Shown here: positions 1 to 64,000 of the stretch, one piece after another
How the letters are laid out: every line of letters begins with the position of its first letter
How positions within the stretch are numbered: the stretch's first letter is position 1
Assembly: GCA_028683385.1 (NCBI GenBank)
Contig: JAQUIJ010000012.1
Location: forward strand, 62,001-126,000
DNA: 64,000 bases
DNA from: Prolixibacteraceae bacterium
Lineage (GTDB): Bacteria; Bacteroidota; Bacteroidia; Bacteroidales; Prolixibacteraceae
Direction of reading: 5' to 3'
Notes under the pieces: generated by a model
The model's input: only the letters and a program-made list of their open reading frames with translations
Database searches by the model: none
What the model was told of the DNA's origin: nothing
Program-made: the position numbers and the translations under genes

Positions 1-66
1 CCAAACGGTTATATCACGAATGTCAGATAGAGCCTCGGCAGCAATCTTTATTCTATACTTTTTCAT
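1..66 (-). CDS. RelE/ParE-family toxin, N-terminal fragment cut by window edge
   Basis: Reading the minus strand from the ATG at 66 gives 22 residues beginning MKKYRIKIAAEAL and continuing SDIRDITVW before the sequence runs out. That pattern (basic start, xxAxxDLxxI-like helix, then a Trp) is typical of the N-terminus of ParE/RelE-type toxins, which inhibit gyrase or cleave mRNA on the ribosome. The start lies 5 bases after the stop of the upstream small gene, the usual antitoxin-toxin arrangement. Only the first helix is visible, so the subfamily and activity cannot be judged. Confidence 0.6.
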   Translation of the reverse strand, partial: MKKYRIKIAAEALSDIRDITVW

Positions 67-71
67 TGGGT

Positions 72-299
72 TTATAACGTTTTCCTGACCTCATCCCAAT
101 CCAAAAGCATGTCAGGATTCGCTCTTGTTTTTTCAAATCGCTCCATAACTAGATTTTGGTGAGTCTCCGGAATATCATAAATTTTCTGCTCTTTTTTTTG
201 GGCATAATCAAGCATACTCTTAAGAGCACCAAGCAAGTCAGCATCGTAAATCTTTTTAACTTGCTCAATAATCATTGATTTTTCTGCTTCTATGTTCAT
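72..299 (-). CDS. Putative antitoxin of a ParE/RelE-type module
   Basis: This small acidic protein of 75 residues lies directly upstream of the ParE/RelE-like start. Its middle part is rich in charged residues and Gln (AQKKEQKIYDIPE). Its C-terminus (MLLDWDEVRKTL) resembles addiction-module antitoxins of Bacteroidota, which end in a short amphipathic segment that wraps the toxin. I recognise no definite DNA-binding motif, although the N-terminal helices could form one. The call rests on size, charge, the C-terminal pattern and the 5-base spacing to the toxin. The pair is probably autoregulated from the region upstream of 299, as is usual for such modules. Confidence 0.6.
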   Translation of the reverse strand: MNIEAEKSMIIEQVKKIYDADLLGALKSMLDYAQKKEQKIYDIPETHQNLVMERFEKTRANPDMLLDWDEVRKTL

Positions 300-508
300 A
301 ACAAATAAGTTAGCCGGTTAAATATAACTTACTCAAAGGTACAAAAGAAAACGAACACAAAGCAACCTGAAAATTAAATCGCCCACTCTCCCACCCTGCT
401 GACATACTGTTGTCACTCGCCCGTGTTTCCTTTGCTTCCATGAAAACAATTAAACATTTTTCAGCACAATTTTTAATCGTAATTTTATTCACTTAAAACA
501 CCATTGCT

Positions 509-961
509 ATGGAAAAGAAAACCGTTCAAAAAACGACTGTACTTTGCATCAGCCTCAACACCACGTTGAAAACAATGATGGCCGACACCGGAAATCTACC
601 TAATGAACTAGTCGAAAAAGCTCTGGAACTTCAACTCGAAATTTCGGGTCCACAAATCTGGGTTTACGATGCAACCGACGGAAGCCCGGCAACACCCTTC
701 GAATTAACCATTGCCCTTCCGGTAAACAAACCGAATGGGGACCCCGGAAAATTCAGGTTCGCCGAATTTCCTGAATTTAACTGCATCAGCGAAATTCACA
801 AAGGACCGTGGGCAAATCTGGGCGAAACTTACCAGAAACTGATGCCTTCTGTTTTGCAACCAGGCCAATCCTGCAGGGTTATTTGCCGTGAAGTTTATCA
901 TATCTGCGATTTTGAAAATCAGGAAAACTGTGTAACCGAAATTCAAGTTGAAGTTCAATGA
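509..961 (+). CDS. GyrI-like / AraC effector-binding domain protein
   Basis: The protein has 150 residues and consists of a single GyrI-like (AraC effector-binding, SHS2-type) domain with no attached helix-turn-helix. Supporting motifs are the GPQIWVYDATDG segment near residue 47, an aromatic and Pro-rich central strand (RFAEFPEFNC), a KGPWANLGETYQKL helix near residue 90 and a late REVYH segment with a conserved Glu. Stand-alone members bind small molecules, and some counter gyrase poisons or help detoxify. The stop codon overlaps the next start by 4 bases (ATGA at 958-961), so the two genes are almost certainly co-translated. The ligand is unknown. Confidence 0.75.
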   Translation: MEKKTVQKTTVLCISLNTTLKTMMADTGNLPNELVEKALELQLEISGPQIWVYDATDGSPATPFELTIALPVNKPNGDPGKFRFAEFPEFNCISEIHKGPWANLGETYQKLMPSVLQPGQSCRVICREVYHICDFENQENCVTEIQVEVQ

Positions 962-1308
962 TTCAGGAAGTAAAAAACGATCCGCAGTTAATTGCATACT
1001 GCGGATTGTATTGCGGTGCATGCCGCAAATATATTTCAGGAAAATGCCCTGGCTGTAAACAAATTCAGGGGAAACATTGGTGCAAAATACGTGCCTGCAA
1101 CATCGATCAACAGTTTAGCTCGTGTGCCGATTGTGCGCTCGAAACGCCTAATGCCTGCCGGAAATTCAACAACCCAATTTCGAAGGTGTTCGCATTTATT
1201 TTCGGTTCGAACCGCGAAAAGTGTATCCTGACCATCCGCGAGAACGGAGCCATTTGGTATGCCGCGCACATGGCCGAAACAAAGCAGCAATCGCTGAAAG
1301 GCAAGTAG
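958..1308 (+). CDS. DUF3795 cysteine-rich protein
   Basis: This 116-residue protein carries the DUF3795 signature: YCGLYCGACRKY at residues 15-26, then GKCPGC near 28-33, WCKIRAC near 41-47, and a further CADC pair. About eleven cysteines occur in the first 70 residues, in CxxC-like spacing suited to binding zinc or an Fe-S cluster. No catalytic function is known to me for this family. Translational coupling to the GyrI-like gene (4-base overlap) suggests a shared small-molecule sensing or detoxifying role, which is inference. The C-terminus is a basic tail (KQQSLKGK). Confidence 0.75.
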   Translation: MIQEVKNDPQLIAYCGLYCGACRKYISGKCPGCKQIQGKHWCKIRACNIDQQFSSCADCALETPNACRKFNNPISKVFAFIFGSNREKCILTIRENGAIWYAAHMAETKQQSLKGK

Positions 1309-1330
1309 AAGTTGTAGTAAATATTGTTGC

Positions 1331-1393
1331 GCGTTACGAGATGCAAGTTACGGGTTAAGTCAACTCGAAACTTGCATCTCGCAACACGTAACG
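1331..1393. repeat. Imperfect intergenic inverted repeat
   Basis: A perfect 13-base arm at 1337-1349 (CGAGATGCAAGTT) is repeated inverted at 1369-1381, separated by 19 bases. The outer sequence GCGTTA/GTAACG continues the pairing after a short insertion. It lies just after the DUF3795 gene and could end that transcript, but no T-tract follows. It may instead be a dispersed intergenic repeat. Confidence 0.6.
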
Positions 1394-1426
1394 TTTTTCT
1401 GCTAACTGAGACTGAGCACTGTAAAC

Positions 1427-1447
1427 TTTTTACTTTTTACTTTTTAC
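1427..1447 (+). repeat. Three tandem TTTTTAC heptamers before a start codon
   Basis: Three perfect copies of TTTTTAC run head to tail and end 8 bases before the ATG at 1456 of the WYL regulator. The tract occupies the place where a ribosome-binding or promoter-proximal element would lie, so copy-number change by slippage could alter expression. This role is inference. Confidence 0.55.
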
Positions 1448-1455
1448 TTGGCCAA

Positions 1456-2406
1456 ATGAACCACATTGAACGACTAAACGCCATTTTAATACACCTGCAA
1501 AGCAAGCGAATCGTGAAAGCTTCTGAAATCGCTGAACGATTCGAGATCAGCTTGCGCACAGTTTACCGCGACATCCGGGCTTTAGAAGAATCTGGCGTTC
1601 CGATTGGTGCAGAGGCTGGGGTTGGGTATTTTCTGATGGATAATTACAAATTACCGCCAGTGATGTTTACCAAAGAAGAGGCTTCGGCATTGTTGTTTGG
1701 CGAAAAACTGGTTGAAAAAATGTCGGATGACGGAATGAAGGCTGAGTTTTGCTCTGCATTATTCAAGATAAAAGCCATCCTGAATCCGGAAGAAAAAGAC
1801 CGGCTGGAAAAATTGTACAGTCAAATATCTGTACTCAATTATACCTCATCGAATGTGAATTTTAACCGCCTTTTTCTAAGTGAAATTCAGCAGGCATTGG
1901 TTTCGAAACAGGTTCTTGAGATCGATTACCAGGCAGGGTACGGCGCTCCCGCAACCAAACGACTGGTTGAACCGATCGGACTTTGTAATTACAGTCGCCG
2001 CTGGCATTTATTTGCCTGGTGCAGGTTACGCAGCGAATATCGCGATTTCAGGCTCGACCGTATTCAGGATTTGAGGATAAGTACCGAAAACTTCAAGGGG
2101 AAGCAGCATATTTCGATGGACGAATTTACCCGGAAACTCAATGTGATCAGCGATAAAGCCAATATCTCGCTAATCATGAAAACCGATCGGATAAAACTGA
2201 TTAACGAATCGAAATACTGGTATGGTTTTACTGAAGAAGAAAAAGTCGACGATCAAACAAGCCGACTACACTTTGCAAATAACGAACTTCGTGGTTTTGC
2301 CACGTGGATCATCAGCTCCGGCTCGTATGCCAAAGTTGAAGAACCTGAAGAATTGAAACAAATTGCGGATCAATACATTTCAGGAATAATCGAGAATTAC
2401 CGATAA
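1456..2406 (+). CDS. YafY-type transcriptional regulator (HTH plus WYL domain)
   Basis: From the ATG at 1456 the product has 316 residues. Residues 1-60 form an HTH_11-type winged helix: MNHIERLNAILIHLQSKRI, then a recognition segment ending LRTVYRDIRALEESGVPI. The middle and C-terminal parts hold a WYL domain (QVLEIDYQAGY near residue 155; the strand RRWHLFAWCRLRSEYRDFRLDRI), followed by a WCX-type C-terminal extension. WYL proteins sense nucleic-acid or nucleotide ligands and control stress or defence genes. The frame is open upstream to 1324, but that stretch is the inverted repeat and heptamer tract, so the ATG at 1456 is preferred. No target operon is evident; the gene stands alone between repeats. 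Confidence 0.85.
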   Translation: MNHIERLNAILIHLQSKRIVKASEIAERFEISLRTVYRDIRALEESGVPIGAEAGVGYFLMDNYKLPPVMFTKEEASALLFGEKLVEKMSDDGMKAEFCSALFKIKAILNPEEKDRLEKLYSQISVLNYTSSNVNFNRLFLSEIQQALVSKQVLEIDYQAGYGAPATKRLVEPIGLCNYSRRWHLFAWCRLRSEYRDFRLDRIQDLRISTENFKGKQHISMDEFTRKLNVISDKANISLIMKTDRIKLINESKYWYGFTEEEKVDDQTSRLHFANNELRGFATWIISSGSYAKVEEPEELKQIADQYISGIIENYR

Positions 2407-2411
2407 AAATA

Positions 2412-2488
2412 TTTCACCACAGATAACTCAGATTCACACAGATTAAAAACTTGATAATTTGTGTGAATTTGTGAAAATCTGTGGTGAA
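2412..2488. terminator. Long bipartite hairpin between convergent genes
   Basis: TTCACCACAGAT at 2413-2424 pairs with ATCTGTGGTGAA at 2477-2488, and inside it ATTCACACA at 2432-2440 pairs with TGTGTGAAT at 2460-2468. It sits between the convergent WYL and oxidoreductase genes and is followed on the plus strand by TTTTATTT, so it can act as a bidirectional terminator. The sequence resembles a widely dispersed intergenic repeat word. Confidence 0.65.
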
Positions 2489-2494
2489 TTTTAT

Positions 2495-3862
2495 TTAAAT
2501 GATTTCGGGCATCAAATAAGGTGCACGATAATCGCGTGACAGCATGGCGTTGGCATCGTCAATATCGCTGCCAATAAATCGTTCGGCTACCGGGTCAAAC
2601 TCTAACTGTTTACCCAAACGGTACGAAATATTGCCTAAGTGGGCCAACGATGAAGACAACGCTCCGGTTTGAACTGGCCCATTCTGAATACTCATGTCGC
2701 GGGCACGAATAGCATCGAACCAGTTCTGAAAATGCAAATCAAGTTCTCCTTTTTCGGAGCGGCTTGGGCCTTTCTCGCGTTTTTCGCCCAGGTAACTTTC
2801 GTAGGTATCATAGCCTTTTACCACCAGATAGCCTTTATCTCCGTAGAAAATGTTACCCACTCCAGCACCATCTTCCAGGTTGGTACACCAGTTGCGCACT
2901 TCGAACTGAATAATCTTCTTTTCTTTCGGATAGTGATAAATAGAAGTCTGAATTTCAGGAACTTCTTTACAATCGTCCCAAAGGAATTTACCACCCATTG
3001 AAGTAATGCGTTCAGGCAATGAATTTACGCCCAAACCCCACATGCAAAGGTCGGTTTCGTGAATTCCCTGGTTGCCCACATCGCCGTTGCCATAATTCCA
3101 ATGCCAGTGCCAGTTGTAATGAACCAGATTCTTCGTGAACGGGCGCATCGGAGCTGGTCCGCACCACAAATCGTAATCGACACCTGCAGGAATCTGTGAA
3201 ATGCCTTTGTTGCCAATATCCGGACGCCAGCGGTAAACCAATCCACGTGACATGTAAACACGTCCAATCAGCCCATCTTCAAGGTGCTTGACTGCCTCAC
3301 GAATGGCGACCGAGCTTCTGAGTTGAACACCGTGCTGTACAATCCGGTTGTATTTATAGGCCGCCTCAATTATCTTTCTACCTTCAGAAATATTGTGCGT
3401 GGCAGGCTTCTCAACATAAACATCTTTTCCGGCCTGGCATGCCCAAACCGTTTGAAGTGCATGCCAATGGTTTGGCGTTGCCAGCGTTATCGCATCAATT
3501 GTTTTATCGTCAAAAACCTTACGGAAATCTTGCTCAATGGCTATTTTACGTCCGTATTTCTTTTCGAATTCAGCAGCACGCTCCTGAAGTATATTCATAT
3601 CCGGATCGCTCAAACAAACCAATTCAACATTGGCTTTTTCTGCTAATCCCATAATAACTTCGATATGCGTCTTCCCTCTGCCGTTTATACCCAGCACTGC
3701 AACACGAAGTCGATCATTCGCACCTTTTGCTCCGGCAGGAATGATAACTGGTTTTTTAACCGATTCACTTGCAAATGCAGCAGGAGTTACAGCAGCCAGA
3801 ACAGCTCCGGTAGCAGCAGTTCTCAAAAAATTCCTTCTTGAGTTTTTTTCTTCTTTTTCCAT
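2495..3862 (-). CDS. Secreted Gfo/Idh/MocA-family oxidoreductase
   Basis: The product has 455 residues and a twin-arginine signal at its start (SRRNFLRTAATG, Arg 9-10, then a hydrophobic stretch to ASES), so it is probably exported folded with its cofactor. A Rossmann NAD(P)-binding fold follows (VAVLGINGRGKTHIE near residue 55), then CLSDPD and the family VEKPATHN motif with the active-site Lys. The later part contains many Trp/His residues (LVHYNWHWHWNYGNG, GNQGIHETD), as in Bacteroidota sugar or glycoside oxidoreductases. Substrate is unknown. It lies 21 bases downstream of the DUF6807 gene on the same strand, which suggests a two-gene operon acting on a carbohydrate in the periplasm. Confidence 0.9.
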   Translation of the reverse strand: MEKEEKNSRRNFLRTAATGAVLAAVTPAAFASESVKKPVIIPAGAKGANDRLRVAVLGINGRGKTHIEVIMGLAEKANVELVCLSDPDMNILQERAAEFEKKYGRKIAIEQDFRKVFDDKTIDAITLATPNHWHALQTVWACQAGKDVYVEKPATHNISEGRKIIEAAYKYNRIVQHGVQLRSSVAIREAVKHLEDGLIGRVYMSRGLVYRWRPDIGNKGISQIPAGVDYDLWCGPAPMRPFTKNLVHYNWHWHWNYGNGDVGNQGIHETDLCMWGLGVNSLPERITSMGGKFLWDDCKEVPEIQTSIYHYPKEKKIIQFEVRNWCTNLEDGAGVGNIFYGDKGYLVVKGYDTYESYLGEKREKGPSRSEKGELDLHFQNWFDAIRARDMSIQNGPVQTGALSSSLAHLGNISYRLGKQLEFDPVAERFIGSDIDDANAMLSRDYRAPYLMPEII

Positions 3863-3883
3863 TGGTAATATCGTTTATGTTGG

Positions 3884-4903
3884 TTATTTAAAATTCTTAG
3901 AAAGGTTATTCAATGTTGCATCAGTCAGATCACCACCAATTACAATTTTGTGTTTAAAAGTAATGCTCTCTCCCGGTTTCAGCACGATTTTAACTTCGGC
4001 TGCATTTTTATCGAAAATACGACCACCCAGATTATTGGTAGCAAACAAACCATAACCACGGGCATGCGACCAAGCCGGGTAGTTGGGATTGGCTTTATTA
4101 TCGAGAATAGCGACTGTCATGACTTCGCCATCTTTAACTCCACGCAGAGCCACCCAAGGGCTGCGTTTGCTCCAAACATCACCACCTTTTACGCCCTCGG
4201 CATTGCGATAAACACCATTCACACCATCGTTATTCATAACCGGAACTTCAGTTTCAATACCATTGGCATCCAAAAATTTTTCGGGTTTTGTTGATGGCTC
4301 TTCAAAAGTGCGGTCAAGACGCAAACCGATCAGTCCTTCTTTATTTTCTGTAAAAGTGACGAGTTGTTTGGCTGTTAATTTGGTAATTCGTTCGATGATC
4401 CGGGTACTTCCGTTGCCTTCAAAAACATACGTTGCTTCTTCGTTCAGAAGTACATTGCCTTTCACATCAACCCAATCGGCATTGGTAACCAGCGTTCCCT
4501 TTGCCGGGTTTTCGCTAACAATTTTCCTGAATTTGATGGTTCCGTATTTCGGCTTGTCTTCGGCTTTGATGGCATACGAATTATTCCAGAAATCGAGTCC
4601 GTTTACATCGCCAAAATTAAACCAGAGACCAACATGGTGAGGATGGTCAACGCGCTCAAATGGCCTTGGATTTAATGGGAAACCCCGGGTAATAAATTTT
4701 CCGGAGGCACTCATAATTGGGTAAAGCGATTGCTTCTCCATGTTATCGGGATAAATGTAGGCTGTGAAAAGTTTCCCGCTTAGGTAAACTTCCACTTTTT
4801 TACCACTCTCGTCGTTCTTAAATTCAACTTTCTCCTTTTTCGACGCCTGAGTAATTGTAACAGCCAATAACAGTACAATGGCTGTAATGCAAAATGTCTT
4901 CAT
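3884..4903 (-). CDS. DUF6807 (PmoA-like) secreted protein
   Basis: This protein of 339 residues has an N-terminal signal peptide (MKTFCITAIVLLLAVTITQA). It shows the DUF6807/PmoA-like pattern, with the block RPFERVDHPHHVGLWFNFGD near residue 80 and SPWVALRG, followed by HARGYGLFATNNLGG towards the end. Family members are found in Bacteroidota and Planctomycetes beside Gfo/Idh/MocA dehydrogenases and are thought to take part in carbohydrate breakdown. No reaction has been proved as far as I know. The gene is first in the pair with the downstream oxidoreductase and is divergent from the membrane winged-helix gene at 5039, across a 135-base gap that must hold promoters for both. Confidence 0.8.
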   Translation of the reverse strand: MKTFCITAIVLLLAVTITQASKKEKVEFKNDESGKKVEVYLSGKLFTAYIYPDNMEKQSLYPIMSASGKFITRGFPLNPRPFERVDHPHHVGLWFNFGDVNGLDFWNNSYAIKAEDKPKYGTIKFRKIVSENPAKGTLVTNADWVDVKGNVLLNEEATYVFEGNGSTRIIERITKLTAKQLVTFTENKEGLIGLRLDRTFEEPSTKPEKFLDANGIETEVPVMNNDGVNGVYRNAEGVKGGDVWSKRSPWVALRGVKDGEVMTVAILDNKANPNYPAWSHARGYGLFATNNLGGRIFDKNAAEVKIVLKPGESITFKHKIVIGGDLTDATLNNLSKNFK

Positions 4904-5038
4904 TGGTTTATAAGTATTAGTTAAAATCTATTTTGACTCAATGTAAGGATGGATTTCTAAAATTAGAAAAAATTTAAACTTTATTGCGTAATATTGGCGT
5001 AAAGAAAAGAATTAACGGTACTCATTCAGAACGATTTA

Positions 5039-6211
5039 ATGACCGATCACCGGAAGATATCACTAACACTGGAGAAGTTACTGAGTAGCAAAACATTCTC
5101 GAAACCGGGAGTGTACCGAGACTTATTAAATTACCTCGTAAATTGCTCGCTTAAGGGAGAAACGCCAAAAGAACAGCAAATCGCGTTGGATGTTTTCGGG
5201 AAGAAAGCCGATCAGGAAAAAGAGTTAAACGTAAGGGTTTACATCCTGAACCTCCGCAACAAACTAAAGGAGTATTATCAAAATGAAGGAAAGGATGATA
5301 CGGTTATCCTTCAAATTCCCAAAGGAAAATACCAGGTTGAATTCAAATTCCAGACCTACAAGTCGGTTAAACGGTCGCTCGAAAAGTACAGTCTGAGGTT
5401 GTTTATTTTAGGATTACTGCTCATAATTATTTCGTTCATTTTAATCCTTAATACAGACAAATTTAGACAACCCAAACAAGCCATTTGGAAAGGATTTCTG
5501 AAACCTGATTACCCGATCCTGATTGTTTTAGGCGATCATTATTTTTTCACCGATTCGATAGCTACTGGCCGACTTGGAGCCTCGCGCGATACCCGAATAA
5601 ATTCGAACGAAGATCTGGATGCCTACCTTAAAATTCACCCGAAACTAATCGACAAAATCAGGAAAAGTAATACAACTTACATCAACAGGCAAGCTCCTTT
5701 GGGATTGTTTACGATCATGAAAATGTTCGGCGGTGGTGTAGCCAATGTTGAAATGAAATATTCGTCGCAATTGCGGTGGGAAGACACCCGAAATAAGCAT
5801 CTGATTTTTATTGGTTCCATTAAAACATTGCAGTTTCTGAAACCAACGCTTGAGCGGGTTGGTCTGAAATATGATTTGCAGCATTCATCGTTTACCTACC
5901 AGACTGCAGATAGTACCTTGTTTTTCGATAATCGTTCGGAGAATTATCTCGATCACGAATATGCAAGTTTGATTCATTTCTGTGCTAAAGATGGCCGAAA
6001 GGTTCTGTTCCTGCTTTCGGATGCCGATGTTGGAAACATTGCCGCCATGAAGTACTTAACTGATAAGAAGAATTCAGATTTTCAGGAAAAAGAAAACGAG
6101 CAAAATTACAAAGCCGTTTTCGAGGTAAAAGGTCAAGACCTGACCGATTTTAAAGTTGATTTGATCCGAATTGATCCGATTCAGGAAAACATCTCGGAAA
6201 TATGGCCCTGA
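5039..6211 (+). CDS. Membrane-anchored winged-helix (OmpR/PhoB-like) protein
   Basis: The 390-residue product begins with a cytoplasmic DNA-binding-like domain of about 100 residues. The segments LLNYLVNCSLKGETPKEQQI, VYILNLRNKLKEYY and DTVILQIPKGKYQVEF match the winged-helix module found at the N-terminus of many Acidobacteria and Bacteroidota TPR or cyclase proteins. One membrane span follows (about residues 119-140, LRLFILGLLLIIISFILIL), then a region of roughly 245 residues, presumably periplasmic, that I do not recognise. The topology resembles CadC/ToxR-type one-component sensors. It is divergent from the DUF6807/oxidoreductase pair, so regulating that pair is a reasonable guess. It could also be a stand-alone sensor. 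Confidence 0.65.
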   Translation: MTDHRKISLTLEKLLSSKTFSKPGVYRDLLNYLVNCSLKGETPKEQQIALDVFGKKADQEKELNVRVYILNLRNKLKEYYQNEGKDDTVILQIPKGKYQVEFKFQTYKSVKRSLEKYSLRLFILGLLLIIISFILILNTDKFRQPKQAIWKGFLKPDYPILIVLGDHYFFTDSIATGRLGASRDTRINSNEDLDAYLKIHPKLIDKIRKSNTTYINRQAPLGLFTIMKMFGGGVANVEMKYSSQLRWEDTRNKHLIFIGSIKTLQFLKPTLERVGLKYDLQHSSFTYQTADSTLFFDNRSENYLDHEYASLIHFCAKDGRKVLFLLSDADVGNIAAMKYLTDKKNSDFQEKENEQNYKAVFEVKGQDLTDFKVDLIRIDPIQENISEIWP

Positions 6212-6216
6212 AAAAT

Positions 6217-6238
6217 AGTGTTCAGTCTCAGTTATCAG
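6217..6238 (-). repeat. Dispersed intergenic word, copy 2
   Basis: Read on the minus strand this stretch gives CTGATAACTGAGACTGAACA, closely matching the plus-strand words at 1401-1420 and 51289-51310. All three copies lie between genes. Confidence 0.45.
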
Positions 6239-6254
6239 TAAGCATGAAACAACA

Positions 6255-6288
6255 AATCCTTCAAGATCTTTGATAAACTTGAAGGATT
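6255..6288. terminator. Hairpin between convergent genes
   Basis: AATCCTTCAAG at 6255-6265 pairs perfectly with CTTGAAGGATT at 6278-6288 over a 12-base loop. It lies between the plus-strand winged-helix gene and the minus-strand pirin gene. No strong T-run follows on either side, so termination may be Rho-assisted. Confidence 0.55.
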
Positions 6289-6319
6289 ATGTCTAAAATC
6301 TATTATCCGTTGTCTCAGT

Positions 6320-7030
6320 TTATAACGGTATTTCCATTACCAGTACTTTCGATTGTTTAATGGTTTTCATATCTATTCCTGATCCGATTTGCTCAATGCA
6401 CAATCCATCGCGTTGATTCAGAGTTTCAGAACCAATTTCGATTTCTCCTGAAATCAGAAACAAATAAACCAGGTTGTCGGCCTTTTTCAACTGATAACTG
6501 ATTTTGGCGTCCGCGTCGAAGTTGCCAAGCGAAAACCAGGCCTGTTGATGAATCCAAAGCGTATTGTCAGCACCGTCGGGCGAAACCACCATGCGCCATT
6601 TTCCGTTCATTTCTTCCTCCTGAAATTTAGCCTGACCGTATCTGGGTTCCACATTTTTCTTATCCGGAAAGACCCAGATTTGAAGCAAGCTTACTTCATC
6701 TTTATTAGAATGGTTAAACTCGGAGTGCTGAATACCTGTTCCGGCCGACATTACCTGTACTTCGCCCGGACGGATAACCGATCCGTTTCCCATATTGTCC
6801 TTGTGTTCGAGTTCACCAGCAAGAACAATGGTAATGATTTCCATATTATCGTGCGGATGAGTTCCGAAACCCATTCCAGCCTGAACAGTGTCATCATTGA
6901 GCACACGAAGAGCCCCAAAATGCATCCGATCAGGATTATAATAACTGGCAAAACTAAATGAGTGCCAGGTATTCAACCAACCGTGATCCACATGTCCTCT
7001 GCATCCTGCCCTATGGACTGTAAGTTTCAT
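6320..7030 (-). CDS. Pirin family protein (bicupin, quercetinase-like)
   Basis: The 236-residue product opens with the pirin hallmark TWHSFSFASYYNPDRMHFGAL (residues about 21-41, shown in part) followed by LRVLNDDTV. The cupin metal site is visible as THPHDNMEI around residues 57-65 (two His and a Glu) with a further His in GTGIQHSE near residue 102. This N-terminal cupin normally binds Fe or another divalent metal. The shorter C-terminal cupin (QRDGLCIEQ) lacks an evident metal site, as in YhhW-type members. Some members oxidise quercetin; others are redox-linked regulators. It is first downstream of a nested palindrome and lies near YceI, OsmC and AraC genes, a stress-related neighbourhood. 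Confidence 0.9.
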   Translation of the reverse strand: MKLTVHRAGCRGHVDHGWLNTWHSFSFASYYNPDRMHFGALRVLNDDTVQAGMGFGTHPHDNMEIITIVLAGELEHKDNMGNGSVIRPGEVQVMSAGTGIQHSEFNHSNKDEVSLLQIWVFPDKKNVEPRYGQAKFQEEEMNGKWRMVVSPDGADNTLWIHQQAWFSLGNFDADAKISYQLKKADNLVYLFLISGEIEIGSETLNQRDGLCIEQIGSGIDMKTIKQSKVLVMEIPL

Positions 7031-7052
7031 GATTTAAAATTTAAAAAGTTCG

Positions 7053-7132
7053 AAGTGTCTAAAGTTCGGAGTGCCTAAAATGCTTTATCGCATAACTCCA
7101 GGCACTCCGAAATTTAAGTACTTTAGGCACTT
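7053..7132. repeat. Nested double palindrome between yceI-like and pirin genes
   Basis: Outer arms AAGTGTCTAAAGT (7053-7065) and ACTTTAGGCACTT (7120-7132) pair with one G-T. Inner arms TTCGGAGTGCCT (7065-7076) and AGGCACTCCGAA (7100-7111) pair perfectly over 12 bases. The outer and inner words share the AGTGCCTAAA core, so the element looks built from one short word repeated in both orientations. It overlaps the end of the YceI gene and could attenuate read-through into the pirin gene. Confidence 0.65.
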
Positions 7133-7703
7133 ATTCTGATACAACCAAGCTGAAGTCGAGCGTGAATTCGTCGTAAATTACTTTGTCGCCTAAGTTATCG
7201 AAGAAGGATTTAGAACCGTATTTGAGACCATATTTACTCCTGTCTATAGTCATTGTTCCTTTGTAAACAGTACTTTTTCCATCTTTTGAAGCAGTCGCTG
7301 TAAAGCTATTCGGAAGAGTAACACCTTTAATTGTCAAATTTCCGGAGAAATTATTGCCATCGACTTTGGTTATAACAAGATCGGCAGTCGGATAAGTTGC
7401 AACACCAAAGAAATCGTCTGATTTCAAATGACCAATTAATTTGGCATTCCATGCTGGATCAGTCAAATCGGTATTAACAATCGAATTCATGTCAATCACA
7501 ACTTTTCCACCAGTTACTTTACCGTTGGTAACATCCAGAGTACCTTCTTTAACGCTAATTGTTCCGGAATGTTCGCCGGTAACTTTTTTACCCAACCATT
7601 TTACCGAGCTTTTTGCAACGTCTACTTTTTGTGTTCCGGCAAATACGGCTGTTGTAAGCGTAAGAGCCAACACCAATAATCCAAATGATTTAATCGCTTT
7701 CAT
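7131..7703 (-). CDS. YceI family periplasmic lipocalin-like protein
   Basis: The 190-residue protein starts with a clear Sec signal peptide (MKAIKSFGLLVLALTLTTAVFA, shown for its length only in part as MKAIKSFGLL...AVFA). The mature part has the YceI pattern: VDVAKSSVKWLGKKVTGEHSG, the ITKVDGNNFSGNLTIKGVT strand and a DRSKYGLKYGSKSF hairpin near residue 153, then VIYDEFTLDFSL at the end. YceI proteins form an extended lipocalin barrel that binds isoprenoid-type lipids in the periplasm and are often induced by stress. It lies downstream of the AraC and OsmC genes on the same strand, but a gap of about 150 bases suggests its own promoter. Confidence 0.9.
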   Translation of the reverse strand: MKAIKSFGLLVLALTLTTAVFAGTQKVDVAKSSVKWLGKKVTGEHSGTISVKEGTLDVTNGKVTGGKVVIDMNSIVNTDLTDPAWNAKLIGHLKSDDFFGVATYPTADLVITKVDGNNFSGNLTIKGVTLPNSFTATASKDGKSTVYKGTMTIDRSKYGLKYGSKSFFDNLGDKVIYDEFTLDFSLVVSE

Positions 7704-7808
7704 AATTCTTAATTTTAATTGATAATTGATTTTTTCTGTTTCAAGTAACTTACCTCCATAGAGGTTTACTTTATAACTGATTAATTTTTAATTGTTTTTA
7801 TACAGTTA

Positions 7809-7816
7809 CAAATGTA
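7809..7816 (-). promoter_or_regulatory. Candidate -7 element for the YceI gene
   Basis: On the minus strand this is TACATTTG, a fit to the Bacteroidota TAnnTTTG element. It would give a leader of about 100 bases before the YceI start at 7703. No clear -33 TTG is visible at the right distance, so the call is weak. Confidence 0.3.
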
Positions 7817-7855
7817 TGATGAAGAAACAGTGTGAAAAATGGACTAAAAAAGGAT

Positions 7856-8734
7856 TTAATGGTATTTTTTTCTGCTAACATCACGAAACTCCTTCAAAGT
7901 AGTGCCGGTGTACTTCTTAAAGAAGCGGCTAAAATAGGCCGGATCATCAAAACCCAACTCATAAGCAATCTCTTTCCCCGACATGCTACTGGAATAAAGC
8001 AACTTTTTGGTTTCGTCAATTACCCTGTTGCGGATGAGTTCTCCGGCGGTAATTCCAGTAGTTCGCTTGGTCAATTCATTCAGGCACGAAGGATTCATGT
8101 TCAGCATTTCGGCGTATAACGAAACGTTCTTTTCTTTCGCAAAATTTTCTTCGATCAACTGTTTAAACTTGATAATGGTTGTATCCGGAGTTGTTTCCGA
8201 TTCCTCTTTAGGAGCCTGATTTTGCTGGTCGAAAATTCGGCGGGATTCGAGCAGAAACAGATGCAGCAAATTCAAAACAATATCCTGGCTGTAATCGTCA
8301 GTGTTTTTAAGCTCCTCAAAAATTAACCCGGTGATGTTGTTCAGTTTTTCATGTTTCTCCGGAGTTACTGTGATCAGGCTCTTAAAATCAGAATTATTGA
8401 ACAGGCGGTATTCCTTTAGCGGAACATGGTTTGTGCGGTTATACTGGATAAATTCTTCATTAAATAGAATGTATGTTCCTCCGACTGATTTGTCAATATA
8501 CATCCGGTGTTTTAAGCCTGGTGGAACAAATAAAATGGTATCAGCTTTCAGGCTGTATTCAACAAATTCGGTAGCATGTATGGCTTCTCCTGATTCGATC
8601 CAGAAAATTGAATAAAAATCGTGTAAATGAGGAATTAGATTATGCTCTATTTCCTCATCATTAAAATCACAGATCTTCCGGATGGTAAAGATCTTTTCAC
8701 TTTCTTCATCAAATAAACGGGAGTTCTTCATCAT
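7856..8734 (-). CDS. AraC family transcriptional regulator
   Basis: The protein is about 292 residues from the ATG at 8734. An N-terminal cupin-like sensor (LIPHLHDFYSIFWIESGEA, then ILFVPPGLKHRMY) is followed by two helix-turn-helix units at the C-terminus. The second reads SGKEIAYELGFDDPAYFSRF and FKKYTGTTLKEFR, the classic AraC signature. The open frame extends to an ATG at 8761, but that would overlap the OsmC stop (8739) by 23 bases; the two ATGs at 8734 and 8731 just after that stop look more likely. It probably forms an operon with the upstream OsmC gene and may control it or the downstream YceI gene. Confidence 0.88.
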   Translation of the reverse strand: MMKNSRLFDEESEKIFTIRKICDFNDEEIEHNLIPHLHDFYSIFWIESGEAIHATEFVEYSLKADTILFVPPGLKHRMYIDKSVGGTYILFNEEFIQYNRTNHVPLKEYRLFNNSDFKSLITVTPEKHEKLNNITGLIFEELKNTDDYSQDIVLNLLHLFLLESRRIFDQQNQAPKEESETTPDTTIIKFKQLIEENFAKEKNVSLYAEMLNMNPSCLNELTKRTTGITAGELIRNRVIDETKKLLYSSSMSGKEIAYELGFDDPAYFSRFFKKYTGTTLKEFRDVSRKKYH

Positions 8735-8738
8735 TTTA

Positions 8739-9155
8739 TTATTCCACAACACGAATTTCAAGCGATAAATCCATGGCTAGCCGATATGCGGCAGAGACAC
8801 CACAATATTTCTCTTCTGAAAGTTTAACCGCCTTTTCAAGCTTATCCATTGGCAAATCCTTACCTTTAAACTGATAGATTACCTTCATTCTGTTGTATCG
8901 AATCGGATGTTCTTCAGTCAAATCTCCTTCAACAATTACATTAAATTCTTCAGGCACAACCTGCATTTTTTTCAGGATCATAATAACATCAATGCCTGTA
9001 CAACCCGCTAAAGCGGTTAGCATTAATTTTTTGGGACGCGGACCCAAATCGTCGCCCCCACCCTCTTTCGATGCGTCAATTACAACACGATGACCATCCA
9101 TATCACACTCGAATGCTAAATTTTGTTTCCAGGCTAAATCAAGTACATGCTTCAT
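8739..9155 (-). CDS. OsmC family peroxiredoxin-like protein
   Basis: The 138-residue product has the family fold and both redox cysteines: LTALAGCTGIDVI (Cys near residue 52) and SEEKYCGVSAAYRLA (Cys near 117). Other matches are the KEGGGDDLGPRPKKLML strand and the VIYQFKGKDLPMDKLEKAV helix. OsmC/Ohr proteins reduce organic or fatty-acid hydroperoxides using these thiols. This shorter form resembles YhfA-type members, whose substrate is less clear. It is followed directly by the AraC regulator. Confidence 0.88.
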   Translation of the reverse strand: MKHVLDLAWKQNLAFECDMDGHRVVIDASKEGGGDDLGPRPKKLMLTALAGCTGIDVIMILKKMQVVPEEFNVIVEGDLTEEHPIRYNRMKVIYQFKGKDLPMDKLEKAVKLSEEKYCGVSAAYRLAMDLSLEIRVVE

Positions 9156-9469
9156 TTGTATAAATTTTCAATTAAGGGTTCTACAATTTCCGTATCAACT
9201 TCGGTTTTTTAATGATATATACAACAAATAGAATTGAGCTTGCGAAATCCATGAAGCAAAGAACTGTTTATATTTTTTTCAGTTTGCCTGAACTTCGGGA
9301 CACCTGTCTATTTCATTCGAATACTTCTATGATTGAGATTTGAATAATTAAGCTAATTTTACGTTTTAATTTGATCATTTACGTTTTACATTTGATCATT
9401 TTTAGATAAAAATTCAACTTATATTAAATTCTGATTGTTGTTTAATCATTTAACAAACAAAGCAACTCG
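9156..9469. other. 314-base divergent intergenic region
   Basis: This AT-rich gap separates the minus-strand OsmC/AraC operon from the plus-strand Crp/Fnr gene and must carry promoters for both. The only strong internal structure is the 20/21-base tandem repeat at 9358-9398. I see no open frame or RNA gene in it. Confidence 0.6.
9358..9398 (+). promoter_or_regulatory. Tandem operator-like repeat upstream of Crp/Fnr gene
   Basis: Two head-to-tail units occur, TTTACGTTTTAATTTGATCA (9358-9377) and a 21-base copy at 9378-9398 differing by one change and one insertion. Each unit ends in the palindrome TGATCA preceded by TT, similar to half of an FNR/CRP box. The pair ends 71 bases before the Crp/Fnr start, a suitable position for autoregulation. 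Confidence 0.5.
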
Positions 9470-10174
9470 ATGAGAAGTTCAATTAAAAGGCCGACAGATG
9501 ACGAATGCGATCTAAATGGATTTCAGTTGTTCAAAAAATTGACCGAACAGGAAATGGCACAATTGAATTATGACAAGACCTGTTCGTTGTATAAAAAAGG
9601 AAGCATTATCTACAGAGAAGGCAGTCGGTTAACAGGTTTTTACTGTGTTACACGAGGTATTTTGAAAATATTCAAAACCGGTATCGACGGCAAAGAACAG
9701 ATTATCCGCTTCGCTAAAAAGGGCGATATTGTAGCGTATCGTTCGCTCCTAGGTCAGGAATTAGCCTGTACCACTGCCAAAGTAATTGAAGAAACTGTGC
9801 TGAGCCACATTCCGTACCAAACACTTTTATACCTGATCCAGAACAACTGGCAGTTTTCGCACCACATGTTGCAAATTGTGTGTAAAGAATTACGCGAAGC
9901 CAATGACTATATTACAGATATAGCCCAGAAAACAGTACGCGAGCGACTGGCAGAAGTTCTGTTGCTCCTGAAAGATGAATTTGAGCTCGACAATGCCAAG
10001 ACTCTGCAGATTTCGCTTACCCGCGAAGAACTGGCCAACATGGTTGGTACCGCTACCGAAAGTGTAATCCGACTTTTATCTGAATTTAAGCAGGATCAGT
10101 TAATTGATTTACAAGGTAGAAAGATAAAATTCATTAATGTTCCGGGATTGACCAAGGTTGCCAATCTGTTGTAA
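9470..10174 (+). CDS. Crp/Fnr family transcriptional regulator
   Basis: The 234-residue protein has an N-terminal cyclic-nucleotide-type sensor barrel (about residues 20-140; YKKGSIIYREGSRLTGFYCV, then GKEQIIRFAKKGDIV) and a C-terminal winged helix (about 150-230; LTREELANMVGTATESVIRL is the recognition region). The first 60 residues contain several cysteines (13, 37, 62 approximately), but not in the Fnr four-Cys spacing, so I do not claim an Fe-S sensor. The nucleotide-binding Arg/Ser signature of Crp is also not evident, so the signal is unknown. A tandem operator-like repeat lies upstream and a strong terminator follows, so the gene is monocistronic. Confidence 0.9.
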   Translation: MRSSIKRPTDDECDLNGFQLFKKLTEQEMAQLNYDKTCSLYKKGSIIYREGSRLTGFYCVTRGILKIFKTGIDGKEQIIRFAKKGDIVAYRSLLGQELACTTAKVIEETVLSHIPYQTLLYLIQNNWQFSHHMLQIVCKELREANDYITDIAQKTVRERLAEVLLLLKDEFELDNAKTLQISLTREELANMVGTATESVIRLLSEFKQDQLIDLQGRKIKFINVPGLTKVANLL

Positions 10175-10197
10175 CCCAAACATTCTAGAACTCAAAA

Positions 10198-10233
10198 GAG
10201 GTCGCTTCATTAAATGAAACGACCTCTTTTTTT
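10198..10233 (+). terminator. Intrinsic terminator after Crp/Fnr gene
   Basis: GAGGTCGCTTCATT at 10198-10211 pairs with AATGAAACGACCTC at 10213-10226 (one mismatch; the apical bases form the loop). It is followed by seven T at 10227-10233. Confidence 0.9.
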
Positions 10234-10399
10234 AGCAACAACCCTCAATAAACACCTCCACTCTGTCAATGGATGAAACAAACTTTTTTTCACAAATGTT
10301 TTGTTTAACTAACTCATTTTCTTACTAACTTGGTAGCGTTATGTTATTTGCATGTTAAAATAGTTAAAATCAAAGAACAAATTTTTAAAACTTAATTTC

Positions 10400-10747
10400 A
10401 TGAAGCCGAATAAACCATATCTGAGTTTAAGTAAAAAAAATGCTAAGTATGAACTATCTGTGATTGTTAACGCTGTAAAAGATCAGACAATTGCGAGTAT
10501 CCGTCAAGAAGAAGTAAAAAGTGGTAATGACAAATATTGGGGAGTGATCATCACCCTTTCGGATGCAACCCAGCTGGTCAATGGTCCGGAAAATCCAATT
10601 TTCTCGACTATTGTTGAAATTGCACTAGATAAATCGGCAAACTACAAGAAAATTCTGTGCAGCACTGAAATAATTGTTTCTGATGGTAGATTTGGCCCTG
10701 CTGCCGGAGACAGTTCATCCATAGATTTTAGCGATACAAATCCATAA
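10400..10747 (+). CDS. Hypothetical protein, 115 residues
   Basis: I do not recognise a family. The product is soluble, with no signal peptide or membrane span. It begins with a basic stretch (MKPNKPYLSLSKKNAKYE) and has alternating hydrophobic strands (ELSVIVNAV, YWGVIITLSDATQLV, TIVEIALDK), suggesting a small beta-rich fold. It ends in an acidic Ser/Asp tail (SSSIDFSDTNP). It is preceded by a 225-base region starting with the Crp/Fnr terminator and followed after 143 bases by the TPR histidine kinase, so it may be independently expressed. Codon use looks ordinary and the frame is uninterrupted, which argues for a real gene. Confidence 0.65.
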   Translation: MKPNKPYLSLSKKNAKYELSVIVNAVKDQTIASIRQEEVKSGNDKYWGVIITLSDATQLVNGPENPIFSTIVEIALDKSANYKKILCSTEIIVSDGRFGPAAGDSSSIDFSDTNP

Positions 10748-10890
10748 CTACATATTTTGGACTATGGATAAAGGGAGCATTTATCAAAAGAATTTATAAT
10801 GACTCACCTTTAAGAATTTATAATTTAAACCATCCTTTTTTATAACTTTCCGTCAATTTAACTTTTATTGACTTCAAATTAAAAGCCAAC

Positions 10891-12996
10891 ATGCAAAAGC
10901 TCTTTTTTGCATATCTATTTATTTTTTGCGGACTTATCAGTAAGGACAGTCTTTCGCAAGTAAGCACTAAGGTTGATACACTTATTATCCAACATATGCT
11001 TGGCAATTTGCAACAGTTGTTATACAGCAATCTGGACAGCACACTTATTTTAAGCAAAGAAGCTGAGCAAAAGGCTGCTAAAATTAATTACAGGAATGGT
11101 ATTTGGGAAGCACAAATGTATCGTGGAAAGGCTCTATTTAGACTGGGATTACCCGACTCCTCTAAATTGCTATTAAATAATATTTTAAAAGAAACACAAG
11201 ACCAAAAGTGTCGCCTGGAAGAAATAAAAGCGCATTTAGCTCTTGCTGATGTATTGCAGGAGGATTACAATTTTACTTCAGCAGTTGAGAATTTACTTCA
11301 GGCAGAGAAATTTCTAAAAGATAGTGATCCCTTTGATCTAAAATTTGAAGTTCTAAATCAGCAGGCAACTACTCACCGTAAAATGAAAGATTACGCCAGC
11401 GCTTTAAAATACTTCAACATACTGGAGAACAACTATTTTAACCAAATGAACACCATACAACGGTACACGCTTTTTCAAAACAAAGGAAATGTTTATGCCG
11501 ATATGAAAGAATACGATAAAACCGAAATATTATTCAAAAAAGCCTACAAGTTAGTAAGTAATATTAATTCTCCGGACAACAACGCTCAGATTACTTATAA
11601 TTTAGGAGCCCTTTTTTTCAGGCAAAAACGGTATAAAGAAGCTGAGGATTATATTACAAAATCGTTGGAGACAAACTTAAAAATAGGTAACCAGATAAAA
11701 ATAGAGCGCTGTTACCGGGTTTTGGGCTCAATCTGTTTTGAACTGGGAGATTATCCGAAGGCTAAAAAATATGGCAACTTGGCCTTGGAGATTGCCCGAA
11801 AAATTAAGAATCCACAGTCGATCATGGGTAACTATAATAATCTTTATTTAGCCCATTGGAATTCAGGATATTACAATAAAAGTATTGCCGATCTGGATAT
11901 GGCATTGAGCTATTATCAGAAATACAACTTATTAAAGGACAGTCTTTATAAGATTGAAACAACCGCAAAAGTTCTGGAGCTTGAAAAGCAATACGAAACC
12001 GAAAAAAAGAACACGCAGATTGCTTTACTGCAAAAGGAAAATCAACACCAGGAAGATCAGATTCTGGTACAAAAGACACAGCGCAATCAATTGATTATAG
12101 GTATTTTACTGGTCATTGGTATTCTTGGCATATTCGTTTATTTCTTTTACTACTATAAAAAGGTAAACAAACTATTACGTCTTCAACGTAAAAGAATTCT
12201 AAAGCAGAAAAGCCAAATCTCGGTACAGCACAATAAACTTCAAAAATCATTGAATACCCAAAATAAGTTATTCAGTATCATTGGTCACGATCTTCGAAGT
12301 CCATTGGCTTCCATTTCAAATATTTCAAGTTTAATTGGTTTCTATATTGAAGACAAAAATTATGCTGCCCTTGAATCAGCCCAAAGAATGATGGATCAGA
12401 AAACCGATCAGATACTTGATTTGACCGACAACCTGCTAAATTGGGCCAGAAGCCAGACCGAAAGGTTGCAACCATTGTTTATACCATTAAGGATAAATGA
12501 TATTTTTAAGGATTGTCTCCAACTTTATCAACCGATTGCGTCCGATAAAGGCATCACGATTGATTGTTTAAATCAAGAAGACCTTCAGATTTGGGCCGAC
12601 CAGAATATGATAAAGACGATATGCAGGAACTTGATTAACAATGCCATTAAGTTTACACAAAAAGACGGACATATTAAAGTTTGGTGCGAATCCAGAGATA
12701 CATCTGTCCTAATCTCAATCAAAGATTCAGGAATAGGAATTGAAAAAGATAGGATTGAATCGCTGTTTGAAATCGGCCATCAGAAAACAACCTGGGGTAC
12801 AGCAGGTGAAAAGAGTACCGGATTAGGACTTTCGGTCTGCAAAGAATTCGTTGAAGCCATGAATGGAAAAATTTGGGTGGAAAGCGAAACTGGTATCGGA
12901 AGTCAATTCAATCTTGAACTTAAAATGTATGATCCTGAAATCCATTCGTCGATGCAAGCAAAAAGAACGACCATGTCTACCCCACTTTTAAACTGA
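10891..12996 (+). CDS. TPR-containing sensor histidine kinase
   Basis: The 701-residue protein starts with a Sec-type signal (about residues 1-23, MQKLFFAYLFIFCG). A periplasmic region with about six tetratricopeptide repeats follows (about 60-360; e.g. YNLGALFFRQKRYKEAEDYI), then a single membrane span near 400-422 (IIGILLVIGILGIFVYFFYY). The cytoplasmic part has a short coiled coil, a HisKA domain with the phospho-acceptor His466 in IGHDLRSPLASIS, and an ATPase domain with the N box NLINNAIKFT, DSGIGI and STGLGLSVC. This architecture is common in Bacteroidota. No response regulator is encoded next to it and no receiver is fused, so its partner lies elsewhere. Confidence 0.9.
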   Translation: MQKLFFAYLFIFCGLISKDSLSQVSTKVDTLIIQHMLGNLQQLLYSNLDSTLILSKEAEQKAAKINYRNGIWEAQMYRGKALFRLGLPDSSKLLLNNILKETQDQKCRLEEIKAHLALADVLQEDYNFTSAVENLLQAEKFLKDSDPFDLKFEVLNQQATTHRKMKDYASALKYFNILENNYFNQMNTIQRYTLFQNKGNVYADMKEYDKTEILFKKAYKLVSNINSPDNNAQITYNLGALFFRQKRYKEAEDYITKSLETNLKIGNQIKIERCYRVLGSICFELGDYPKAKKYGNLALEIARKIKNPQSIMGNYNNLYLAHWNSGYYNKSIADLDMALSYYQKYNLLKDSLYKIETTAKVLELEKQYETEKKNTQIALLQKENQHQEDQILVQKTQRNQLIIGILLVIGILGIFVYFFYYYKKVNKLLRLQRKRILKQKSQISVQHNKLQKSLNTQNKLFSIIGHDLRSPLASISNISSLIGFYIEDKNYAALESAQRMMDQKTDQILDLTDNLLNWARSQTERLQPLFIPLRINDIFKDCLQLYQPIASDKGITIDCLNQEDLQIWADQNMIKTICRNLINNAIKFTQKDGHIKVWCESRDTSVLISIKDSGIGIEKDRIESLFEIGHQKTTWGTAGEKSTGLGLSVCKEFVEAMNGKIWVESETGIGSQFNLELKMYDPEIHSSMQAKRTTMSTPLLN

Positions 12997-12997
12997 T

Positions 12998-14251
12998 TTA
13001 TCTCGCAATCCAGTCTTCCGGATCCATTTTTACGTTTTCCTTCCAGATTTGGAATTTAAGAACTGTCTTCTCATCGTCGCCATCAGTTCCAATGGTTCCA
13101 ATGGTTTGCTTTATGGCCACTTTATCGCCCGATTTAACCTGAACATTCACCAGGTTGGAATAAACAGTCAGGTATTTCCCATGACGTATAATTACAGCCA
13201 TATTACCTCCTGTAACCATAAACACGCGGCTTACTTCGCCCGCAAATACGGCACGCGCTTTAACTCCCTGACCCGTCGAAATATCAATACCATTGTTCTT
13301 GACCTGTATATTTTTCAGTACCGGATGCTCGTGAATTCCAAAATGATCAGTAATTACACCGCGTTCAACCGGCCATGGCAACCGTCGTTTATTCTGTTCG
13401 AACTGACCTGAAGCTAATTTTTCCTCCGGAGTCATCTCATAACCAGTCGATTCAGATGTTTTTGTTGACGGTTTCCCTGTTTTATTCGCTGCTTCTTTAG
13501 CCCGGGCCAATTCTCGCGCTCTTTCTCTCGCTTTTCGAACCTCTTCCTCCACTATTTTTTGAATCTCATTACTTAACTGAGCCTCAATTTGCTGTTGTTC
13601 TCTCAGCTTTTTCTCAAATTCCTTTTGTTTTTTCTGAAGCGTGGTCAGATACTGCCCCTGCTGTGTTTTCTCTTTAGTCAATTGGTCGGCCTCCCGCTTC
13701 TTCGATTGAAGAAGGGTTTCCTTCTCGGCTCGTTGCAGTTGTAACCGGCTCACTTTTACTTGTATGAGATCGCGAATCCATTGAATCAGCTCGGCTTGAC
13801 GTTTCCGGTATTCCGTATATTGCCGGAGGTACATTATTCGTTTATAGGCCTGATTAAAGCTATTTGAGGAAAGAACAAAAAGCAACTTATCGTAGTTGGT
13901 TTGATTCTTTTGAGCATAAACGATCATTCGGGCATATTCACTTTTCAGCTCTTCCAAATCGGCATTGAGTGAGGCGACCAACCACGCATTTTGATCGATA
14001 AAATCGGCCAAAACACCAACTTCTGAGTTAATACCGGTAATCAGGTTGGTACGAAGTTCGATTTGCTTGTTTAGTATTTTGAATTTATTGAGGGTCTTTG
14101 TTTGATTCTTTTTAGCTTCCTCGAGTAATTTTGTGGTGTATTTAATTTGCTCGTTGGTCTTTTGTTTTTTCTTGCGAAGTTCGTCAAGTGACTGGCCATT
14201 AACCAATGCTGCCAGCATCAAAAACACAAAAAGAAGTAAAAAGCTCCTCAT
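12998..14251 (-). CDS. envC: EnvC-like murein hydrolase activator (degenerate LytM/M23)
   Basis: The 417-residue product has a signal peptide (MRSFLLLFVFLMLAALVNG), a long coiled coil (about 22-260, rich in Lys/Glu/Gln and ending in REQQQIEAQLSNEIQKIVEE) and a C-terminal M23/LytM domain (about 295-417; GVITDHFGIHEHP). The zinc ligands are missing: the usual HxGxD reads NNGIDIS, the YxH reads YSN, and the HLHFE position reads VLKFQ. This matches EnvC-type proteins, which do not cut murein but activate amidases at the division site. It is the last gene of the dut-TPR-DUF4292-envC run, 4 bases after DUF4292, and ends 1 base from the convergent kinase. Confidence 0.85.
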   Translation of the reverse strand: MRSFLLLFVFLMLAALVNGQSLDELRKKKQKTNEQIKYTTKLLEEAKKNQTKTLNKFKILNKQIELRTNLITGINSEVGVLADFIDQNAWLVASLNADLEELKSEYARMIVYAQKNQTNYDKLLFVLSSNSFNQAYKRIMYLRQYTEYRKRQAELIQWIRDLIQVKVSRLQLQRAEKETLLQSKKREADQLTKEKTQQGQYLTTLQKKQKEFEKKLREQQQIEAQLSNEIQKIVEEEVRKARERARELARAKEAANKTGKPSTKTSESTGYEMTPEEKLASGQFEQNKRRLPWPVERGVITDHFGIHEHPVLKNIQVKNNGIDISTGQGVKARAVFAGEVSRVFMVTGGNMAVIIRHGKYLTVYSNLVNVQVKSGDKVAIKQTIGTIGTDGDDEKTVLKFQIWKENVKMDPEDWIAR

Positions 14252-14255
14252 ACTC

Positions 14256-15191
14256 TTAGCGATTAATCTGGGTATATCTTTCGGGAACTCTAAACTTTAT
14301 TTCCTTTTCTTCTTCAGTCGAAAAACCTGCAAATTTGATGTTAAGTTTCATCGAACTTTCCGGACTGGCAAAATTAAGCGACATTTCACCCGGATACAAT
14401 TGTTTTTCGACAGGCACAAAATCGGAGAAATCAATATTCAGATTGCGGGAATTTGCAACATCTACCATTTTGATTTTCCTTAACTTATACGTCACCGGAT
14501 CAACATAAATTGTTTGTCGAACTGGCGAATTAGGAATGATTTTATGCGATTTCCGAGCTTGCTTCCGATCGCTCATTTTCTGATTTTCTTTCCGGAGCTT
14601 CAGCTTTTTTACCGACTCTAAAACGTACATTCCAGAATCGATTTTGGCTTCATAATCTTTGATTTCCTTGTCGCGCTTTTCAGCGCCCAACGAGAAAATA
14701 TTATTGGAAACAATGGCATGAATAGTCTCAAAATCAAGATCCATATCGAGCACCGAACTCAGGTAACTGTAATCATCCAAAAAATAATTCTTTTCGAGGT
14801 AATTGATGAATTTTACACTATCCGGAGTTAACCAAAGCCGACCGACCGGAATGTTCAATTTACTCAACATGACGATAATCTGCTTGTCTTTTTCGGCCAT
14901 AATACTAGCCTTGAAGGAGGTTTTCGTCCTTCCGTTATCAAACTGACAATTTATTTTTTTAATCGATAAATGCTTATAATCAAAAGCATTATTTTCAATA
15001 TTCCTGATCAGTTTGTTGGTACCTATTGGTTTAACAACCACTGATGAAGGTGTTGCAACCCGTGTTGTTTTACAAGAGGAAAATCCTATAAAAACAAGGC
15101 AAACTAAACCAAAAATTGAAAATTTTATTGAATTCGTTCTTATCACTGTACCTTTATTTATCGAGATAGCGTTCCTGCTTAATTTTTTCAC
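14256..15191 (-). CDS. DUF4292 lipoprotein
   Basis: The 311-residue product has a basic N-terminus, a hydrophobic segment and a lipobox-like end (FSIFGLVCLVFIGFSSCK, Cys near residue 40). The rest matches DUF4292, a Bacteroidota family with a LolB/LolA-like beta fold: LSIKKINCQFDNG, KQIIVMLSKLNIPVGRLWLTPDSVKF and QTIYVDPVTYKLRKIKMVD. A role in outer-membrane lipoprotein or lipid handling is inferred from fold similarity and is not proved. The start overlaps the end of the upstream TPR gene by 38 bases, and the stop is 4 bases before EnvC, so the cluster is one transcript. Confidence 0.8.
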   Translation of the reverse strand: MKKLSRNAISINKGTVIRTNSIKFSIFGLVCLVFIGFSSCKTTRVATPSSVVVKPIGTNKLIRNIENNAFDYKHLSIKKINCQFDNGRTKTSFKASIMAEKDKQIIVMLSKLNIPVGRLWLTPDSVKFINYLEKNYFLDDYSYLSSVLDMDLDFETIHAIVSNNIFSLGAEKRDKEIKDYEAKIDSGMYVLESVKKLKLRKENQKMSDRKQARKSHKIIPNSPVRQTIYVDPVTYKLRKIKMVDVANSRNLNIDFSDFVPVEKQLYPGEMSLNFASPESSMKLNIKFAGFSTEEEKEIKFRVPERYTQINR

Positions 15192-16908
15192 TTAAAAATT
15201 TCGTTCCTTCACCCAATTCCAAGGCTTTTTTCCACTCTTCAATGGCCTTTTCCTTTTCTCCAAGCATGATTAAAATATCGCCGTAATGTTCGGTAATTAC
15301 TCCATTTTTATCACCGCCATTTTTCATAGCTGTTTCCATGTAAAATTTAGCCAGCGAATAATCTTTCCGCATAAACAAAACCCAGGCATAAGTATCCAAA
15401 TAGGTTGAATTTTCAGGATTTGCACGAACAGCTTTACTGCTCAATTCCTCTGCTTTTGCTAGATTTTCGTTTCGAACAGAAAGGTAATAGGCATAATTAT
15501 TCATGGCCATCCAATTTTCAGGATCAAGGGTAATCACTTCATCAAAAGCTTTGAAAGCCTCTTCTACCCGATTTAATTTGTAATAAGCTTCGGCCTGATA
15601 CAATCCAAACTGTATTTTCATGATTTTATTATCAAGCAAATAAGGTTCCCCTTCTTTCAGGATTTCAAGCGCCTCGTCGTATTTTTCGAGCTGAAGGCAG
15701 GCAACCGCCTTTAAACCATACAAGGTAACCTGATTGGGAAATAAAGTGAGCGCTTTTTCCGAATCGGTATAAATGCTTTTAAAATCAAGCAAATCATTAC
15801 TTATCAGAATCATCCGTTCCCAAATCATGTAGTTGTCTTTCTGGGTCTCAAGCACCTTCCGGAGTTGTTCGCGCGCTTCAACCAATTTGCCTTTGCTGAT
15901 CAGGTATTCGGCATAAACGGTATAAACACGGAAATCGTCGGGATTTGTTTTTACCAAAATATCAACCAATTCCGAAATCTGGTCATCAGTAAAAAAGGGT
16001 TTATCCGGACCGGCTGTTATCATCAGGTAGAATTGAATTTTGGTATCAACCTCTGCCGATTTATTCTGAAAAGCTTTGCGGGCATATTCCCAAGCCTTTT
16101 CTTTATCTTCTTTTTCCCGGTAAAACGATGTCAGCGAAAACAATACAAATCCGTTATTCGGGTCGATTTCCAGAATTTTCATGTAATATTTCAGCGCATT
16201 TACTTCGTCCTTTTCCGAAAGGTAATAATCGGCCATCAACCCATAATAACGCGGTTCCAGTGGATTAAAATCAATCAGTTTCTGAAGTTCAGCAAGCGCT
16301 TCCTTTTTCTTTCCGGCAGCCTGATAAATCTGTTCTTTCTCAACAGCAATCTGGTCGTTGATACCAACCTTCTTTTCCAGAGTATTATAAACTTCAATTG
16401 CCCGATCGTACTCCTTTGCCGACGAAAGCAAAGCTGCATTCATGTATAGATATTCCAGATTATCAGGGTTAAGCTGATAGAGTTGCTGGTATAAATCGGC
16501 GGCTAGTTTGAATTGCTTTCCCTGCTCATAAATCTGTGCCAATAAAACTTTGTACCATTTATTTTCGGGTTCAATCTGAATGGCCTTTTCGAGCAAAAGC
16601 GACGAACTGGTCATATCGCCATTACCGCTGTGTATTTTGGCCAGTTCGAACATAGCCGAAGATGAGTTTGGATTAATAGTCAGGCACTTTGAAAACAGTG
16701 CAATTGCTGCCTGCTGATTGCCTATCATTTTCTGCTTCAGGCCTTCAATAAAAGTGTATTCAAACTCATTTTTATCATCTTCAGAAATGGAATTTTCTTC
16801 CACTGCCGGCTTTGTCGCAACTGGTGATTTTACACGCTTTTGAGCAGTTGCGCATGATATAGACAGCACTGAAATGACGGCAAAATATGCCAGATATCTG
16901 TTTCTCAT
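15154..16908 (-). CDS. TPR-repeat lipoprotein-like protein
   Basis: From the ATG at 16908 the product has 584 residues. A short signal-like start (MRNRYLAYFAVISVLSISCATA) may be a lipoprotein signal with Cys near residue 19, though the lipobox is imperfect. At least ten tetratricopeptide repeats follow (e.g. AAIALFSKCLTINPNSSSAM, ALKYYMKILEIDPNNGFVLF, AFKAFDEVITLDPENWMAMN). The frame is open to 17034, but that part lies inside dut and lacks a signal, so the later start, 4 bases past the dut stop, is chosen. In Bacteroidota this gene commonly sits with DUF4292 and EnvC, which hints at envelope assembly. Confidence 0.85.
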   Translation of the reverse strand: MRNRYLAYFAVISVLSISCATAQKRVKSPVATKPAVEENSISEDDKNEFEYTFIEGLKQKMIGNQQAAIALFSKCLTINPNSSSAMFELAKIHSGNGDMTSSSLLLEKAIQIEPENKWYKVLLAQIYEQGKQFKLAADLYQQLYQLNPDNLEYLYMNAALLSSAKEYDRAIEVYNTLEKKVGINDQIAVEKEQIYQAAGKKKEALAELQKLIDFNPLEPRYYGLMADYYLSEKDEVNALKYYMKILEIDPNNGFVLFSLTSFYREKEDKEKAWEYARKAFQNKSAEVDTKIQFYLMITAGPDKPFFTDDQISELVDILVKTNPDDFRVYTVYAEYLISKGKLVEAREQLRKVLETQKDNYMIWERMILISNDLLDFKSIYTDSEKALTLFPNQVTLYGLKAVACLQLEKYDEALEILKEGEPYLLDNKIMKIQFGLYQAEAYYKLNRVEEAFKAFDEVITLDPENWMAMNNYAYYLSVRNENLAKAEELSSKAVRANPENSTYLDTYAWVLFMRKDYSLAKFYMETAMKNGGDKNGVITEHYGDILIMLGEKEKAIEEWKKALELGEGTKFLSEKIKQERYLDK

Positions 16909-16912
16909 TGTT

Positions 16913-17347
16913 CTAATTTTTTCCGGTATGTCCGAAACCACCGGCTCCGCGATCTGTTTCTTCCAACACTTCAACCGATTGCCATCCAATATGTTCATGC
17001 CGGGCAATAACCATTTGGCAAATACGCTCGCCATGCTGGATCACAAATTCTTCGTTCGATAGATTAATCAGGATAATTCCAACTTCGCCACGATAGTCGG
17101 CATCAATTGTCCCCGGGGAATTCAGAACGGTAATTCCCTTCTTCAAGGCCAACCCGCTTCTTGGACGAATCTGAGCCTCGAAACCCACTGGTAATTCGAT
17201 AAACAGGCCGGTTGGAACCAAGACCCGTTCGAGAGGTTTTAATACGATTGGCTCAAGAAGATTGGCTCGAAGATCCATTCCTGCAGAATGTGCTGTGCTA
17301 TATTCAGGTAGCGGATTATTGGATTTATTGACAATTTTTACGATCAT
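16913..17347 (-). CDS. dut: dUTP diphosphatase
   Basis: The 144-residue protein shows all five trimeric dUTPase motifs: AGMDLRA (25-31), [10 protein letters not shown] (about 71-80), [12 protein letters not shown] with the catalytic Asp, [11 protein letters not shown] (about 115-125) and the C-terminal P-loop-like [12 protein letters not shown]. It hydrolyses dUTP to dUMP and pyrophosphate, keeping uracil out of DNA and feeding thymidylate synthesis. Length is normal for the family. It is the first gene of the dut-TPR-DUF4292-envC run. Confidence 0.96.
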
Positions 17348-17433
17348 TTTACTTTCAGTTTTTCAAGCTGCTAAGATATGGATTTAAAGTTTGAATGAAT
17401 CATATCGGCCTTGTACGTTAACAATATTTAGCA

Positions 17434-18564
17434 TCATTCAACTATCATGAAATCAGCCATAATCTGATCCGAAATAAATAAACCAACCGGACTTAAGCCT
17501 ACTATTCCTGAATTTTCAATAACATGACCTGAACTTAAATATTTATCTCTTATTTTCTGAAAATGAGCAAGATAATGATCAGAAAATTCGGTTTGAATCA
17601 ACTCTTCGGAAATGCCCCAAATGGTTCGTAGTCCGGTAATAATGTAGTCGTTAAAGCGATCCTGTTCAGTCAGAATTTCGGATTCGCTGTAGGGTTTATT
17701 GTTCTCTATGCCGTCTAAATATCCAGAAACGGAAGAAACATTCCAGCGGCGGGTTATTAAATCGAACGAATGCGCCGATGGCCCAATGCCCAGGTATTTT
17801 TTGCTTTTCCAATACGACGAGTTGTGCTGCGAATAAAGGCCTGGCTTGCAAAAATTAGAAATTTCGTAATGTTCAAATCCGGCATCTTTCAGTATGCTGA
17901 TGAGCAATTCAAATTGCTGAAGACTAAGTTCATCGGGTAATTCCTTCAGAATTCCTTTCTTTAGCCGATCATAAAAAACAGTTCCTTCGTGATAGGTCAG
18001 ATTATAGGCCGAAATATGCTGAACATCAAGCTCAACGGCAATACGAACGTTCCTCTCCCACTCTTCCAATGTTTGGTTGGGTAAGCCGTAAATCAAATCA
18101 ATGCTGATGTTCGCGAATCCGGCTGTTTTGGCCCATTTTACCGATTGAACAGCTTGCATAACACCATGTCGGCGGTTCATCAGTTTCAGGTCTGATTCCG
18201 AAAACGATTGAACTCCCATGCTCAGGCGGTTGAACCCAATTTCTCTTAGAGCTGAAAGAATCGCCTGGCTCAAATCGTCAGGATTGGCTTCCATGGTTAT
18301 TTCAGCATCCGGGGCAACGTTATAATTCTGACGGATAGTCTGTAAAATATCTTTTAACTCGTCAATCAACAAAACCGAGGGCGTACCTCCCCCAAGATAA
18401 ATGGTATTAATTTCTTCGGAAGCCAGTTCTGATGCTCTGCTCTCAAGCTCCTTTCGCAAACCTTCGAGCAACCGGGTTTTCTGACTCAAATCTGTCGATT
18501 TAAAGAAATCGCAATAATGGCAACGTTTCCGGCAAAAAGGGATATGAAGATAGATTCCGGCCAT
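17434..18564 (-). CDS. hemW: Radical SAM protein HemW (heme chaperone)
   Basis: The 376-residue product begins with MAGIYLHIPFCRKRCHYCDFF (in part), giving the CxxxCxxC radical-SAM cluster motif at residues 10-17 followed by a phenylalanine, as in HemW. Further matches are IYLGGGTPSVL, TMEANPDDL, FNRLSMGVQSF and the HemN C-terminal domain (HYEISNFCKPG; YLGIGPSAHSF). HemW proteins carry heme to target enzymes and were formerly annotated as oxygen-independent coproporphyrinogen oxidases; true HemN has an extra N-terminal segment that is absent here. It is followed on the opposite side by the Rrf2 gene, 57 bases upstream. Confidence 0.93.
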   Translation of the reverse strand: MAGIYLHIPFCRKRCHYCDFFKSTDLSQKTRLLEGLRKELESRASELASEEINTIYLGGGTPSVLLIDELKDILQTIRQNYNVAPDAEITMEANPDDLSQAILSALREIGFNRLSMGVQSFSESDLKLMNRRHGVMQAVQSVKWAKTAGFANISIDLIYGLPNQTLEEWERNVRIAVELDVQHISAYNLTYHEGTVFYDRLKKGILKELPDELSLQQFELLISILKDAGFEHYEISNFCKPGLYSQHNSSYWKSKKYLGIGPSAHSFDLITRRWNVSSVSGYLDGIENNKPYSESEILTEQDRFNDYIITGLRTIWGISEELIQTEFSDHYLAHFQKIRDKYLSSGHVIENSGIVGLSPVGLFISDQIMADFMIVE

Positions 18565-18621
18565 TAATGATGACTGAATTGTTGATTTACTGAAGGACTG
18601 AATATTTAAAAACCAAATGCT

Positions 18622-19065
18622 TTATAGCTTGATCAGATCCTCGAATCCAGTCATATCACCCAGGATTCCTGTAAGGGTTGTTTCCTGATAAAATTGCAAC
18701 ATCTGCGCGCGAATAGGTCCAAAAAGAGCATGAACCGGGCAGGGTTTTTCTTCAGCCTCGTGAGTTGCACAAGAATGGTGACCAATGAGGCACATGTTGA
18801 AAAAATCGTCTCCATCAACAATGCGAACAATATCGTACAGCGAAATTTCATCGGTTTTCCTTCCCAGACCAAAACCTCCATTGGGTCCTTTGGTCGAAAC
18901 CAAAATCTTTTGTTTAACCAAATTCTGAAGAATTTTTCCTAAAAATGGGGTAGGGATTGCCAGGTCGGCTGAAATCTTCTTGATACCTATTTTTGTTCCG
19001 TCAGCAGAGTATTTTCCTAAATAAATGAGAGCCCTAACGGCATATTTACATGTATTGGATAGCAT
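18622..19065 (-). CDS. Rrf2 family transcriptional regulator
   Basis: The 147-residue protein has the Rrf2 winged helix (MLSNTCKYAVRALIYLGKY; IKKISADLAIPTPFLGKILQ; LVSTKGPNGGFGLGRK). It also has three cysteines in CLIGHHSCATHEAEEKPCPV (about residues 92-111), the place where IscR/NsrR-type members ligate a [2Fe-2S] cluster. It is therefore probably a redox- or NO-responsive repressor. It starts 5 bases after the LutB-like gene, so it is co-transcribed with it, and it lies upstream of hemW. Regulation of an Fe-S-dependent neighbour fits the context. Confidence 0.9.
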   Translation of the reverse strand: MLSNTCKYAVRALIYLGKYSADGTKIGIKKISADLAIPTPFLGKILQNLVKQKILVSTKGPNGGFGLGRKTDEISLYDIVRIVDGDDFFNMCLIGHHSCATHEAEEKPCPVHALFGPIRAQMLQFYQETTLTGILGDMTGFEDLIKL

Positions 19066-19070
19066 AGGTT

Positions 19071-20441
19071 TTATTTTTTAGTTGTCCATTGTTTGCTAAA
19101 TGATTGATCGGCCAGTTTTGGTATTTGCTTTTTATCACCCAAGGCATTAGCACCAAACAAAGCAAACGTATTTTTTGTTTTTCCTCCCATTAAATCGAGC
19201 CTGCTGCGTTTGGAAAAGGCAAATTCATATCCTTTCATTCCAGAATTCCAGATAAATCCACCTGCTCCGGCTCTCACCGCATCTCGTCGGTTAATGAGCA
19301 GCATATGGTGCAGCGGAATTTTTACCGGACAAACTTCGGTGCATTTTCCACAAACAGAACAAGCTGAACTCAGGTGATTGTATTCTTTCAATCCTTTGAA
19401 GAATGGCGTAATAACAGAACCAATTGGTCCGCTGTAAGTTGCATCGTATGTATATCCGCCAATGTTCCGGTAAACCGGGCAAGCATTCAAACATGCTCCA
19501 CAACGAATACACTTTAAAACGGTATATTGTTCATCATTTTGGTAAAGCTCCGAGCGCTTATTATCCAAAAGGATCACAAACATTTTTTCGGGCCCGTCAA
19601 CCTCCGATGATTTTTTCGGGCCGGTGATCAGTGAATTATATACCGAAATTTGCTGTCCGGTTCCGTGAGCAGCCAGAATTGGCCACATCAGACCCAAATC
19701 CTGCATCCGCGGAATCACTTTTTCGATACCGGCAATTACGATATGAATTTTAGGAAATGAAACCGACATGAGTGCATTTCCCTCATTTTCAGTCAAACAA
19801 ATTCCGCCAACATCGGCAACCAGAAAATTTGCTCCTGTAATTCCAACATCAGCAGTCGTAAATTTGGCGCGCAGTTTTTTCCTGACCCACGCCGTCAGAT
19901 ATTCAGGAGCACTTCCTTCCGGAGTATTAAATTTTTCAGTAAAAAGCTCAGCAATATCTCCACGCGATTTGTGCATACAGGGAGTAACAATGTGGTAAGG
20001 CTTTTCACCGGCTAATTGCACAATGTATTCGCCCAAATCAGTTTCAAGCGATTCAACTCCTATCTCTTCCAAATGATCGTTCAAATCAATTTCTTCGGTG
20101 GTCATCGATTTACTTTTAACCACAGTTTTCGAATTGCTTTCGATCATGATTTTTTTAACCGCCTCAATGGCTTCATCCGTATTTTCAGCCCAAATTACAG
20201 AAGCTCCATGCGCAGTTATATTTTTTTCGAATTGAAGTAAATGATCGTGCAAATGATTTATTGCCTGCGATTTAACAAACGATGCCCTCGATTTTGCCAA
20301 ATCCAGATTTGAATATCGCTTCATACCACGATCAACTGCCGCGTCATATTTCGCCATGTTGAATTTGATGATTGCCCGATGTTTCATGTCGAACGCAATC
20401 TCTTCTGATTTTTGCAGGAATATATCTTTTTGTTCCGACAT
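19071..20441 (-). CDS. lutB: LutB/YkgF-like iron-sulfur lactate-utilisation protein
   Basis: The 456-residue protein has an N-terminal LUD domain (about 60-300; KSMTTEEIDLNDHLEE, GITGANFLVADVGGICLTENEG) and two [4Fe-4S] motifs near residues 310-380, CIRCGACLNACPVY and CSVCGKCTEVCPV. A C-terminal DUF3390-type tail follows. LutB works with LutA and LutC in a membrane-associated L-lactate-oxidising complex. Neither partner is in this window, so either they lie elsewhere or this is a stand-alone relative. It is tightly packed between rpiB (2 bases) and the Rrf2 gene (5 bases). Confidence 0.88.
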   Translation of the reverse strand: MSEQKDIFLQKSEEIAFDMKHRAIIKFNMAKYDAAVDRGMKRYSNLDLAKSRASFVKSQAINHLHDHLLQFEKNITAHGASVIWAENTDEAIEAVKKIMIESNSKTVVKSKSMTTEEIDLNDHLEEIGVESLETDLGEYIVQLAGEKPYHIVTPCMHKSRGDIAELFTEKFNTPEGSAPEYLTAWVRKKLRAKFTTADVGITGANFLVADVGGICLTENEGNALMSVSFPKIHIVIAGIEKVIPRMQDLGLMWPILAAHGTGQQISVYNSLITGPKKSSEVDGPEKMFVILLDNKRSELYQNDEQYTVLKCIRCGACLNACPVYRNIGGYTYDATYSGPIGSVITPFFKGLKEYNHLSSACSVCGKCTEVCPVKIPLHHMLLINRRDAVRAGAGGFIWNSGMKGYEFAFSKRSRLDLMGGKTKNTFALFGANALGDKKQIPKLADQSFSKQWTTKK

Positions 20442-20443
20442 TT

Positions 20444-20881
20444 CTATACCGGTATCTTATTGATTCTGTTCAAATGACGACCACCTTCAAAACCAGTTGC
20501 TAAAAATACTTTTACGATTTCGATGGCTTGTTCGTCGGTAATGTAGCGAGCCGGAAGTGCACAAATATTGGCATCGTTGTGCAAACGTGCCAATTCGGCA
20601 ATTTCGGGCAACCAGCAAATGGCCGATCGTATTCCCTGGTGTTTGTTTGCAGTCATATTGATTCCATTTCCGCTTCCGCAAAGTGTAATTCCTTCGTCGA
20701 ATTCACCTTTACTTACTGCATCGGCAAGAGGATGCGCAAAATCAGGGTAATCGCTGCTTTCAGATGAAAAAGCACCAAAATCCTTGTACTCTATTCCCTG
20801 TTCCTGAAGGTATTTCAAAACGGTTTGTTTACGCTCAAATCCTGCATGATCGCTGGCTACGGCTATCTTTATTTTTTTCAT
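20444..20881 (-). CDS. rpiB: Ribose-5-phosphate isomerase B
   Basis: The 145-residue product has the RpiB/LacAB pattern: VASDHAGFERKQ at residues 8-19, the DYPDFAHPLADAV segment, the catalytic loop CGSGNGINMTANKHQGIRSA (Cys near residue 72) and HNDANICALPARYI. It interconverts ribose 5-phosphate and ribulose 5-phosphate in the non-oxidative pentose phosphate pathway. Length is normal. It ends 2 bases before the LutB-like gene. Confidence 0.95.
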   Translation of the reverse strand: MKKIKIAVASDHAGFERKQTVLKYLQEQGIEYKDFGAFSSESSDYPDFAHPLADAVSKGEFDEGITLCGSGNGINMTANKHQGIRSAICWLPEIAELARLHNDANICALPARYITDEQAIEIVKVFLATGFEGGRHLNRINKIPV

Positions 20882-20930
20882 TTCTATTCAATTATTTTTC
20901 AAAAATAATACTAAATAGTATTTTATCGGT

Positions 20931-22403
20931 TTATCGTTTGATTAATCTTTTAATTTCTTTCTTCTCAGCAAAAAATACTACTGTTAAAAAAGCAGCAAAT
21001 AGACTGATATTTAGTGCATATTGAACTATTACTGCCGAAAAATGTACCGATCCGGAGATCGAGTAAAAACCAATGGCAACTGCAAAATAAAGGAAGATTC
21101 GTTTTAAATCGTAGTCGACACGATAGTATTTCTGACCAACTACGTACGAAATAACAGTCATCAACACAAAGCAAATCAGCACGGCGTAAGCCGATCCCAT
21201 GTAACCCATGGTTGGAATTAACATGACATTGAACCCAATAGTTAAAACAGCTCCTATACCACCAATGAGCGCCCCCATCCAGGTTTTGTCCGACAGTTTA
21301 TACCACAACGATAGATTAAAATAGATTCCCAAAAACAAATTGGCCATCAAAACTGCCGGAACTACCTTTAATCCGGAATGATACTCAGCACCAATTACAA
21401 TTTTGAAAAAATCGATGAACAAAGTAATTCCTAAAAATATCAACAGCCCGAAAATGATGAAATACTTCATTACCTGTGCATACATCAAGCGCGAATCGTT
21501 ATTTTTTTGCTGGCTGAAAAAGAAGGGTTCGAACGAATAGCGAAAGGCCTGAATAAACATATTCATTAATACTGCAAGCTTGTAATTTGCGCCGTAAATA
21601 CCAAGCTGTTCCATCGGCTTTTGGCTGGCTGGTACCAACTCCGGAATTAAAATTTTGTCGATATTCTGATTGATCATCCCGGTAATTCCAACCAATAGGA
21701 TAGGGAAGGAGTACCAGAACATTTCCCGAAAAAGTTTCCAGTCAAAAATCAGTTTTATCTTTCGGATTTCAGGAATAAGCATGATTAACGTGATCACAGA
21801 AGCCAGCAAGTTGGCAACGAATACGTACCCGACGCCAAATTCAGAATGATAGATCAGGCTGACAAAACTTTCGGGATTCGATTTTAAGATGTACGGACAA
21901 AGGGTTAGGAAAAAAACATTAAAGAAAATATTAAAAAAGATATTGACCATTTTCAGTGTTGCAAACCGGACAGCTTTTCCTTCGAGTCGTAAATTAGCAA
22001 ACGGAATGGCGGTTCCAGCATCCAGAGCAACTATAATAGCCAGCCATTGAATGTACTTTTCACTGTTGGGATAATCTAAAAATTCAGCAAAATTTCCTCC
22101 GGAAATGAATGCTATAACGACGAAGAGTATCGAACTTCCGAAGAGTGAAAATGCACTGGTAGAATAAATTTTATCGTTTTGTTGCGATTTATTGGCAAAC
22201 CTGAAAAAACCGGTTTCCATACCAAAAGTTAGTATTACCAACAGAAATGCTACATACGAATACAAATTGGTTACCACACCATACTCTTCGGGAAAAAAAA
22301 TACGAGAATAATAAGGTACCAGCCACCAATTCAGGAATCGGCCGATAATACTGCTCATGCCATAAATGGCCGTTTCTCCGGCAAGTTTTTTTAATGCACC
22401 CAC
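20931..22403 (-). CDS. Polysaccharide flippase (Wzx/MATE-like)
   Basis: The 490-residue integral membrane protein starts at a GTG (MGALKKLAGETAIYGMSSII). The GETAIYGxSSIIGRFLNW start is typical of Bacteroidota polysaccharide-biosynthesis flippases. About 12-14 hydrophobic segments follow, e.g. LVILTFGMETGFFRFA, VVIAFISGGNFAEF and FPILLVGITGMINQNIDKIL, the last being the family MINQN-type motif. It should move lipid-linked glycans across the inner membrane. No glycosyltransferases surround it, so its substrate cannot be deduced. It lies 49 bases upstream of rpiB and is divergent from the glutamine cyclotransferase gene. Confidence 0.88.
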   Translation of the reverse strand: MGALKKLAGETAIYGMSSIIGRFLNWWLVPYYSRIFFPEEYGVVTNLYSYVAFLLVILTFGMETGFFRFANKSQQNDKIYSTSAFSLFGSSILFVVIAFISGGNFAEFLDYPNSEKYIQWLAIIVALDAGTAIPFANLRLEGKAVRFATLKMVNIFFNIFFNVFFLTLCPYILKSNPESFVSLIYHSEFGVGYVFVANLLASVITLIMLIPEIRKIKLIFDWKLFREMFWYSFPILLVGITGMINQNIDKILIPELVPASQKPMEQLGIYGANYKLAVLMNMFIQAFRYSFEPFFFSQQKNNDSRLMYAQVMKYFIIFGLLIFLGITLFIDFFKIVIGAEYHSGLKVVPAVLMANLFLGIYFNLSLWYKLSDKTWMGALIGGIGAVLTIGFNVMLIPTMGYMGSAYAVLICFVLMTVISYVVGQKYYRVDYDLKRIFLYFAVAIGFYSISGSVHFSAVIVQYALNISLFAAFLTVVFFAEKKEIKRLIKR

Positions 22404-22491
22404 AATCTAAAATTTTGTGCAAAGATATAAACCAAATACTTTACCAATCGCTAAAACTAATGCTGAAACTCAATTGATTTTTATTTTGTTT

Positions 22492-22499
22492 TATCTTTG
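22492..22499 (+). promoter_or_regulatory. Candidate promoter -7 element for glutamine cyclotransferase gene
   Basis: TATCTTTG fits TAnnTTTG exactly and lies 28 bases before the ATG at 22528. An upstream TTG at 22474-22476 could serve as the -33 element, though the spacing is somewhat short. Confidence 0.5.
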
Positions 22500-22527
22500 A
22501 AGCCAGTTTTTGCCTAAAATAATTAGA

Positions 22528-23598
22528 ATGAATATCAGACTATTCTCCACTTTCATTGTACTATCTGTTTTTATAAGCTCATTTTCGTGCTCAAACAAAG
22601 CAAACCGATCGCGAAAACCGGCAGTTCGCATCAATGCTGAATCGGTTCATAAAAAAATCGTTTATGGCGACGATATAACTGTTTCTATAGCAGTAAAAGT
22701 AAAAGATGGCGAGCTAAAAGAAACCAATATTTTTGTTGATTCTGTTTTGGTAACTACCAATAAAAATACCGAATTTAATTACACTTTAAAGAGTTTTAAA
22801 AGCCTTGGCAAGCACGCAATAAAAGCACAGGCTGTAAAAACTGATGGGGTAGAGGGTGTCTATTTTAAAACCTTTGAGGTTTTATCGGATGTTGTTCCTG
22901 AAATGTATGGTTATGAGTTGGTTCAATCGTATCCTCACAACGAAACATATTTTACTGAAGGCATGGAAATTCATGACGGATTTCTTTACGAAAGTACAGG
23001 TGAAAATGGCAAATCCTTTATCTATAAAACAAATTTGAAAACGGGTAAAGCTGTTAAATCAGTGAAACTTGCTGATAAGTACTTTGGCGAAGGAATTACA
23101 ATTTTCAACAATCGGATTTACCAATTAACCTATAAAACTAAGGTTGGATTTATTTACAATCTTGAAAATATGGCTCTTGTTGACAGTTTTCATTTCGAAT
23201 CTGCAGAGGGCTGGGGGATGACTCATGATGAAAAATACCTGATTATGGGTGATGGTACAAATGTTTTGACCTATCTTGATCCAACAACATTGAAAACGGT
23301 TAAAAAGCTTCATGTTTACGACGATAAAGATCAAGTTTTATATCTGAATGAACTTGAATATTCTGACGGGTATATTTATGCCAATTTATGGACTACCAAC
23401 TTGATTGTAAAAATTGATTCGCAAACCGGTAAAGTACTTTCAAAAATTGATTTAGATGGAATTCTCAGTATGCCAAATCCAGACAAACAGATAGATGTGC
23501 TGAATGGAATAGCAATAGATCCGGTAACAAAAAAGATGTATGTCACCGGAAAATTATTTCCTAAATTATTCGAAATTAAACTAGTTAAAAAAGAGTAG
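22528..23598 (+). CDS. Glutaminyl-peptide cyclotransferase, lipoprotein
   Basis: From the ATG at 22528 the product has 356 residues. It begins with a lipoprotein-type signal ([22 protein letters not shown], Cys near residue 21). A beta-sandwich-like region follows (about 25-125), then a five-bladed propeller of the plant-type glutamine cyclotransferase family: [67 protein letters not shown] and NGIAIDP. The enzyme turns N-terminal Gln into pyroglutamate and frees ammonia. In T9SS bacteria, exported proteins often carry such pyroglutamate ends. The 3' end overlaps ruvB (convergent) by 14 bases. Confidence 0.9.
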
Positions 23599-24607
23599 GA
23601 GCGTCTCCGTAATGAATTTTGCCTAAATGTTTGTAGGCTAAATCGGTAACTTCGCGACCTCGTGGAGTACGTTTCAAAAAGCCTTCCATAATCAGGAATG
23701 GTTCATAAACTTCTTCAATTGTACCGGTATCCTCACCCACCGCAGTAGCAATTGTAGATAAACCAACAGGTCCACCTTTAAATTTGTCGATAATGGTAAG
23801 CAGAATCTTATTATCCATTTCGTCCAGTCCAAATTTATCGATATTCAGTGCATCAAGCGCATACAAGGTAATTTCAATGTCGATACTTCCATTCCCCTTT
23901 ACCTGAGCAAAATCCCTGACACGACGCAACAACGCATTTACAATTCGGGGAGTTCCACGGCTTCTTGTAGCTATTTCCACAGCTGCCTGATCGCTGATTT
24001 TTACATTCAAAATAAAAGCCGAGCGTTTTACAATTTGAGTAAGTATATCAACATCGTAATATTCCAGATGCGCTTTAATGCCAAAACGAGCCCTTAGGGG
24101 ACTAGTTAATAAACCTGAACGTGTGGTTGCCCCAATTAAAGTAAAAGGGTTTAATTCGAGCTGTATGGACCGCGCACTGGGTCCTTTATCAATCATGATA
24201 TCAATCTTGTAATCCTCCATTGCCGAATACAGGTATTCTTCAACTATGGGACTTAAACGATGAATCTCATCAATGAAAAGAACGGAATTTGATTCGAGAT
24301 TGGTTAATAATCCTGCTAAATCCCCTGGCTTATCTAAAACTGGTCCTGAAGTTAATTTCAAAGAAACTCCCAGTTCGTTTGCTATAATGTTTGAAAGTGT
24401 GGTTTTTCCAAGTCCGGGTGGACCATGAAGCAAAACATGATCTAAAGCTTCGCCTCTCATTTTGGCTGCTTTGACAAATATTTTCAGATTTTCAACAATT
24501 TTATTCTGACCGCTAAAATCGTCAAAATCAAGTGGTCTTAACTGTTTGTCAATATCTTTTTCATTATCTGAAAAGGATTCATCTCTGAAATCAAAATGTT
24601 CGCTCAT
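23585..24607 (-). CDS. ruvB: Holliday junction branch migration helicase RuvB
   Basis: The 340-residue AAA+ protein has [19 protein letters not shown], Walker [10 protein letters not shown] (near residue 65), Walker [13 protein letters not shown], the sensor [19 protein letters not shown] and the C-terminal winged helix ([38 protein letters not shown]). As a hexamer with RuvA it drives branch migration during recombination repair. Length is normal and the gene stands alone, as is usual in this phylum. Confidence 0.97.
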
Positions 24608-24677
24608 TTTTAGCTTTTAAACCTAGCCAAAAGTAAAAAAATTAAGATGGAAGTTTTAAATTAAATCAGTGATAAAT

Positions 24678-25067
24678 TCAGGAAGGAATTTTAAGCTCAT
24701 CAAATATTGAATTAAGCTTTTCTATATCAAAAGGTTTAGCCATAAACTCATCCATTCCATATGAAATACATTTATCGCGATCATTATCCATTGTATTGGC
24801 AGTAAGGGCAATAATTGGAGTTCTTTTTTCGATCTTATTCTTGTTTTCTAACTCTCTAATTTTGATTGTAGCTTCGAGTCCATCCATGACTGGCATCATT
24901 ATATCCATCAAAATTACATCAAACTTACGTTGACTAAAATGTTCAATTGCTTCAACACCGTTGTTGGCAATAACCACTTCGTGATTATACTTTTTTAAAC
25001 TAAACGTAACTATACGTTGGTTTAAAAGATTATCTTCTACAAGTAATATAGCTAAACTCTCTCCCAT
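24678..25067 (-). CDS. Stand-alone response-regulator receiver
   Basis: From the ATG at 25067 the product has 129 residues and is a single receiver domain. The acid pair is in LLVEDNLLNQR (about residues 7-17), the phospho-acceptor Asp in DVILMDIMMPVMDG (near residue 53), the Thr/Ala switch in IIALTAN and the conserved Lys in FMAKPF. No output domain is present, so it probably relays phosphate or binds a partner, as CheY/Spo0F-type proteins do. The LNQR sequence resembles receivers split from hybrid kinases. A TTG 9 bases upstream is an alternative start. It is followed downstream by ruvB, 70 bases away. Confidence 0.9.
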   Translation of the reverse strand: MGESLAILLVEDNLLNQRIVTFSLKKYNHEVVIANNGVEAIEHFSQRKFDVILMDIMMPVMDGLEATIKIRELENKNKIEKRTPIIALTANTMDNDRDKCISYGMDEFMAKPFDIEKLNSIFDELKIPS

Positions 25068-25577
25068 ACAATTCAATCAATTCAACGAATATAGTATATT
25101 CTACGAAACATTAAAAGGATACCCTAATGTTTAATTTATTTTCAATCAGTATTAATATTATATATTTTATAAATCTAATTAAAAAGAATGAATATGTATA
25201 TGTCCTGTTCATACACTTGATATCTTTTTAAAGTTAAACTTGCTTATCTAAAAAATGTGTTTTTATCTTATTTTTTAAACTAGTTGTTAACAGTATAATA
25301 CTTTGATTTTAAAGTTAGTCCGTTTTGTATTAACAGTTGTTAATTTAAGCAATTTTTAATAAAAACTCAATATAAATTCATCTTATTTTTGTTCAAATAT
25401 GCGCTGAATAGATTTAATTAATTTGTCTTGTATGTATGGGAAAAATATTTAATACAATTTTCAAACCATATCTTTGTTCGATTTTATAAATTATTTAAAT
25501 GAACTTATAAACAAGAAAATTTTTAGAATGTTTAAAAAGTAATATTTTAATCGTCTAAAAATGAATTTATTATAAAG
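25068..25577. other. Roughly 510-base AT-rich intergenic region
   Basis: This divergent gap is visibly richer in A/T than its surroundings. It contains two copies of AGTTGTTAA (25282-25290 and 25335-25343) within short palindromic settings around GTTAAC. I see no open frame, tRNA, DnaA box (TTATnCACA) or clear hairpin terminator. It should hold promoters for the receiver gene and the DUF4175 operon. Confidence 0.55.
25469..25476 (+). promoter_or_regulatory. Candidate -7 element for the DUF4175 operon
   Basis: TATCTTTG matches TAnnTTTG and lies 102 bases before the start at 25578. No convincing TTG -33 element is seen at the right distance, so this is tentative. Confidence 0.35.
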
Positions 25578-28500
25578 ATGAATAAGAACTATAAACAGTT
25601 TGTTGATAAGCTGAATTCATACATCAGAAAATTTTATCTCTATCAGTTGATAAGAGGTATAATACTGTTTATACTCTTAATTCTTACTTATTATAGTTTA
25701 GTATCGACGCTTGAATATTTCAATTACTTCAATCCGGATATTAAATTGTTGATTGTTGCCGTAACATTACTTTTTACCCTTTTTATACTTATTTATTTTC
25801 TGGTATTGCCTGGAATAAAACTTATGGGAATTGGCAAACGTTTGACTTATTATGATGTATCGAGTCAATTAAGTCGCACATATCCTGAAATTAAAGATAA
25901 GCTGATCAATATTATAGAACTTGAAAATGAATCAAACTCCATTTATTCAAATGAATTAAAAAGAGCCAGTATTGATCAGAAAATTGATGAGTTAAAAATC
26001 TTTAGTTTTTCTGATTCCATTAAATTTAAAGACTTAAGAATTGTATTCAGCCTGTTAGTAGGTGTATTTATTTTGTTTTTTTTAGCTTTTATCTTCAGTC
26101 CTGATCTTTTTAAAGAGAGTTCAGTTCGGCTTATTCATTTTCAGCAAAAGTTTGAGAAACCCGCTCCTTACATTTTTGATCTTGAAAATAAGGAATTGGA
26201 AATTGTCACCGGAGAATCTATTGAATTGAAATTACGTTGTTCAGGAAAAGAATTACCAGAAATGATGTACATCAATTTTAGTGGAAATAATTATTTAATG
26301 ACGCGTGAAGATGGGTTATATAAATATACCATTGAAAATGTGAACAGTTCGATTTCATTTTATTTTACCGATAAAAAATATGTATCAGAAATTTATAAGG
26401 TAATTGTACTTAACAAACCATTTATTTCTTCATTTAGTGTGGATATTCAACCTCCATCGTATACAAATCTTAGTTCTGAAAATCTAAAGAATATTGGTGA
26501 TTTAAAGGTTGCTTCTGGAACTACTATTAAATGGAATTTTATTGCTGTTGATACCGATAGTTTAACTATACTTTTTAATGATAGCTCAAGAATTGAGGGT
26601 AAAAGGAATGGTAATAGTTTTGAGGTGGTTAAGACATTTTATACTGATGCAGAGTACAGAATATCGATTAAAAATTCGAAACTTAAGGATGAGAATAATC
26701 TGGTTTATAAAATTCAAACTATTTCAGACCTGTATCCTGAGATAAAAGTCGTTCAGGTAAGCGATTCTGTTGATTTCAAAGTTTTTCATTTTAAAGGGAA
26801 TATTGTTGACGATTATGGTTTTAATAAACTTGATTTTAACATTAGCACCGAAGGAAAAGATAGTTCAATTAGTATACCGTTTACTCCATTTCTTTTAAAT
26901 CAGGATTTTTATTATACTTTTGATTTTGAATCGGTTAAATCCTTTGGAAAATCGTTTAAGTATTACTTTTCTGTTTATGATAATGATTTCGTTGGTCATT
27001 TTAAGAAAACGATTAGCGAAACATTTACTTTTACTTTTCCCGATTACAAAGAAATTTTAGCCAAAGAAAATTCTGATCAAAATTCGATTGATCAGTTGTT
27101 TAAAAAGAGTGCTAAACTAACAGAAGAGATTCAGCAAGAGTTCAAAGATTTTAAAATGAAACAGATTAATTCTGAATTGTCTGAATGGGAAAAATTTCAG
27201 ACAGTAAAGGATATTATGAGCAAGAAATCTGATCTTGAAAATGTATTGAATCAAATTAAGCAGCAAAATAAAGATGCCAATAATTTTCTCAATTCTTTTT
27301 CGGAAGAAAAGAGTGAGATTCTGAAAAAGCAACAGCAGATTGACGAACTTTTGAAAGACGTATTTAGCGATGATTTGAAAAAACTTTTTGAGCAGTTCAA
27401 CGAATTGGCTAAACAATTTGATCCGAAAAAATTTGATCAGTTATCAAAGGAGATGGATACAAGTTTGGATGACCTGGCAAAACAGTTGGATAAAAATGTT
27501 CAATTGCTGAAGAAAATGAAGGTTGAACAAAAAGTTGAACGTGTAATTGAGGAATTGAAGAACCTGGCCATTTCAGAAAAGACTAATTTGGAAAAATTAG
27601 AAAAACGTTCTGATTTGATTCTGATAAATCAGGAAGAAAAAGTAAATGAATCTCTTTTTAAAAATCTTGAAAATGATTACAACGGTGCGCTTGAAATAAA
27701 TAAAACGCTTGATAAACCATTGAATTTATTCGATTTTGATAAGGAATTTTCTACAATTAAGGAGAATTACTCTAAAGTTTTAGATGATTCAGAAAAAGGT
27801 AATAAGCGTAAAACTTCGACAGGAATAGAGAATAATAGTAAAAGCATTGATCAGCTTGTTTTTGCATTGGATCAAATGCTGAAGAATAACAAGAGCAAGC
27901 AAAATAAGGCAAATATTGAAGACATTAAGCAAATTTTAGATAATCTTATCCTTGTTTCATTTGATCAGGAAAAGATACTAAACAAATTTAGTTCGGTTGA
28001 TTTTAATAATCCTTTGATCAACGAATTAAAAATCAAACAGAAAAATCTTCAAGGTCAGGTCATTTTTGTTAAAGATTCTTTGTACGCTCTGGCAAAACGT
28101 ACTCCTGAAATTAGTTCAGTAATTAATAAGGAGATGCTTGGTCTTGAAAGTAGTGTTGGTTCTGCTTTTGATCATTTAGAATCTGGTAATATTGGAGTTT
28201 CCCGCATGTACCAGCAATATGGAATTACTGCAGCTAATAATCTGGCTCTCTTCTTAAGTGAGGCACTTGAGAACATTAAGGAGCAGGAAAAAAATTCGAT
28301 GCCTGGAGATGGTGATTGTGATAAGCCTGGTGGAAAAGGTTCAAAACCAGGTATGAAGAGTTTGAAGGATAGTCAGAATTCAATTAAGGAGCAATTGCAG
28401 CAGATGATTGACCAAATGAAGAAAGGAGACTTAGGTAAAATGAGTAAAAGTATTGGTCAAACTTTAGCGCAGCAGGAAATTATGCAACAATTAATACGCG

Positions 28501-28862
28501 ATATGGTTAATAGTGGTAGTGTTGGATCCAAAGCTTCTGATCAGCTTAAAGCAATTGATCAGTTGTTGGAGCAGTCAAGAAAGGATCTCTTGAATAGAAA
28601 TGTTACCAACGAATTAATTAACCGGCAGAATTTGATTTTATCAAAATTACTTGATGCTGAGAAATCTGAAATTGAACGCGATTTTGAAGATAAAAGGGAA
28701 TCAAAGACTGCAATCGATATAAAGAAAGGAAACCCTGAAGGTTACTTTGAGTATAATACAAAGTTCAAAAATGAAAATGAGTTGATAAAGAGAAGCAATT
28801 TTAAATTGCGTAATTTTTACGATCAGAAATATAGTAATTTTTTAAACCGCATAAAGAACTAA
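25578..28862 (+). CDS. DUF4175 large membrane protein with coiled-coil body
   Basis: The 1094-residue product has three membrane spans near its start (about residues 19-39, 55-80 and 156-180, e.g. IVFSLLVGVFILFFLAFIF). An extracytoplasmic beta-rich part follows (about 190-490; NKPFISSFSVDIQPPSYTNL). A very long Gln/Lys/Glu-rich helical region (about 495-1060) is predicted as coiled coil, with a Gly-rich linker (MPGDGDCDKPGGKGSKPG near 915). This layout is typical of the DUF4175 family, which is of unknown function. In Bacteroidota it often precedes the small ATPase, ybeY and mnmG as here. Codons strongly favour A/T at the third position. Confidence 0.75.
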   Translation: MNKNYKQFVDKLNSYIRKFYLYQLIRGIILFILLILTYYSLVSTLEYFNYFNPDIKLLIVAVTLLFTLFILIYFLVLPGIKLMGIGKRLTYYDVSSQLSRTYPEIKDKLINIIELENESNSIYSNELKRASIDQKIDELKIFSFSDSIKFKDLRIVFSLLVGVFILFFLAFIFSPDLFKESSVRLIHFQQKFEKPAPYIFDLENKELEIVTGESIELKLRCSGKELPEMMYINFSGNNYLMTREDGLYKYTIENVNSSISFYFTDKKYVSEIYKVIVLNKPFISSFSVDIQPPSYTNLSSENLKNIGDLKVASGTTIKWNFIAVDTDSLTILFNDSSRIEGKRNGNSFEVVKTFYTDAEYRISIKNSKLKDENNLVYKIQTISDLYPEIKVVQVSDSVDFKVFHFKGNIVDDYGFNKLDFNISTEGKDSSISIPFTPFLLNQDFYYTFDFESVKSFGKSFKYYFSVYDNDFVGHFKKTISETFTFTFPDYKEILAKENSDQNSIDQLFKKSAKLTEEIQQEFKDFKMKQINSELSEWEKFQTVKDIMSKKSDLENVLNQIKQQNKDANNFLNSFSEEKSEILKKQQQIDELLKDVFSDDLKKLFEQFNELAKQFDPKKFDQLSKEMDTSLDDLAKQLDKNVQLLKKMKVEQKVERVIEELKNLAISEKTNLEKLEKRSDLILINQEEKVNESLFKNLENDYNGALEINKTLDKPLNLFDFDKEFSTIKENYSKVLDDSEKGNKRKTSTGIENNSKSIDQLVFALDQMLKNNKSKQNKANIEDIKQILDNLILVSFDQEKILNKFSSVDFNNPLINELKIKQKNLQGQVIFVKDSLYALAKRTPEISSVINKEMLGLESSVGSAFDHLESGNIGVSRMYQQYGITAANNLALFLSEALENIKEQEKNSMPGDGDCDKPGGKGSKPGMKSLKDSQNSIKEQLQQMIDQMKKGDLGKMSKSIGQTLAQQEIMQQLIRDMVNSGSVGSKASDQLKAIDQLLEQSRKDLLNRNVTNELINRQNLILSKLLDAEKSEIERDFEDKRESKTAIDIKKGNPEGYFEYNTKFKNENELIKRSNFKLRNFYDQKYSNFLNRIKN

Positions 28863-28864
28863 TT

Positions 28865-29263
28865 TTGGAACGTGAATTAATCATAGCTTCTGAACTCAAC
28901 GAGTTAAATAATTTGAGGATATTTTTGAATCAGATTTTTACTGAAACGAATTTAGACCGAAGTTATTTCAATCGTGTTTTGTTGGGTTTAAGCGAAGCAG
29001 TGAGTAATTCTATTGTTCACGGAAATAAAAATGATTGTTCAAAAAAGGTTTTTATTTTTTTTTCATGTAATGGAGAAAAATTGGTTATTACTATTAAAGA
29101 TGAAGGATCAGGATTTTCTATAAATAATATTGAAGATCCAACCAAACCTGGTAATCTTAAAAAGGAAAATGGTAGAGGTTTATTTCTGATACAACAAATT
29201 GCGGATGAGGTTTGCTTCTTCGATGGAGATAATAGAATACAGATATTATACAATTTAGGTTAA
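28865..29263 (+). CDS. RsbW-like anti-sigma-type serine kinase / ATPase
   Basis: The 132-residue protein is a lone HATPase_c_2 domain. The N box is LGLSEAVSNSIVHGNKND (about residues 40-57), G1 is DEGSGF near 77 and G2 is NGRGLFLIQQIADEV near 100. Such proteins bind sigma factors or anti-anti-sigma partners and may phosphorylate them. No STAS partner is encoded nearby. The start is a TTG at 28865, 2 bases after the DUF4175 stop, and the stop overlaps the ybeY ATG by 1 base, so it belongs to that operon. Confidence 0.85.
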   Translation: MERELIIASELNELNNLRIFLNQIFTETNLDRSYFNRVLLGLSEAVSNSIVHGNKNDCSKKVFIFFSCNGEKLVITIKDEGSGFSINNIEDPTKPGNLKKENGRGLFLIQQIADEVCFFDGDNRIQILYNLG

Positions 29264-29706
29264 TGGGTGTACATTATTTTAATGAAGATGTAGCTTTTCC
29301 AAAAATCAAGAAAAGGATTACTACGGGATGGATTAAGCAAGTAATTTCTATAGAAGAAAAGAGGGTAGGGGACATCTCCTTTATTTTTTGTTCGGATGAG
29401 TATTTACTTGAGGTTAACAGGAAATATTTGAATCACGATTATTTTACTGATATCATTACTTTCGATAATGTAGAAGGTAGTTTTATTAGTGGTGATATTT
29501 TTGTTAGTGTTGATAGGGTTAAGGAAAATTCTGTGGAATTTGCCACTAGTTTTGATAATGAAATTCACCGGATTATTATTCATGGTGTACTTCATTTGCT
29601 AGGTTATAAGGATAAAGTAAAAAAAGATAAACATTTAATGACACAAAAGGAAGATTTATACCTTAAGTTATTCAATGATAGTTATTTACTTACTAAAAAC
29701 GTTTAA
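29263..29706 (+). CDS. ybeY: Endoribonuclease YbeY
   Basis: The 147-residue protein has the UPF0054 pattern: LEVNRKYLNHDYFTDIITF (in part) near residue 48, GDIFVSVDRV, and the metal motif IIHGVLHLLGYKDK near residues 108-121. The first two zinc His of HGxxHxxG are present. The third, usually at the end of HLxGYDH, is replaced by Lys-Asp here, with another His 6 residues later; I believe this variant is common in Bacteroidota. YbeY matures 16S rRNA 3' ends and takes part in ribosome quality control. Its stop directly abuts the mnmG start. Confidence 0.93.
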   Translation: MGVHYFNEDVAFPKIKKRITTGWIKQVISIEEKRVGDISFIFCSDEYLLEVNRKYLNHDYFTDIITFDNVEGSFISGDIFVSVDRVKENSVEFATSFDNEIHRIIIHGVLHLLGYKDKVKKDKHLMTQKEDLYLKLFNDSYLLTKNV

Positions 29707-31584
29707 ATGTTACCGTTTTACGATGTTATTGTAGTTGGTGGTGGTCATGCGGGGTGTGAAGCGGCTGTGGCAGCGGCAAATTTGGGTTCAAAAACTTTGT
29801 TAATTACCATGGATATGACCAAATATGCGCAAATGTCTTGTAATCCTGCTATGGGTGGAATTGCGAAGGGACAAATTATTCGTGAAATTGATGCGTTAGG
29901 TGGTTATTCTGGAATTGTTACAGATATGTCAAGTGTTCAGTTTCGGATGCTTAATAAATCTAAAGGTCCGGCAATGTGGAGTCCAAGATCGCAAAGTGAT
30001 CGTGCTCGGTTTACTGAGAATTGGCGAAACATATTGGAGAATACAACTAATTTGGATCTTTGGCAAGATGTGGTTGTTTCACTTCATATAAAAGATAATG
30101 TTGTCGGTGGAGTAAAAACTAAGATAGGAGTGGACTTCTATTCCAGTTCTGTTATCCTCACAAATGGAACTTTTTTGAATGGTTTAATGCACATTGGCCG
30201 TTCGCAGATGGAAGGTGGTCGTATTGGCGAAAATTCCTCTTATCATATTTCAGATCAGCTATTTAATGTTGGTTTTAAGACAGGAAGACTAAAGACCGGA
30301 ACTCCTGTTCGAATTGATGGTAGATCTATTGATTTTTCGAAAATGGAGGAACAGAAAGGTGATGAAATCAGTTCTAAATTTTCATTTCTTCCTCAAATCA
30401 ATACTGAATTGAAACAGAAAAGTTGTTGGATCACTTATACGAATTCCACGGTTCATTCTATTTTGGAGACTGGGTTTGCTGACTCTCCTATGTATAATGG
30501 TACTATTGTAGGAAGTGGACCTCGGTATTGTCCGAGTATAGAATCCAAGATTGTTACTTTTGCTGAACGCACTTCTCACCAGCTTTTTCTGGAACCGGAG
30601 GGGGAGAATACCATAGAATACTATCTTAACGGATTTTCTTCAAGTTTACCTTGGGATATTCAGTTGAAGGCATTGAAGGAAGTTCCGGGGTTGGAAAATG
30701 TTAAAATTTTTAGACCTGGATATGCGATCGAGTATGATTATTTTGATCCTACACAATTGACACATACACTGGAGACTAAGCTAATTGCCAATCTTTTCTT
30801 TGCTGGACAAATTAATGGAACTACTGGATACGAGGAAGCTGCTGCTCAAGGTGTCATTGCGGGGATTAATGCTAGTCAAAAAGTCCATGGACTTGAACCT
30901 TTTATTCTGAATCGTGATGAGGCTTACATTGGTGTTTTGGTTGACGATTTGGTCATGAAGGGTGTTGATGAACCTTATCGTATGTTTACTTCAAGAGCAG
31001 AATATCGTATATTATTACGTCAGGATAATGCTGATTTTAGATTAACTCCTCGAGCTTTTGAGTTGGGATTAGCCTCAAAAGAACGTTTTGATTTATATGC
31101 TGAAAAGAAGATTTGGGTCGATAAAATTGTTGAATTTGTATCTGGTTTTTCAATTAAGCCCCAATTTGTCGATCATATTTTAGAACGAAAAGGTTCTACT
31201 GGTTTAAAGCAAGGCGTGAAATTAATAGATGTTATTCTTCGTCCGCAGATTTCGATTTTCGATTTGATTGAAGATATTATACCTTTTCATGTGTTTTTGA
31301 ATGATGTTCCGAAGGGTCGATTTACTGAGATTTTAGAGTCAGCCGAAATTGCGATTAAGTATTCTGGTTATATTGATCGTGAAAAGTTGGTTGCTGAAAA
31401 GTTTAGAAGACTCGAAAATATTTCAATTACAGGTAGATTTGATTATCATCAAATTCATACAATTAGTACCGAAGCTAGACAAAAACTTACTGAAATACAA
31501 CCAGATACAATAGGTCAGGCCAGCCGTATTTCTGGAGTTAGTCCTTCTGATATAAATGTGTTATTAGTGTTGTTGGGAAGATAA
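29707..31584 (+). CDS. mnmG: tRNA uridine-5-carboxymethylaminomethyl modification enzyme MnmG
   Basis: The 625-residue FAD protein begins with the dinucleotide-binding motif [16 protein letters not shown] (residues 9-24). It then shows [40 protein letters not shown] (in part), EGGRIGE and [19 protein letters not shown]. The C-terminal GidA helical domain recognises MnmE. With MnmE it adds carboxymethylaminomethyl groups to wobble U34 of certain tRNAs. The start is the ATG touching the ybeY stop. A parS-like centromere site follows the stop immediately. Confidence 0.97.
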
Positions 31585-31600
31585 TGTTCCACGTGGAACT
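31585..31600. promoter_or_regulatory. parS: parS centromere site (ParB binding)
   Basis: TGTTCCACGTGGAACT contains the perfect 14-base palindrome GTTCCACGTGGAAC (31586-31599). It agrees with the broadly conserved parS consensus TGTTnCACGTGnAACA at all but the last base. It lies 1 base after the mnmG stop and 15 bases before the apt start. ParB loaded here would organise the origin region of the chromosome. Confidence 0.8.
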
Positions 31601-31614
31601 CTTAAAAAATTATT

Positions 31615-32133
31615 ATGGAATTGAAAAAATATGTTCGGACGGTGGAAGATTATCCAATTGAGGGTATAAGTTTTAAAGATATTACTACATTGTTGAAAGA
31701 ACCGATGGCTTTTAGAAATGTGGTTGATCAGATTTCTGAATATTGCCAGGGTAAAGGAATTACGAAGATTGTGTCTCTGGAATCTCGGGGATTTATTGTG
31801 GGTGGGGCTGTTGCTTATTGCGTCAACGCTGGTTTTGTTCCCATTCGCAAAAAAGGAAAGTTGCCTTCGATTGTTATTAATGAATCGTATGAATTGGAGT
31901 ATGGAGTGGATTCCATTGAAATGCATGTGGATGCCTTGACTGAGGATGATGTGGTATTAATTCATGATGATTTACTCGCAACTGGTGGAACTGCTCTCGC
32001 AGCGCTTAATCTTGTTAAGCAAATGAATGTGAAGAAAATTTACTTCTCTTTTATTTGCGATTTGACTTTCATTCAAACCGAAAAGAAAACAGAATTAGCG
32101 AACTACGAAACTCATTCGGTTATTCAATATTAG
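31615..32133 (+). CDS. apt: Adenine phosphoribosyltransferase
   Basis: The 172-residue protein has the start YVRTVEDYPIEGISFKDITT typical of Apt. It also has SLESRGFIVGGAVAYCV, the FVPIRKKGKLP loop, the YGVDSIEMH block and the PRPP-binding motif VVLIHDDLLATGGTALAAL (near residue 115). It salvages adenine with PRPP to AMP. It lies 30 bases after mnmG, with parS in between, and 24 bases before uvrC, so it could be co-transcribed with both. Confidence 0.96.
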   Translation: MELKKYVRTVEDYPIEGISFKDITTLLKEPMAFRNVVDQISEYCQGKGITKIVSLESRGFIVGGAVAYCVNAGFVPIRKKGKLPSIVINESYELEYGVDSIEMHVDALTEDDVVLIHDDLLATGGTALAALNLVKQMNVKKIYFSFICDLTFIQTEKKTELANYETHSVIQY

Positions 32134-32157
32134 TCTCCAAAGTTTAGTTCATTTCTG

Positions 32158-33966
32158 ATGGTTTTAAAAAATGCTGAATATTTACGGTCTTTAGTTTCTG
32201 TTCTTCCTGACCAGCCTGGAATATATCAGTATTTTGATCAGAGTGGAAAAATTATTTATGTTGGTAAAGCAAAGAACTTAAAGAAACGGGTTGGTTCTTA
32301 TTTTAAAAAAACTCAAGATAACCGCAAAACTGAATTGCTTGTTCGGAATATTGCCGACATTAAGCATATGGTTGTTGAAACCGAGCAGGATGCTTTGCTG
32401 CTTGAAAATAACCTGATCAAGAAGTATCAACCTCGATATAACATCAGGCTGAAAGATGACAAGACCTATCCCTGGATTGTCATCAAAAACGAACGTTTCC
32501 CAAGAGTATTTCAAACCCGAAATGTGATCAAAGATGGATCAAGCTATTTTGGTCCTTATACTTCCATACTTACTGTTCGAACACTTTTGGAGTTTTTTCG
32601 CAAGCTCTATAAATTGCGTAATTGCAAATTAAATTTAGCTGAGGAGCAAATACGGCAAGGAAAATTTAAGGTATGTTTGGAGTATCACATAGGAAATTGC
32701 TTAGCGCCTTGTGTTGGAAAGTTAGAAAATGATCAATACATGAAAAGTATAGATCAGATAAAAGAAATTTTGAAGGGGAATATTTCCGGCGTTATTAAAT
32801 ACCTCAAAGATTTGATGCGACAATATTCTTCGGAGATGAAGTTTGAGGATGCGGCTATTATTAAAGAGAAACTTGATTTGCTCGAAAAATTTCAATCTCG
32901 TTCAACGGTTGTTAGTAATACGATTAGTGATGTTGATGTTTTTACAATCGATCAGGATGAGAATTTTGCGTATGTAAATTACTTGAAAATTATGAGTGGA
33001 GCCATCATGCAAACTTATACCATGGAAATCAAAAAGGTTTTGGATGAATCTCAGGGAGAATTACTCGAATTTGCAATCGTTGATATTCGGCAGAAAATAT
33101 TCAGTAATGCTAAAGAAATACTTGTACCGTTTAAGTTAGATTTTGATTTGGAAGGAGTGAAGATACAAATTCCGAAACAGGGTGATAAAAAGAAGCTTCT
33201 CGAATTGTCTGAAAGGAATGCTCAATATTTCAGACTGGAGAAAATGAAACATGTGGTCGTTTCGAAAGCCGAACAGAATGCAAATCGGATTTTGGAAACA
33301 ATGAAGAAAGATTTGCAACTTAAGGTTCAGCCTACCCATATCGAATGTTTTGATAATAGTAATTTGCAAGGTACAAATCCAGTTTCGTCTTGTGTTGTTT
33401 TCCGTGATGCTCGTCCTTTCAAAAAGGACTACCGACATTTTAATGTAAAAACGGTAGAAGGACCTGATGATTTTGCTTCGATGGAAGAAGTGGTTTATCG
33501 TCGTTACAAGCGGTTGCTTGATGAAGAAAAATCGTTGCCGCAGTTAATTGTAATTGATGGAGGAAAAGGGCAATTGGGAGCTGCACTTAATTCGCTTGAA
33601 AAATTAGGCCTTCGTGGAAGAATTTCAATCATCGGAATTGCGAAACGCCTGGAGGAAATTTATTTCCCTGGAGATTCTGTTCCGCTTTATGTCGACAAAA
33701 ATTCGGAAACCTTAAAAATTATTCAGCAATTACGAGATGAGGCGCATCGCTTTGGAATAACTTTTCATCGAAACAAAAGATCAAGTGAATTTATAAAATC
33801 TGAACTCGAAAGTATTTCCGGAATAGGAGAGAAGACGAGAACTGCACTTTTGACACGTTTTAAGAGCGTTGAGAATCTCAAAAACCAAGCCTTCCGCGAG
33901 GTTGCTGATGAAATAGGCGATTCTAAAGCACGTTTGATATTTGATTTTTACAAGCTAACCTATTGA
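32158..33966 (+). CDS. uvrC: Excinuclease ABC subunit C
   Basis: The 602-residue protein has an N-terminal GIY-YIG nuclease (LPDQPGIYQYFDQSGKIIYVG; KAKNLKKRVGSYF), a central UVR/UvrB-interacting segment (SSEMKFEDAAIIKEKLDLL) and an RNase H-like nuclease (THIECFDNSNLQGTNPVSSC; LIVIDGGKGQLGAA). A C-terminal helix-hairpin-helix follows (LESISGIGEKTRTALLTRF). It makes the two incisions beside a UvrB-bound lesion in nucleotide excision repair. Length is normal. Confidence 0.97.
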   Translation: MVLKNAEYLRSLVSVLPDQPGIYQYFDQSGKIIYVGKAKNLKKRVGSYFKKTQDNRKTELLVRNIADIKHMVVETEQDALLLENNLIKKYQPRYNIRLKDDKTYPWIVIKNERFPRVFQTRNVIKDGSSYFGPYTSILTVRTLLEFFRKLYKLRNCKLNLAEEQIRQGKFKVCLEYHIGNCLAPCVGKLENDQYMKSIDQIKEILKGNISGVIKYLKDLMRQYSSEMKFEDAAIIKEKLDLLEKFQSRSTVVSNTISDVDVFTIDQDENFAYVNYLKIMSGAIMQTYTMEIKKVLDESQGELLEFAIVDIRQKIFSNAKEILVPFKLDFDLEGVKIQIPKQGDKKKLLELSERNAQYFRLEKMKHVVVSKAEQNANRILETMKKDLQLKVQPTHIECFDNSNLQGTNPVSSCVVFRDARPFKKDYRHFNVKTVEGPDDFASMEEVVYRRYKRLLDEEKSLPQLIVIDGGKGQLGAALNSLEKLGLRGRISIIGIAKRLEEIYFPGDSVPLYVDKNSETLKIIQQLRDEAHRFGITFHRNKRSSEFIKSELESISGIGEKTRTALLTRFKSVENLKNQAFREVADEIGDSKARLIFDFYKLTY

Positions 33967-33969
33967 AAT

Positions 33970-34005
33970 AAAAAAGTTTAAACCGGTAAAGTTTAAGTCT
34001 TTTTT
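33970..34005. terminator. Bidirectional terminator between uvrC and rsgA
   Basis: AAAAAAGTTTAAAC at 33970-33983 pairs with GTTTAAGTCTTTTTT at 33991-34005 with one bulge, giving A- and T-tracts for both convergent genes. Confidence 0.7.
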
Positions 34006-34030
34006 GTGTCTTTTATTCTGTTGAAATAGA

Positions 34031-34975
34031 TCAATTTCGGTACTTTTCTTCTCCTTCGAGCAATCCCAGGTACGAACTGTACCTACTAAGTGCGATTTTT
34101 CCTTCTTCAACCGATTTTTTCACTGCGCAATGAGGTTCATGTGTATGGGTGCAATTGTAATACTGACATTCATTCAAAAGTCTGAAAATTTCAGGAAAGT
34201 AGTGCGAGATTTCTTCTTTTTCCATTTCGAGTACACCGAACCCTTTTATTCCAGGAGTATCAATTATGTAACCGCCAAAATCAAGTTCATACATTTCTGA
34301 ATTGGTTGTGGTGTGCTTTCCTGAAAAATGTGCTTCGGAAATTTCTCCGGTTTTCAAAATGATGTTCGATTGCAGCGAATTGATGATTGTCGATTTTCCA
34401 ACACCCGAATGACCGGAAAAAACATTGGTTTTATTGGTCATCATTTGTTTGAGCTCAACAATTCCAATCTCGTTTTTAGCTGAAATTTTCAGACATTGGT
34501 AACCTGCCATTTCATAAATTTCGATCAGCGAATTCATTGTGGCCGTCTGTTCTTCGTTGTAAAGATCAATTTTGTTGAAAATGAGGTGGCAGGGAATTCG
34601 GTAAGCTTCTGCGGAAACCAAGAACCGATCGATAAAAGTTGTGGTTGTTACCGGAAATTGTATGGTTACGATCAAGAATGCCTGATCAATATTTGCTGCA
34701 ATAATGTGTGATTCTTTGGACAGATTGGGAGATTTCCGGATGATATAATTGTTACGAGGTAAGATTTTGTGAATTAGACCAACTATCTGGCTGCCAATAG
34801 TATTGTTTTCATTTGATTCAACAATTTCAACATGATCACCAACTGCAATGGGGTTCGTACTTCGTATTCCTTTTAGTCGTAAATTTCCTTTGATTCTGCT
34901 TTCAATCAAGTTTCCTTCTTCTGTTTTTACAGTGTACCAACTGCCCGTTGATTTAATAACAATGCCTTTTTTCAA
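34031..34975 (-). CDS. rsgA: Ribosome small subunit-dependent GTPase A
   Basis: The 314-residue protein has an OB fold (about 1-70), then a circularly permuted GTPase. G4 comes first (LIFNKIDLY), followed by G1 FSGHSGVGKSTIINSLQ (near residue 185) and G3 YIDTPGIKGFG. A C-terminal zinc finger follows (ECQYYNCTHTHEPHCAV; three Cys and a His). RsgA checks 30S maturation. The start is a TTG at 34975 in front of an AAA-rich stretch; no better start is seen upstream. It is divergent from the exonuclease III gene. Confidence 0.96.
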   Translation of the reverse strand: MKKGIVIKSTGSWYTVKTEEGNLIESRIKGNLRLKGIRSTNPIAVGDHVEIVESNENNTIGSQIVGLIHKILPRNNYIIRKSPNLSKESHIIAANIDQAFLIVTIQFPVTTTTFIDRFLVSAEAYRIPCHLIFNKIDLYNEEQTATMNSLIEIYEMAGYQCLKISAKNEIGIVELKQMMTNKTNVFSGHSGVGKSTIINSLQSNIILKTGEISEAHFSGKHTTTNSEMYELDFGGYIIDTPGIKGFGVLEMEKEEISHYFPEIFRLLNECQYYNCTHTHEPHCAVKKSVEEGKIALSRYSSYLGLLEGEEKYRN

Positions 34976-35049
34976 TGTATATTTCTGCTTTAGATTAATT
35001 CGTTATACTTTCGCAATTCATTTAATGTGAATCAAAAGTAGTAAAAATT

Positions 35050-35817
35050 GTGAAAAGGATTTTAAGCTATAATGTAAATGGAATCCGTTCGGCAATCGGG
35101 AAGGGGTTATTCGAATTTTTAGTAGAAGTTAATCCTGATATCATTTGTTTTCAGGAAACAAAGGCTCAGCCCGGGCAAATGCACGAATCTGAATTTGAAG
35201 CATTGGGCTATTATGGATATGCATTTTCGGCGGTTAAGAAAGGATATAGCGGTGTGGCTATTTTCAGTAAAGTTGAACCTGATCTGGTGGTTTACGGTAT
35301 GGATAATGGGAAATATGACAATGAAGGAAGGGTTATTCGTGCTGATTTTGGTGATATTTCTGTGATAAGTGCATATTTTCCTTCCGGAACAACAGGTGGT
35401 ATCAGGCAAGCCTTTAAAATGGATTTTCTTTCTGATTTTCACAACTACCTTGCTGAATTGAGGAAAACGAGAAGTAAATTGATTATTTCGGGTGATTACA
35501 ATATCTGTAGGTTATGGATTGATATCCATAATCCTGAAAAACAACAGGATACATCTGGTTTTTTGCCTGAAGAGAGGGAATGGTTTGCAAATTTCGTGGA
35601 TGACGACTATGTGGATAGTTTTCGCGAATTCAATCAGGAAAAACATCAATATTCGTGGTGGAGTTATCGGGCTGGAGCACGGCAGAATAACAAAGGATGG
35701 CGGATTGATTATCATATGATAACCAGTAATTTAAAGGATAAGTTATTAAATGCTAAAATTTTGCCGATGGCTGTTCATTCCGACCATTGTCCGGTTTTAG
35801 TTGATGTAGATTTCTGA
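35050..35817 (+). CDS. xth: Exodeoxyribonuclease III
   Basis: The 255-residue protein carries the exonuclease III/AP endonuclease pattern: LSYNVNGIRSAIGKGLFEF, IICFQETKAQPGQ (catalytic Glu), VISAYFPSGTTGG, the metal site ISGDYNICR and the C-terminal MAVHSDHCPVLVD with catalytic Asp-His. It cuts beside abasic sites in base-excision repair. It starts at a GTG (35050). The next gene begins 1 base after its stop. Confidence 0.94.
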   Translation: MKRILSYNVNGIRSAIGKGLFEFLVEVNPDIICFQETKAQPGQMHESEFEALGYYGYAFSAVKKGYSGVAIFSKVEPDLVVYGMDNGKYDNEGRVIRADFGDISVISAYFPSGTTGGIRQAFKMDFLSDFHNYLAELRKTRSKLIISGDYNICRLWIDIHNPEKQQDTSGFLPEEREWFANFVDDDYVDSFREFNQEKHQYSWWSYRAGARQNNKGWRIDYHMITSNLKDKLLNAKILPMAVHSDHCPVLVDVDF

Positions 35818-35818
35818 T

Positions 35819-36832
35819 ATGCGTAATTTTTTCACTCTTTTTTGTTTTTTGATTTTATATTTTTCTGCTGAAGCCAAATCGTTGAATGGTTTTTTAACAG
35901 CAAAAAAGGATACAAATTACATTGAGAGTTATTATAACGATTTGATTATTAGATTATACTCCGGAGAAAAGACACATTCACTTGATCTGAATGATTTAAA
36001 TAGTCCCTATCATCTGAAATACCTTCCTAATGGTTACTTTAACTTGGGTGCGGGCGTTAATTTCAGATCATTTGGTCTCAGTTTGGCAACAAAAGTTCCT
36101 ATATTTCAAAACAGCGAGTTTAAGCATGGCGAGACCAAACGATTTGGAATTCAGAGCTACATTTACACAAGTAAGTTTACAGTCGATCTTTTAACTTCCT
36201 TTCTGAAAGGATATTATTTGGTTAATTCGTCTTCTCATCTTGCTTCGTATACGAAGGATAAGGACTACCAAAGACCTGATATTGCTTCAGCAAACATTGG
36301 GATTAGTATAAATTATATTTTTAACAATTCTCGTTTTTCGTATCGCGCGGCTTTTAGCGATACCGAACGACAGAAAAAAAGTGCAGGTTCATTACTCGCT
36401 GGTGGAAGTATTATTTCTTATCAGACAAAGGGTGATTCCTCAATTGTTCCACGTGAAATTGATCCGAAGTATTTTTTAAAATCAAGAGAAATATCAAAAT
36501 CTGGCGTTTTGGCTTTTAATGCAAACATTGGATATGCCTATTCTCTGGTATTTCTTCGGAATGGAATATTTACATTGTCGTATATTTTAGGTACTGGTGT
36601 TCAGGATAATACGTTTGGTGGAGAAGTGGATAGCGCGATTAATCGGTGGCGATTTAGTATGAATCATTCAGGCCGATTAGGAATTGGTTATCGGTTTAAT
36701 CGGTATTACCTGCGAATTGGTATTATTCGTTCAACTCAGTACACTAATTTGAAATACAATGATTTGGGTATTGGGAATGGAACTAATTTTATGCAAATTT
36801 CATTGGGAAAAAGATTTACACTGCGAAAATAA
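35819..36832 (+). CDS. DUF4421 outer-membrane beta-barrel-like protein
   Basis: The 337-residue product has a signal peptide (MRNFFTLFCFLILYFSAEA). The rest alternates aromatic and polar residues in short strands (YLPNGYFNLGAGVNFRSFGL; FSMNHSGRLGIGYRFNRYY; the C-terminal FMQISLGKRFTL ends in an aromatic-rich strand). This is the pattern of DUF4421, a Bacteroidota family of probable outer-membrane barrels of unknown function. It starts 1 base after the exonuclease gene, and a terminator follows. A second parS-like sequence lies inside it at 36445-36460. Confidence 0.7.
   Translation: MRNFFTLFCFLILYFSAEAKSLNGFLTAKKDTNYIESYYNDLIIRLYSGEKTHSLDLNDLNSPYHLKYLPNGYFNLGAGVNFRSFGLSLATKVPIFQNSEFKHGETKRFGIQSYIYTSKFTVDLLTSFLKGYYLVNSSSHLASYTKDKDYQRPDIASANIGISINYIFNNSRFSYRAAFSDTERQKKSAGSLLAGGSIISYQTKGDSSIVPREIDPKYFLKSREISKSGVLAFNANIGYAYSLVFLRNGIFTLSYILGTGVQDNTFGGEVDSAINRWRFSMNHSGRLGIGYRFNRYYLRIGIIRSTQYTNLKYNDLGIGNGTNFMQISLGKRFTLRK
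36445..36460. promoter_or_regulatory. Weaker parS-like sequence inside DUF4421 gene
   Basis: TGTTCCACGTGAAATT keeps the CACGTG core and the whole left half of parS but departs from the consensus at the last two positions. It lies 4.9 kb from the better site. Its position inside a gene means chance similarity is possible. Confidence 0.4.
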
Positions 36833-36837
36833 TAGTA

Positions 36838-36870
36838 AAAAAAAGGCCTTCAGTGATGAAAGCCTTTTTA
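36838..36870 (+). terminator. Intrinsic terminator after DUF4421 gene
   Basis: The stem AAAAGGCCTT/AAAGCCTTTTT (36841-36850 with 36859-36869) has a loop of about 8 bases and a T-run. It can also serve the convergent tdh gene on the other strand. Confidence 0.8.
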
Positions 36871-36887
36871 TTATGTTATTTCAATTT

Positions 36888-37916
36888 TTATTCCCAATCC
36901 AGAATAATTTTTCCGCAATTTCCTTCTTCCATAATCCTGAAAGCTTCCTGATAATCATCAGCGGGAAACCGGTGAGTTATTACCGGTGCAATATTTAATC
37001 CGTGAGAAAGCATCATTTCCATCTGGTACCAGGTTTCGTACATTTCACGACCATATATTCCCTTCATTGTCAAACCTTTAAAGATAAGTTTGCTCCAGTT
37101 GATTTGAGTTGATGATGGCAACAATCCCAATAACGATATTTTGCCCCCGTTATACATATTCTCGACCATATCGCCAAAAGCTGCCGAAGATCCGCTGCAT
37201 TCCAGGCCAATATCGAATCCGCCAACCATGCCGAGTGATTTCATGGCGTCTTTTATATTTTCTGTGCGGGGATCAATAACCTTTGTAGCGCCCATTTTAA
37301 GGGCCAAATTGCGCCGATATTCGCTTAAATCGGTACCAACTATATAACGAGCCCCTGCATACTTACAAACGGCTGTAGCCATCGCTCCGATGGGTCCACC
37401 AATTCCGGTAATTAAAACATCTTCTCCAAGTAGTGGAAATGACAATGCTGTGTGGGTTGCATTGCCCAACGGATCCATTACCGACATTAATTCGTCAGAT
37501 ATCCGATCATCAACTTTCAACACATTTGAAGCCGGGACCGAAACATATTCGGCAAAACCACCGTCGCGATTAACGCCGATTCCAACTGTGTGATCACAAA
37601 TATGTTGACGTCCACGCCGACAGTTTCGGCAAAAACCGCATGAAATGTGTCCTTCAACGGTGACTCTTTCTCCGATATAAACTCGCGATACTTCCGAGCC
37701 TTTTTCAACAACGGTTCCCATGTATTCGTGCCCGATTACCAGTGGGGTTTTGATGGTATTTTGTGCCCATTCGTCCCATTTGTATATGTGCAAATCGGTT
37801 CCACAGATAGCTGATTTTTTGATTTTAATTAAAACATCGTTGGGACCAACAACTGGCATTGGAACATCCGTCATCCAAATACCTTTTTCAGGTTTGATTT
37901 TTACAATTGCTTTCAT
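36888..37916 (-). CDS. tdh: L-threonine 3-dehydrogenase
   Basis: From the ATG at 37916 the product has 342 residues, the family's usual length. Catalytic zinc ligands are Cys in SAICGTDLHIYKWDEWAQN (in part) and His in IGHEYMGTV. The structural zinc loop CGFCRNCRRGRQHIC gives four Cys near residues 97-111. The NAD site is LITGIGGPIGAMA. It oxidises threonine to 2-amino-3-ketobutyrate. The open frame extends 27 bases upstream, but the shorter start fits the family. The gene stands alone with a terminator on each side. Confidence 0.95.
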   Translation of the reverse strand: MKAIVKIKPEKGIWMTDVPMPVVGPNDVLIKIKKSAICGTDLHIYKWDEWAQNTIKTPLVIGHEYMGTVVEKGSEVSRVYIGERVTVEGHISCGFCRNCRRGRQHICDHTVGIGVNRDGGFAEYVSVPASNVLKVDDRISDELMSVMDPLGNATHTALSFPLLGEDVLITGIGGPIGAMATAVCKYAGARYIVGTDLSEYRRNLALKMGATKVIDPRTENIKDAMKSLGMVGGFDIGLECSGSSAAFGDMVENMYNGGKISLLGLLPSSTQINWSKLIFKGLTMKGIYGREMYETWYQMEMMLSHGLNIAPVITHRFPADDYQEAFRIMEEGNCGKIILDWE

Positions 37917-38012
37917 TGTTCTAGTATGATAAATGTGATACAATATTAAGCGGTTCAGAAATTATAATATAGAATGAAAATCATGTTTATTTTATATGGT
38001 ATAACTTATCAT

Positions 38013-38051
38013 AAAAAAGCCACAGCTATATCAAATATCTGCGGCTTTTTT
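38013..38051. terminator. Bidirectional terminator between GH32 and tdh genes
   Basis: AAAAAGCCACAG (about 38014-38025) pairs with CTGCGGCTTTTT (about 38039-38050), with one G-U pair and a T-tract. It lies after the GH32 gene on the minus strand and before the tdh promoter region. Confidence 0.8.
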
Positions 38052-38067
38052 ATCTTGATGAGAACAA

Positions 38068-39519
38068 TTATTTTTCTTTCTGCCAGATTGATTTCATGGG
38101 ATATACTTCGAGTTTTTCAACAAATAGTTCGCCTCCGGTATTGTAAAGGTATAAGCCGTAGGCTTTATCGCTTGGTGTAAAGCAAGAACTCATCGCTACT
38201 TTTCCGTCGTTTGCAAAAATCTCAATTGAACTTCTGTCCAATAGAATGTCGAGTTTTAATACTCCGTCAACTGGTTCAATTACAGCCGATTTACCCAAAC
38301 ACGAAAGCGTGTTTGTTTTTGTGGTATAGGTAATTTCCGTTCCGTTGTTTTTCTTGTCCAGACGAACTACAAAGCCAAAACTATCGGTAGTTTTAACTTT
38401 AAAACTTCCAATGATGTGCAAACAATCGTCTTTTATTCCATGTGCAAGGTTTTTATTGATCCCCGGAATCAGGTTTTTATTCTCCCAGATTTCTCCTTTT
38501 GAGTGCAGAAGTTCTATTTCTTTAATGGGTTTTCGGACCAATTTAATACCATCGATGTATTTTTTTAGCGAAAGTTCGCATGGGAAAGTCATCTGACCTT
38601 TAAATGGCATTCCCGGAAATTCGCCGCCTCTCATCCAGGCAATCTGAATCGTTCTTCCATCGCTTTCTGGAATATTGCTCCATGTTTGAGTGGCGTAATA
38701 GTTTGCACCAAAATCGCTTTTCATTTTAGGAGTTTCAGGTGTAAATTTCTCACCATCAAACAAACCAATCAGATAGCTACCGTCGCCATCAAACAAAACC
38801 CATTTTTTATCGTCAGCTCTGCGGTTAACCGATAATTCAACTAAATCGGGACATTCGAAAAAGCCAGTAATATGATTTTTAAATTGCCAATCAGTCAGGT
38901 TTTTAGAGGTATAGAACGAAACTCCTTTTTGCGAATCATCGTTGTTTGGCTTTCGGTAAATAACCATGACATATTGCTTGCTTGCTTCGTGCCAGAATAC
39001 TTTGGGGTCGCGCGCATCATCGGTTGCATCGTATGCAATAATCGGATTTTTATCGTATTTCTTCCAGGTTCTTCCTTTGTCGTTGCTGTAGGCCAACCGT
39101 TGACCGCAGTGCTGACTGGTATAAAACAACAAAATGGTTTTTTCTTCTCCGGATTGAAGGCCAGTTACATTATTCAGATCGACCAAACCGCTGCCCGAAA
39201 ATTCAGTACAATCAACTGAATCTTTCGAATCATTATCAGGAAAAAGCGCTATTGGCAAGTGTTCCCAGTGTACCAAATCGGTGCTGATGGCATGACCCCA
39301 ATGCATGAATCCCCATTCGTTTCCAAAAGGATTATACTGATAGAACAGATGATATTCGCCCTCATAAAAAACCAATCCATTTGGATCGTTGTGCCAGTTT
39401 TTTTCAGGAGTAAAATGAAACTGAGGCCGATAGATTTCGTCGAATATTTTAACGGGTTTTTCGGCTGAGGCTGTAATTGAGGTAATGAAAATAATGAAAA
39501 TTAAAAAAGGAAACTTCAT
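38068..39519 (-). CDS. Secreted GH32 fructosidase (levanase/invertase-like)
   Basis: The 483-residue protein has a signal peptide (MKFPFLIFIIFITSITASA). The five-bladed propeller shows all three catalytic elements: WHNDPNGLVFYEGEYHLFYQ with nucleophile Asp45, ARDPKVFWHE with the transition-state Asp, and FFECPDLVEL with the acid/base Glu near 220. The C-terminal beta sandwich includes LLDRSSIEIFANDGKVAMSS. GH32 enzymes release fructose from levan, inulin or sucrose. The specificity cannot be told from sequence. There is no SusC/D pair or fructokinase nearby, so it is not part of a visible fructan locus. Confidence 0.94.
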   Translation of the reverse strand: MKFPFLIFIIFITSITASAEKPVKIFDEIYRPQFHFTPEKNWHNDPNGLVFYEGEYHLFYQYNPFGNEWGFMHWGHAISTDLVHWEHLPIALFPDNDSKDSVDCTEFSGSGLVDLNNVTGLQSGEEKTILLFYTSQHCGQRLAYSNDKGRTWKKYDKNPIIAYDATDDARDPKVFWHEASKQYVMVIYRKPNNDDSQKGVSFYTSKNLTDWQFKNHITGFFECPDLVELSVNRRADDKKWVLFDGDGSYLIGLFDGEKFTPETPKMKSDFGANYYATQTWSNIPESDGRTIQIAWMRGGEFPGMPFKGQMTFPCELSLKKYIDGIKLVRKPIKEIELLHSKGEIWENKNLIPGINKNLAHGIKDDCLHIIGSFKVKTTDSFGFVVRLDKKNNGTEITYTTKTNTLSCLGKSAVIEPVDGVLKLDILLDRSSIEIFANDGKVAMSSCFTPSDKAYGLYLYNTGGELFVEKLEVYPMKSIWQKEK

Positions 39520-39713
39520 AGCTAAATTGTTATTGACATCGTAGTTCAGGCAAATATAGATTAAAAAATGTGAATATTTCTGATACTTTTGATTTCAAAT
39601 TATCCTGAAAATGCTGCCATCTAGTAGGGTATGGTTTAACTAATTCGGATATAAAACAGAGTTTTTTTTCTTTTTGAAGTTTATAAAGCATTGTTATTTA
39701 ACTGATTTGTAAT

Positions 39714-42167
39714 ATGAGACAATATCTGGTTTTAATTGCATTCCTGATGTTTGTGGAATTGAGCTTTGGACAGGAATTATGGAGGAAAGAAGCCATTAAA
39801 ATGCCACCATCGGTTTGTTATGCTTCTCCGGAGATTCACAAGTCATTTGTAAAACCACCGGAAAAACTAAAAGCAGGTTCTACAAAAAAGGCTACAATTA
39901 TTGTCGATTTTGTTGGTTTTCCGGAGGATGCAAAGGTCGCTTTTCAATACGCAGTAACTATTTGGCAAGATTTAATTTATTCTCCTATCCCAATACATAT
40001 TCAGGCGACCTGGGAGAGCCTTGCCTCGGATATTTTGGGAAGTTGTTCGCCGTCTGATTACATTCCAAATTTCAATTCAACTCAAATTTGGAATTGCTAT
40101 TACCCCATTGCTTTGGTTGAAAAAATGCTTGGTCAGGAAGTTAATTCTCCGACTGGTTACGAGATAGAAGCCTCATTCAATAAAGATTTTACAAACTGGT
40201 ATTTTGGCGTTGATGGCAATACGCCTACTGACAAATATGATTTTGTATCAACGGTTTTGCACGAATTGACTCATGGGTTAGGTTTTCACGGTTTCTTTTA
40301 TTCGGATGGCAGAGGTCGCGGTGGATATGGTACTGATGGCATGGCGGCTGCTTTTGACCAATATGTAATCAATCAAAGTTCAGAAAAACTGGTAAATACA
40401 AAGATTTTTACAAATCCATCAGTTAAGTTGTATCAAACCTTTACTTCCGGATGGCTTAGTTTTAACACCAAGCTGGACTTAGACTCTTTGCCCAGGCTTT
40501 ACTCACCAACAACTTGGGATAGCGGTTCGAGCATTTATCATTTGAATGATGATACCTATCCGGCTGGTGATCCCAACTCATTAATGACACATGCAATGGG
40601 GAAGGGTGAGGCCAATCATAATCCGGGACCAAATACTTTAGCGATTATGTATGATATGGGATGGAAGTCGATTTCAATTAAACATACACCGATTAAAGAT
40701 ATTGAATATGTTACTGCTCCAATCAATTTTGAAGCGAAAATTGAGAGTGACTATGCTCTGGATTCGACCAAATTATACCTGATTTACTCATCAACGAAAT
40801 TTGTGAAAAAGGATTCTGTTCGCTTGATGCCAACAAATACTCCCGCCATTTTTAATGCAAAAATAAAACCTACCCAAACAGGCGAAATTCAGTATTATTT
40901 TTCGGCCAGAGACGTAAAAAAGAGAACATTTGTATTTCCATCCAATTCACCAACAAGATACCTGGCTTTTACAATTGGAATTGATAAAACCGCGCCAGTC
41001 ATAACGCATGAACCAATCAAATTTCTTTTGTCATCAAACCCAACTGCAAAAATTACTGCGATTGCAACTGATAATATTGGAATTGAGTCAGTCAAAGTGG
41101 CTTACTTTGTTAATGGTGGATTAATTCAGGAATTGGCATTGGTCAATGATTCAGCAGATCGGTACATCGGAAACCTGGCTTTTCCAAAAGGATCAGTCAA
41201 AGGCGGAGATATTGTCAGTTACCGGATTGTTGCCACCGATATTTCTTCGCAAAGCAACATCGGGTATTTGCCTTTAACTGGTTATAACACCTTTAAAATT
41301 GAAGAAATTAAAGAGCCCGTGGAGCGGTATGTTTCAAATTTTGATGCCTTGAATCCCGATTTTATTGGTTCCGATTTTACTATTTCAAGCGTAACCGGAT
41401 TCGACAGTCCGGCGTTGAATTCAGCTCATCCATACCTAAGTCCGGATGTAGATAATTCTGAGTTTAATTTTAGTACAATTCTGAAATACCCAATCATTCT
41501 GAAAAAGGGAAAGATGACTTTTGATGAAATCGCATTGGTAGAACCAGGCGAAGCCGGTTCTAAGTTTAATGACGAAAATTTCTGGGATTACGTCATTGTT
41601 GAAGGTTCTAAGGACGGTGGGATCACCTGGAAACCTTTTGCTGACGGGTATGATAGCAATTTACAGCCATCGTGGTTGAAATTATGGAATAGTTCAATGT
41701 CGGGAAATAACAGTACAGCGATACCGACCAAAGATTTGCTGGTAAAACACGAAATCGATATGCTGGCCAATGGAAATTTTAGCGTAGGCGATGTTGTTTT
41801 GGTTAGGTTCCGGTTATTTTCCGATCCGTATTCGCATGGCTGGGGCTGGATCGTTGATAATCTGGCTATACAGGATTGGGAAACGGCTGTCAATCCTATG
41901 CTTTTATCTTCAGGAGAAGTAATTTGTTTTCCAAATCCGGCAACCAATCAGTTAAATGTCCAGATTAGTGCAAAAAATACGATTCAGAATTTGATTTTGA
42001 AGGCATATAACTCATCAGGAAAGCAGGTTTATATTCAGGATTTCCCCGTCAGATCTAATTTGTTTGAAACTGCAATTGATGTGAGTAGTTTTATACCTGG
42101 CTTGTATTTATTTACTTTCGAACCTGAAAAAGGAGAGGTAATTACCCGGAAAATATTAGTTCAATAA
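39714..42167 (+). CDS. T9SS-exported metalloprotease-like protein
   Basis: The 817-residue protein has a signal peptide (MRQYLVLIAFLMFVELSFG). A zinc-protease-like domain (about 55-320) contains VLHELTHGLGFHGFFYSDG with His183, Glu184 and His187. A later NSLMTHAMGKGEANHNPGP (in part) resembles the Met-turn of related secreted proteases. The expected third metzincin ligand (position 193) is Gly, with His192 one residue earlier. Middle domains are beta-sandwich-like. The C-terminus (about 740-817) is a type A sorting domain (CFPNPATNQLNVQISAKN, ending ITRKILVQ), so T9SS should export and anchor it. The substrate is unknown. Confidence 0.8.
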   Translation: MRQYLVLIAFLMFVELSFGQELWRKEAIKMPPSVCYASPEIHKSFVKPPEKLKAGSTKKATIIVDFVGFPEDAKVAFQYAVTIWQDLIYSPIPIHIQATWESLASDILGSCSPSDYIPNFNSTQIWNCYYPIALVEKMLGQEVNSPTGYEIEASFNKDFTNWYFGVDGNTPTDKYDFVSTVLHELTHGLGFHGFFYSDGRGRGGYGTDGMAAAFDQYVINQSSEKLVNTKIFTNPSVKLYQTFTSGWLSFNTKLDLDSLPRLYSPTTWDSGSSIYHLNDDTYPAGDPNSLMTHAMGKGEANHNPGPNTLAIMYDMGWKSISIKHTPIKDIEYVTAPINFEAKIESDYALDSTKLYLIYSSTKFVKKDSVRLMPTNTPAIFNAKIKPTQTGEIQYYFSARDVKKRTFVFPSNSPTRYLAFTIGIDKTAPVITHEPIKFLLSSNPTAKITAIATDNIGIESVKVAYFVNGGLIQELALVNDSADRYIGNLAFPKGSVKGGDIVSYRIVATDISSQSNIGYLPLTGYNTFKIEEIKEPVERYVSNFDALNPDFIGSDFTISSVTGFDSPALNSAHPYLSPDVDNSEFNFSTILKYPIILKKGKMTFDEIALVEPGEAGSKFNDENFWDYVIVEGSKDGGITWKPFADGYDSNLQPSWLKLWNSSMSGNNSTAIPTKDLLVKHEIDMLANGNFSVGDVVLVRFRLFSDPYSHGWGWIVDNLAIQDWETAVNPMLLSSGEVICFPNPATNQLNVQISAKNTIQNLILKAYNSSGKQVYIQDFPVRSNLFETAIDVSSFIPGLYLFTFEPEKGEVITRKILVQ

Positions 42168-42178
42168 CGGTGAAATGG

Positions 42179-42317
42179 AGTCCACTCCGAAAGGTCAAAA
42201 ACCCCTAAATCCCCTGAAGGGGACTTTGAAGGTTCATTGGTTTTCAACGAGTTCCCCTTTAGGGGTCAGGGGTGAGGAAGTTGAAAATCAATGAACTCAG
42301 AACTTTCGGAGTAGACT
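42179..42317. repeat. 139-base inverted-repeat element (MITE-like)
   Basis: Terminal arms AGTCCACTCCGAAAG (42179-42193) and CTTTCGGAGTAGACT (42303-42317) match inverted with one difference. Further inward GTTCATTGGTTTTCAAC faces GTTGAAAATCAATGAAC. The core has CCCCTAAATCCCCTGAAGGGG facing CCCCTTTAGGGGTCAGGGG. The whole can fold into one long hairpin. It contains no gene and resembles non-coding intergenic repeats of this phylum. Confidence 0.7.
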
Positions 42318-42433
42318 TATAAATTGGATATCGCAACTTTAAATATTTGTTAAGCTTCAGAACGTAAAAATCAGTTTATTAATGGTTTATTGAAATTAAT
42401 TACGGATATGCAGTTCTTTTTCTTTCCTGAAAT

Positions 42434-42462
42434 TTTGATTTGAAATAAAAACTCTATATTTG
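42434..42462 (+). promoter_or_regulatory. Promoter of the aromatic leader/tyrA operon
   Basis: TTTG at 42434-42437 and TATATTTG at 42455-42462 fit the Bacteroidota -33 and TAnnTTTG -7 elements with a spacing of 17 bases. Transcription would begin near 42469, about a dozen bases before the leader-peptide ATG. Confidence 0.65.
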
Positions 42463-42481
42463 CTCACATATTGAAAGCAAA

Positions 42482-42556
42482 ATGAAACGTACAAGTAACA
42501 ACAGTTTTTTTTATTGGTTTTATTACTTCTGTTCTCAAATCGGGATCGGCTGGTAA
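42482..42556 (+). CDS. Aromatic-rich leader peptide of tyrA operon
   Basis: This short frame codes for 24 residues. It begins MKRTSNNS, continues with eight aromatic residues in a row, FFYWFYYF (codons 9-16, 42506-42529), then CSQIGIGW, and stops at 42554-42556. Four Phe, three Tyr and one Trp codons in tandem directly before tyrosine/phenylalanine pathway genes are the signature of a ribosome-mediated attenuator, as in pheL of enteric bacteria. The AAAGCAAA before the ATG is a weak ribosome-binding site, normal for this phylum. The peptide itself is expected to have no role beyond stalling ribosomes when charged Phe-, Tyr- or Trp-tRNA is scarce. Confidence 0.8.
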   Translation: MKRTSNNSFFYWFYYFCSQIGIGW

Positions 42557-42620
42557 TGTCTTGTTGTTACGAAAAGATATTTTACAAAAGGGTCCCGTGT
42601 TAAACGGGGCCCTTTTTTTA
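42495..42620 (+). promoter_or_regulatory. Transcription attenuator upstream of tyrA
   Basis: Three alternative pairings are visible. Protector: GTAACAACA (42495-42503, just before the aromatic codons) pairs perfectly with TGTTGTTAC (42562-42570). Antiterminator: CGGGATC (42541-42547) pairs with GGTCCCG (42591-42597). Terminator: GGGTCCCGT (42590-42598) pairs with ACGGGGCCC (42604-42612), then seven T. A ribosome stalled on the aromatic codons would mask the first arm and leave CGGGATC free, favouring read-through. One that reaches the stop codon would cover CGGGATC and let the terminator form. Confidence 0.75.
42590..42619 (+). terminator. Attenuator terminator hairpin
   Basis: A nine-base GC-rich stem (one G-U pair) with a five-base loop (GTTAA) is followed by TTTTTTT at 42613-42619. 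It ends 36 bases before the tyrA start, so it would block the operon when formed. Confidence 0.9.
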
Positions 42621-42655
42621 TTTTCAATGGTTATGCTGAAACAAAACAAAAGAAT

Positions 42656-43549
42656 ATGAAACTTACAGTTATTGGTTTGGGATTGATTGGAGGCTCGATG
42701 GCAATCGATCTTCGGAAAGCCAGATTTACGCAAGAAATTACCGGCGTGGATGCCAATCCTGAAAATGCTCATGAAGCGTTGCGTTTGGGAATAATTGACC
42801 GTATTGATTCGCTTGAAGGTGCTGTAGTGAATGCCGATATGGTAATTATTGCCATTCCGGTTGATAAAGTTTTGAATACTTTGACTACGGTCCTTGATTT
42901 GATTTCGGACCAGACTACTGTAATTGATGTGGGTTCGACTAAAAAGCTGATTGCCCAGGCTGTCGAAAATCATCCGAAGCGTAGAAATTATGTGGCTGCA
43001 CATCCAATGTCGGGTACCGAAAATTCAGGACCAACCGCTGCTTTGGAAGGTTTGTTCGAAGGTAAAATCAACATCATTTGCGATCAGGAAAAATGTGGTC
43101 CGCAACATTTGGCCTTTGCCGAAAAGGTATTTCAGGTGCTGGGAATGGACATTGCCTACATGACTTCCGATGAGCAGGATCACAGCACAGCTTTCATTTC
43201 GCATCTTCCCCATGCCGCTGCTTTTGCCCTGGCCAACGCGGTACTCGATAAAGAAGACCGGGAAATCATATTCGATTTGGCTAGTGGAGGTTTCAACTCA
43301 ACGGTTCGTTTGGCCAAGAGTTCTCCTGAAATGTGGGGTCCAATTTTTCAACAAAATAAGCAGTACATTGTTGAATCGCTCGACGTTTACATTAAACACC
43401 TGAAAGCTTTCCGGAAAAGCATTGAATCGGATCCGGCAGAAATGATGGCTATGATGAAAAATGCCAACCGGATTCGGGGAATTTTAGCCGGTGATGGTGA
43501 TTCGCTCGTTAAAAATGAAAAGACAATAGTTAAACTTTATACCAAATAA
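42656..43549 (+). CDS. tyrA: Prephenate dehydrogenase
   Basis: The 297-residue protein has the NAD-binding start MKLTVIGLGLIGGSMAIDLR, VIIAIPVDKV, VIDVGSTKKLI and the substrate-binding block AAHPMSGTENSGPTAAL (about residues 118-134). STAFISHLPHAAAFALAN in the helical C-terminal domain holds the conserved His. It oxidatively decarboxylates prephenate to 4-hydroxyphenylpyruvate, the tyrosine branch. No ACT or chorismate mutase domain is fused. The stop is 2 bases before the DAHP synthase start, and both lie behind the aromatic leader. Confidence 0.94.
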   Translation: MKLTVIGLGLIGGSMAIDLRKARFTQEITGVDANPENAHEALRLGIIDRIDSLEGAVVNADMVIIAIPVDKVLNTLTTVLDLISDQTTVIDVGSTKKLIAQAVENHPKRRNYVAAHPMSGTENSGPTAALEGLFEGKINIICDQEKCGPQHLAFAEKVFQVLGMDIAYMTSDEQDHSTAFISHLPHAAAFALANAVLDKEDREIIFDLASGGFNSTVRLAKSSPEMWGPIFQQNKQYIVESLDVYIKHLKAFRKSIESDPAEMMAMMKNANRIRGILAGDGDSLVKNEKTIVKLYTK

Positions 43550-43551
43550 TT

Positions 43552-44643
43552 ATGGCGTTAGAATTAGAAATTAACCCAATTAAGCACTGGTTGCCTCAAA
43601 TTAACAACCCGCTTATTATTGCTGGTCCATGCAGCCTCGAAACCGAAGAACAGGCTATGGATACTGCCAAACAACTTGCAAAAGATCATCGTGTATTCGT
43701 ATATCGTGGTGGTGTTTGGAAACCGCGCACTCGTCCCGGAAGCTTCGAAGGTATCGGAAGCATTGGCCTGAAATGGCTGCAAATGGTTCGCGAAGAAACC
43801 GGTATGCCTGTTGGAACTGAAGTTGCCAATGCACAACATGCCGAAGAAGCTCTAAAAGCTGGCCTTGATGTGCTGTGGATTGGAGCGCGTTCTACGGCCA
43901 GCCCTTTTGTGGTGCAGGAAATTGCCGATGTGGTGAAAGGTACTGATGCGGTGGTGATGGTTAAAAATCCGGTTAATCCCGATGTTCAACTTTGGGTTGG
44001 AGCATTCGAACGGCTTAGTCAGGCCGGAATCAAAAACATGGTGGCCATTCACCGCGGTTTTACGCCTTTTCGCGAAACTGAATACCGGAACTACCCAAAC
44101 TGGAAAACAGTGATCGAATTGCGCCGTATCATGCCTAATTTGCCCATTATCTGTGATCCGAGTCACATTGGCGGCAAACGCGAATATTTGTTTGATATTA
44201 GTCAGAAAGCCTTTGATATGGGCATGGAAGGATTGATGATCGAATCGCACCGCGACCCGTCGTGCGCCCTGAGCGACAAAGAGCAGCAACTTACTCCAAC
44301 TGATCTGGCGAAATTGCTCGACCGTTTAATTATCCGGAATGTAACCACTGACAATAAGCAGTTCGAAAATCAACTGGAATTGCTTCGTAATCGTATTGAT
44401 GCACTTGATACAGAATTGCTCGAAACCCTTTCATCGCGTATGGAAATTGCCCGTCAGATTGGTCAGTATAAAAAAGAGAATAACGTCACTGCATTTCAGG
44501 TTGGCCGTTTTGCTGAACTGATGGAAAAACGATTGAAATTGGGCGAAAGCCTAAATCTGGATCGTAATCTGGTTCAGTTGTTATTCCAGCACATTCACGA
44601 AGATTCGGTGCGTATGCAAACCGAAATTATGGACAAAGAATAA
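43552..44643 (+). CDS. Bifunctional DAHP synthase / chorismate mutase (type II)
   Basis: The 363-residue protein has an N-terminal KDPG-type DAHP synthase of type I-beta (about 1-260): IIAGPCSLETEEQ, RGGVWKPRTRPGSFEGIG, the metal-site CDPSHIGGKREYLFD and MIESHRDPSCALSDKEQQLT (in part). A C-terminal AroQ chorismate mutase follows (about 275-363; LELLRNRIDALDTELLETLS, RMEIARQIGQYKKEN). The first activity makes the entry compound of the shikimate pathway; the second turns chorismate into prephenate, the TyrA substrate. The C-terminal placing of the mutase is typical of Bacteroidota and is thought to give feedback control by prephenate. Confidence 0.95.
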   Translation: MALELEINPIKHWLPQINNPLIIAGPCSLETEEQAMDTAKQLAKDHRVFVYRGGVWKPRTRPGSFEGIGSIGLKWLQMVREETGMPVGTEVANAQHAEEALKAGLDVLWIGARSTASPFVVQEIADVVKGTDAVVMVKNPVNPDVQLWVGAFERLSQAGIKNMVAIHRGFTPFRETEYRNYPNWKTVIELRRIMPNLPIICDPSHIGGKREYLFDISQKAFDMGMEGLMIESHRDPSCALSDKEQQLTPTDLAKLLDRLIIRNVTTDNKQFENQLELLRNRIDALDTELLETLSSRMEIARQIGQYKKENNVTAFQVGRFAELMEKRLKLGESLNLDRNLVQLLFQHIHEDSVRMQTEIMDKE

Positions 44644-44667
44644 ATAAGAAGTCGGAAGACCTAAATT

Positions 44668-44708
44668 GAAAGCCGGTTGGGAATATTTTCCTGACCGGCT
44701 TTCTTTTT
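44668..44708 (+). terminator. Intrinsic terminator of the tyrA operon
   Basis: GAAAGCCGGT (44668-44677) pairs perfectly with ACCGGCTTTC (44694-44703), with an inner GGAA/TTCC pairing, and is followed by TTTTT. Confidence 0.92.
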
Positions 44709-44797
44709 GAATCGAATTCTTTCAGAAATTTACAAAATTCCTGTAACCTTTTCGTTTTACCGAGGTTAACAGATTAAGCAAATAAATACGTCGATAA

Positions 44798-45349
44798 TTG
44801 GAGACACTCTCGGATAATGCGCTAATGCAGAAGGTGAAAAATGGAGACATTGATAAAATGGGTCTCCTCTATGAACGATATCATCGTCATTTATACCGGT
44901 TTCTTTATAACATGACGCGTCAAAAAGAGTTAAGCGAAGATTTGGTCCAGAATGTTTTTATCCGGATGTTGAAATACAACGATGGATTTCAGGGCTATGG
45001 TGAATTTAAAACCTGGATGTATCGGATTGCCAGAAATACCTTGTACGATCATCTCAAAAAGGTGAAAAATACGCCGGTTCATACAGACGTGACGGAATAC
45101 GAAACAAAAATAGCAGGAGAGCATTTTTCTGATGCACAAATTGAGAAGGAGCAGGAATTAAAATTACTGGAAGTGGCGATGGAAAAATTGAGTACAGAAA
45201 ACAGGGAACTACTGGTTTTATGCCGTTTCGAGGAACTGAAATATAATGAAATTGCGAAAATATTGAATACAACGGAAGGTGCAATAAAAGTTAGAATTCA
45301 TCGTGCCTTGAACCAATTGAAAAGCAATTATTTAGAAATTGATCATTAA
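44798..45349 (+). CDS. ECF-type RNA polymerase sigma factor
   Basis: The 183-residue protein has sigma region 2 (YERYHRHLYRFLYNMTRQKE; DLVQNVFIRMLKYND; FKTWMYRIARNTLYDHLKK) and region 4 (ENRELLVLCRFEELKYNEIA; LNTTEGAIKVRIHRALNQL). It lacks regions 1 and 3, as is usual for extracytoplasmic-function sigma factors. The chosen start is a TTG at 44798; the next in-frame ATG is 27 bases later. Its end overlaps the open frame of the anti-sigma gene, whose ATG is 11 bases after the sigma stop. It should direct expression of this operon and other envelope genes. Confidence 0.92.
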   Translation: METLSDNALMQKVKNGDIDKMGLLYERYHRHLYRFLYNMTRQKELSEDLVQNVFIRMLKYNDGFQGYGEFKTWMYRIARNTLYDHLKKVKNTPVHTDVTEYETKIAGEHFSDAQIEKEQELKLLEVAMEKLSTENRELLVLCRFEELKYNEIAKILNTTEGAIKVRIHRALNQLKSNYLEIDH

Positions 45350-45359
45350 AAAAACAGAC

Positions 45360-46178
45360 ATGGAATGCAAAGAATACAGAGAGCAATTTACTTCACTACT
45401 GACGGATTCAATTCCGCAGGCGCAGCGAAGTGAGATTGAAAGCCATCTGGAAGGTTGTGCAAATTGCCGGGAAGAATTTGAGTCAGCCCAAAAGATATGG
45501 TATCTCATGGGAGAAATGACCCAGCCAGAACCTTCTGCGACTATGCAGTCTGATTTTAATGCTATTCTTTCTGAATTTAAAAAAGAACAGAAGGTTAGAA
45601 AAAATCTTTTGGATGAATGGATAAACAAGCTTCGTGAGTTTTTGTATCTGCAGGTACAGCCTCGTCTAGCTTATAGCCTTCTGTTGGTTGCATTTGGCCT
45701 GGTTGCAGGATATTTTTTACATCAGCCCGGGCAATCGGCAATAGCTTACAACAAACAGATTGATTCGCTTACGTCACAGGTTTCAGAAATGAAACAAGTC
45801 ATGATGTTCTCTCTTTTGCAGGATCCCTCAGCTTCACAGCGTATGCGTGCCGTTGCTTATACGGAAGAGATCGACAATGTTGATCTTAAAGTCATAGGAG
45901 CTTTATTCACTACTTTAAATGAGGATCCGAATGTGAATGTACGGCTTGCAACCCTTGACGCTCTAGTAAAATTGGCCGATGAACCGAAAGTCCGTGAAGG
46001 CCTTGTGCGGAGTATTGACCTCCAGGATTCGCCCCTGATGCAAACAGCTATAGCCGATGTTATGGTTCGGTTGCAAGAGAAAAGTTCAGTTCGATCTTTA
46101 CAGAAGTTGCTCCATAAGAAAGATCTGAATGAGATGGTCAAATTCAATATCGAAAAAAGTATTCAAAGACTGATCTAA
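45360..46178 (+). CDS. Zinc-finger anti-sigma factor with helical-repeat C-terminus
   Basis: From the ATG at 45360 the product has 272 residues. The cytoplasmic part has the anti-sigma zinc motif: Cys3, then His29, Cys33 and Cys36 (HLEGCANCREEF). One membrane span follows (about 103-120, LAYSLLLVAFGLVAGYFL). The periplasmic part (about 130-272) resembles HEAT-like repeats: VDLKVIGALFTTLNEDPNVN, VRLATLDALVKLADEPKVRE and MQTAIADVMVRLQEKSSVRS. It should hold the upstream sigma factor inactive until an envelope signal arrives. The repeat tail instead of a small sensor is unusual and may bind proteins. Confidence 0.82.
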   Translation: MECKEYREQFTSLLTDSIPQAQRSEIESHLEGCANCREEFESAQKIWYLMGEMTQPEPSATMQSDFNAILSEFKKEQKVRKNLLDEWINKLREFLYLQVQPRLAYSLLLVAFGLVAGYFLHQPGQSAIAYNKQIDSLTSQVSEMKQVMMFSLLQDPSASQRMRAVAYTEEIDNVDLKVIGALFTTLNEDPNVNVRLATLDALVKLADEPKVREGLVRSIDLQDSPLMQTAIADVMVRLQEKSSVRSLQKLLHKKDLNEMVKFNIEKSIQRLI

Positions 46179-46199
46179 ATCTAAAATTCAATAAAAATT

Positions 46200-47066
46200 A
46201 TGAAAACAGTTATAGTCGCCTGTTTAATGGGATTGGGAATATTATGCGCCATTCCAAAGGTAAATGCCAAAGAATTTAAGGAACATGTGAACAAGGAATT
46301 CACCGTTACCGGTAATGTTTCCCGAACATATCTGTTCATTTACAACATATTTGGATTTATTAAAGTGGAGGGATATGCCGGAAATAAAGTGCTGCTCGAA
46401 ATGGACAAAAGCATTTCAGCCGATGACGACAAAACGTTAGAATTAGGCAAAAAGGAATTCAAGCTTGGCTTCGACCAGAAATCGGATACCGTTATGGCCT
46501 ATATAGCAGCACCGTATGATTCGCGCCCTAGGCCAATCAGGCAACATGATGAAAATCAACGCAATATTGAGTACAATTACAAAGTGAATTTTACCGTAAA
46601 GGTGCCATACGGAACCAACCTTCATATATCGACGGTAAACGATGGTGTAATTACGGTTGAGAATGTCAGCGGAAAACTAAATATCAGCAATGTGAACGAA
46701 GGTATATCAGTTAAAAATGCAAAAGGAACAACCGTTGCCCACACGGTAAAAGGTAATGTTTCAATTAATTATCTTAGCAACCCACCAGAAGCATCCTCTT
46801 ATCATACAATTAACGGCGATATCCGCGTTAGCTACCAGCCCGACTTTTCAGCCGATCTTACGTTTAAAAGTATGCATGGCGATTTTTTTACCGATTTTAC
46901 CGAGGCCAAAATGCTTCCGCCAACGACCACAAAAATTCAGGATTTGAAAGGCCACGAGGCCGTTTATAAACTGAATACAATTACCACCGTTCGTTTTGGA
47001 AAAGGTGGTAAAACATTCAAATTTGAAACACTTAATGGCAATGTTTACATTAAAAAACAATCTTAA
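46200..47066 (+). CDS. DUF4097 secreted beta-repeat protein, first copy
   Basis: The 288-residue protein has a signal peptide (MKTVIVACLMGLGILCAIPKVNA). The mature part forms short repeating strands of the DUF4097 putative-adhesin family: LHISTVNDGVITVENVSGKL, NISNVNEGISVKNAKGT and YHTINGDIRVSYQ, giving a right-handed helix-like ladder. Function is unknown. Members are commonly found downstream of sigma/anti-sigma pairs in Bacteroidota, as here, and are likely products of the sigma regulon. It follows the anti-sigma gene by 21 bases and precedes its paralogue by 12 bases. Confidence 0.82.
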   Translation: MKTVIVACLMGLGILCAIPKVNAKEFKEHVNKEFTVTGNVSRTYLFIYNIFGFIKVEGYAGNKVLLEMDKSISADDDKTLELGKKEFKLGFDQKSDTVMAYIAAPYDSRPRPIRQHDENQRNIEYNYKVNFTVKVPYGTNLHISTVNDGVITVENVSGKLNISNVNEGISVKNAKGTTVAHTVKGNVSINYLSNPPEASSYHTINGDIRVSYQPDFSADLTFKSMHGDFFTDFTEAKMLPPTTTKIQDLKGHEAVYKLNTITTVRFGKGGKTFKFETLNGNVYIKKQS

Positions 47067-47078
47067 TATACACAGATT

Positions 47079-47954
47079 ATGAAAAACATGAAAATTACAG
47101 GCCTGCTAATTCTAAGCCTGATTATCGGATCAAATGCTTTTGGGCAATCAACAGAACAATTAACCGTTCCATTGAGCAGTCCGGGTAAACCCTACTCTTT
47201 AAAAGTACAACTGGTGTCTGGATCAATTAAAGTTGCCAGCTACGATGGAAAAGACATCATCATCAACGCTACTCCCAAAACCGACGACGACAAAGGATCG
47301 AAAACCAACTTTAATATCAATTTCAGGAAGGGAGGCAAAGACAAAGAAGAAGCATCGAATTTTGATGAAAGTGGAATGAAGCGTATTTCGTCAGCCGGTG
47401 GTTTTGAAGTTACGGCCAAAGAGGCTGATAATAATGTTACTGTGAATACGGGCAATCCGAATAAAGCAGTTGATCTTGATTTAAAAATTCCACAGGATGT
47501 CAAACTAAAGATTGGCACAGTAAACGATGGTGAAATTAGTGTGGAAAATGTGAGGGGCGAACTGGAAGTCTCCAATGTGAACGAAAAGATTACCCTTAGC
47601 AATGTTTCGGGTTCTGTTATGGCCAATACGGTAAATGGAGACATTGTTGTGACTTTCAGTAAGGTGGATCCAAATGCTCCGATGGCTTTTTCAACTTTAA
47701 ATGGTGATATCAAGGTAACTCTTCCGGTAGATACCAAAGCCAATCTGAAATTCAAATCTGATAACGGAGAAATATTTAGCGATTTTGATGTGGTGGTTGA
47801 CAAAACACCAGGCAAAGTCGATAAAATCAGCACTCCGGGTATGTACAAGATTAAAAAAGACGATTGGGTTTATGGAAAAATCAATGGCGGTGGCGCTGAA
47901 ATGCTAATGAAAAACATGCAAGGAAATATTTATTTAAAAAAGGCCAGTAAATAG
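47079..47954 (+). CDS. DUF4097 secreted beta-repeat protein, second copy
   Basis: The 291-residue protein has a signal peptide (MKNMKITGLLILSLIIGSNAFG) and the same strand pattern as its neighbour: LKIGTVNDGEISVENVRGEL, VSNVNEKITLSNVSGSV and STLNGDIKVTLP. The shared motif TVNDG-x-I-x-VENV-x-G in both genes points to a tandem duplication, though the flanking parts have diverged. A second ATG lies 3 codons in. The gene ends the sigma operon and converges on rnpA. Confidence 0.82.
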   Translation: MKNMKITGLLILSLIIGSNAFGQSTEQLTVPLSSPGKPYSLKVQLVSGSIKVASYDGKDIIINATPKTDDDKGSKTNFNINFRKGGKDKEEASNFDESGMKRISSAGGFEVTAKEADNNVTVNTGNPNKAVDLDLKIPQDVKLKIGTVNDGEISVENVRGELEVSNVNEKITLSNVSGSVMANTVNGDIVVTFSKVDPNAPMAFSTLNGDIKVTLPVDTKANLKFKSDNGEIFSDFDVVVDKTPGKVDKISTPGMYKIKKDDWVYGKINGGGAEMLMKNMQGNIYLKKASK

Positions 47955-47992
47955 CAAAACGTTTCTGTTTTACGAATCCAAAGAACATTGAC

Positions 47993-48373
47993 CTAAACTT
48001 TTGCCAATATCTTTTTAAAGGCCGAAATCATGGCTTTTTCGATGATTGGGAATTCAATCATATCTTTGCCAATAAAAACAAACATAACGGCAATATGGAG
48101 TTCTTTGACGGCTAATTCTTCGTAAAAGTTTGGTTTGTTCAGCCGGTAAGCTTCGCGCATACGTCGCTTCAGGAGGTTTCGCTTGACAGCACGCTTAAAA
48201 TTTCGTTTCGAGACTGTAAATGCAGCCTGTACCGGGAACGGTTGTGTTGAGTCGGTTTTCTGGAATACCACTTTGAGTGGATACGCCAAAAAGGATTCGC
48301 CGGAGGAAAACATTTCCCCGATAACCTTTTGGCTGCAAAGTCTTTCTTCCTTTTTAAGCGTGAATTCTTCCAT
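47993..48373 (-). CDS. rnpA: Ribonuclease P protein component
   Basis: From the ATG at 48373 the product has 126 residues. It has the RnpA pattern FTLKKEERLCSQKVIGEMF at the start and the basic signature FTVSKRNFKRAVKRNLLKRR (in part; then MREAYRLNK) that contacts the RNA. It aids the RNA subunit in removing 5' leaders from precursor tRNAs. The frame is open a further 11 codons upstream, into the hairpin after hemD, so the later start is chosen. rpmH is not adjacent in this window. Confidence 0.94.
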   Translation of the reverse strand: MEEFTLKKEERLCSQKVIGEMFSSGESFLAYPLKVVFQKTDSTQPFPVQAAFTVSKRNFKRAVKRNLLKRRMREAYRLNKPNFYEELAVKELHIAVMFVFIGKDMIEFPIIEKAMISAFKKILAKV

Positions 48374-48384
48374 CTGACTAAAAT

Positions 48385-48425
48385 ACAACAAAAAAGGGGA
48401 AATCAATTTTCCCCTTTTTTGTTGT
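48385..48425. terminator. Long A/T-flanked palindrome after hemD
   Basis: ACAACAAAAAAGGGGAAA (48385-48402) pairs with TTTCCCCTTTTTTGTTGT (about 48408-48425). It has T-tracts on both strands and lies between the hemD stop and the rnpA start, so it should end the hemD transcript. Confidence 0.88.
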
Positions 48426-48440
48426 ATTGCGTTGTTTTGG

Positions 48441-49190
48441 TTATTGTCCTTTGTTATGTTTTTTGATAAACTGTTCCAACGCCATGGTCATCGATGGCGC
48501 TTCGGCAGTCGGTGCTTCAATGTCGAGTCTTAAACCAGCTTCGTGAACCGCTTTTGCAGTTGCCGGTCCGAAACAGGCAATCTTGGTTTCATCCTGTGCA
48601 AAACCGGGAAAATTCTGCATCAACGACTGAATTCCTGAAGGACTGAAGAACACAAGAATGTCGTAATTAACTTCTTTCAGGTCAGATAAATCGCTGCTAA
48701 CGGTCTGGTAAATAATAGCCTTGGTATAAGTGTATCCGGCTTTGTCAATCAGAGATGTAATCTCAGGCTGACCAACTTGCGACAATGGCAAAAGAAATTT
48801 TTCTTCTTTGTGCTTCTTCATCACGTCAATCAAGTCCGAAAATTTACCTGCGCCATAAAATATCTTTCGTTTGCGGTAAACGATGTACTTCTGAAGGTAA
48901 AACGCCGTAGCTTCCGAAATGCAGAAGTACTTCATGGTATCAGGAATGGCCAGACGCAGTTCAGTACTGATTCTGAAAAAATGATCAATAGCAGTACGGC
49001 TGGTGAAAATAACCGCACCATGATCCAATATCTGAACTCTGGTCTGTCTGAACTCTTTAGCCGATACGCCTTCAACTTGTATGAAAGGGCGGAAATCAAC
49101 CTGAACGTTATTTTTTTCAGCCAGATCAAAATAAGGCGATTTGGCCGTTTCAGGCTTGGGTTGCGAAACTAAAATTCTCTTGATCTTCAA
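48441..49190 (-). CDS. hemD: Uroporphyrinogen-III synthase
   Basis: The 249-residue protein matches the HemD two-domain pattern: ILVSQPKPETAKSPYFDLAE at the start, AVIFTSRTAIDHFF near residue 55, VSSDLSDLKEVNYDILVFFSPSGIQ (in part) near 180 and ACFGPATAKAVHEAGL near 215. It closes and inverts ring D of hydroxymethylbilane in tetrapyrrole synthesis. HemD is poorly conserved, so the FxSPSGI and FGxxTA blocks carry the call. The start is a TTG at 49190. The DUF4271-hemD-rnpA order is familiar in Bacteroidota. Confidence 0.88.
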   Translation of the reverse strand: MKIKRILVSQPKPETAKSPYFDLAEKNNVQVDFRPFIQVEGVSAKEFRQTRVQILDHGAVIFTSRTAIDHFFRISTELRLAIPDTMKYFCISEATAFYLQKYIVYRKRKIFYGAGKFSDLIDVMKKHKEEKFLLPLSQVGQPEITSLIDKAGYTYTKAIIYQTVSSDLSDLKEVNYDILVFFSPSGIQSLMQNFPGFAQDETKIACFGPATAKAVHEAGLRLDIEAPTAEAPSMTMALEQFIKKHNKGQ

Positions 49191-49223
49191 GGTAATTGTT
49201 TTTATATTAATTCTTCACTACAA

Positions 49224-50192
49224 TTAAATCAACACAAGATTATAGATCAGAAATAACGGTAAAAATTCAAGGGTACAAAGGTATAAAATCAAATATGAAA
49301 TTGAAAATTGTTTTTTCAGGAAAATTTTCGCACCTCTAATCAACGACATTAAATAGAAAATGACAATGATTCCCAAGCCAGCAAACAACAGCGGTTCAAC
49401 CTGTGATAGCGGTATAAAGGCTATTATTGCTGAAACAGGAAGTAAAAATAATCCCAGAACCCGATTAAAAACGGTTATGCTGAATAGGTACTCCTGAATC
49501 TCCTGTTTGCTTTCGGTAAGAATTCCTATAATGTAGTAAATGATTCTTTTTGCCGTGAAATAGCTCATTACAATTCCCAGGCAAGCCAGATAAACGTAAT
49601 AGGATTTCGTAAATCCAAGGTTGATTTTATACAGCGATAAAAATTGATAGGCAAAAAGTGCCAAGGTCATGTTAAAAATCACATCAAGCCTGAACGACGC
49701 ATGAAACAGGTTAAAATAACGCTCACGGAAAGTTCTTGTAAAGGTTGAATAGTTAATCGTTGATTGAATCAACTGACTCAAATACTTATTGAAAATTAGC
49801 TTGACTGTGGCAAACAACAGAAACATCATGACCAAAAGACCAATCAGCCAATCGGGATTTGTTCGTGTCACTTTTTTGCCGGTGAAAACAACTTCAACAC
49901 CCTTCAATACGGTATGAAGCGAATCATATGGAAGTGGTCTGATGAGATCTTTTTGGTAATTAAACTTGGGGATATATGCTTTGTGAAACTGCGACCATTC
50001 AGGCCGGAACCCGAAAATGATTACGCTATCTGGAGCAATGTAATTAACACTTAATGAGTCACTAAATGAAGGATCAAGCAGGCTGAGCGTCGGTTTTACA
50101 GAGTCGGTTTGAATCGTTTGGTCACCTAAATTAGCCGGATTCAAAGTCAGGTTTGAGTTTACAGTGTCTGATTTGAATTGATTAGATTGCAT
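49224..50192 (-). CDS. DUF4271 integral membrane protein
   Basis: From the ATG at 50192 the product has 322 residues. The N-terminal part (about 1-115) is polar and rich in Ser/Asp. Six membrane spans follow, e.g. WLIGLLVMMFLLFATVKLIF, FNMTLALFAYQFLSL, YVYLACLGIVMSYFTA and LFAGLGIIVIFYLMSLI. This fits DUF4271, a Bacteroidota family of unknown function, generally next to hemD as here. The open frame runs 51 bases further upstream, but that part overlaps the putative promoter region of the divergent dihydrouridine synthase gene. Confidence 0.8.
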   Translation of the reverse strand: MQSNQFKSDTVNSNLTLNPANLGDQTIQTDSVKPTLSLLDPSFSDSLSVNYIAPDSVIIFGFRPEWSQFHKAYIPKFNYQKDLIRPLPYDSLHTVLKGVEVVFTGKKVTRTNPDWLIGLLVMMFLLFATVKLIFNKYLSQLIQSTINYSTFTRTFRERYFNLFHASFRLDVIFNMTLALFAYQFLSLYKINLGFTKSYYVYLACLGIVMSYFTAKRIIYYIIGILTESKQEIQEYLFSITVFNRVLGLFLLPVSAIIAFIPLSQVEPLLFAGLGIIVIFYLMSLIRGAKIFLKKQFSISYLILYLCTLEFLPLFLIYNLVLI

Positions 50193-50283
50193 ACCGATTG
50201 CTAATTGTATAAGTTTGTGGCCGCAAAAGTAATGATTAATCACCTTTATTTTGCCACTACCTTTGGCTTAATAAGTAAATTTA

Positions 50284-51243
50284 ATGACGATGTCACAAAA
50301 TGCAATAAAAATATATCAGGCTCCACTTCAGGGAGCAACCGATTTTGACTTTAGAAAGGCTTTAGCAGAATCTTTTGGCGGAATTGATAAGTACTTTATT
50401 CCTTACCTGTCGTATGGCAAGGGACGCGAAATAAAAAAATCGCAGTTGCGCGAAGTATTCCCCGAAAATAATGGGTCGTTGCCTGTTGTTCCGCAGGTTT
50501 TATTTTCCGATCAGGCTGAACTATTCGATTTGGTTAGTATTCTGATTGACTACGGATACGAGGAAATTAACCTGAATCTGGGTTGTCCGTATCCAATGGC
50601 GACGAACAAGGGCAGGGGAGCGGCATGGCTCGAAAAGCCTGAAGCTTTGAGTGAAATACTTCAGCAACTTTACGCAAAGGGTTTTCCGGCGAAATTTTCG
50701 GTAAAAATGCGTGCCGGGATGAAAAACGATCAGGATGCCAAGGCAATTTTTAGCTTATTAAATCAATTTTCGCTGGAAGAAATTATTTTTCATCCGCGTA
50801 CCGCCAGCCAAATGTATGACGGCAAAGCCAATCCGCAGCTTTTTGCCGAGGCCATTTCTGAAGTGAAACATCCGATGATTTATAACGGCGATATCTTTTC
50901 GGTAGCCGATTTTCAGGAATTGCAAACGATTTTACCTGAACAAAATAGCTGGATGATTGGTCGCGGTTTGCTGACAAATCCGGCATTGGCAGCACAATTA
51001 AAGGGTGAAGTTTTTGAGCTAAAGGCGCTTCGGATTAAAATGCGTGAGTTTCACGATCAGTTGCTCGAAGGATATTCTGCAAGATTGCAAGGCGATGGTC
51101 ATATTGTGATGAAGATGAGCCAGTTTTGGGCGTATTTCAGCGAGTCGTTTGAAAACCCGCACAAAGCAATGAAACTTGTAAAAAAATCGAGTAGTTTGCT
51201 GAAATACAATGCCGCTGTGACTGAGATTTTCAGGAGTTTTTGA
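50284..51243 (+). CDS. tRNA-dihydrouridine synthase family protein
   Basis: The 319-residue FMN-binding TIM barrel has the Dus pattern: IYQAPLQGATDFDFRKA at the start, INLNLGCPYPMATNKGRGAA (about residues 97-116), FSVKMRAGM, IIFHPRTASQMYDGKAN and YNGDIFSVADFQ, WMIGRGLLTNPAL. It reduces specific uridines in tRNA using NADPH. The loop after GCP carries no second Cys, unlike DusA-type enzymes, so the position it modifies cannot be assigned. An alternative start is the ATG 2 codons in. It is divergent from DUF4271. Confidence 0.88.
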   Translation: MTMSQNAIKIYQAPLQGATDFDFRKALAESFGGIDKYFIPYLSYGKGREIKKSQLREVFPENNGSLPVVPQVLFSDQAELFDLVSILIDYGYEEINLNLGCPYPMATNKGRGAAWLEKPEALSEILQQLYAKGFPAKFSVKMRAGMKNDQDAKAIFSLLNQFSLEEIIFHPRTASQMYDGKANPQLFAEAISEVKHPMIYNGDIFSVADFQELQTILPEQNSWMIGRGLLTNPALAAQLKGEVFELKALRIKMREFHDQLLEGYSARLQGDGHIVMKMSQFWAYFSESFENPHKAMKLVKKSSSLLKYNAAVTEIFRSF

Positions 51244-51288
51244 AAACTGAAGAATTGAATTATTAAAGGATTGGCATTTCGTTTCTGG

Positions 51289-51310
51289 AAACTGTGACTG
51301 AACACTGACT
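51289..51310 (+). repeat. Dispersed intergenic word, copy 3
   Basis: AAACTGTGACTGAACACTGA (start of the stretch) matches the words at 1401-1420 (plus) and 6217-6238 (minus) with few changes. It sits between the dihydrouridine synthase gene and the small HigA-like frame. Confidence 0.45.
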
Positions 51311-51318
51311 ACTTGGTT

Positions 51319-51483
51319 TCAGGAACAGTTTTCCTGTTCGTAGATTTCCATGACGGTCATTAATTGTTCCAGTTCTTCGGCTTCGGCTGTATTATCTGGT
51401 GTGTCACATATCTCCAAGAACCTTTTTAGCGCTTCTCTGTATTCATCCTCTGTAAAAAGTGCTTCTATCATCCGTTTATCCAT
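51319..51483 (-). CDS. Small HigA-like antitoxin N-terminal domain protein
   Basis: The minus strand from the ATG at 51483 codes for 54 residues ending at a TGA. The sequence includes TEDEYREALKRFLEICDTPD, followed by AEAEELEQLMTVMEIYEQEN. This closely resembles the N-terminal helical part of HigA-type antitoxins (EDYxxALxxIExLxD...TPEgdELevLvtLIEaYE). The DNA-binding helix-turn-helix that should follow is absent, and no HigB toxin is adjacent. It is either the remnant of a lost toxin-antitoxin gene or a shortened protein. It lies just downstream of polA, which ends at 51517 on the... same strand side, so its start is 34 bases after the polA stop. Confidence 0.55.
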   Translation of the reverse strand: MDKRMIEALFTEDEYREALKRFLEICDTPDNTAEAEELEQLMTVMEIYEQENCS

Positions 51484-51516
51484 TTGTTGTTGAAGATTCT
51501 GGCGAGCTATCGAAAG

Positions 51517-54312
51517 TTAATGGGCATCGAGCCAGTTATCGCCTGCGTTCATTTCAACAGTCAGCGGCACGCCAATGTTTACAGCGTTTTCCATTTCATG
51601 TTTTACAATAGCTTTCATCTGCTCCAATTCGGGTTTCCATACATCAAAGTTCAACTCATCGTGTACCTGAAGGATCATTTTTGACTTTAGATTCTGTTCG
51701 TTCATCGCTTTCCAGATGTTGACCATCGCAATTTTAATCACATCGGCAGCCGATCCCTGAATGGGCGCATTGATTGCATTTCGTTCAGCAACTCCACGTA
51801 CAACCGCATTCGACGAGTTGATGTCGTTGAGGTAACGTTTCCTTCCCTTGATGGTTTCTACAAAGCCTTTATTCCTTGCATTTTCGATGCTCGAATCCAT
51901 GAATTTTTTAATATCCGGAAAATTCTCGAAATAGCCGTCGATCAACTGTTTTGCTTCAGTGCGTGGGATATTCAACCGAGCTGACAAGCCGAATGCCGAA
52001 ATGCCATAAATAATCCCAAAGTTGGCGGTTTTGGCTTTCCGGCGCATATCCGAAGTGACTTCTGAAAGCGGAATTTTGTAGATTTTTGAAGCAGTTATGG
52101 AGTGAATATCCTGATTATTCCTGAAAGCTTCGATCATTTGGCTATCCTGGCTTAAAGCTGCCATAATACGCAATTCAATTTGCGAGTAGTCAGCAGAAAG
52201 AAAAGTATGCTGATCGTCTGACGGAATAAATGCTTTGCGCAGTTCGCGGCCATTTTCGTCGCGAATTGGGATGTTCTGCAAATTCGGATTGGTCGAACTT
52301 AAACGTCCGGTGGCTGCGATGGCCTGATTGTAATTCGTATGCAGTTTTTTTGTTTTCGGATTGATCAGCAATGGCAAGGCCTCGACATACGTTGAAAGCA
52401 ATTTTTTCAGTCCACGGTAATCGAGAATTTTGGCAATAATCGGGTGTTTGTCTGCCAGTTTTTCGAGCGTTTCTTCGGCAGTCGAATATTGCTTGGTTTT
52501 GGTCATTTTGGCATTCGGATCAATTTTAAGCTTCTCGAACAGAATGACGCCAAGCTGTTTGGGTGAAGAAACATTAAAGTTCTCGCCAGCCATTTCAATG
52601 ATTTCCTTCTCAATATCTACAATCTGTTTACTTAAAACTCCTGCATAAATCTTTAATTCCGAAGTGTTTAAATTCACGCCGGCAATTTCCATATCGGCCA
52701 AAACATAAATCAGTGGCATTTCAACTTCGTCGAACAGTTGGCGGGTACCATTTTTGTCCAGATCTTTTTCGACTGCGTATTTCAACTGCAACGTCAGATC
52801 GGCGTCTTCGCACGAGTAGTCGCGCAATTGCTCCGGATTTGCGTCGCGCATGGTTTTCTGGAACAAACCCTTTCCGCCAATCAGCGTATCAGTGGTTATT
52901 TTCTGGAAATTGAGGTATTGCTCGCACAAATAATCCAAATTGTGCTTCATTTCTGGCTGAATCAGGTAATGCGCAATCATGGTATCGAACAGCGGACCTC
53001 GGATTTCGAGACCGTAATTTTTCAGGATCGAAAGATCATATTTGATGTTTTGACCAATTTTCACAATTTTTTCGTCACCAAAAATCAGCCGGAATTCATG
53101 CACAATTTCTGTTGCCTGTTGCCTGTCAGCGGGCAAAGTTACGCAGTAGGCTTCGTGGCTCCGGAATGCAAACGACATGCAAACCAGTTCGGCAGTCATG
53201 GTATCCAATCCTGTAGTTTCGGTATCGAAACAAAATTCTTTTTGTACCGAAAGTTCAGCGCGTAAACTGGCGCGTTGCTCGGCGGTTTCAATCAGGTAAT
53301 ACTGATGTGGAATGGTGTCAATCGAATCCAGATTTTTGACTTCAACCGGCTTTTCTTCTGGAGTCGCCATCGGAGAACCAAACAAAGTGCCCTGTTCAAA
53401 AAGGGTATCGGGTGGGGTTTGAGGTTTGGCCTCTTGTTTTTTAATGAGTTGGCGGAATTCCAGTTCAGTAAAAATCTCATTTAATTTCTGAATATTTGGC
53501 TCTTCCATCACAATTTTGTCCTCGTCAAACTCAACCGGAACATTCAGAATAATTTCGGCGAGCTGGCGCGACATGCGAACCTGCTTCTCAAATTCAACCA
53601 GGTTTTCCTTCAGTTTTCCTTTCTGCGAGTCAATGTTTTGGTAAAGTCCGTCAACCGATTTAAACTCCGAAATCAGCTTCATGGCAGTTTTGGGGCCAAC
53701 ACCCGGGCACCCGGGAATATTGTCAGCCGTATCGCCCATCAATCCGAGAACATCAATCACCTGCCAGGGCTCGTCAACCAGAAAGTTTTCCTGAATTTCA
53801 GGAATTCCCCAAATTTCAGGAGCTTCACCACCACGCGAAGGTTTATACATGAAAATATTTTCGGAAACCAGCTGTGCATAATCCTTGTCAGGCGTCATCA
53901 TGTAGGTGGTGTAGCCCATTGTTTCAGCCTTTTTGGCCAAAGTTCCAATTACGTCATCAGCTTCGAAACCAGCTTTTTCGAGCATTGGAATGTTATAAGC
54001 TTCAATAATTTTCCGGATGTATGGAATAGATTTTTGCAGATCTTCAGGCATCACTTCCCGATTGGCTTTATAAGCTTCGAACATTTCGTGACGGAACGTA
54101 GGAACATTCATGTCGAACACCACCGCAATGTGTGTGGGTTTTTGTTCGCGGAGCAATTGCTCCAGAATATTCACAAAACCCAGCATGGCCGAGGTATTCA
54201 ATCCTTTGGAATTAAACCGTGGATTTTTGATAAATGCGAAATACGAACGGTAAATCAACGCATAGGCATCGAGCAAAAAAAGTCGCTTATCGGTGTTATT
54301 GTGTGCTGTCAT
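51517..54312 (-). CDS. polA: DNA polymerase I
   Basis: The 931-residue protein has all three domains. The 5' nuclease (about 1-290) shows LFLLDAYALIYRSYFAF and GLMGDTADNIPGCPGVGPKT. The 3'-5' proofreading domain (about 335-520) is intact, with FCFDTETTGLDTM carrying the catalytic Asp-Glu and YSCEDADLTLQL. The polymerase domain (about 560-931) shows TGRLSSTNPNLQNIPIR, FLSADYSQIELRIMAALS, RRKAKTANFGIIYGISAFGL (finger helix) and LQVHDELNFDVW. It fills gaps in repair and removes Okazaki primers. Length is normal for the family. Confidence 0.97.
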   Translation of the reverse strand: MTAHNNTDKRLFLLDAYALIYRSYFAFIKNPRFNSKGLNTSAMLGFVNILEQLLREQKPTHIAVVFDMNVPTFRHEMFEAYKANREVMPEDLQKSIPYIRKIIEAYNIPMLEKAGFEADDVIGTLAKKAETMGYTTYMMTPDKDYAQLVSENIFMYKPSRGGEAPEIWGIPEIQENFLVDEPWQVIDVLGLMGDTADNIPGCPGVGPKTAMKLISEFKSVDGLYQNIDSQKGKLKENLVEFEKQVRMSRQLAEIILNVPVEFDEDKIVMEEPNIQKLNEIFTELEFRQLIKKQEAKPQTPPDTLFEQGTLFGSPMATPEEKPVEVKNLDSIDTIPHQYYLIETAEQRASLRAELSVQKEFCFDTETTGLDTMTAELVCMSFAFRSHEAYCVTLPADRQQATEIVHEFRLIFGDEKIVKIGQNIKYDLSILKNYGLEIRGPLFDTMIAHYLIQPEMKHNLDYLCEQYLNFQKITTDTLIGGKGLFQKTMRDANPEQLRDYSCEDADLTLQLKYAVEKDLDKNGTRQLFDEVEMPLIYVLADMEIAGVNLNTSELKIYAGVLSKQIVDIEKEIIEMAGENFNVSSPKQLGVILFEKLKIDPNAKMTKTKQYSTAEETLEKLADKHPIIAKILDYRGLKKLLSTYVEALPLLINPKTKKLHTNYNQAIAATGRLSSTNPNLQNIPIRDENGRELRKAFIPSDDQHTFLSADYSQIELRIMAALSQDSQMIEAFRNNQDIHSITASKIYKIPLSEVTSDMRRKAKTANFGIIYGISAFGLSARLNIPRTEAKQLIDGYFENFPDIKKFMDSSIENARNKGFVETIKGRKRYLNDINSSNAVVRGVAERNAINAPIQGSAADVIKIAMVNIWKAMNEQNLKSKMILQVHDELNFDVWKPELEQMKAIVKHEMENAVNIGVPLTVEMNAGDNWLDAH

Positions 54313-54414
54313 TTCGGTTTGAATTTTCTATAAAATTAACGATTAACGAACAACAATTTGAGTTTAACGATTTTTTCCTTCTGCAATCGTCGATCTTTAA
54401 TCGTTAATCTGCAA

Positions 54415-54861
54415 TCAATTGTCTTCGGCATACCACTCTGCAAACGAACTGCTTGTTTCGTATAACCGAACACAGAATAGCTCCAGATGTTCAGGTAAAA
54501 GCGGTTTCACTTTCTCAGCAATGTAAACAACCATGTTTTCAGAAGTTGGCTGAAACGGCACCACGTGATGGCGTTCGTACATCTGTCCCAAAGCATCTAG
54601 TTTATCGGTTGGAGCATCTTCGTTGATCATCAGCGAATGGTCGAGCGGGCTGACAATGTGTTGCTGAATGAGTTTTTTCAGGATACTGAAATCGATCACC
54701 ATGCCATCTTTTGGGCTTCCGGAGACCTGCATCGGCTCGCCGGCAACAGTGATCTGTAATTTGTATGAATGGCCGTGAATGTTGCGGCAAAGTCCGTCGT
54801 AGTTGAGGAGTGCGTGCGACATTTCGAAGCCAAATTGCTTGGTAACTCTAATTTTTGCCAT
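54415..54861 (-). CDS. queD: 6-carboxytetrahydropterin synthase
   Basis: The 148-residue protein has the PTPS/QueD pattern. Zinc His are in FEMSHALLNYDGLCRNIHGHSYKL (in part; His near 16, 29 and 31), and the catalytic Cys is in GLCRN. DFSILKKLIQQHIVSPLDHS follows, then SENMVVYIAEKV and the terminal RLYETSSSFAEWY with the conserved Glu. It converts dihydroneopterin triphosphate to carboxytetrahydropterin in queuosine synthesis. Other que genes are not in the window. It is next upstream of polA, 102 bases away. Confidence 0.93.
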   Translation of the reverse strand: MAKIRVTKQFGFEMSHALLNYDGLCRNIHGHSYKLQITVAGEPMQVSGSPKDGMVIDFSILKKLIQQHIVSPLDHSLMINEDAPTDKLDALGQMYERHHVVPFQPTSENMVVYIAEKVKPLLPEHLELFCVRLYETSSSFAEWYAEDN

Positions 54862-54949
54862 TTTGTAAATTTCTGGAGGTCGAAATTAGGAAAGAAGTTT
54901 TAATATTGGACTAAACTGTTTGTTGGAATCTGCATACAGGCATTAAAAA

Positions 54950-54988
54950 ATAAAGATCCGACCTTTGTGAAGAGATCGGATCTTTAAA
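54950..54988 (-). terminator. Terminator after the ArsR gene
   Basis: AAAGATCCGA (54952-54961) pairs with TCGGATCTTT (54976-54985) over a 14-base loop. On the minus strand a T-rich tract (from TTAAAAAATA) follows, so it ends the ArsR transcript before queD. Confidence 0.8.
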
Positions 54989-55007
54989 AGTAAGATGAAC
55001 GATTAAC

Positions 55008-55313
55008 CTATTCTTCGCAGGTACATCGTTGTAAGCAGTCGACAATCTGACTCAGAATGTCGTGTTTTAGGTAATAATAAGTGTTTTTCCCTTCACGGCG
55101 CGAACAAAGAACGCCTTTGTCTTTCAGTATTCCTAAATGATGGGATGTTGTTGATTGTTCAATTCCAAGCAGTTCGTGGATTTCAGTAACAGTGAGCTTT
55201 TTACCACCTTCCAAATGCTTTAAAATTGCGATTCGTACGGGATGGGCAATGGCTTTAAGCATGCTTGCTGCCATCTCCAACTTGTCAGAATCTATTTCCT
55301 GAATGTTCATCAT
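55008..55313 (-). CDS. ArsR family winged-helix regulator
   Basis: The 101-residue protein is a bare ArsR winged helix: MLKAIAHPVRIAILKHLEGG near residue 17, the recognition helix IHELLGIEQSTTSHHLGIL and the wing GVLCSRREGKNTYYYL. The C-terminal tail has CLQRCTCEE, and another Cys sits in VLCSRR, which could sense metals or thiols, although the classic ELCVCDL metal site is missing. It is monocistronic, with its own terminator, and divergent from the polyprenyl synthase gene across 201 bases. It probably represses itself and a remote target. Confidence 0.88.
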   Translation of the reverse strand: MMNIQEIDSDKLEMAASMLKAIAHPVRIAILKHLEGGKKLTVTEIHELLGIEQSTTSHHLGILKDKGVLCSRREGKNTYYYLKHDILSQIVDCLQRCTCEE

Positions 55314-55485
55314 GATAATAATTTTAACAGATGCAAATATATGAATATTTAAGTTTTAAATAAACCTTCTTTCAACTTAGTATAGTTTAGAACGTTTTCA
55401 AATAAGTGAAGCTTAGGTTATTCCGAATGTAAATTTGAAAGTTGATCAAACGAATAGATTTTCAGGATAAAGTCAATATATTTTT

Positions 55486-55493
55486 TAATTTTG
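55486..55493 (+). promoter_or_regulatory. Candidate -7 element for polyprenyl synthase gene
   Basis: TAATTTTG fits TAnnTTTG and lies 22 bases before the ATG at 55515. A matching -33 TTG is not obvious. Confidence 0.4.
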
Positions 55494-55514
55494 AACCATT
55501 CAAAAAAAGCCTGA

Positions 55515-56489
55515 ATGACCTCTTTGGACATTATACAATCGCCGATAAAGGAAGAACTAAAAAGTTTCGAAAGCTACTTCAAAGAAGCCATTAAAAGTGA
55601 CATTCCATTTTTACAAGTCATCATCAAATATATTCTCCGGAAAAAGGGGAAGCAGATGCGTCCGATGTTTGTTTTTTTGTCGGCAAAAATGTGCGGCGAA
55701 TTCAATGAATCGACCCATCTGGCAGCCTCTTCCATCGAGCTGTTGCACACAGCAACCTTGCTTCACGATGATGTGGTTGACGAATCGTACGAACGTCGCG
55801 GAAGCTTCTCAATCAATGCTTTATGGAAAAACAAAATTGCCGTTTTGGTCGGTGATTTTATTCTGGCACGGGGTTTTTTGAATACGCTCGATAAAAAGGA
55901 ATATCGTTTCTTACACTTGATTTCGCGTGCCGTGAAAGACATGAGCGAAGGAGAAATTCTTCAGATGCGAAAGAGCCGGAAACTGGACATCGACAATGAA
56001 ACTTACTACGAAATCATCCGGAAAAAGACAGCTTCATTGATTGCAACCAGTATGGCCATTGGAACGGCCTCGGTTACCAAGGATGATGAAATTGTTGAGA
56101 AAATGTTCAGCATTGGGCTTGATGTCGGAATTGCTTTCCAGATTAAAGACGATATTTTTGATTACCAAAGCAAGGGAATTTTGGGCAAACCTACCGGAAA
56201 CGACATCAAAGAAAAGAAGATCACTTTGCCTCTGCTTTATGTGTTAAATAATTGCGAATCGGGCGAACGCAGCCGGATTTTGAGGCTGATCAAGCGCAAA
56301 AATAAGAATCAGGCCAAGGTAAAAGAGCTGGTCGACTTGGTTGTGAGCCGCGGAGGATTGGAATATGCTGCGCAAATGATGAACGAATTCCGCGAAAAAG
56401 CAATCTCTGGAATCATGGAATTTCCTGAAAGTGAATCAAGAACCGCGCTGATTGAATTAGTAAATTACACCACTACCCGACAGAAATAA
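55515..56489 (+). CDS. Trans-polyprenyl diphosphate synthase
   Basis: The 324-residue all-alpha protein has both Asp-rich motifs of the family: LLHDDVVDESYERRG (first motif, about residues 90-104) and QIKDDIFDYQSKG (second motif, about 212-224). LRKKGKQMRPMFVFL precedes them, with the Lys/Arg that bind isopentenyl diphosphate. It builds a linear prenyl diphosphate, in this phylum usually the menaquinone side chain. Residues just upstream of the first motif (SIELLHTATL) suggest a long product, but chain length cannot be fixed by eye. Confidence 0.93.
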   Translation: MTSLDIIQSPIKEELKSFESYFKEAIKSDIPFLQVIIKYILRKKGKQMRPMFVFLSAKMCGEFNESTHLAASSIELLHTATLLHDDVVDESYERRGSFSINALWKNKIAVLVGDFILARGFLNTLDKKEYRFLHLISRAVKDMSEGEILQMRKSRKLDIDNETYYEIIRKKTASLIATSMAIGTASVTKDDEIVEKMFSIGLDVGIAFQIKDDIFDYQSKGILGKPTGNDIKEKKITLPLLYVLNNCESGERSRILRLIKRKNKNQAKVKELVDLVVSRGGLEYAAQMMNEFREKAISGIMEFPESESRTALIELVNYTTTRQK

Positions 56490-56513
56490 GATTGATTGAA
56501 TTTTCGTTTGGAT

Positions 56514-58214
56514 CTATTTGCCGTATTTTCTGAAGGCAACAATTGTTTGATATATTCCATATGCAATGGCTATTTTTCCCAAACAATATACGATAGTTCC
56601 CAAAGCTAATTGTATTATTTTCAGAATAATCATCCACCATACTCCGGAAAAGACAAATTTGTTAATCCATATAGATAATGTTCCTAAAAAATCTAATGAC
56701 CATAAATAACCAACTCCGTTAGAGACATCTTTTAAAAATGTCCATGCAATGTCGCGATGAGTTTGAAATGCAATGATATCATCAATTCTTGAGATTATTA
56801 GAAATAACAAGTAAAATCCAATCCAGCAAATAAACGTAAATTTTACTCCCCGAATCCAATTTGTTCCATGCTCATTTGATTTTTCATTAAGCCAAAGAAG
56901 AAACGTTGAACCTCTTTTTTCTTGTAAATTCTCATCATTCTTGTATAACTTCATTTCTGCTTTTCGATACTCAAGAGCATCAATTGTATTTCCATTTTTC
57001 AATGCTGAATCCTTTAGAAGTCGCGCAGAGATTCGATCATTAATCTTTTGAATAACAGTTCTTTCTATCTCAATCACTCCAGTATTGATTGCACTTTTCA
57101 GAGTTATCTCTTCAAGATTATTTTGGTTATCCTCAAGCATTAATACTCCATTATTGTTTAGAGAGGTAAAATCCAAATATGTTACATGTGATTCATAAAT
57201 TCTAAATATTCCTCCAGCTTTTATGACAGTAAAATTCATATTCAGTTTAGCAATTCGACAATTCTCAAAATCAATTCTTCCGAATATACTGGCTCTATTA
57301 AATGAAATATTGTTTATCGTATTCCAGTTAATTTCTTTGCGTTCATTATCATCTAGAATTAAGGTAAATAGAAGATTTCCATTTATTTCGGTTTCATCAA
57401 AAATTGCATTATTCCTGAAATTACATTTCTCAAAACTGCATTTCTCATAAAACTTTGTACCTCCGAAACTAATATCCCGAGCAATGTTATTATTTGAGAA
57501 GTCAAATTCTTTATGAAACTCTGCTCCAGCAAAGGTTATATATGATTTGAACGCATGATTGTCATTTGTTTGGTCGTCAATAATTGTAAGATTTCTTGCA
57601 ATAAAGACGCCTCTAAATATGGAATCAGTAAAATTTATTTGGCGGACATCGAACTCTGCATTGGGAAAATAGGTGCTGCCCTCAAAAGTACACCCATCAA
57701 AAGCAAAATTTCCAGAAAACTTTGCTTTTTGAAACCATGCACCATTTTGGAACAAGCATCTTCCAAATGAAGCATGTCCTTTGAATTTTGTTCCTTCAAA
57801 ATCAACATCTTTATGAAATTTAGTCATATGAAAAAATGCAGCATATATGAGGCTGTTTTTGCATACAAACTTTTCCAAAACTTCATGATAATACTTGTTA
57901 CCGTAGCCATTGTTTATAAAGCAGTCAAGTAACTTAACGTTTTCATTCTCATAAATTATATCACATAGATTTGTTAATGATGGTTCACCATTATTGTATG
58001 ATGTGCTAATTATACAATTTGATAAATCAATGCATCGATAAAGAGGTAACCCATTTTCTCTTTGCTTTTTGTGTTTTTTTATTTGCTCTTGGAATTTGTA
58101 ATTAATCCAACGGATTATTTTATTAGGTGAGTCTAAATTGTGCCTTTCTTGGTTGTCGTCACACATTTGCATCTTAATATCAGAGATATTAAGATTATTT
58201 GACAATTCTTTCAT
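56514..58214 (-). CDS. Pentapeptide-repeat membrane protein
   Basis: From the ATG at 58214 the product has 566 residues. The middle (about 90-290) is a pentapeptide-like ladder with a Phe every five residues (DVDFEGTKFKGHASFGRCLF; FDGCTFEGSTYFPNAEF; FSNNNIARDISFGGTKFYEK), expected to form a square beta helix. A charged linker follows. The C-terminus has three or four membrane spans (FTFICWIGFYLLFLIISRI; WWMIILKIIQLALGTIVYCL). The topology resembles ion-channel-linked pentapeptide proteins, but function is unknown. The gene is clearly richer in A/T than its neighbours, suggesting separate ancestry. A TTG start 18 bases upstream is possible. Confidence 0.78.
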   Translation of the reverse strand: MKELSNNLNISDIKMQMCDDNQERHNLDSPNKIIRWINYKFQEQIKKHKKQRENGLPLYRCIDLSNCIISTSYNNGEPSLTNLCDIIYENENVKLLDCFINNGYGNKYYHEVLEKFVCKNSLIYAAFFHMTKFHKDVDFEGTKFKGHASFGRCLFQNGAWFQKAKFSGNFAFDGCTFEGSTYFPNAEFDVRQINFTDSIFRGVFIARNLTIIDDQTNDNHAFKSYITFAGAEFHKEFDFSNNNIARDISFGGTKFYEKCSFEKCNFRNNAIFDETEINGNLLFTLILDDNERKEINWNTINNISFNRASIFGRIDFENCRIAKLNMNFTVIKAGGIFRIYESHVTYLDFTSLNNNGVLMLEDNQNNLEEITLKSAINTGVIEIERTVIQKINDRISARLLKDSALKNGNTIDALEYRKAEMKLYKNDENLQEKRGSTFLLWLNEKSNEHGTNWIRGVKFTFICWIGFYLLFLIISRIDDIIAFQTHRDIAWTFLKDVSNGVGYLWSLDFLGTLSIWINKFVFSGVWWMIILKIIQLALGTIVYCLGKIAIAYGIYQTIVAFRKYGK

Positions 58215-58312
58215 CTTATGATTTTTAATCAAAGATAGTAAATTGAAATTCAGGAATAAAGTTGGATTTAGTCGCTTTTTGAAGTTTCACAATCATCAAA
58301 ATATCGAAGTAT

Positions 58313-59008
58313 TTATCTTACCTTCCGAAATACCTTTTGTGAAAAATAATTGGGCAAACTTTCATCCGTATTGATTACAATTCCACCCAAAATATACACC
58401 GGAAAATTAGCCTGAAGTTTTTTGTTGTTTATAATCAGTTTGAGTATTTCGTTTTCAATCTGGTCGTAAACCAAATGTGTGGTTTTCAGGATCGGAACCT
58501 CCGCTTTCCTTATTTCGTTAGCCATAGGTAATAGTCTGAGCGCCAGAAATTCAGGTTGAAACTCGGAATAATCTGCAGGATCAATTTCGTGAATTTCTGA
58601 TGACAGAATATGTTCCTGAACCATCATCAATGCGCCGCAAGTATTGGTATGTCGGTGCTGTCCAACACGTTTGATTTTGCCGACTTCGCCCGAACGTGAA
58701 ATTCCAATGTGTGATCCGAAGATAAACAAGGCTGCACCTTCGTCTGGAATGTGGTCAACAAAGGCCGTCAGACCAATATCGCCCACAAATGGGTACCCGG
58801 CCAGACCGCCCATAATAAATGTTCCCTGCGGCGATGGAAGGTTCATTTTTGCAGGCTGATGGTTCAGTTCGTCGAAACAAAACGAGGTGGCTACGATAAT
58901 TTTATTCATCTCAATGCCTTCGCGATTGGCAATTTCGAGTACTGCATTGTGCGAGGCTTCCGACATGGTTGAGAATTCGTCGAAATATTTACTAATTATT
59001 TTTTGCAT
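58313..59008 (-). CDS. LCIB-type carbonic-anhydrase-like protein
   Basis: From the ATG at 59008 the product has 231 residues. It matches the LCIB/LCIC-type beta-carbonic-anhydrase-like family: IVATSFCFDELNHQ (Cys44, Asp46), FIFGSHIGISRSGEVGKIKR (His100) and HTNTCGALMMVQEH (Cys124). The expected zinc ligands Cys, His and Cys are all present. GTFIMGGLAGYPFVGDIGLT precedes the His motif. Some members interconvert CO2 and bicarbonate; others appear inactive. It lies 53 bases downstream of PEP carboxylase, which consumes bicarbonate, on the same strand, so a supply role is plausible. The family call is from memory of the motifs. Confidence 0.7.
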   Translation of the reverse strand: MQKIISKYFDEFSTMSEASHNAVLEIANREGIEMNKIIVATSFCFDELNHQPAKMNLPSPQGTFIMGGLAGYPFVGDIGLTAFVDHIPDEGAALFIFGSHIGISRSGEVGKIKRVGQHRHTNTCGALMMVQEHILSSEIHEIDPADYSEFQPEFLALRLLPMANEIRKAEVPILKTTHLVYDQIENEILKLIINNKKLQANFPVYILGGIVINTDESLPNYFSQKVFRKVR

Positions 59009-59061
59009 GTTCAATTTATAATTGCTGAATCAAATATCGGTTTTTAAGTTGGTTTAAATGA

Positions 59062-61830
59062 CTATCCGGTTGAACCCAGGGCATTTGCCACGGCATTAAT
59101 GGTTTTCAACAAAATAATATTCTGCTGATTGGCAATTTCCGGATCTTCCGAGTCTTTTTCGTTTCGCCAGTGGCGCAAGGTATTTACTTGTACCTGATGC
59201 ATTAAATCCAAAGCCACAGCCCTTAGTTTTGTCGAATAATAATGGTTTTTTCTCCTTTCCTCAAATGGTATTTCGAGCAGTTCGGCCAAAAGGTTTTTTG
59301 TAAGTTGAAACTCGGATAAAATGAGGGGCAAAATGTCATTTTTAACATGTTCCTCATTGACCAGCGAAGCATAAAGTTCAATAATTTCCGGATCGGTTGC
59401 TGCCAAACCCGAGTCAACGTTGGTCAAAATATACCGCAGCAGAGGATGCGAAATTAATAGCTGTTTTAACAAAGTATACTTTTCGGGATATTGTTCTTTC
59501 AGAAGTAAAAGCGTACTGCCAACTCCGTACCAACTGGTAATGTTTACCCGGCTTTGTGTCCAACTGAAAACCCAGGGAATGGCACGCAGGTCATTTAGTG
59601 TACGTTGATTTGTCCGGCGCGATGGGCGTGAGCCGATTTTGCTGGTTTCAATTACATCGATGGGAGTTGCCTGTTCGAAAAAGCGGATAAAACTTGGATG
59701 GCGCGTCAAGGCATTGTAAGTCGTAAAACTTTCGTGTGCCATAAACCCAACCAGTTCAAATAATTCAGGATCAAATGGATGAGTATTTAGCATTGCATTT
59801 CGCAAAGTTCCTGAAGTCAACAATTCCAGATTGAAAGCGGCATTAACCTTATTCGCGTATTTTCGTTCAATGGTTTCGCCCTGCTCGGTGAGGCGAAGTT
59901 TGCCGCACAATGATTCCGGCGGAAGGCTTTTCAGGAACCAGTGAATTGGTCCGGCTCCTCGGCTGATACTTCCGCCCTTTCCGTGGAAAAAACGGATGTC
60001 AACGCCGTGTTTTCGCCCAATTTTGGCCAACTCGTGCTGGGCTTCGTACAAATGCCAGAGGCTTGATAAAATTCCTCCGTCTTTATTGCTGTCGCTGTAA
60101 CCAATCATTACTTCGGCAACCGGCTTTGAATAGCCCTTTCGCTGAGCTTGTAACTGAAGTGTATTTTGGGTTACCGGATGCGCCAAAAACTCGTCAAGAA
60201 TGGCTGGTGCACGATGCAAATCGTCGATGGTCTCAAACAGCGGCACAACCGGCAATTGACATGCAGGTCCAGACTCTGTTTTCACGTACAACCCGGCTTC
60301 GCGGGCAAGCAAATAAAAAGTGAATAAATCGTCTACTTTTTTCGTCATACTTACAATCATCGAACCCAGCGCATTGGTGCCGTAATTCCGGATGTGCCCG
60401 GTCAACACGGATAAATAACCCAATGCATTCGCTGTTTCAGAAACATTTCCGGAGTAACTATAAGTAAAAGGCCGGTAGAGGTTTAGCTCCTGAAGCAGAA
60501 ATTGTTTATCAACCTGACCGTCAGTATTTATCGAAAAGCGTGAAGTGTCGACATCTTCGAGCAGACCAAGAAAAGCTTTCTGATAAAATTCGCTGTTCTG
60601 CCTGATATCAAGATGAGCGAGGTGAAAACCAAAATTCTGCACAAAACGCAGCGCTTTGTTTACTTCGTTGATGGCCAGCATGGGTGCGCCCCAGTTGGAA
60701 AGCGCTCGAAGCAGCATTTCCAGATCGGTAATTAATTGGCCCGAATTGGAATAGCTCCAATTGGTAGGTGCCAGTTGAATATTTCCCCCTGTATGGTTGT
60801 GTTTTACCGGAAGTTTTTCGATGAGCAGAAGCACAAATTGCCGAAACGGCTCGCGCGATGCTGAACTGAATTGGAGATTTTCCAAAATATCAGGAATCTG
60901 CTTTTCGAGTTCCGATTTTCGCTCCTGAATTTCAGATGAAAGCGTGTTTTCAGAGGTGTAAATACTGAGGCTATCAGCCAATAAATTCAGGCGTTGACTT
61001 GCAAGATTCAGTGCCTCGGTTCGCAATCGCTTCAGGGTAAATTGAGTAATTTCAGGAGTTACCAAAGGATGGCCGTCGCGGTCGCCACCTACCCATGAGC
61101 CAAGGCTTATTTTGGGCATCGACCGATAATTTTGCAATGATTCGGGTTGAAACCCCGCTTCATCCCAGGCTTGCACCAAAGTGCGATCGTGCAGTTCAAA
61201 CACATCAGGAAAAACCTTGGTGAGGTAGTGCAAAACATTTTCGAGTTCGGTTTCTACCTGTGGTTTTTCGAGGTAAATGTCGTCGATGAACCAAAGGCGG
61301 GTGAGCAATTCTTTAATGCCTGACCGGATTTGATCGCGCTCAAGAGCTGTATATACGGGATTTTCGAGCATGACCAGTTGAAGGTAAAGTTCGCGGTAAT
61401 ATTTCAGTACCACCGTCCTTTTTGCTTCGGTAGGATGCGCGGTCATAACCGGCTCAATCTCCAATTGTGAAAGTGCTGCAACAATTTCTTGCTGTTGAAT
61501 GCCCGATTCTTTCAATTCTGAAAAAGTATGTGCCCAGCTTCCGTTAATGCTTTGTGAACCTTGATGTTGCTGTTTATTTCGACGGCTTTGAACGGCCCAA
61601 TTTACCTCACATAAATTAAGCAGCTGAAAACAAATGGAATACAATTGAATTGTTTTTTGCTCGTGTTCTGGTTTTGGAGTTGAAACCTTTGTGTTGAGCC
61701 AGGGAATATAAGTTACAAGTTCTTTTTCATTGTTTGCTTCGAGTACCTCGGACAAGCATTCGAGTAAAAAGTGAAGGTCGGAATAGGGCTTACCTATTTC
61801 CTGAATGTTTTCTTTTAAAACAGGGTGCAT
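59062..61830 (-). CDS. ppc: Phosphoenolpyruvate carboxylase
   Basis: From the ATG at 61830 the product has 922 residues. Catalytic motifs are intact: PVMTAHPTEAKRTVVL with the active His, GSWVGGDRDGHPLVTPE, MIGYSDSNKDGGIL, FFHGKGGSISRGAGPIH, RLTEQGETIERKYAN and RPSRRTNQRTLNDLRAIPWV. The end GSTG differs from the usual QNTG. It adds bicarbonate to PEP to make oxaloacetate, topping up the TCA cycle. The frame stays open to an ATG at 61956, but that start would overlap the BRO gene by 47 bases and the extra residues do not resemble the family, so the later start is preferred. Confidence 0.95.
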   Translation of the reverse strand: MHPVLKENIQEIGKPYSDLHFLLECLSEVLEANNEKELVTYIPWLNTKVSTPKPEHEQKTIQLYSICFQLLNLCEVNWAVQSRRNKQQHQGSQSINGSWAHTFSELKESGIQQQEIVAALSQLEIEPVMTAHPTEAKRTVVLKYYRELYLQLVMLENPVYTALERDQIRSGIKELLTRLWFIDDIYLEKPQVETELENVLHYLTKVFPDVFELHDRTLVQAWDEAGFQPESLQNYRSMPKISLGSWVGGDRDGHPLVTPEITQFTLKRLRTEALNLASQRLNLLADSLSIYTSENTLSSEIQERKSELEKQIPDILENLQFSSASREPFRQFVLLLIEKLPVKHNHTGGNIQLAPTNWSYSNSGQLITDLEMLLRALSNWGAPMLAINEVNKALRFVQNFGFHLAHLDIRQNSEFYQKAFLGLLEDVDTSRFSINTDGQVDKQFLLQELNLYRPFTYSYSGNVSETANALGYLSVLTGHIRNYGTNALGSMIVSMTKKVDDLFTFYLLAREAGLYVKTESGPACQLPVVPLFETIDDLHRAPAILDEFLAHPVTQNTLQLQAQRKGYSKPVAEVMIGYSDSNKDGGILSSLWHLYEAQHELAKIGRKHGVDIRFFHGKGGSISRGAGPIHWFLKSLPPESLCGKLRLTEQGETIERKYANKVNAAFNLELLTSGTLRNAMLNTHPFDPELFELVGFMAHESFTTYNALTRHPSFIRFFEQATPIDVIETSKIGSRPSRRTNQRTLNDLRAIPWVFSWTQSRVNITSWYGVGSTLLLLKEQYPEKYTLLKQLLISHPLLRYILTNVDSGLAATDPEIIELYASLVNEEHVKNDILPLILSEFQLTKNLLAELLEIPFEERRKNHYYSTKLRAVALDLMHQVQVNTLRHWRNEKDSEDPEIANQQNIILLKTINAVANALGSTG

Positions 61831-61909
61831 ATCAGCTATTTTTTCTACATAAACACCGCTGATGAAATTATTGTTGAGATTGTAGAATAAGTTTAGACTC
61901 AAATCGGCT

Positions 61910-62749
61910 TCAATCTTCAATTCCGGCTTCGGGTAGTTGTTTGATCTTCTTTGCATTTAGTGGTGAAACAATACTTTTTCCAATATTGGCTTCAATTTCT
62001 TTGCGGGTGTTGCCAACAATTGAACCGCCACGCGCCGCTACTTTTCTGTTTTCTTCCTGAGTTTTGGGCTTGTGTTGTTTCGAAATTTCAGTTGTAGTAG
62101 CTTCAGCAAGCGTATTTAGCGCCAATTCGAGGTTGGTCATATTGTCCCGAAGACTCTCTTTTTTTAGGCTTTTGAGTTGTTTGTATTGTTTGGTGGTCAA
62201 TCCCGACCAGCCATGAGTAATAATATCTGTTAACGTTGCATATTCCTGACCTTGTTTAACTCCACGTTGTTCCCATTCATCCGTCAACTCTTTGCGGACT
62301 TCAATGCTTTTAAGTCGTTGATTGATCCAGTTGTTTGAATAGCCCTTCCGATGGTAATATTCTAGCATCCGGTCGATACCAAGTTCAGGATCATCCATTT
62401 CATCCAATCGCTCACGGGCTACTTCGGCAAGCCACAGTTTGAAAGGCTCAGCATTTGGCGATGGAATGGATTGGATTAGCCTGAAAAGTTGCTCAACATC
62501 AGCAACATCGGTTAATCTCATTTTACCATCCGGAGCCTGCATTTTCAAACCGTTACAATTTGTAACGGTTTGGTTGCCTTCAGCTAATAGTCTCTTTTTC
62601 AGAACCCTCCAATATACTTGAGGATTCTCACTTTCAGTAAGGGCAGCTATAACATCCACAATTGAGATGAACCATTTTTCCTGTTCTTCATCCCAAAAGG
62701 TGCGAACTTTTTTATCTTCAAATATCTTCAACGCTTCTTTCCGGGTCAT
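61910..62749 (-). CDS. BRO-N domain protein (phage antirepressor-like)
   Basis: The 279-residue protein has an N-terminal BRO-like domain (about 10-125; KVRTFWDEEQEKWFISIVDV, ENPQVYWRVLKKRLLAEGNQ, LFRLIQSIPSPNAEPFKLWL). The C-terminal part (about 140-279) has WINQRLKSIEVRKELTDEWE, TDIITHGWSGLTTKQYKQLK, ESLRDNMTNLELALNTLAEA and a basic tail. The layout recalls DinD and phage antirepressors, which bind DNA or repressors. Chromosomal copies like this are common in Bacteroidota without a prophage, and no phage genes are seen nearby. It is directly upstream of ppc and has no terminator between, so the two may share transcripts. Function is unknown. Confidence 0.82.
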   Translation of the reverse strand: MTRKEALKIFEDKKVRTFWDEEQEKWFISIVDVIAALTESENPQVYWRVLKKRLLAEGNQTVTNCNGLKMQAPDGKMRLTDVADVEQLFRLIQSIPSPNAEPFKLWLAEVARERLDEMDDPELGIDRMLEYYHRKGYSNNWINQRLKSIEVRKELTDEWEQRGVKQGQEYATLTDIITHGWSGLTTKQYKQLKSLKKESLRDNMTNLELALNTLAEATTTEISKQHKPKTQEENRKVAARGGSIVGNTRKEIEANIGKSIVSPLNAKKIKQLPEAGIED

Positions 62750-62814
62750 TTTGATTTGATTTTAATCAGACTGATTATTTCAAATATAACAATCTTTCAG
62801 GAATTTAAGAGCGT

Positions 62815-62850
62815 AAAAAAAAGCTGTCTGCAACAGGCAAACAGCTTTTG
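62815..62850 (-). terminator. Intrinsic terminator after tpx
   Basis: AAAAGCTGT (62819-62827) pairs with ACAGCTTTT (62841-62849). On the minus strand the stem is followed by a run of T, so it ends tpx transcription before the BRO gene. Confidence 0.88.
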
Positions 62851-62873
62851 AGAAAAGATGTAAAGTTTACTTT

Positions 62874-63374
62874 CTATTTTAATGAAGCTAAAGCTGCATC
62901 ATAATTGGGTTCGTCCACAATTTCAGGAACTTGCTGGGTGTAAATTACCTGATGTTTTTCGTCCAATACCACTACCGAACGAGAATGTAAATTGGCCAAC
63001 GGTCCGGTTGCAATTTCGAGTTTATAATCCTGACCAAATTTTCCAGTTGCAAAATCTGAAACAGTGATTGCATTTTCGATGCCTTCGGTACCGCAGAAAC
63101 GTGCCTGGGCAAAAGGTAAATCACGAGAAATACAAAGTACTGTTGTGTTTTCGAGGCCGGCAGCCAGTTTGTTGAACTGACGGACAGAAGCTGCGCAGGT
63201 TCCGGTATCGAGACTTGGAAAAATGTTAAGAACCAAACGTTTTCCGGCGAAATCTTTTAATGAAACTTTAGATAAATCGTTTTTAATCAATTCGAAATCG
63301 GGAGCTTTTGTTCCTTTAGCAGGCAGTTCACCTATGGTTTGAATTGCGTTTCCTTTTAATGTAATTTGTGCCAT
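62874..63374 (-). CDS. tpx: Thiol peroxidase
   Basis: The 166-residue peroxiredoxin has the Tpx pattern: [20 protein letters not shown] at the start and the peroxidatic Cys in [17 protein letters not shown] (about residue 60). The resolving Cys is in [17 protein letters not shown] (about residue 94). The Thr and Arg of the active site are present. It reduces hydrogen and alkyl peroxides with thioredoxin. It is transcribed away from the deoC gene's 3' side, 56 bases downstream, and ends at a terminator. Confidence 0.96.
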
Positions 63375-63430
63375 AATTTTAAAAATGTATTAATTAAATT
63401 CTGGGTTTTGCTCATTAAAACAGCTTCGCC

Positions 63431-64000
63431 TTAAAAATGTTTTGCAGTTTTACCTGTAATTTTTTCGAGTAGATTATTAGCCAGGCGGCTGGCACCAATT
63501 CTGAATAATTCGGGAGTTAACCATTGATCGCCCAGTATTTCCTGAACAATAGTAAGATATAGGATGGCATCTTCAGGACTAACAATTCCCCCTGCTGGTT
63601 TAAACCCGATTTTCTGATCGGTTTCTTCGAAGTGCTGTTTGATGGCCAGGCACATCACAAAAGCAGCCTCGGGCGATGCTGCCTGTGGTAATTTTCCGGT
63701 TGAGGTTTTAATGAAATCGGCACCGGCTTTAATGGCCAAAATGGATGCCTGCCAGATTTGATCTACGTTCAGTACTCCGGATTCCAGAATAACCTTTAAA
63801 TGGGCATCGCCGATTGCTTTTTTTATGGCTGAGACTTCGCTGGTACAGGTATCGAAATGACCCTCAAGGAAAGCCCACAGCGGCAAAACAATGTCGATTT
63901 CGTTGGCTCCGGCAGAAACAGCCAACTGCGCCTCCTCAATTTTAAGTTTTGTAAATGTCATCGACGAAGGAAAACCTCCGGCAACGGCGGCAATTTTCAC
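63431..64000 (-). CDS. deoC: Deoxyribose-phosphate aldolase, 5' part beyond window
   Basis: Only the C-terminal 189-190 residues are visible; the frame runs off the window end, and the GTG at 64000 is an internal Val codon. The class I aldolase barrel is clear: KIAAVAGGFPSSMT, AGANEIDIVLPLWAFLEGH with the catalytic Asp, LKVILESGVL, AGADFIKTSTGK with the Schiff-base Lys and IGFKPAGGIVSPEDAI with the second Lys. It splits 2-deoxyribose 5-phosphate into glyceraldehyde 3-phosphate and acetaldehyde in nucleoside breakdown. It lies 56 bases upstream of tpx on the same strand. Confidence 0.95.
   Translation of the reverse strand: MKIAAVAGGFPSSMTFTKLKIEEAQLAVSAGANEIDIVLPLWAFLEGHFDTCTSEVSAIKKAIGDAHLKVILESGVLNVDQIWQASILAIKAGADFIKTSTGKLPQAASPEAAFVMCLAIKQHFEETDQKIGFKPAGGIVSPEDAILYLTIVQEILGDQWLTPELFRIGASRLANNLLEKITGKTAKHF

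Follow-up and report, generated by a model that had tools for sequence, protein, structure and literature searches.

The tyrA gene lies in a 64,000-nucleotide stretch of Prolixibacteraceae DNA (the window), which covers 62001-126000 of contig C41 in a genome of 5.9 Mb. It encodes prephenate dehydrogenase and is followed by a gene for a DAHP synthase-chorismate mutase fusion; Pfam domains agree with both names. A first-pass annotation had described an attenuator upstream of tyrA consisting of a promoter, a short frame with eight consecutive aromatic codons, a protector pairing, an antiterminator pairing and a terminator. All of these features were found base for base where that annotation had placed them (Table 1). 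The two promoter elements correspond to the -33/-7 consensus of Bacteroidota promoters. The protector pairing is perfect over its nine bases (42495-42503 with 42562-42570) and is extended by one G-U pair at 42504/42561. The antiterminator has seven pairs, one of which is G-U. The terminator has a 13 bp stem and a run of seven T (42613-42619), and it ends 36 bases before the tyrA ATG. Segment 42591-42597 of terminator strand 3 is shared with the antiterminator pairing, in which it is bound by strand 2. Further upstream, at 42200-42275, is an inverted-repeat element with CCCCTGAAGGGG and CCCCTTTAGGGG, present in a single copy in the window when searched as an exact pattern.

Table 1. Features of the tyrA leader and the genes that follow it, in window coordinates
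Feature	Start	End	Strand	Details
Bacteroidota-type promoter	42434	42462	+	-33 TTTG at 42434-42437; -7 TATATTTG at 42455-42462; spacer 17
Leader peptide frame MKRTSNNSFFYWFYYFCSQIGIGW	42482	42556	+	ATG at 42482; TAA at 42554-42556; 24 codons
Protector stem, 5' arm (strand 1)	42495	42504	+	
Regulatory codons Phe Phe Tyr Trp Phe Tyr Tyr Phe (FFYWFYYF)	42506	42529	+	
Inner hairpin within the protector	42521	42558	+	predicted from one sequence; would sequester the antiterminator arm
Antiterminator arm (strand 2)	42541	42547	+	in tail of leader frame; pairs with 42591-42597
Protector stem, 3' arm	42561	42570	+	
Intrinsic terminator	42586	42619	+	strand 3 42586-42598; loop 42599-42603; strand 4 42604-42616
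tyrA, prephenate dehydrogenase	42656	43549	+	Pfam PDH_N, PDH_C
DAHP synthase-chorismate mutase fusion	43552	44643	+	Pfam DAHP_synth_1 (DAHP synthetase I), CM_2 (chorismate mutase II); 2 bases 3' of tyrA

Comparison of the leader with random sequence

The region 42475-42625 has a folding energy of -43.4 kcal/mol compared with a mean of -27.0 kcal/mol for shuffled sequences (z -4.7), and 0/200 shuffles were as low. The leader run is the sole run of at least seven aromatic codons in the six frames of the window. Sixty windows simulated with a first-order Markov model had a mean of 0.05 such runs and no run of eight. A chance frame was rejected on the absence of a run of eight from these simulations and on the conservation of the frame in relatives.

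Conservation of the leader upstream of tyrA

The first-pass annotation had proposed a comparison with related genomes. A TyrA protein search of 101 related genomes gave a match in 76, and 70 upstream regions were read (30 loci from the search and 40 fetched), leaving out the fragment G008 and five weak matches. A leader was defined as a frame in which some stretch of eight codons includes five or more aromatic ones. By this definition 59/70 regions possess an aromatic leader frame, and in each of the 59 a hairpin and T run begin 23-43 bases after the leader stop. The scan gave only a weak hairpin in L017 because an extra C breaks the stem.

TyrA was matched in 59 of the 61 genomes of the family, whose named members are Prolixibacteraceae, and 58 of these loci were read. 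The leader precedes tyrA in 57/58 of these loci; in the 58th (L004) a contig end cuts the leader and the remaining part matches. Outside the family it directly precedes tyrA in 2/12 loci. A search of named genomes yielded at least 80 loci, with 41 at 60% TyrA identity or more among the matches listed. The leader is present in 40 of these 41, including Gaoshiqia, Sunxiuqinia, Mangrovibacterium, Draconibacterium, Mariniphaga, Maribellus and Puteibacter (Prolixibacteraceae), and the remaining locus, L174, starts within tyrA. The named relatives offer no independent support because they are largely the same genomes as the first set.

The -7 promoter motif is also conserved. Of the 59 leaders, 53 have TAnnTTTG no more than 75 bases upstream of their ATG, compared with 4.8% of shuffled regions; in one of the 53 (L044) it lies at -10, too near the ATG for a promoter. 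A TTG 15-24 bases upstream of the -7 motif was found in just 25/59 leaders.

Several relatives carry at least 100 bases of extra DNA between terminator and tyrA with an undamaged leader; that of L004 contains C/G-rich palindromes. The leader of L047, with 5/8 aromatic codons, has drifted to MKPFFYRSSYYYVPYSGAA (genome G057, upstream of tyrA), in which the aromatic run is broken and the terminator and antiterminator arms are kept.

Covariation of the three stems

Permutation was used to compare the pairing of each leader's own arms with that of arms swapped between leaders. Over 59 leaders the antiterminator averaged -11.9 kcal/mol with its own terminator arm and -10.3 kcal/mol with a permuted one (0/10000 permutations), and over 56 leaders the protector averaged -11.6 compared with -8.0 kcal/mol (0/10000), both in permutations that ignore relatedness. 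L047, L063 and L070 had been dropped from the protector permutation beforehand. The 36 leaders outside the genus also gave 0/10000 for the protector. Antiterminator arms that change together include CGGGATC/GGTCCCG, CGGAATC/GGTTCCG, GGAGATC/GGTCTCC and CTCAGGGGTC/GCCTCTGAG. The own antiterminator was weaker than the swapped mean in 16/59 leaders, mostly slightly and clearly so in L017, L032, L048, L057 and L059; in L048 and L059 the antiterminator arm lies past the stop, outside the stretch scored. The protector was no better than swapped in 2/56 (L012 and L057).

A structure alignment was made from 38 leaders chosen from the 59. Since RNAalifold, run unaided on this alignment, returned the terminator alone, permutation and named structures were used to test the other two stems. 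The terminator is paired in 91.8% of cells, with changes on both sides in 10/12 pairs. The antiterminator is paired in 95.9% of cells, 16 of them changed on both sides, and in 16-65% if slid by 1-3 columns. Two of its five measures are unremarkable, being reached in 75 and 36 of 500 shuffles. The protector is paired in 56.9% of cells and shows register shifts among genera. Since terminator and antiterminator cells stay paired while their letters change, strand 3 remains paired with both strands 2 and 4.

The leader frame, the aromatic identity of its codons and the three alternative stems are evident in the aligned sequences. Judged at the level of sequence, a terminator 5' arm that covaries with both of its partners is the signature of classical ribosome-mediated attenuation. 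The comparison thus bears out the proposed conservation of the leader and covariation of its arms. A same-strand gene ends upstream at 42167, and the terminator might simply serve that transcript or act constitutively, with an accidental aromatic frame. Such an ordinary terminator is contradicted by the comparative data, which show conservation and covariation of frame, -7 motif, protector and antiterminator, and a run of eight aromatic codons would hardly arise by chance; we consider it scarcely credible.

Amino acids probably sensed by the leader

The eight-codon cores of the 59 leaders contain 205 Tyr, 190 Phe and 50 Trp codons among 472. All eight positions are aromatic in 43/59, and in these full cores Phe and Tyr were both seen at each position. 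The codon counts and the interchange of Phe and Tyr therefore indicate that aromatic decoding is selected rather than a fixed peptide.

We considered whether the nascent peptide itself might arrest the ribosome, in the manner of TnaC and SecM, in place of slow decoding of aromatic codons. Peptide residues such as NN-FYYWFYYF-GS appear conserved, as arrest would have it. However, the conserved flanks coincide with RNA arms, the exchange of Phe and Tyr extends to each position, and the uninterrupted aromatic run ranges from 3 to 9 codons across leaders. The peptide tail varies with the RNA arm, and earlier stops remove it in L048 and L059. Since these two leaders stop before the arm and keep the RNA arm GGGATCG, selection acts on the RNA and not on the peptide tail. 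Nascent-peptide arrest was rejected as very improbable on the Phe/Tyr interchange, the variable run and the tail that follows the RNA arm.

The first-pass annotation had proposed that the mixed run would let the leader sense three amino acids. Phe and Tyr codons are present in 59/59 leaders. Trp codons, present in 50/59, appear to be an optional input. A quick tree was made from the TyrA proteins of the window and 40 named relatives. Trp is present in 27 of their leaders and absent from 14, which takes at least four gains or losses on this tree, of which well-supported branches force only one. Because Trp is dispensable, the leader is probably in the first place a Phe/Tyr sensor to which Trp input is optional.

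The same attenuator might go further and respond to Phe and Tyr only, its lone Trp codon being tolerated with little effect. The 9 cores without Trp, the 14 leaders without it and their changes on the tree all favor such a sensor, as do the Draconibacterium leaders (YFYFYFYY) and the Trp leaders that trpE has of its own in the window's genome. Among culturable relatives, Draconibacterium orientale (L161, complete genome) carries the Trp-free YFYFYFYY run, and Mangrovibacterium marinum (L153) and Sunxiuqinia elliptica (L148) have Trp. Against it, Trp is retained in 50/59 leaders and is the fourth codon in 35/43 full cores, and in the folding model described below a stall at the Trp codon (codon 12) would antiterminate equally well. 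We regard a sensor of Phe and Tyr only as a real possibility, at somewhat less than even odds.

Model for attenuation

From the sequences compared, the tyrA leader is most probably a classical ribosome-mediated transcription attenuator (probability roughly 0.93). It shares with leaders of the trp/phe/his type a frame with a run of regulatory codons, an intrinsic terminator, an antiterminator that uses the terminator 5' arm, a covarying protector pairing and a cognate biosynthetic operon downstream. The geometry proposed in the first-pass annotation is supported by the conserved aromatic leader and the covarying arms.

We infer that the leader is translated and that ribosomes stall on it, as well as which way and how strongly the switch responds. 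Transcription would start near 42468, and a ribosome would then translate the 24-codon leader. When charged Phe-, Tyr- or Trp-tRNA is scarce, the ribosome would stall on the regulatory codons and open the protector hairpin, leaving the strand 2 arm free to pair with its partner in strand 3 as the latter emerges. This pairing would block the terminator and allow RNA polymerase to enter tyrA and the DAHP synthase-chorismate mutase gene. When the amino acids are ample, a ribosome at the stop codon would mask strand 2, and the terminator would form.

One step of the earlier proposal was that the stalled ribosome hides the protector arm. Judging from ribosome footprint sizes, full cover is expected only at about the first three aromatic codons and would be lost beyond them. 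A stall further on would probably break the inner hairpin and free the antiterminator arm in that way.

Stalling was modeled by folding the RNA downstream of the ribosome codon by codon, with the front edge assumed to lie 12 bases beyond the first base in the A site. With the A site at codons 9-16 the predicted probability of the antiterminator is at least 0.98 (RNA 3' ends 42598-42606). It falls to 0.85 at codon 17 and to 0.04-0.05 at codon 18, and is 0 for every later codon up to the stop; thus the aromatic run ends where stalling would cease to work. Stalls at codons 1-8 gave 0.86-0.99 in the same model, so specificity must rest on the slowness of aromatic codons. Once the leader is complete, the terminator is always favored (modeled probability 0.96-0.97), and antitermination must therefore be kinetic. 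Kinetic switching is accepted for ribosome-mediated attenuators. In ribosome-free RNA ending at 42598 the antiterminator fold (-25.7) is more stable than the protector fold (-19.9), so that termination without translation would depend on folding order.

Other leaders in the genome

In the genus of the window pheA is located elsewhere, and an aromatic leader of at least 5/8 codons was found before it in none of 16 same-genus loci (of 30 scanned, own genome included). In one genome of the family outside the genus (G034, L119), a leader MNSMNAAYRFWFFFFTD precedes pheA in addition to the tyrA leader.

In the window's own genome trpE has two serial Trp leaders upstream, MIQNTNTIWLPWWGLLSKK and MMITMKNIWWWHRNFSQYRGRK, and a hairpin with a T run comes after each (L136, C23 446293-449733, minus strand, outside the window). 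Both are present in 16/21 same-genus loci, with one in three loci and none in two short loci; outside the genus both were seen in L241 and L251 among nine loci. A leader MNKAIKHYGHHHGTLSEGRQ with a terminator-like hairpin precedes hisG (L137, C23 164935-168399, minus strand, also outside the window). It thus seems that several amino acids are under leader attenuation in this genome.

Related leaders in Bacteroidia

A covariance model, R1, was built from the 38 leaders. In the window's own genome R1 gave one strong match (E 7.6e-27) and four weak ones of 20-30 bits (E at least 0.048). One weak match is the antisense strand of the tyrA leader itself. The scan found no aromatic leader at the other three, two of which precede genes named by eye as cysteine synthase-like and lumazine synthase-like.

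In the order, 138/393 genomes had an R1 match with an E value no higher than 0.01, a set that includes many weak, provisional matches. Of the best 25 matches outside the family (L081-L105), 24 contain an aromatic-rich leader; L092 has none. The genes downstream of these 25, named by eye from the protein start with Pfam confirming 6/6 submitted, are prephenate dehydratase-like in 20 and aminotransferase-like in 3; L102 and L092 have none within reach. Two aromatic leader frames occur in series before pheA or an aminotransferase gene in 5/25 (L084, L097, L098, L099 and L104); L084 and L104 each have two leaders, one within the R1 match.

At the level of the phylum, 9/296 genomes, own included, had a match at E up to 1e-4. 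Nine matches lie outside the own genome, and six of these are aromatic leaders before prephenate dehydratase-like genes in other Bacteroidia families. Pfam also confirmed the gene names at L192, L219 and L224. L218, L222 and L225 were rejected as aromatic leaders; no such leader is present there and they look like terminators alone.

In Marinifilum, Labilibaculum and their kin, serial aromatic leaders precede aminotransferase-tyrA-DAHP synthase operons in 5/8 loci read: L192 (at 1003-1071 and 1162-1245), L183, L191, L194 and L195. In L197 and L198 serial leaders were seen by model match only.

From these matches, the window attenuator looks like a family-specific form of a Bacteroidia aromatic attenuator, which in turn looks to sit before whichever gene opens the operon. 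A broader reading is offered tentatively, and we think it rather doubtful as a whole. The leader might be an OR gate with three inputs, the pathway entry being opened whenever any one of Phe, Tyr and Trp is short. It would derive from an ancient Bacteroidia-wide attenuator family that moves among operon heads (pheA, aminotransferase, tyrA), freely trades Phe, Tyr and Trp codons and has been doubled serially in several lineages (Marinifilaceae and others). Because serial leaders would need two antitermination events, doubling might give a steeper, AND-like response.

Discussion

Regulation by a T-box, a riboswitch or a binding protein, with no leader translation, is suggested by nothing beyond the anatomy of terminator and antiterminator. 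It is opposed by the conserved feature, which is a translatable aromatic frame, and by the absence of any Rfam family in the window at gathering score. Between 42300 and 42800 there were 18 matches at E up to 10, all far below their cut-offs. No T-box was found at gathering score in the window or among these 18. We consider regulation of this kind extremely improbable and retain ribosome-mediated attenuation. Phe_leader (RF01859) scored 19.8 bits on the + strand and 28.8 bits on the - strand against a gathering score of 55, and its best score in six related loci was 33.9 bits. Bacteroid-trp (RF01692), which we take to be a Trp leader, was found neither in the window at gathering score nor in 42300-42800 at E up to 10.

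The enterobacterial pheA (RF01859) and trp (RF00513) leaders have a run of cognate codons, a protector, an antiterminator and a terminator upstream of an aromatic operon. The window leader is like them in all of these, whereas its run mixes Phe, Tyr and Trp and it precedes tyrA and the DAHP synthase-chorismate mutase gene. In Corynebacterium glutamicum a Phe-Tyr-Phe leader lies upstream of the DAHP synthase gene aroF and, like the window leader, mixes Phe and Tyr (PMC4046766). It differs in that it belongs to another phylum, and the available text of that paper names three aromatic residues and does not mention tyrA.

Leader-peptide attenuation as such is not new to Bacteroidota, as Bacteroid-trp, clues from Flavobacterium psychrophilum and an entry for Bacteroides thetaiotaomicron attest. 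For B. thetaiotaomicron, Song et al. (2005) give a putative attenuator, taken from Merino's database, upstream of pheA > hisHb > aroA-aroQ > tyrA (PMC1173090, Table 7). The operon is homologous to that of the window and the attenuator is of the same class, but the operon opens with pheA where that of the window opens with tyrA, and the entry as available specifies no attenuator type, leader peptide or codons (PMC1173090). Bacteroid-trp is listed as a cis-regulatory RNA of Bacteroidetes (PMC2864571, Table 1), like the window leader, but its model has no match in the window region. In F. psychrophilum, clues to leader-peptide attenuation were reported before amino-acid operons (PMC9723704). Phylum and amino-acid operons are thus shared with the window leader, but the available text names no aromatic leader, and the words 'aromatic' and 'tryptophan' are absent from the main text of PMC9723704. 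Short frames reminiscent of leader peptides were described in B. thetaiotaomicron (PMC7366714), and leader genes in Bacteroidetes among others in PMC4833913, whose available text does not cover leaders of the window type. A paper of 2010 held, in the part available, that until its own case in Firmicutes leader-peptide systems were known from Proteobacteria and Actinobacteria only (PMC2965389). No title or abstract among those searched, which excluded most subscription journals, names a leader with Phe, Tyr and Trp codons upstream of tyrA-DAHP synthase in Bacteroidota. The window leader is very probably a well-conserved further example of a long-known switch, of which few have been described in these bacteria.

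Since the window holds no Rfam family at gathering score, such leaders are probably unannotated in these genomes. The leader provides a clean case of leader-peptide attenuation in Bacteroidota with three-way covariation. Bacteroidota ribosomes are reported not to recognize Shine-Dalgarno sequences (PMC9976891, as far as its available text goes), and leader translation must therefore be timed independently of them. Very probably the switch turns on the enzymes of the tyrosine branch and of the pathway entry when Phe, Tyr and Trp run short, and an attenuator of this kind would explain how both are tied to the three amino acids together.
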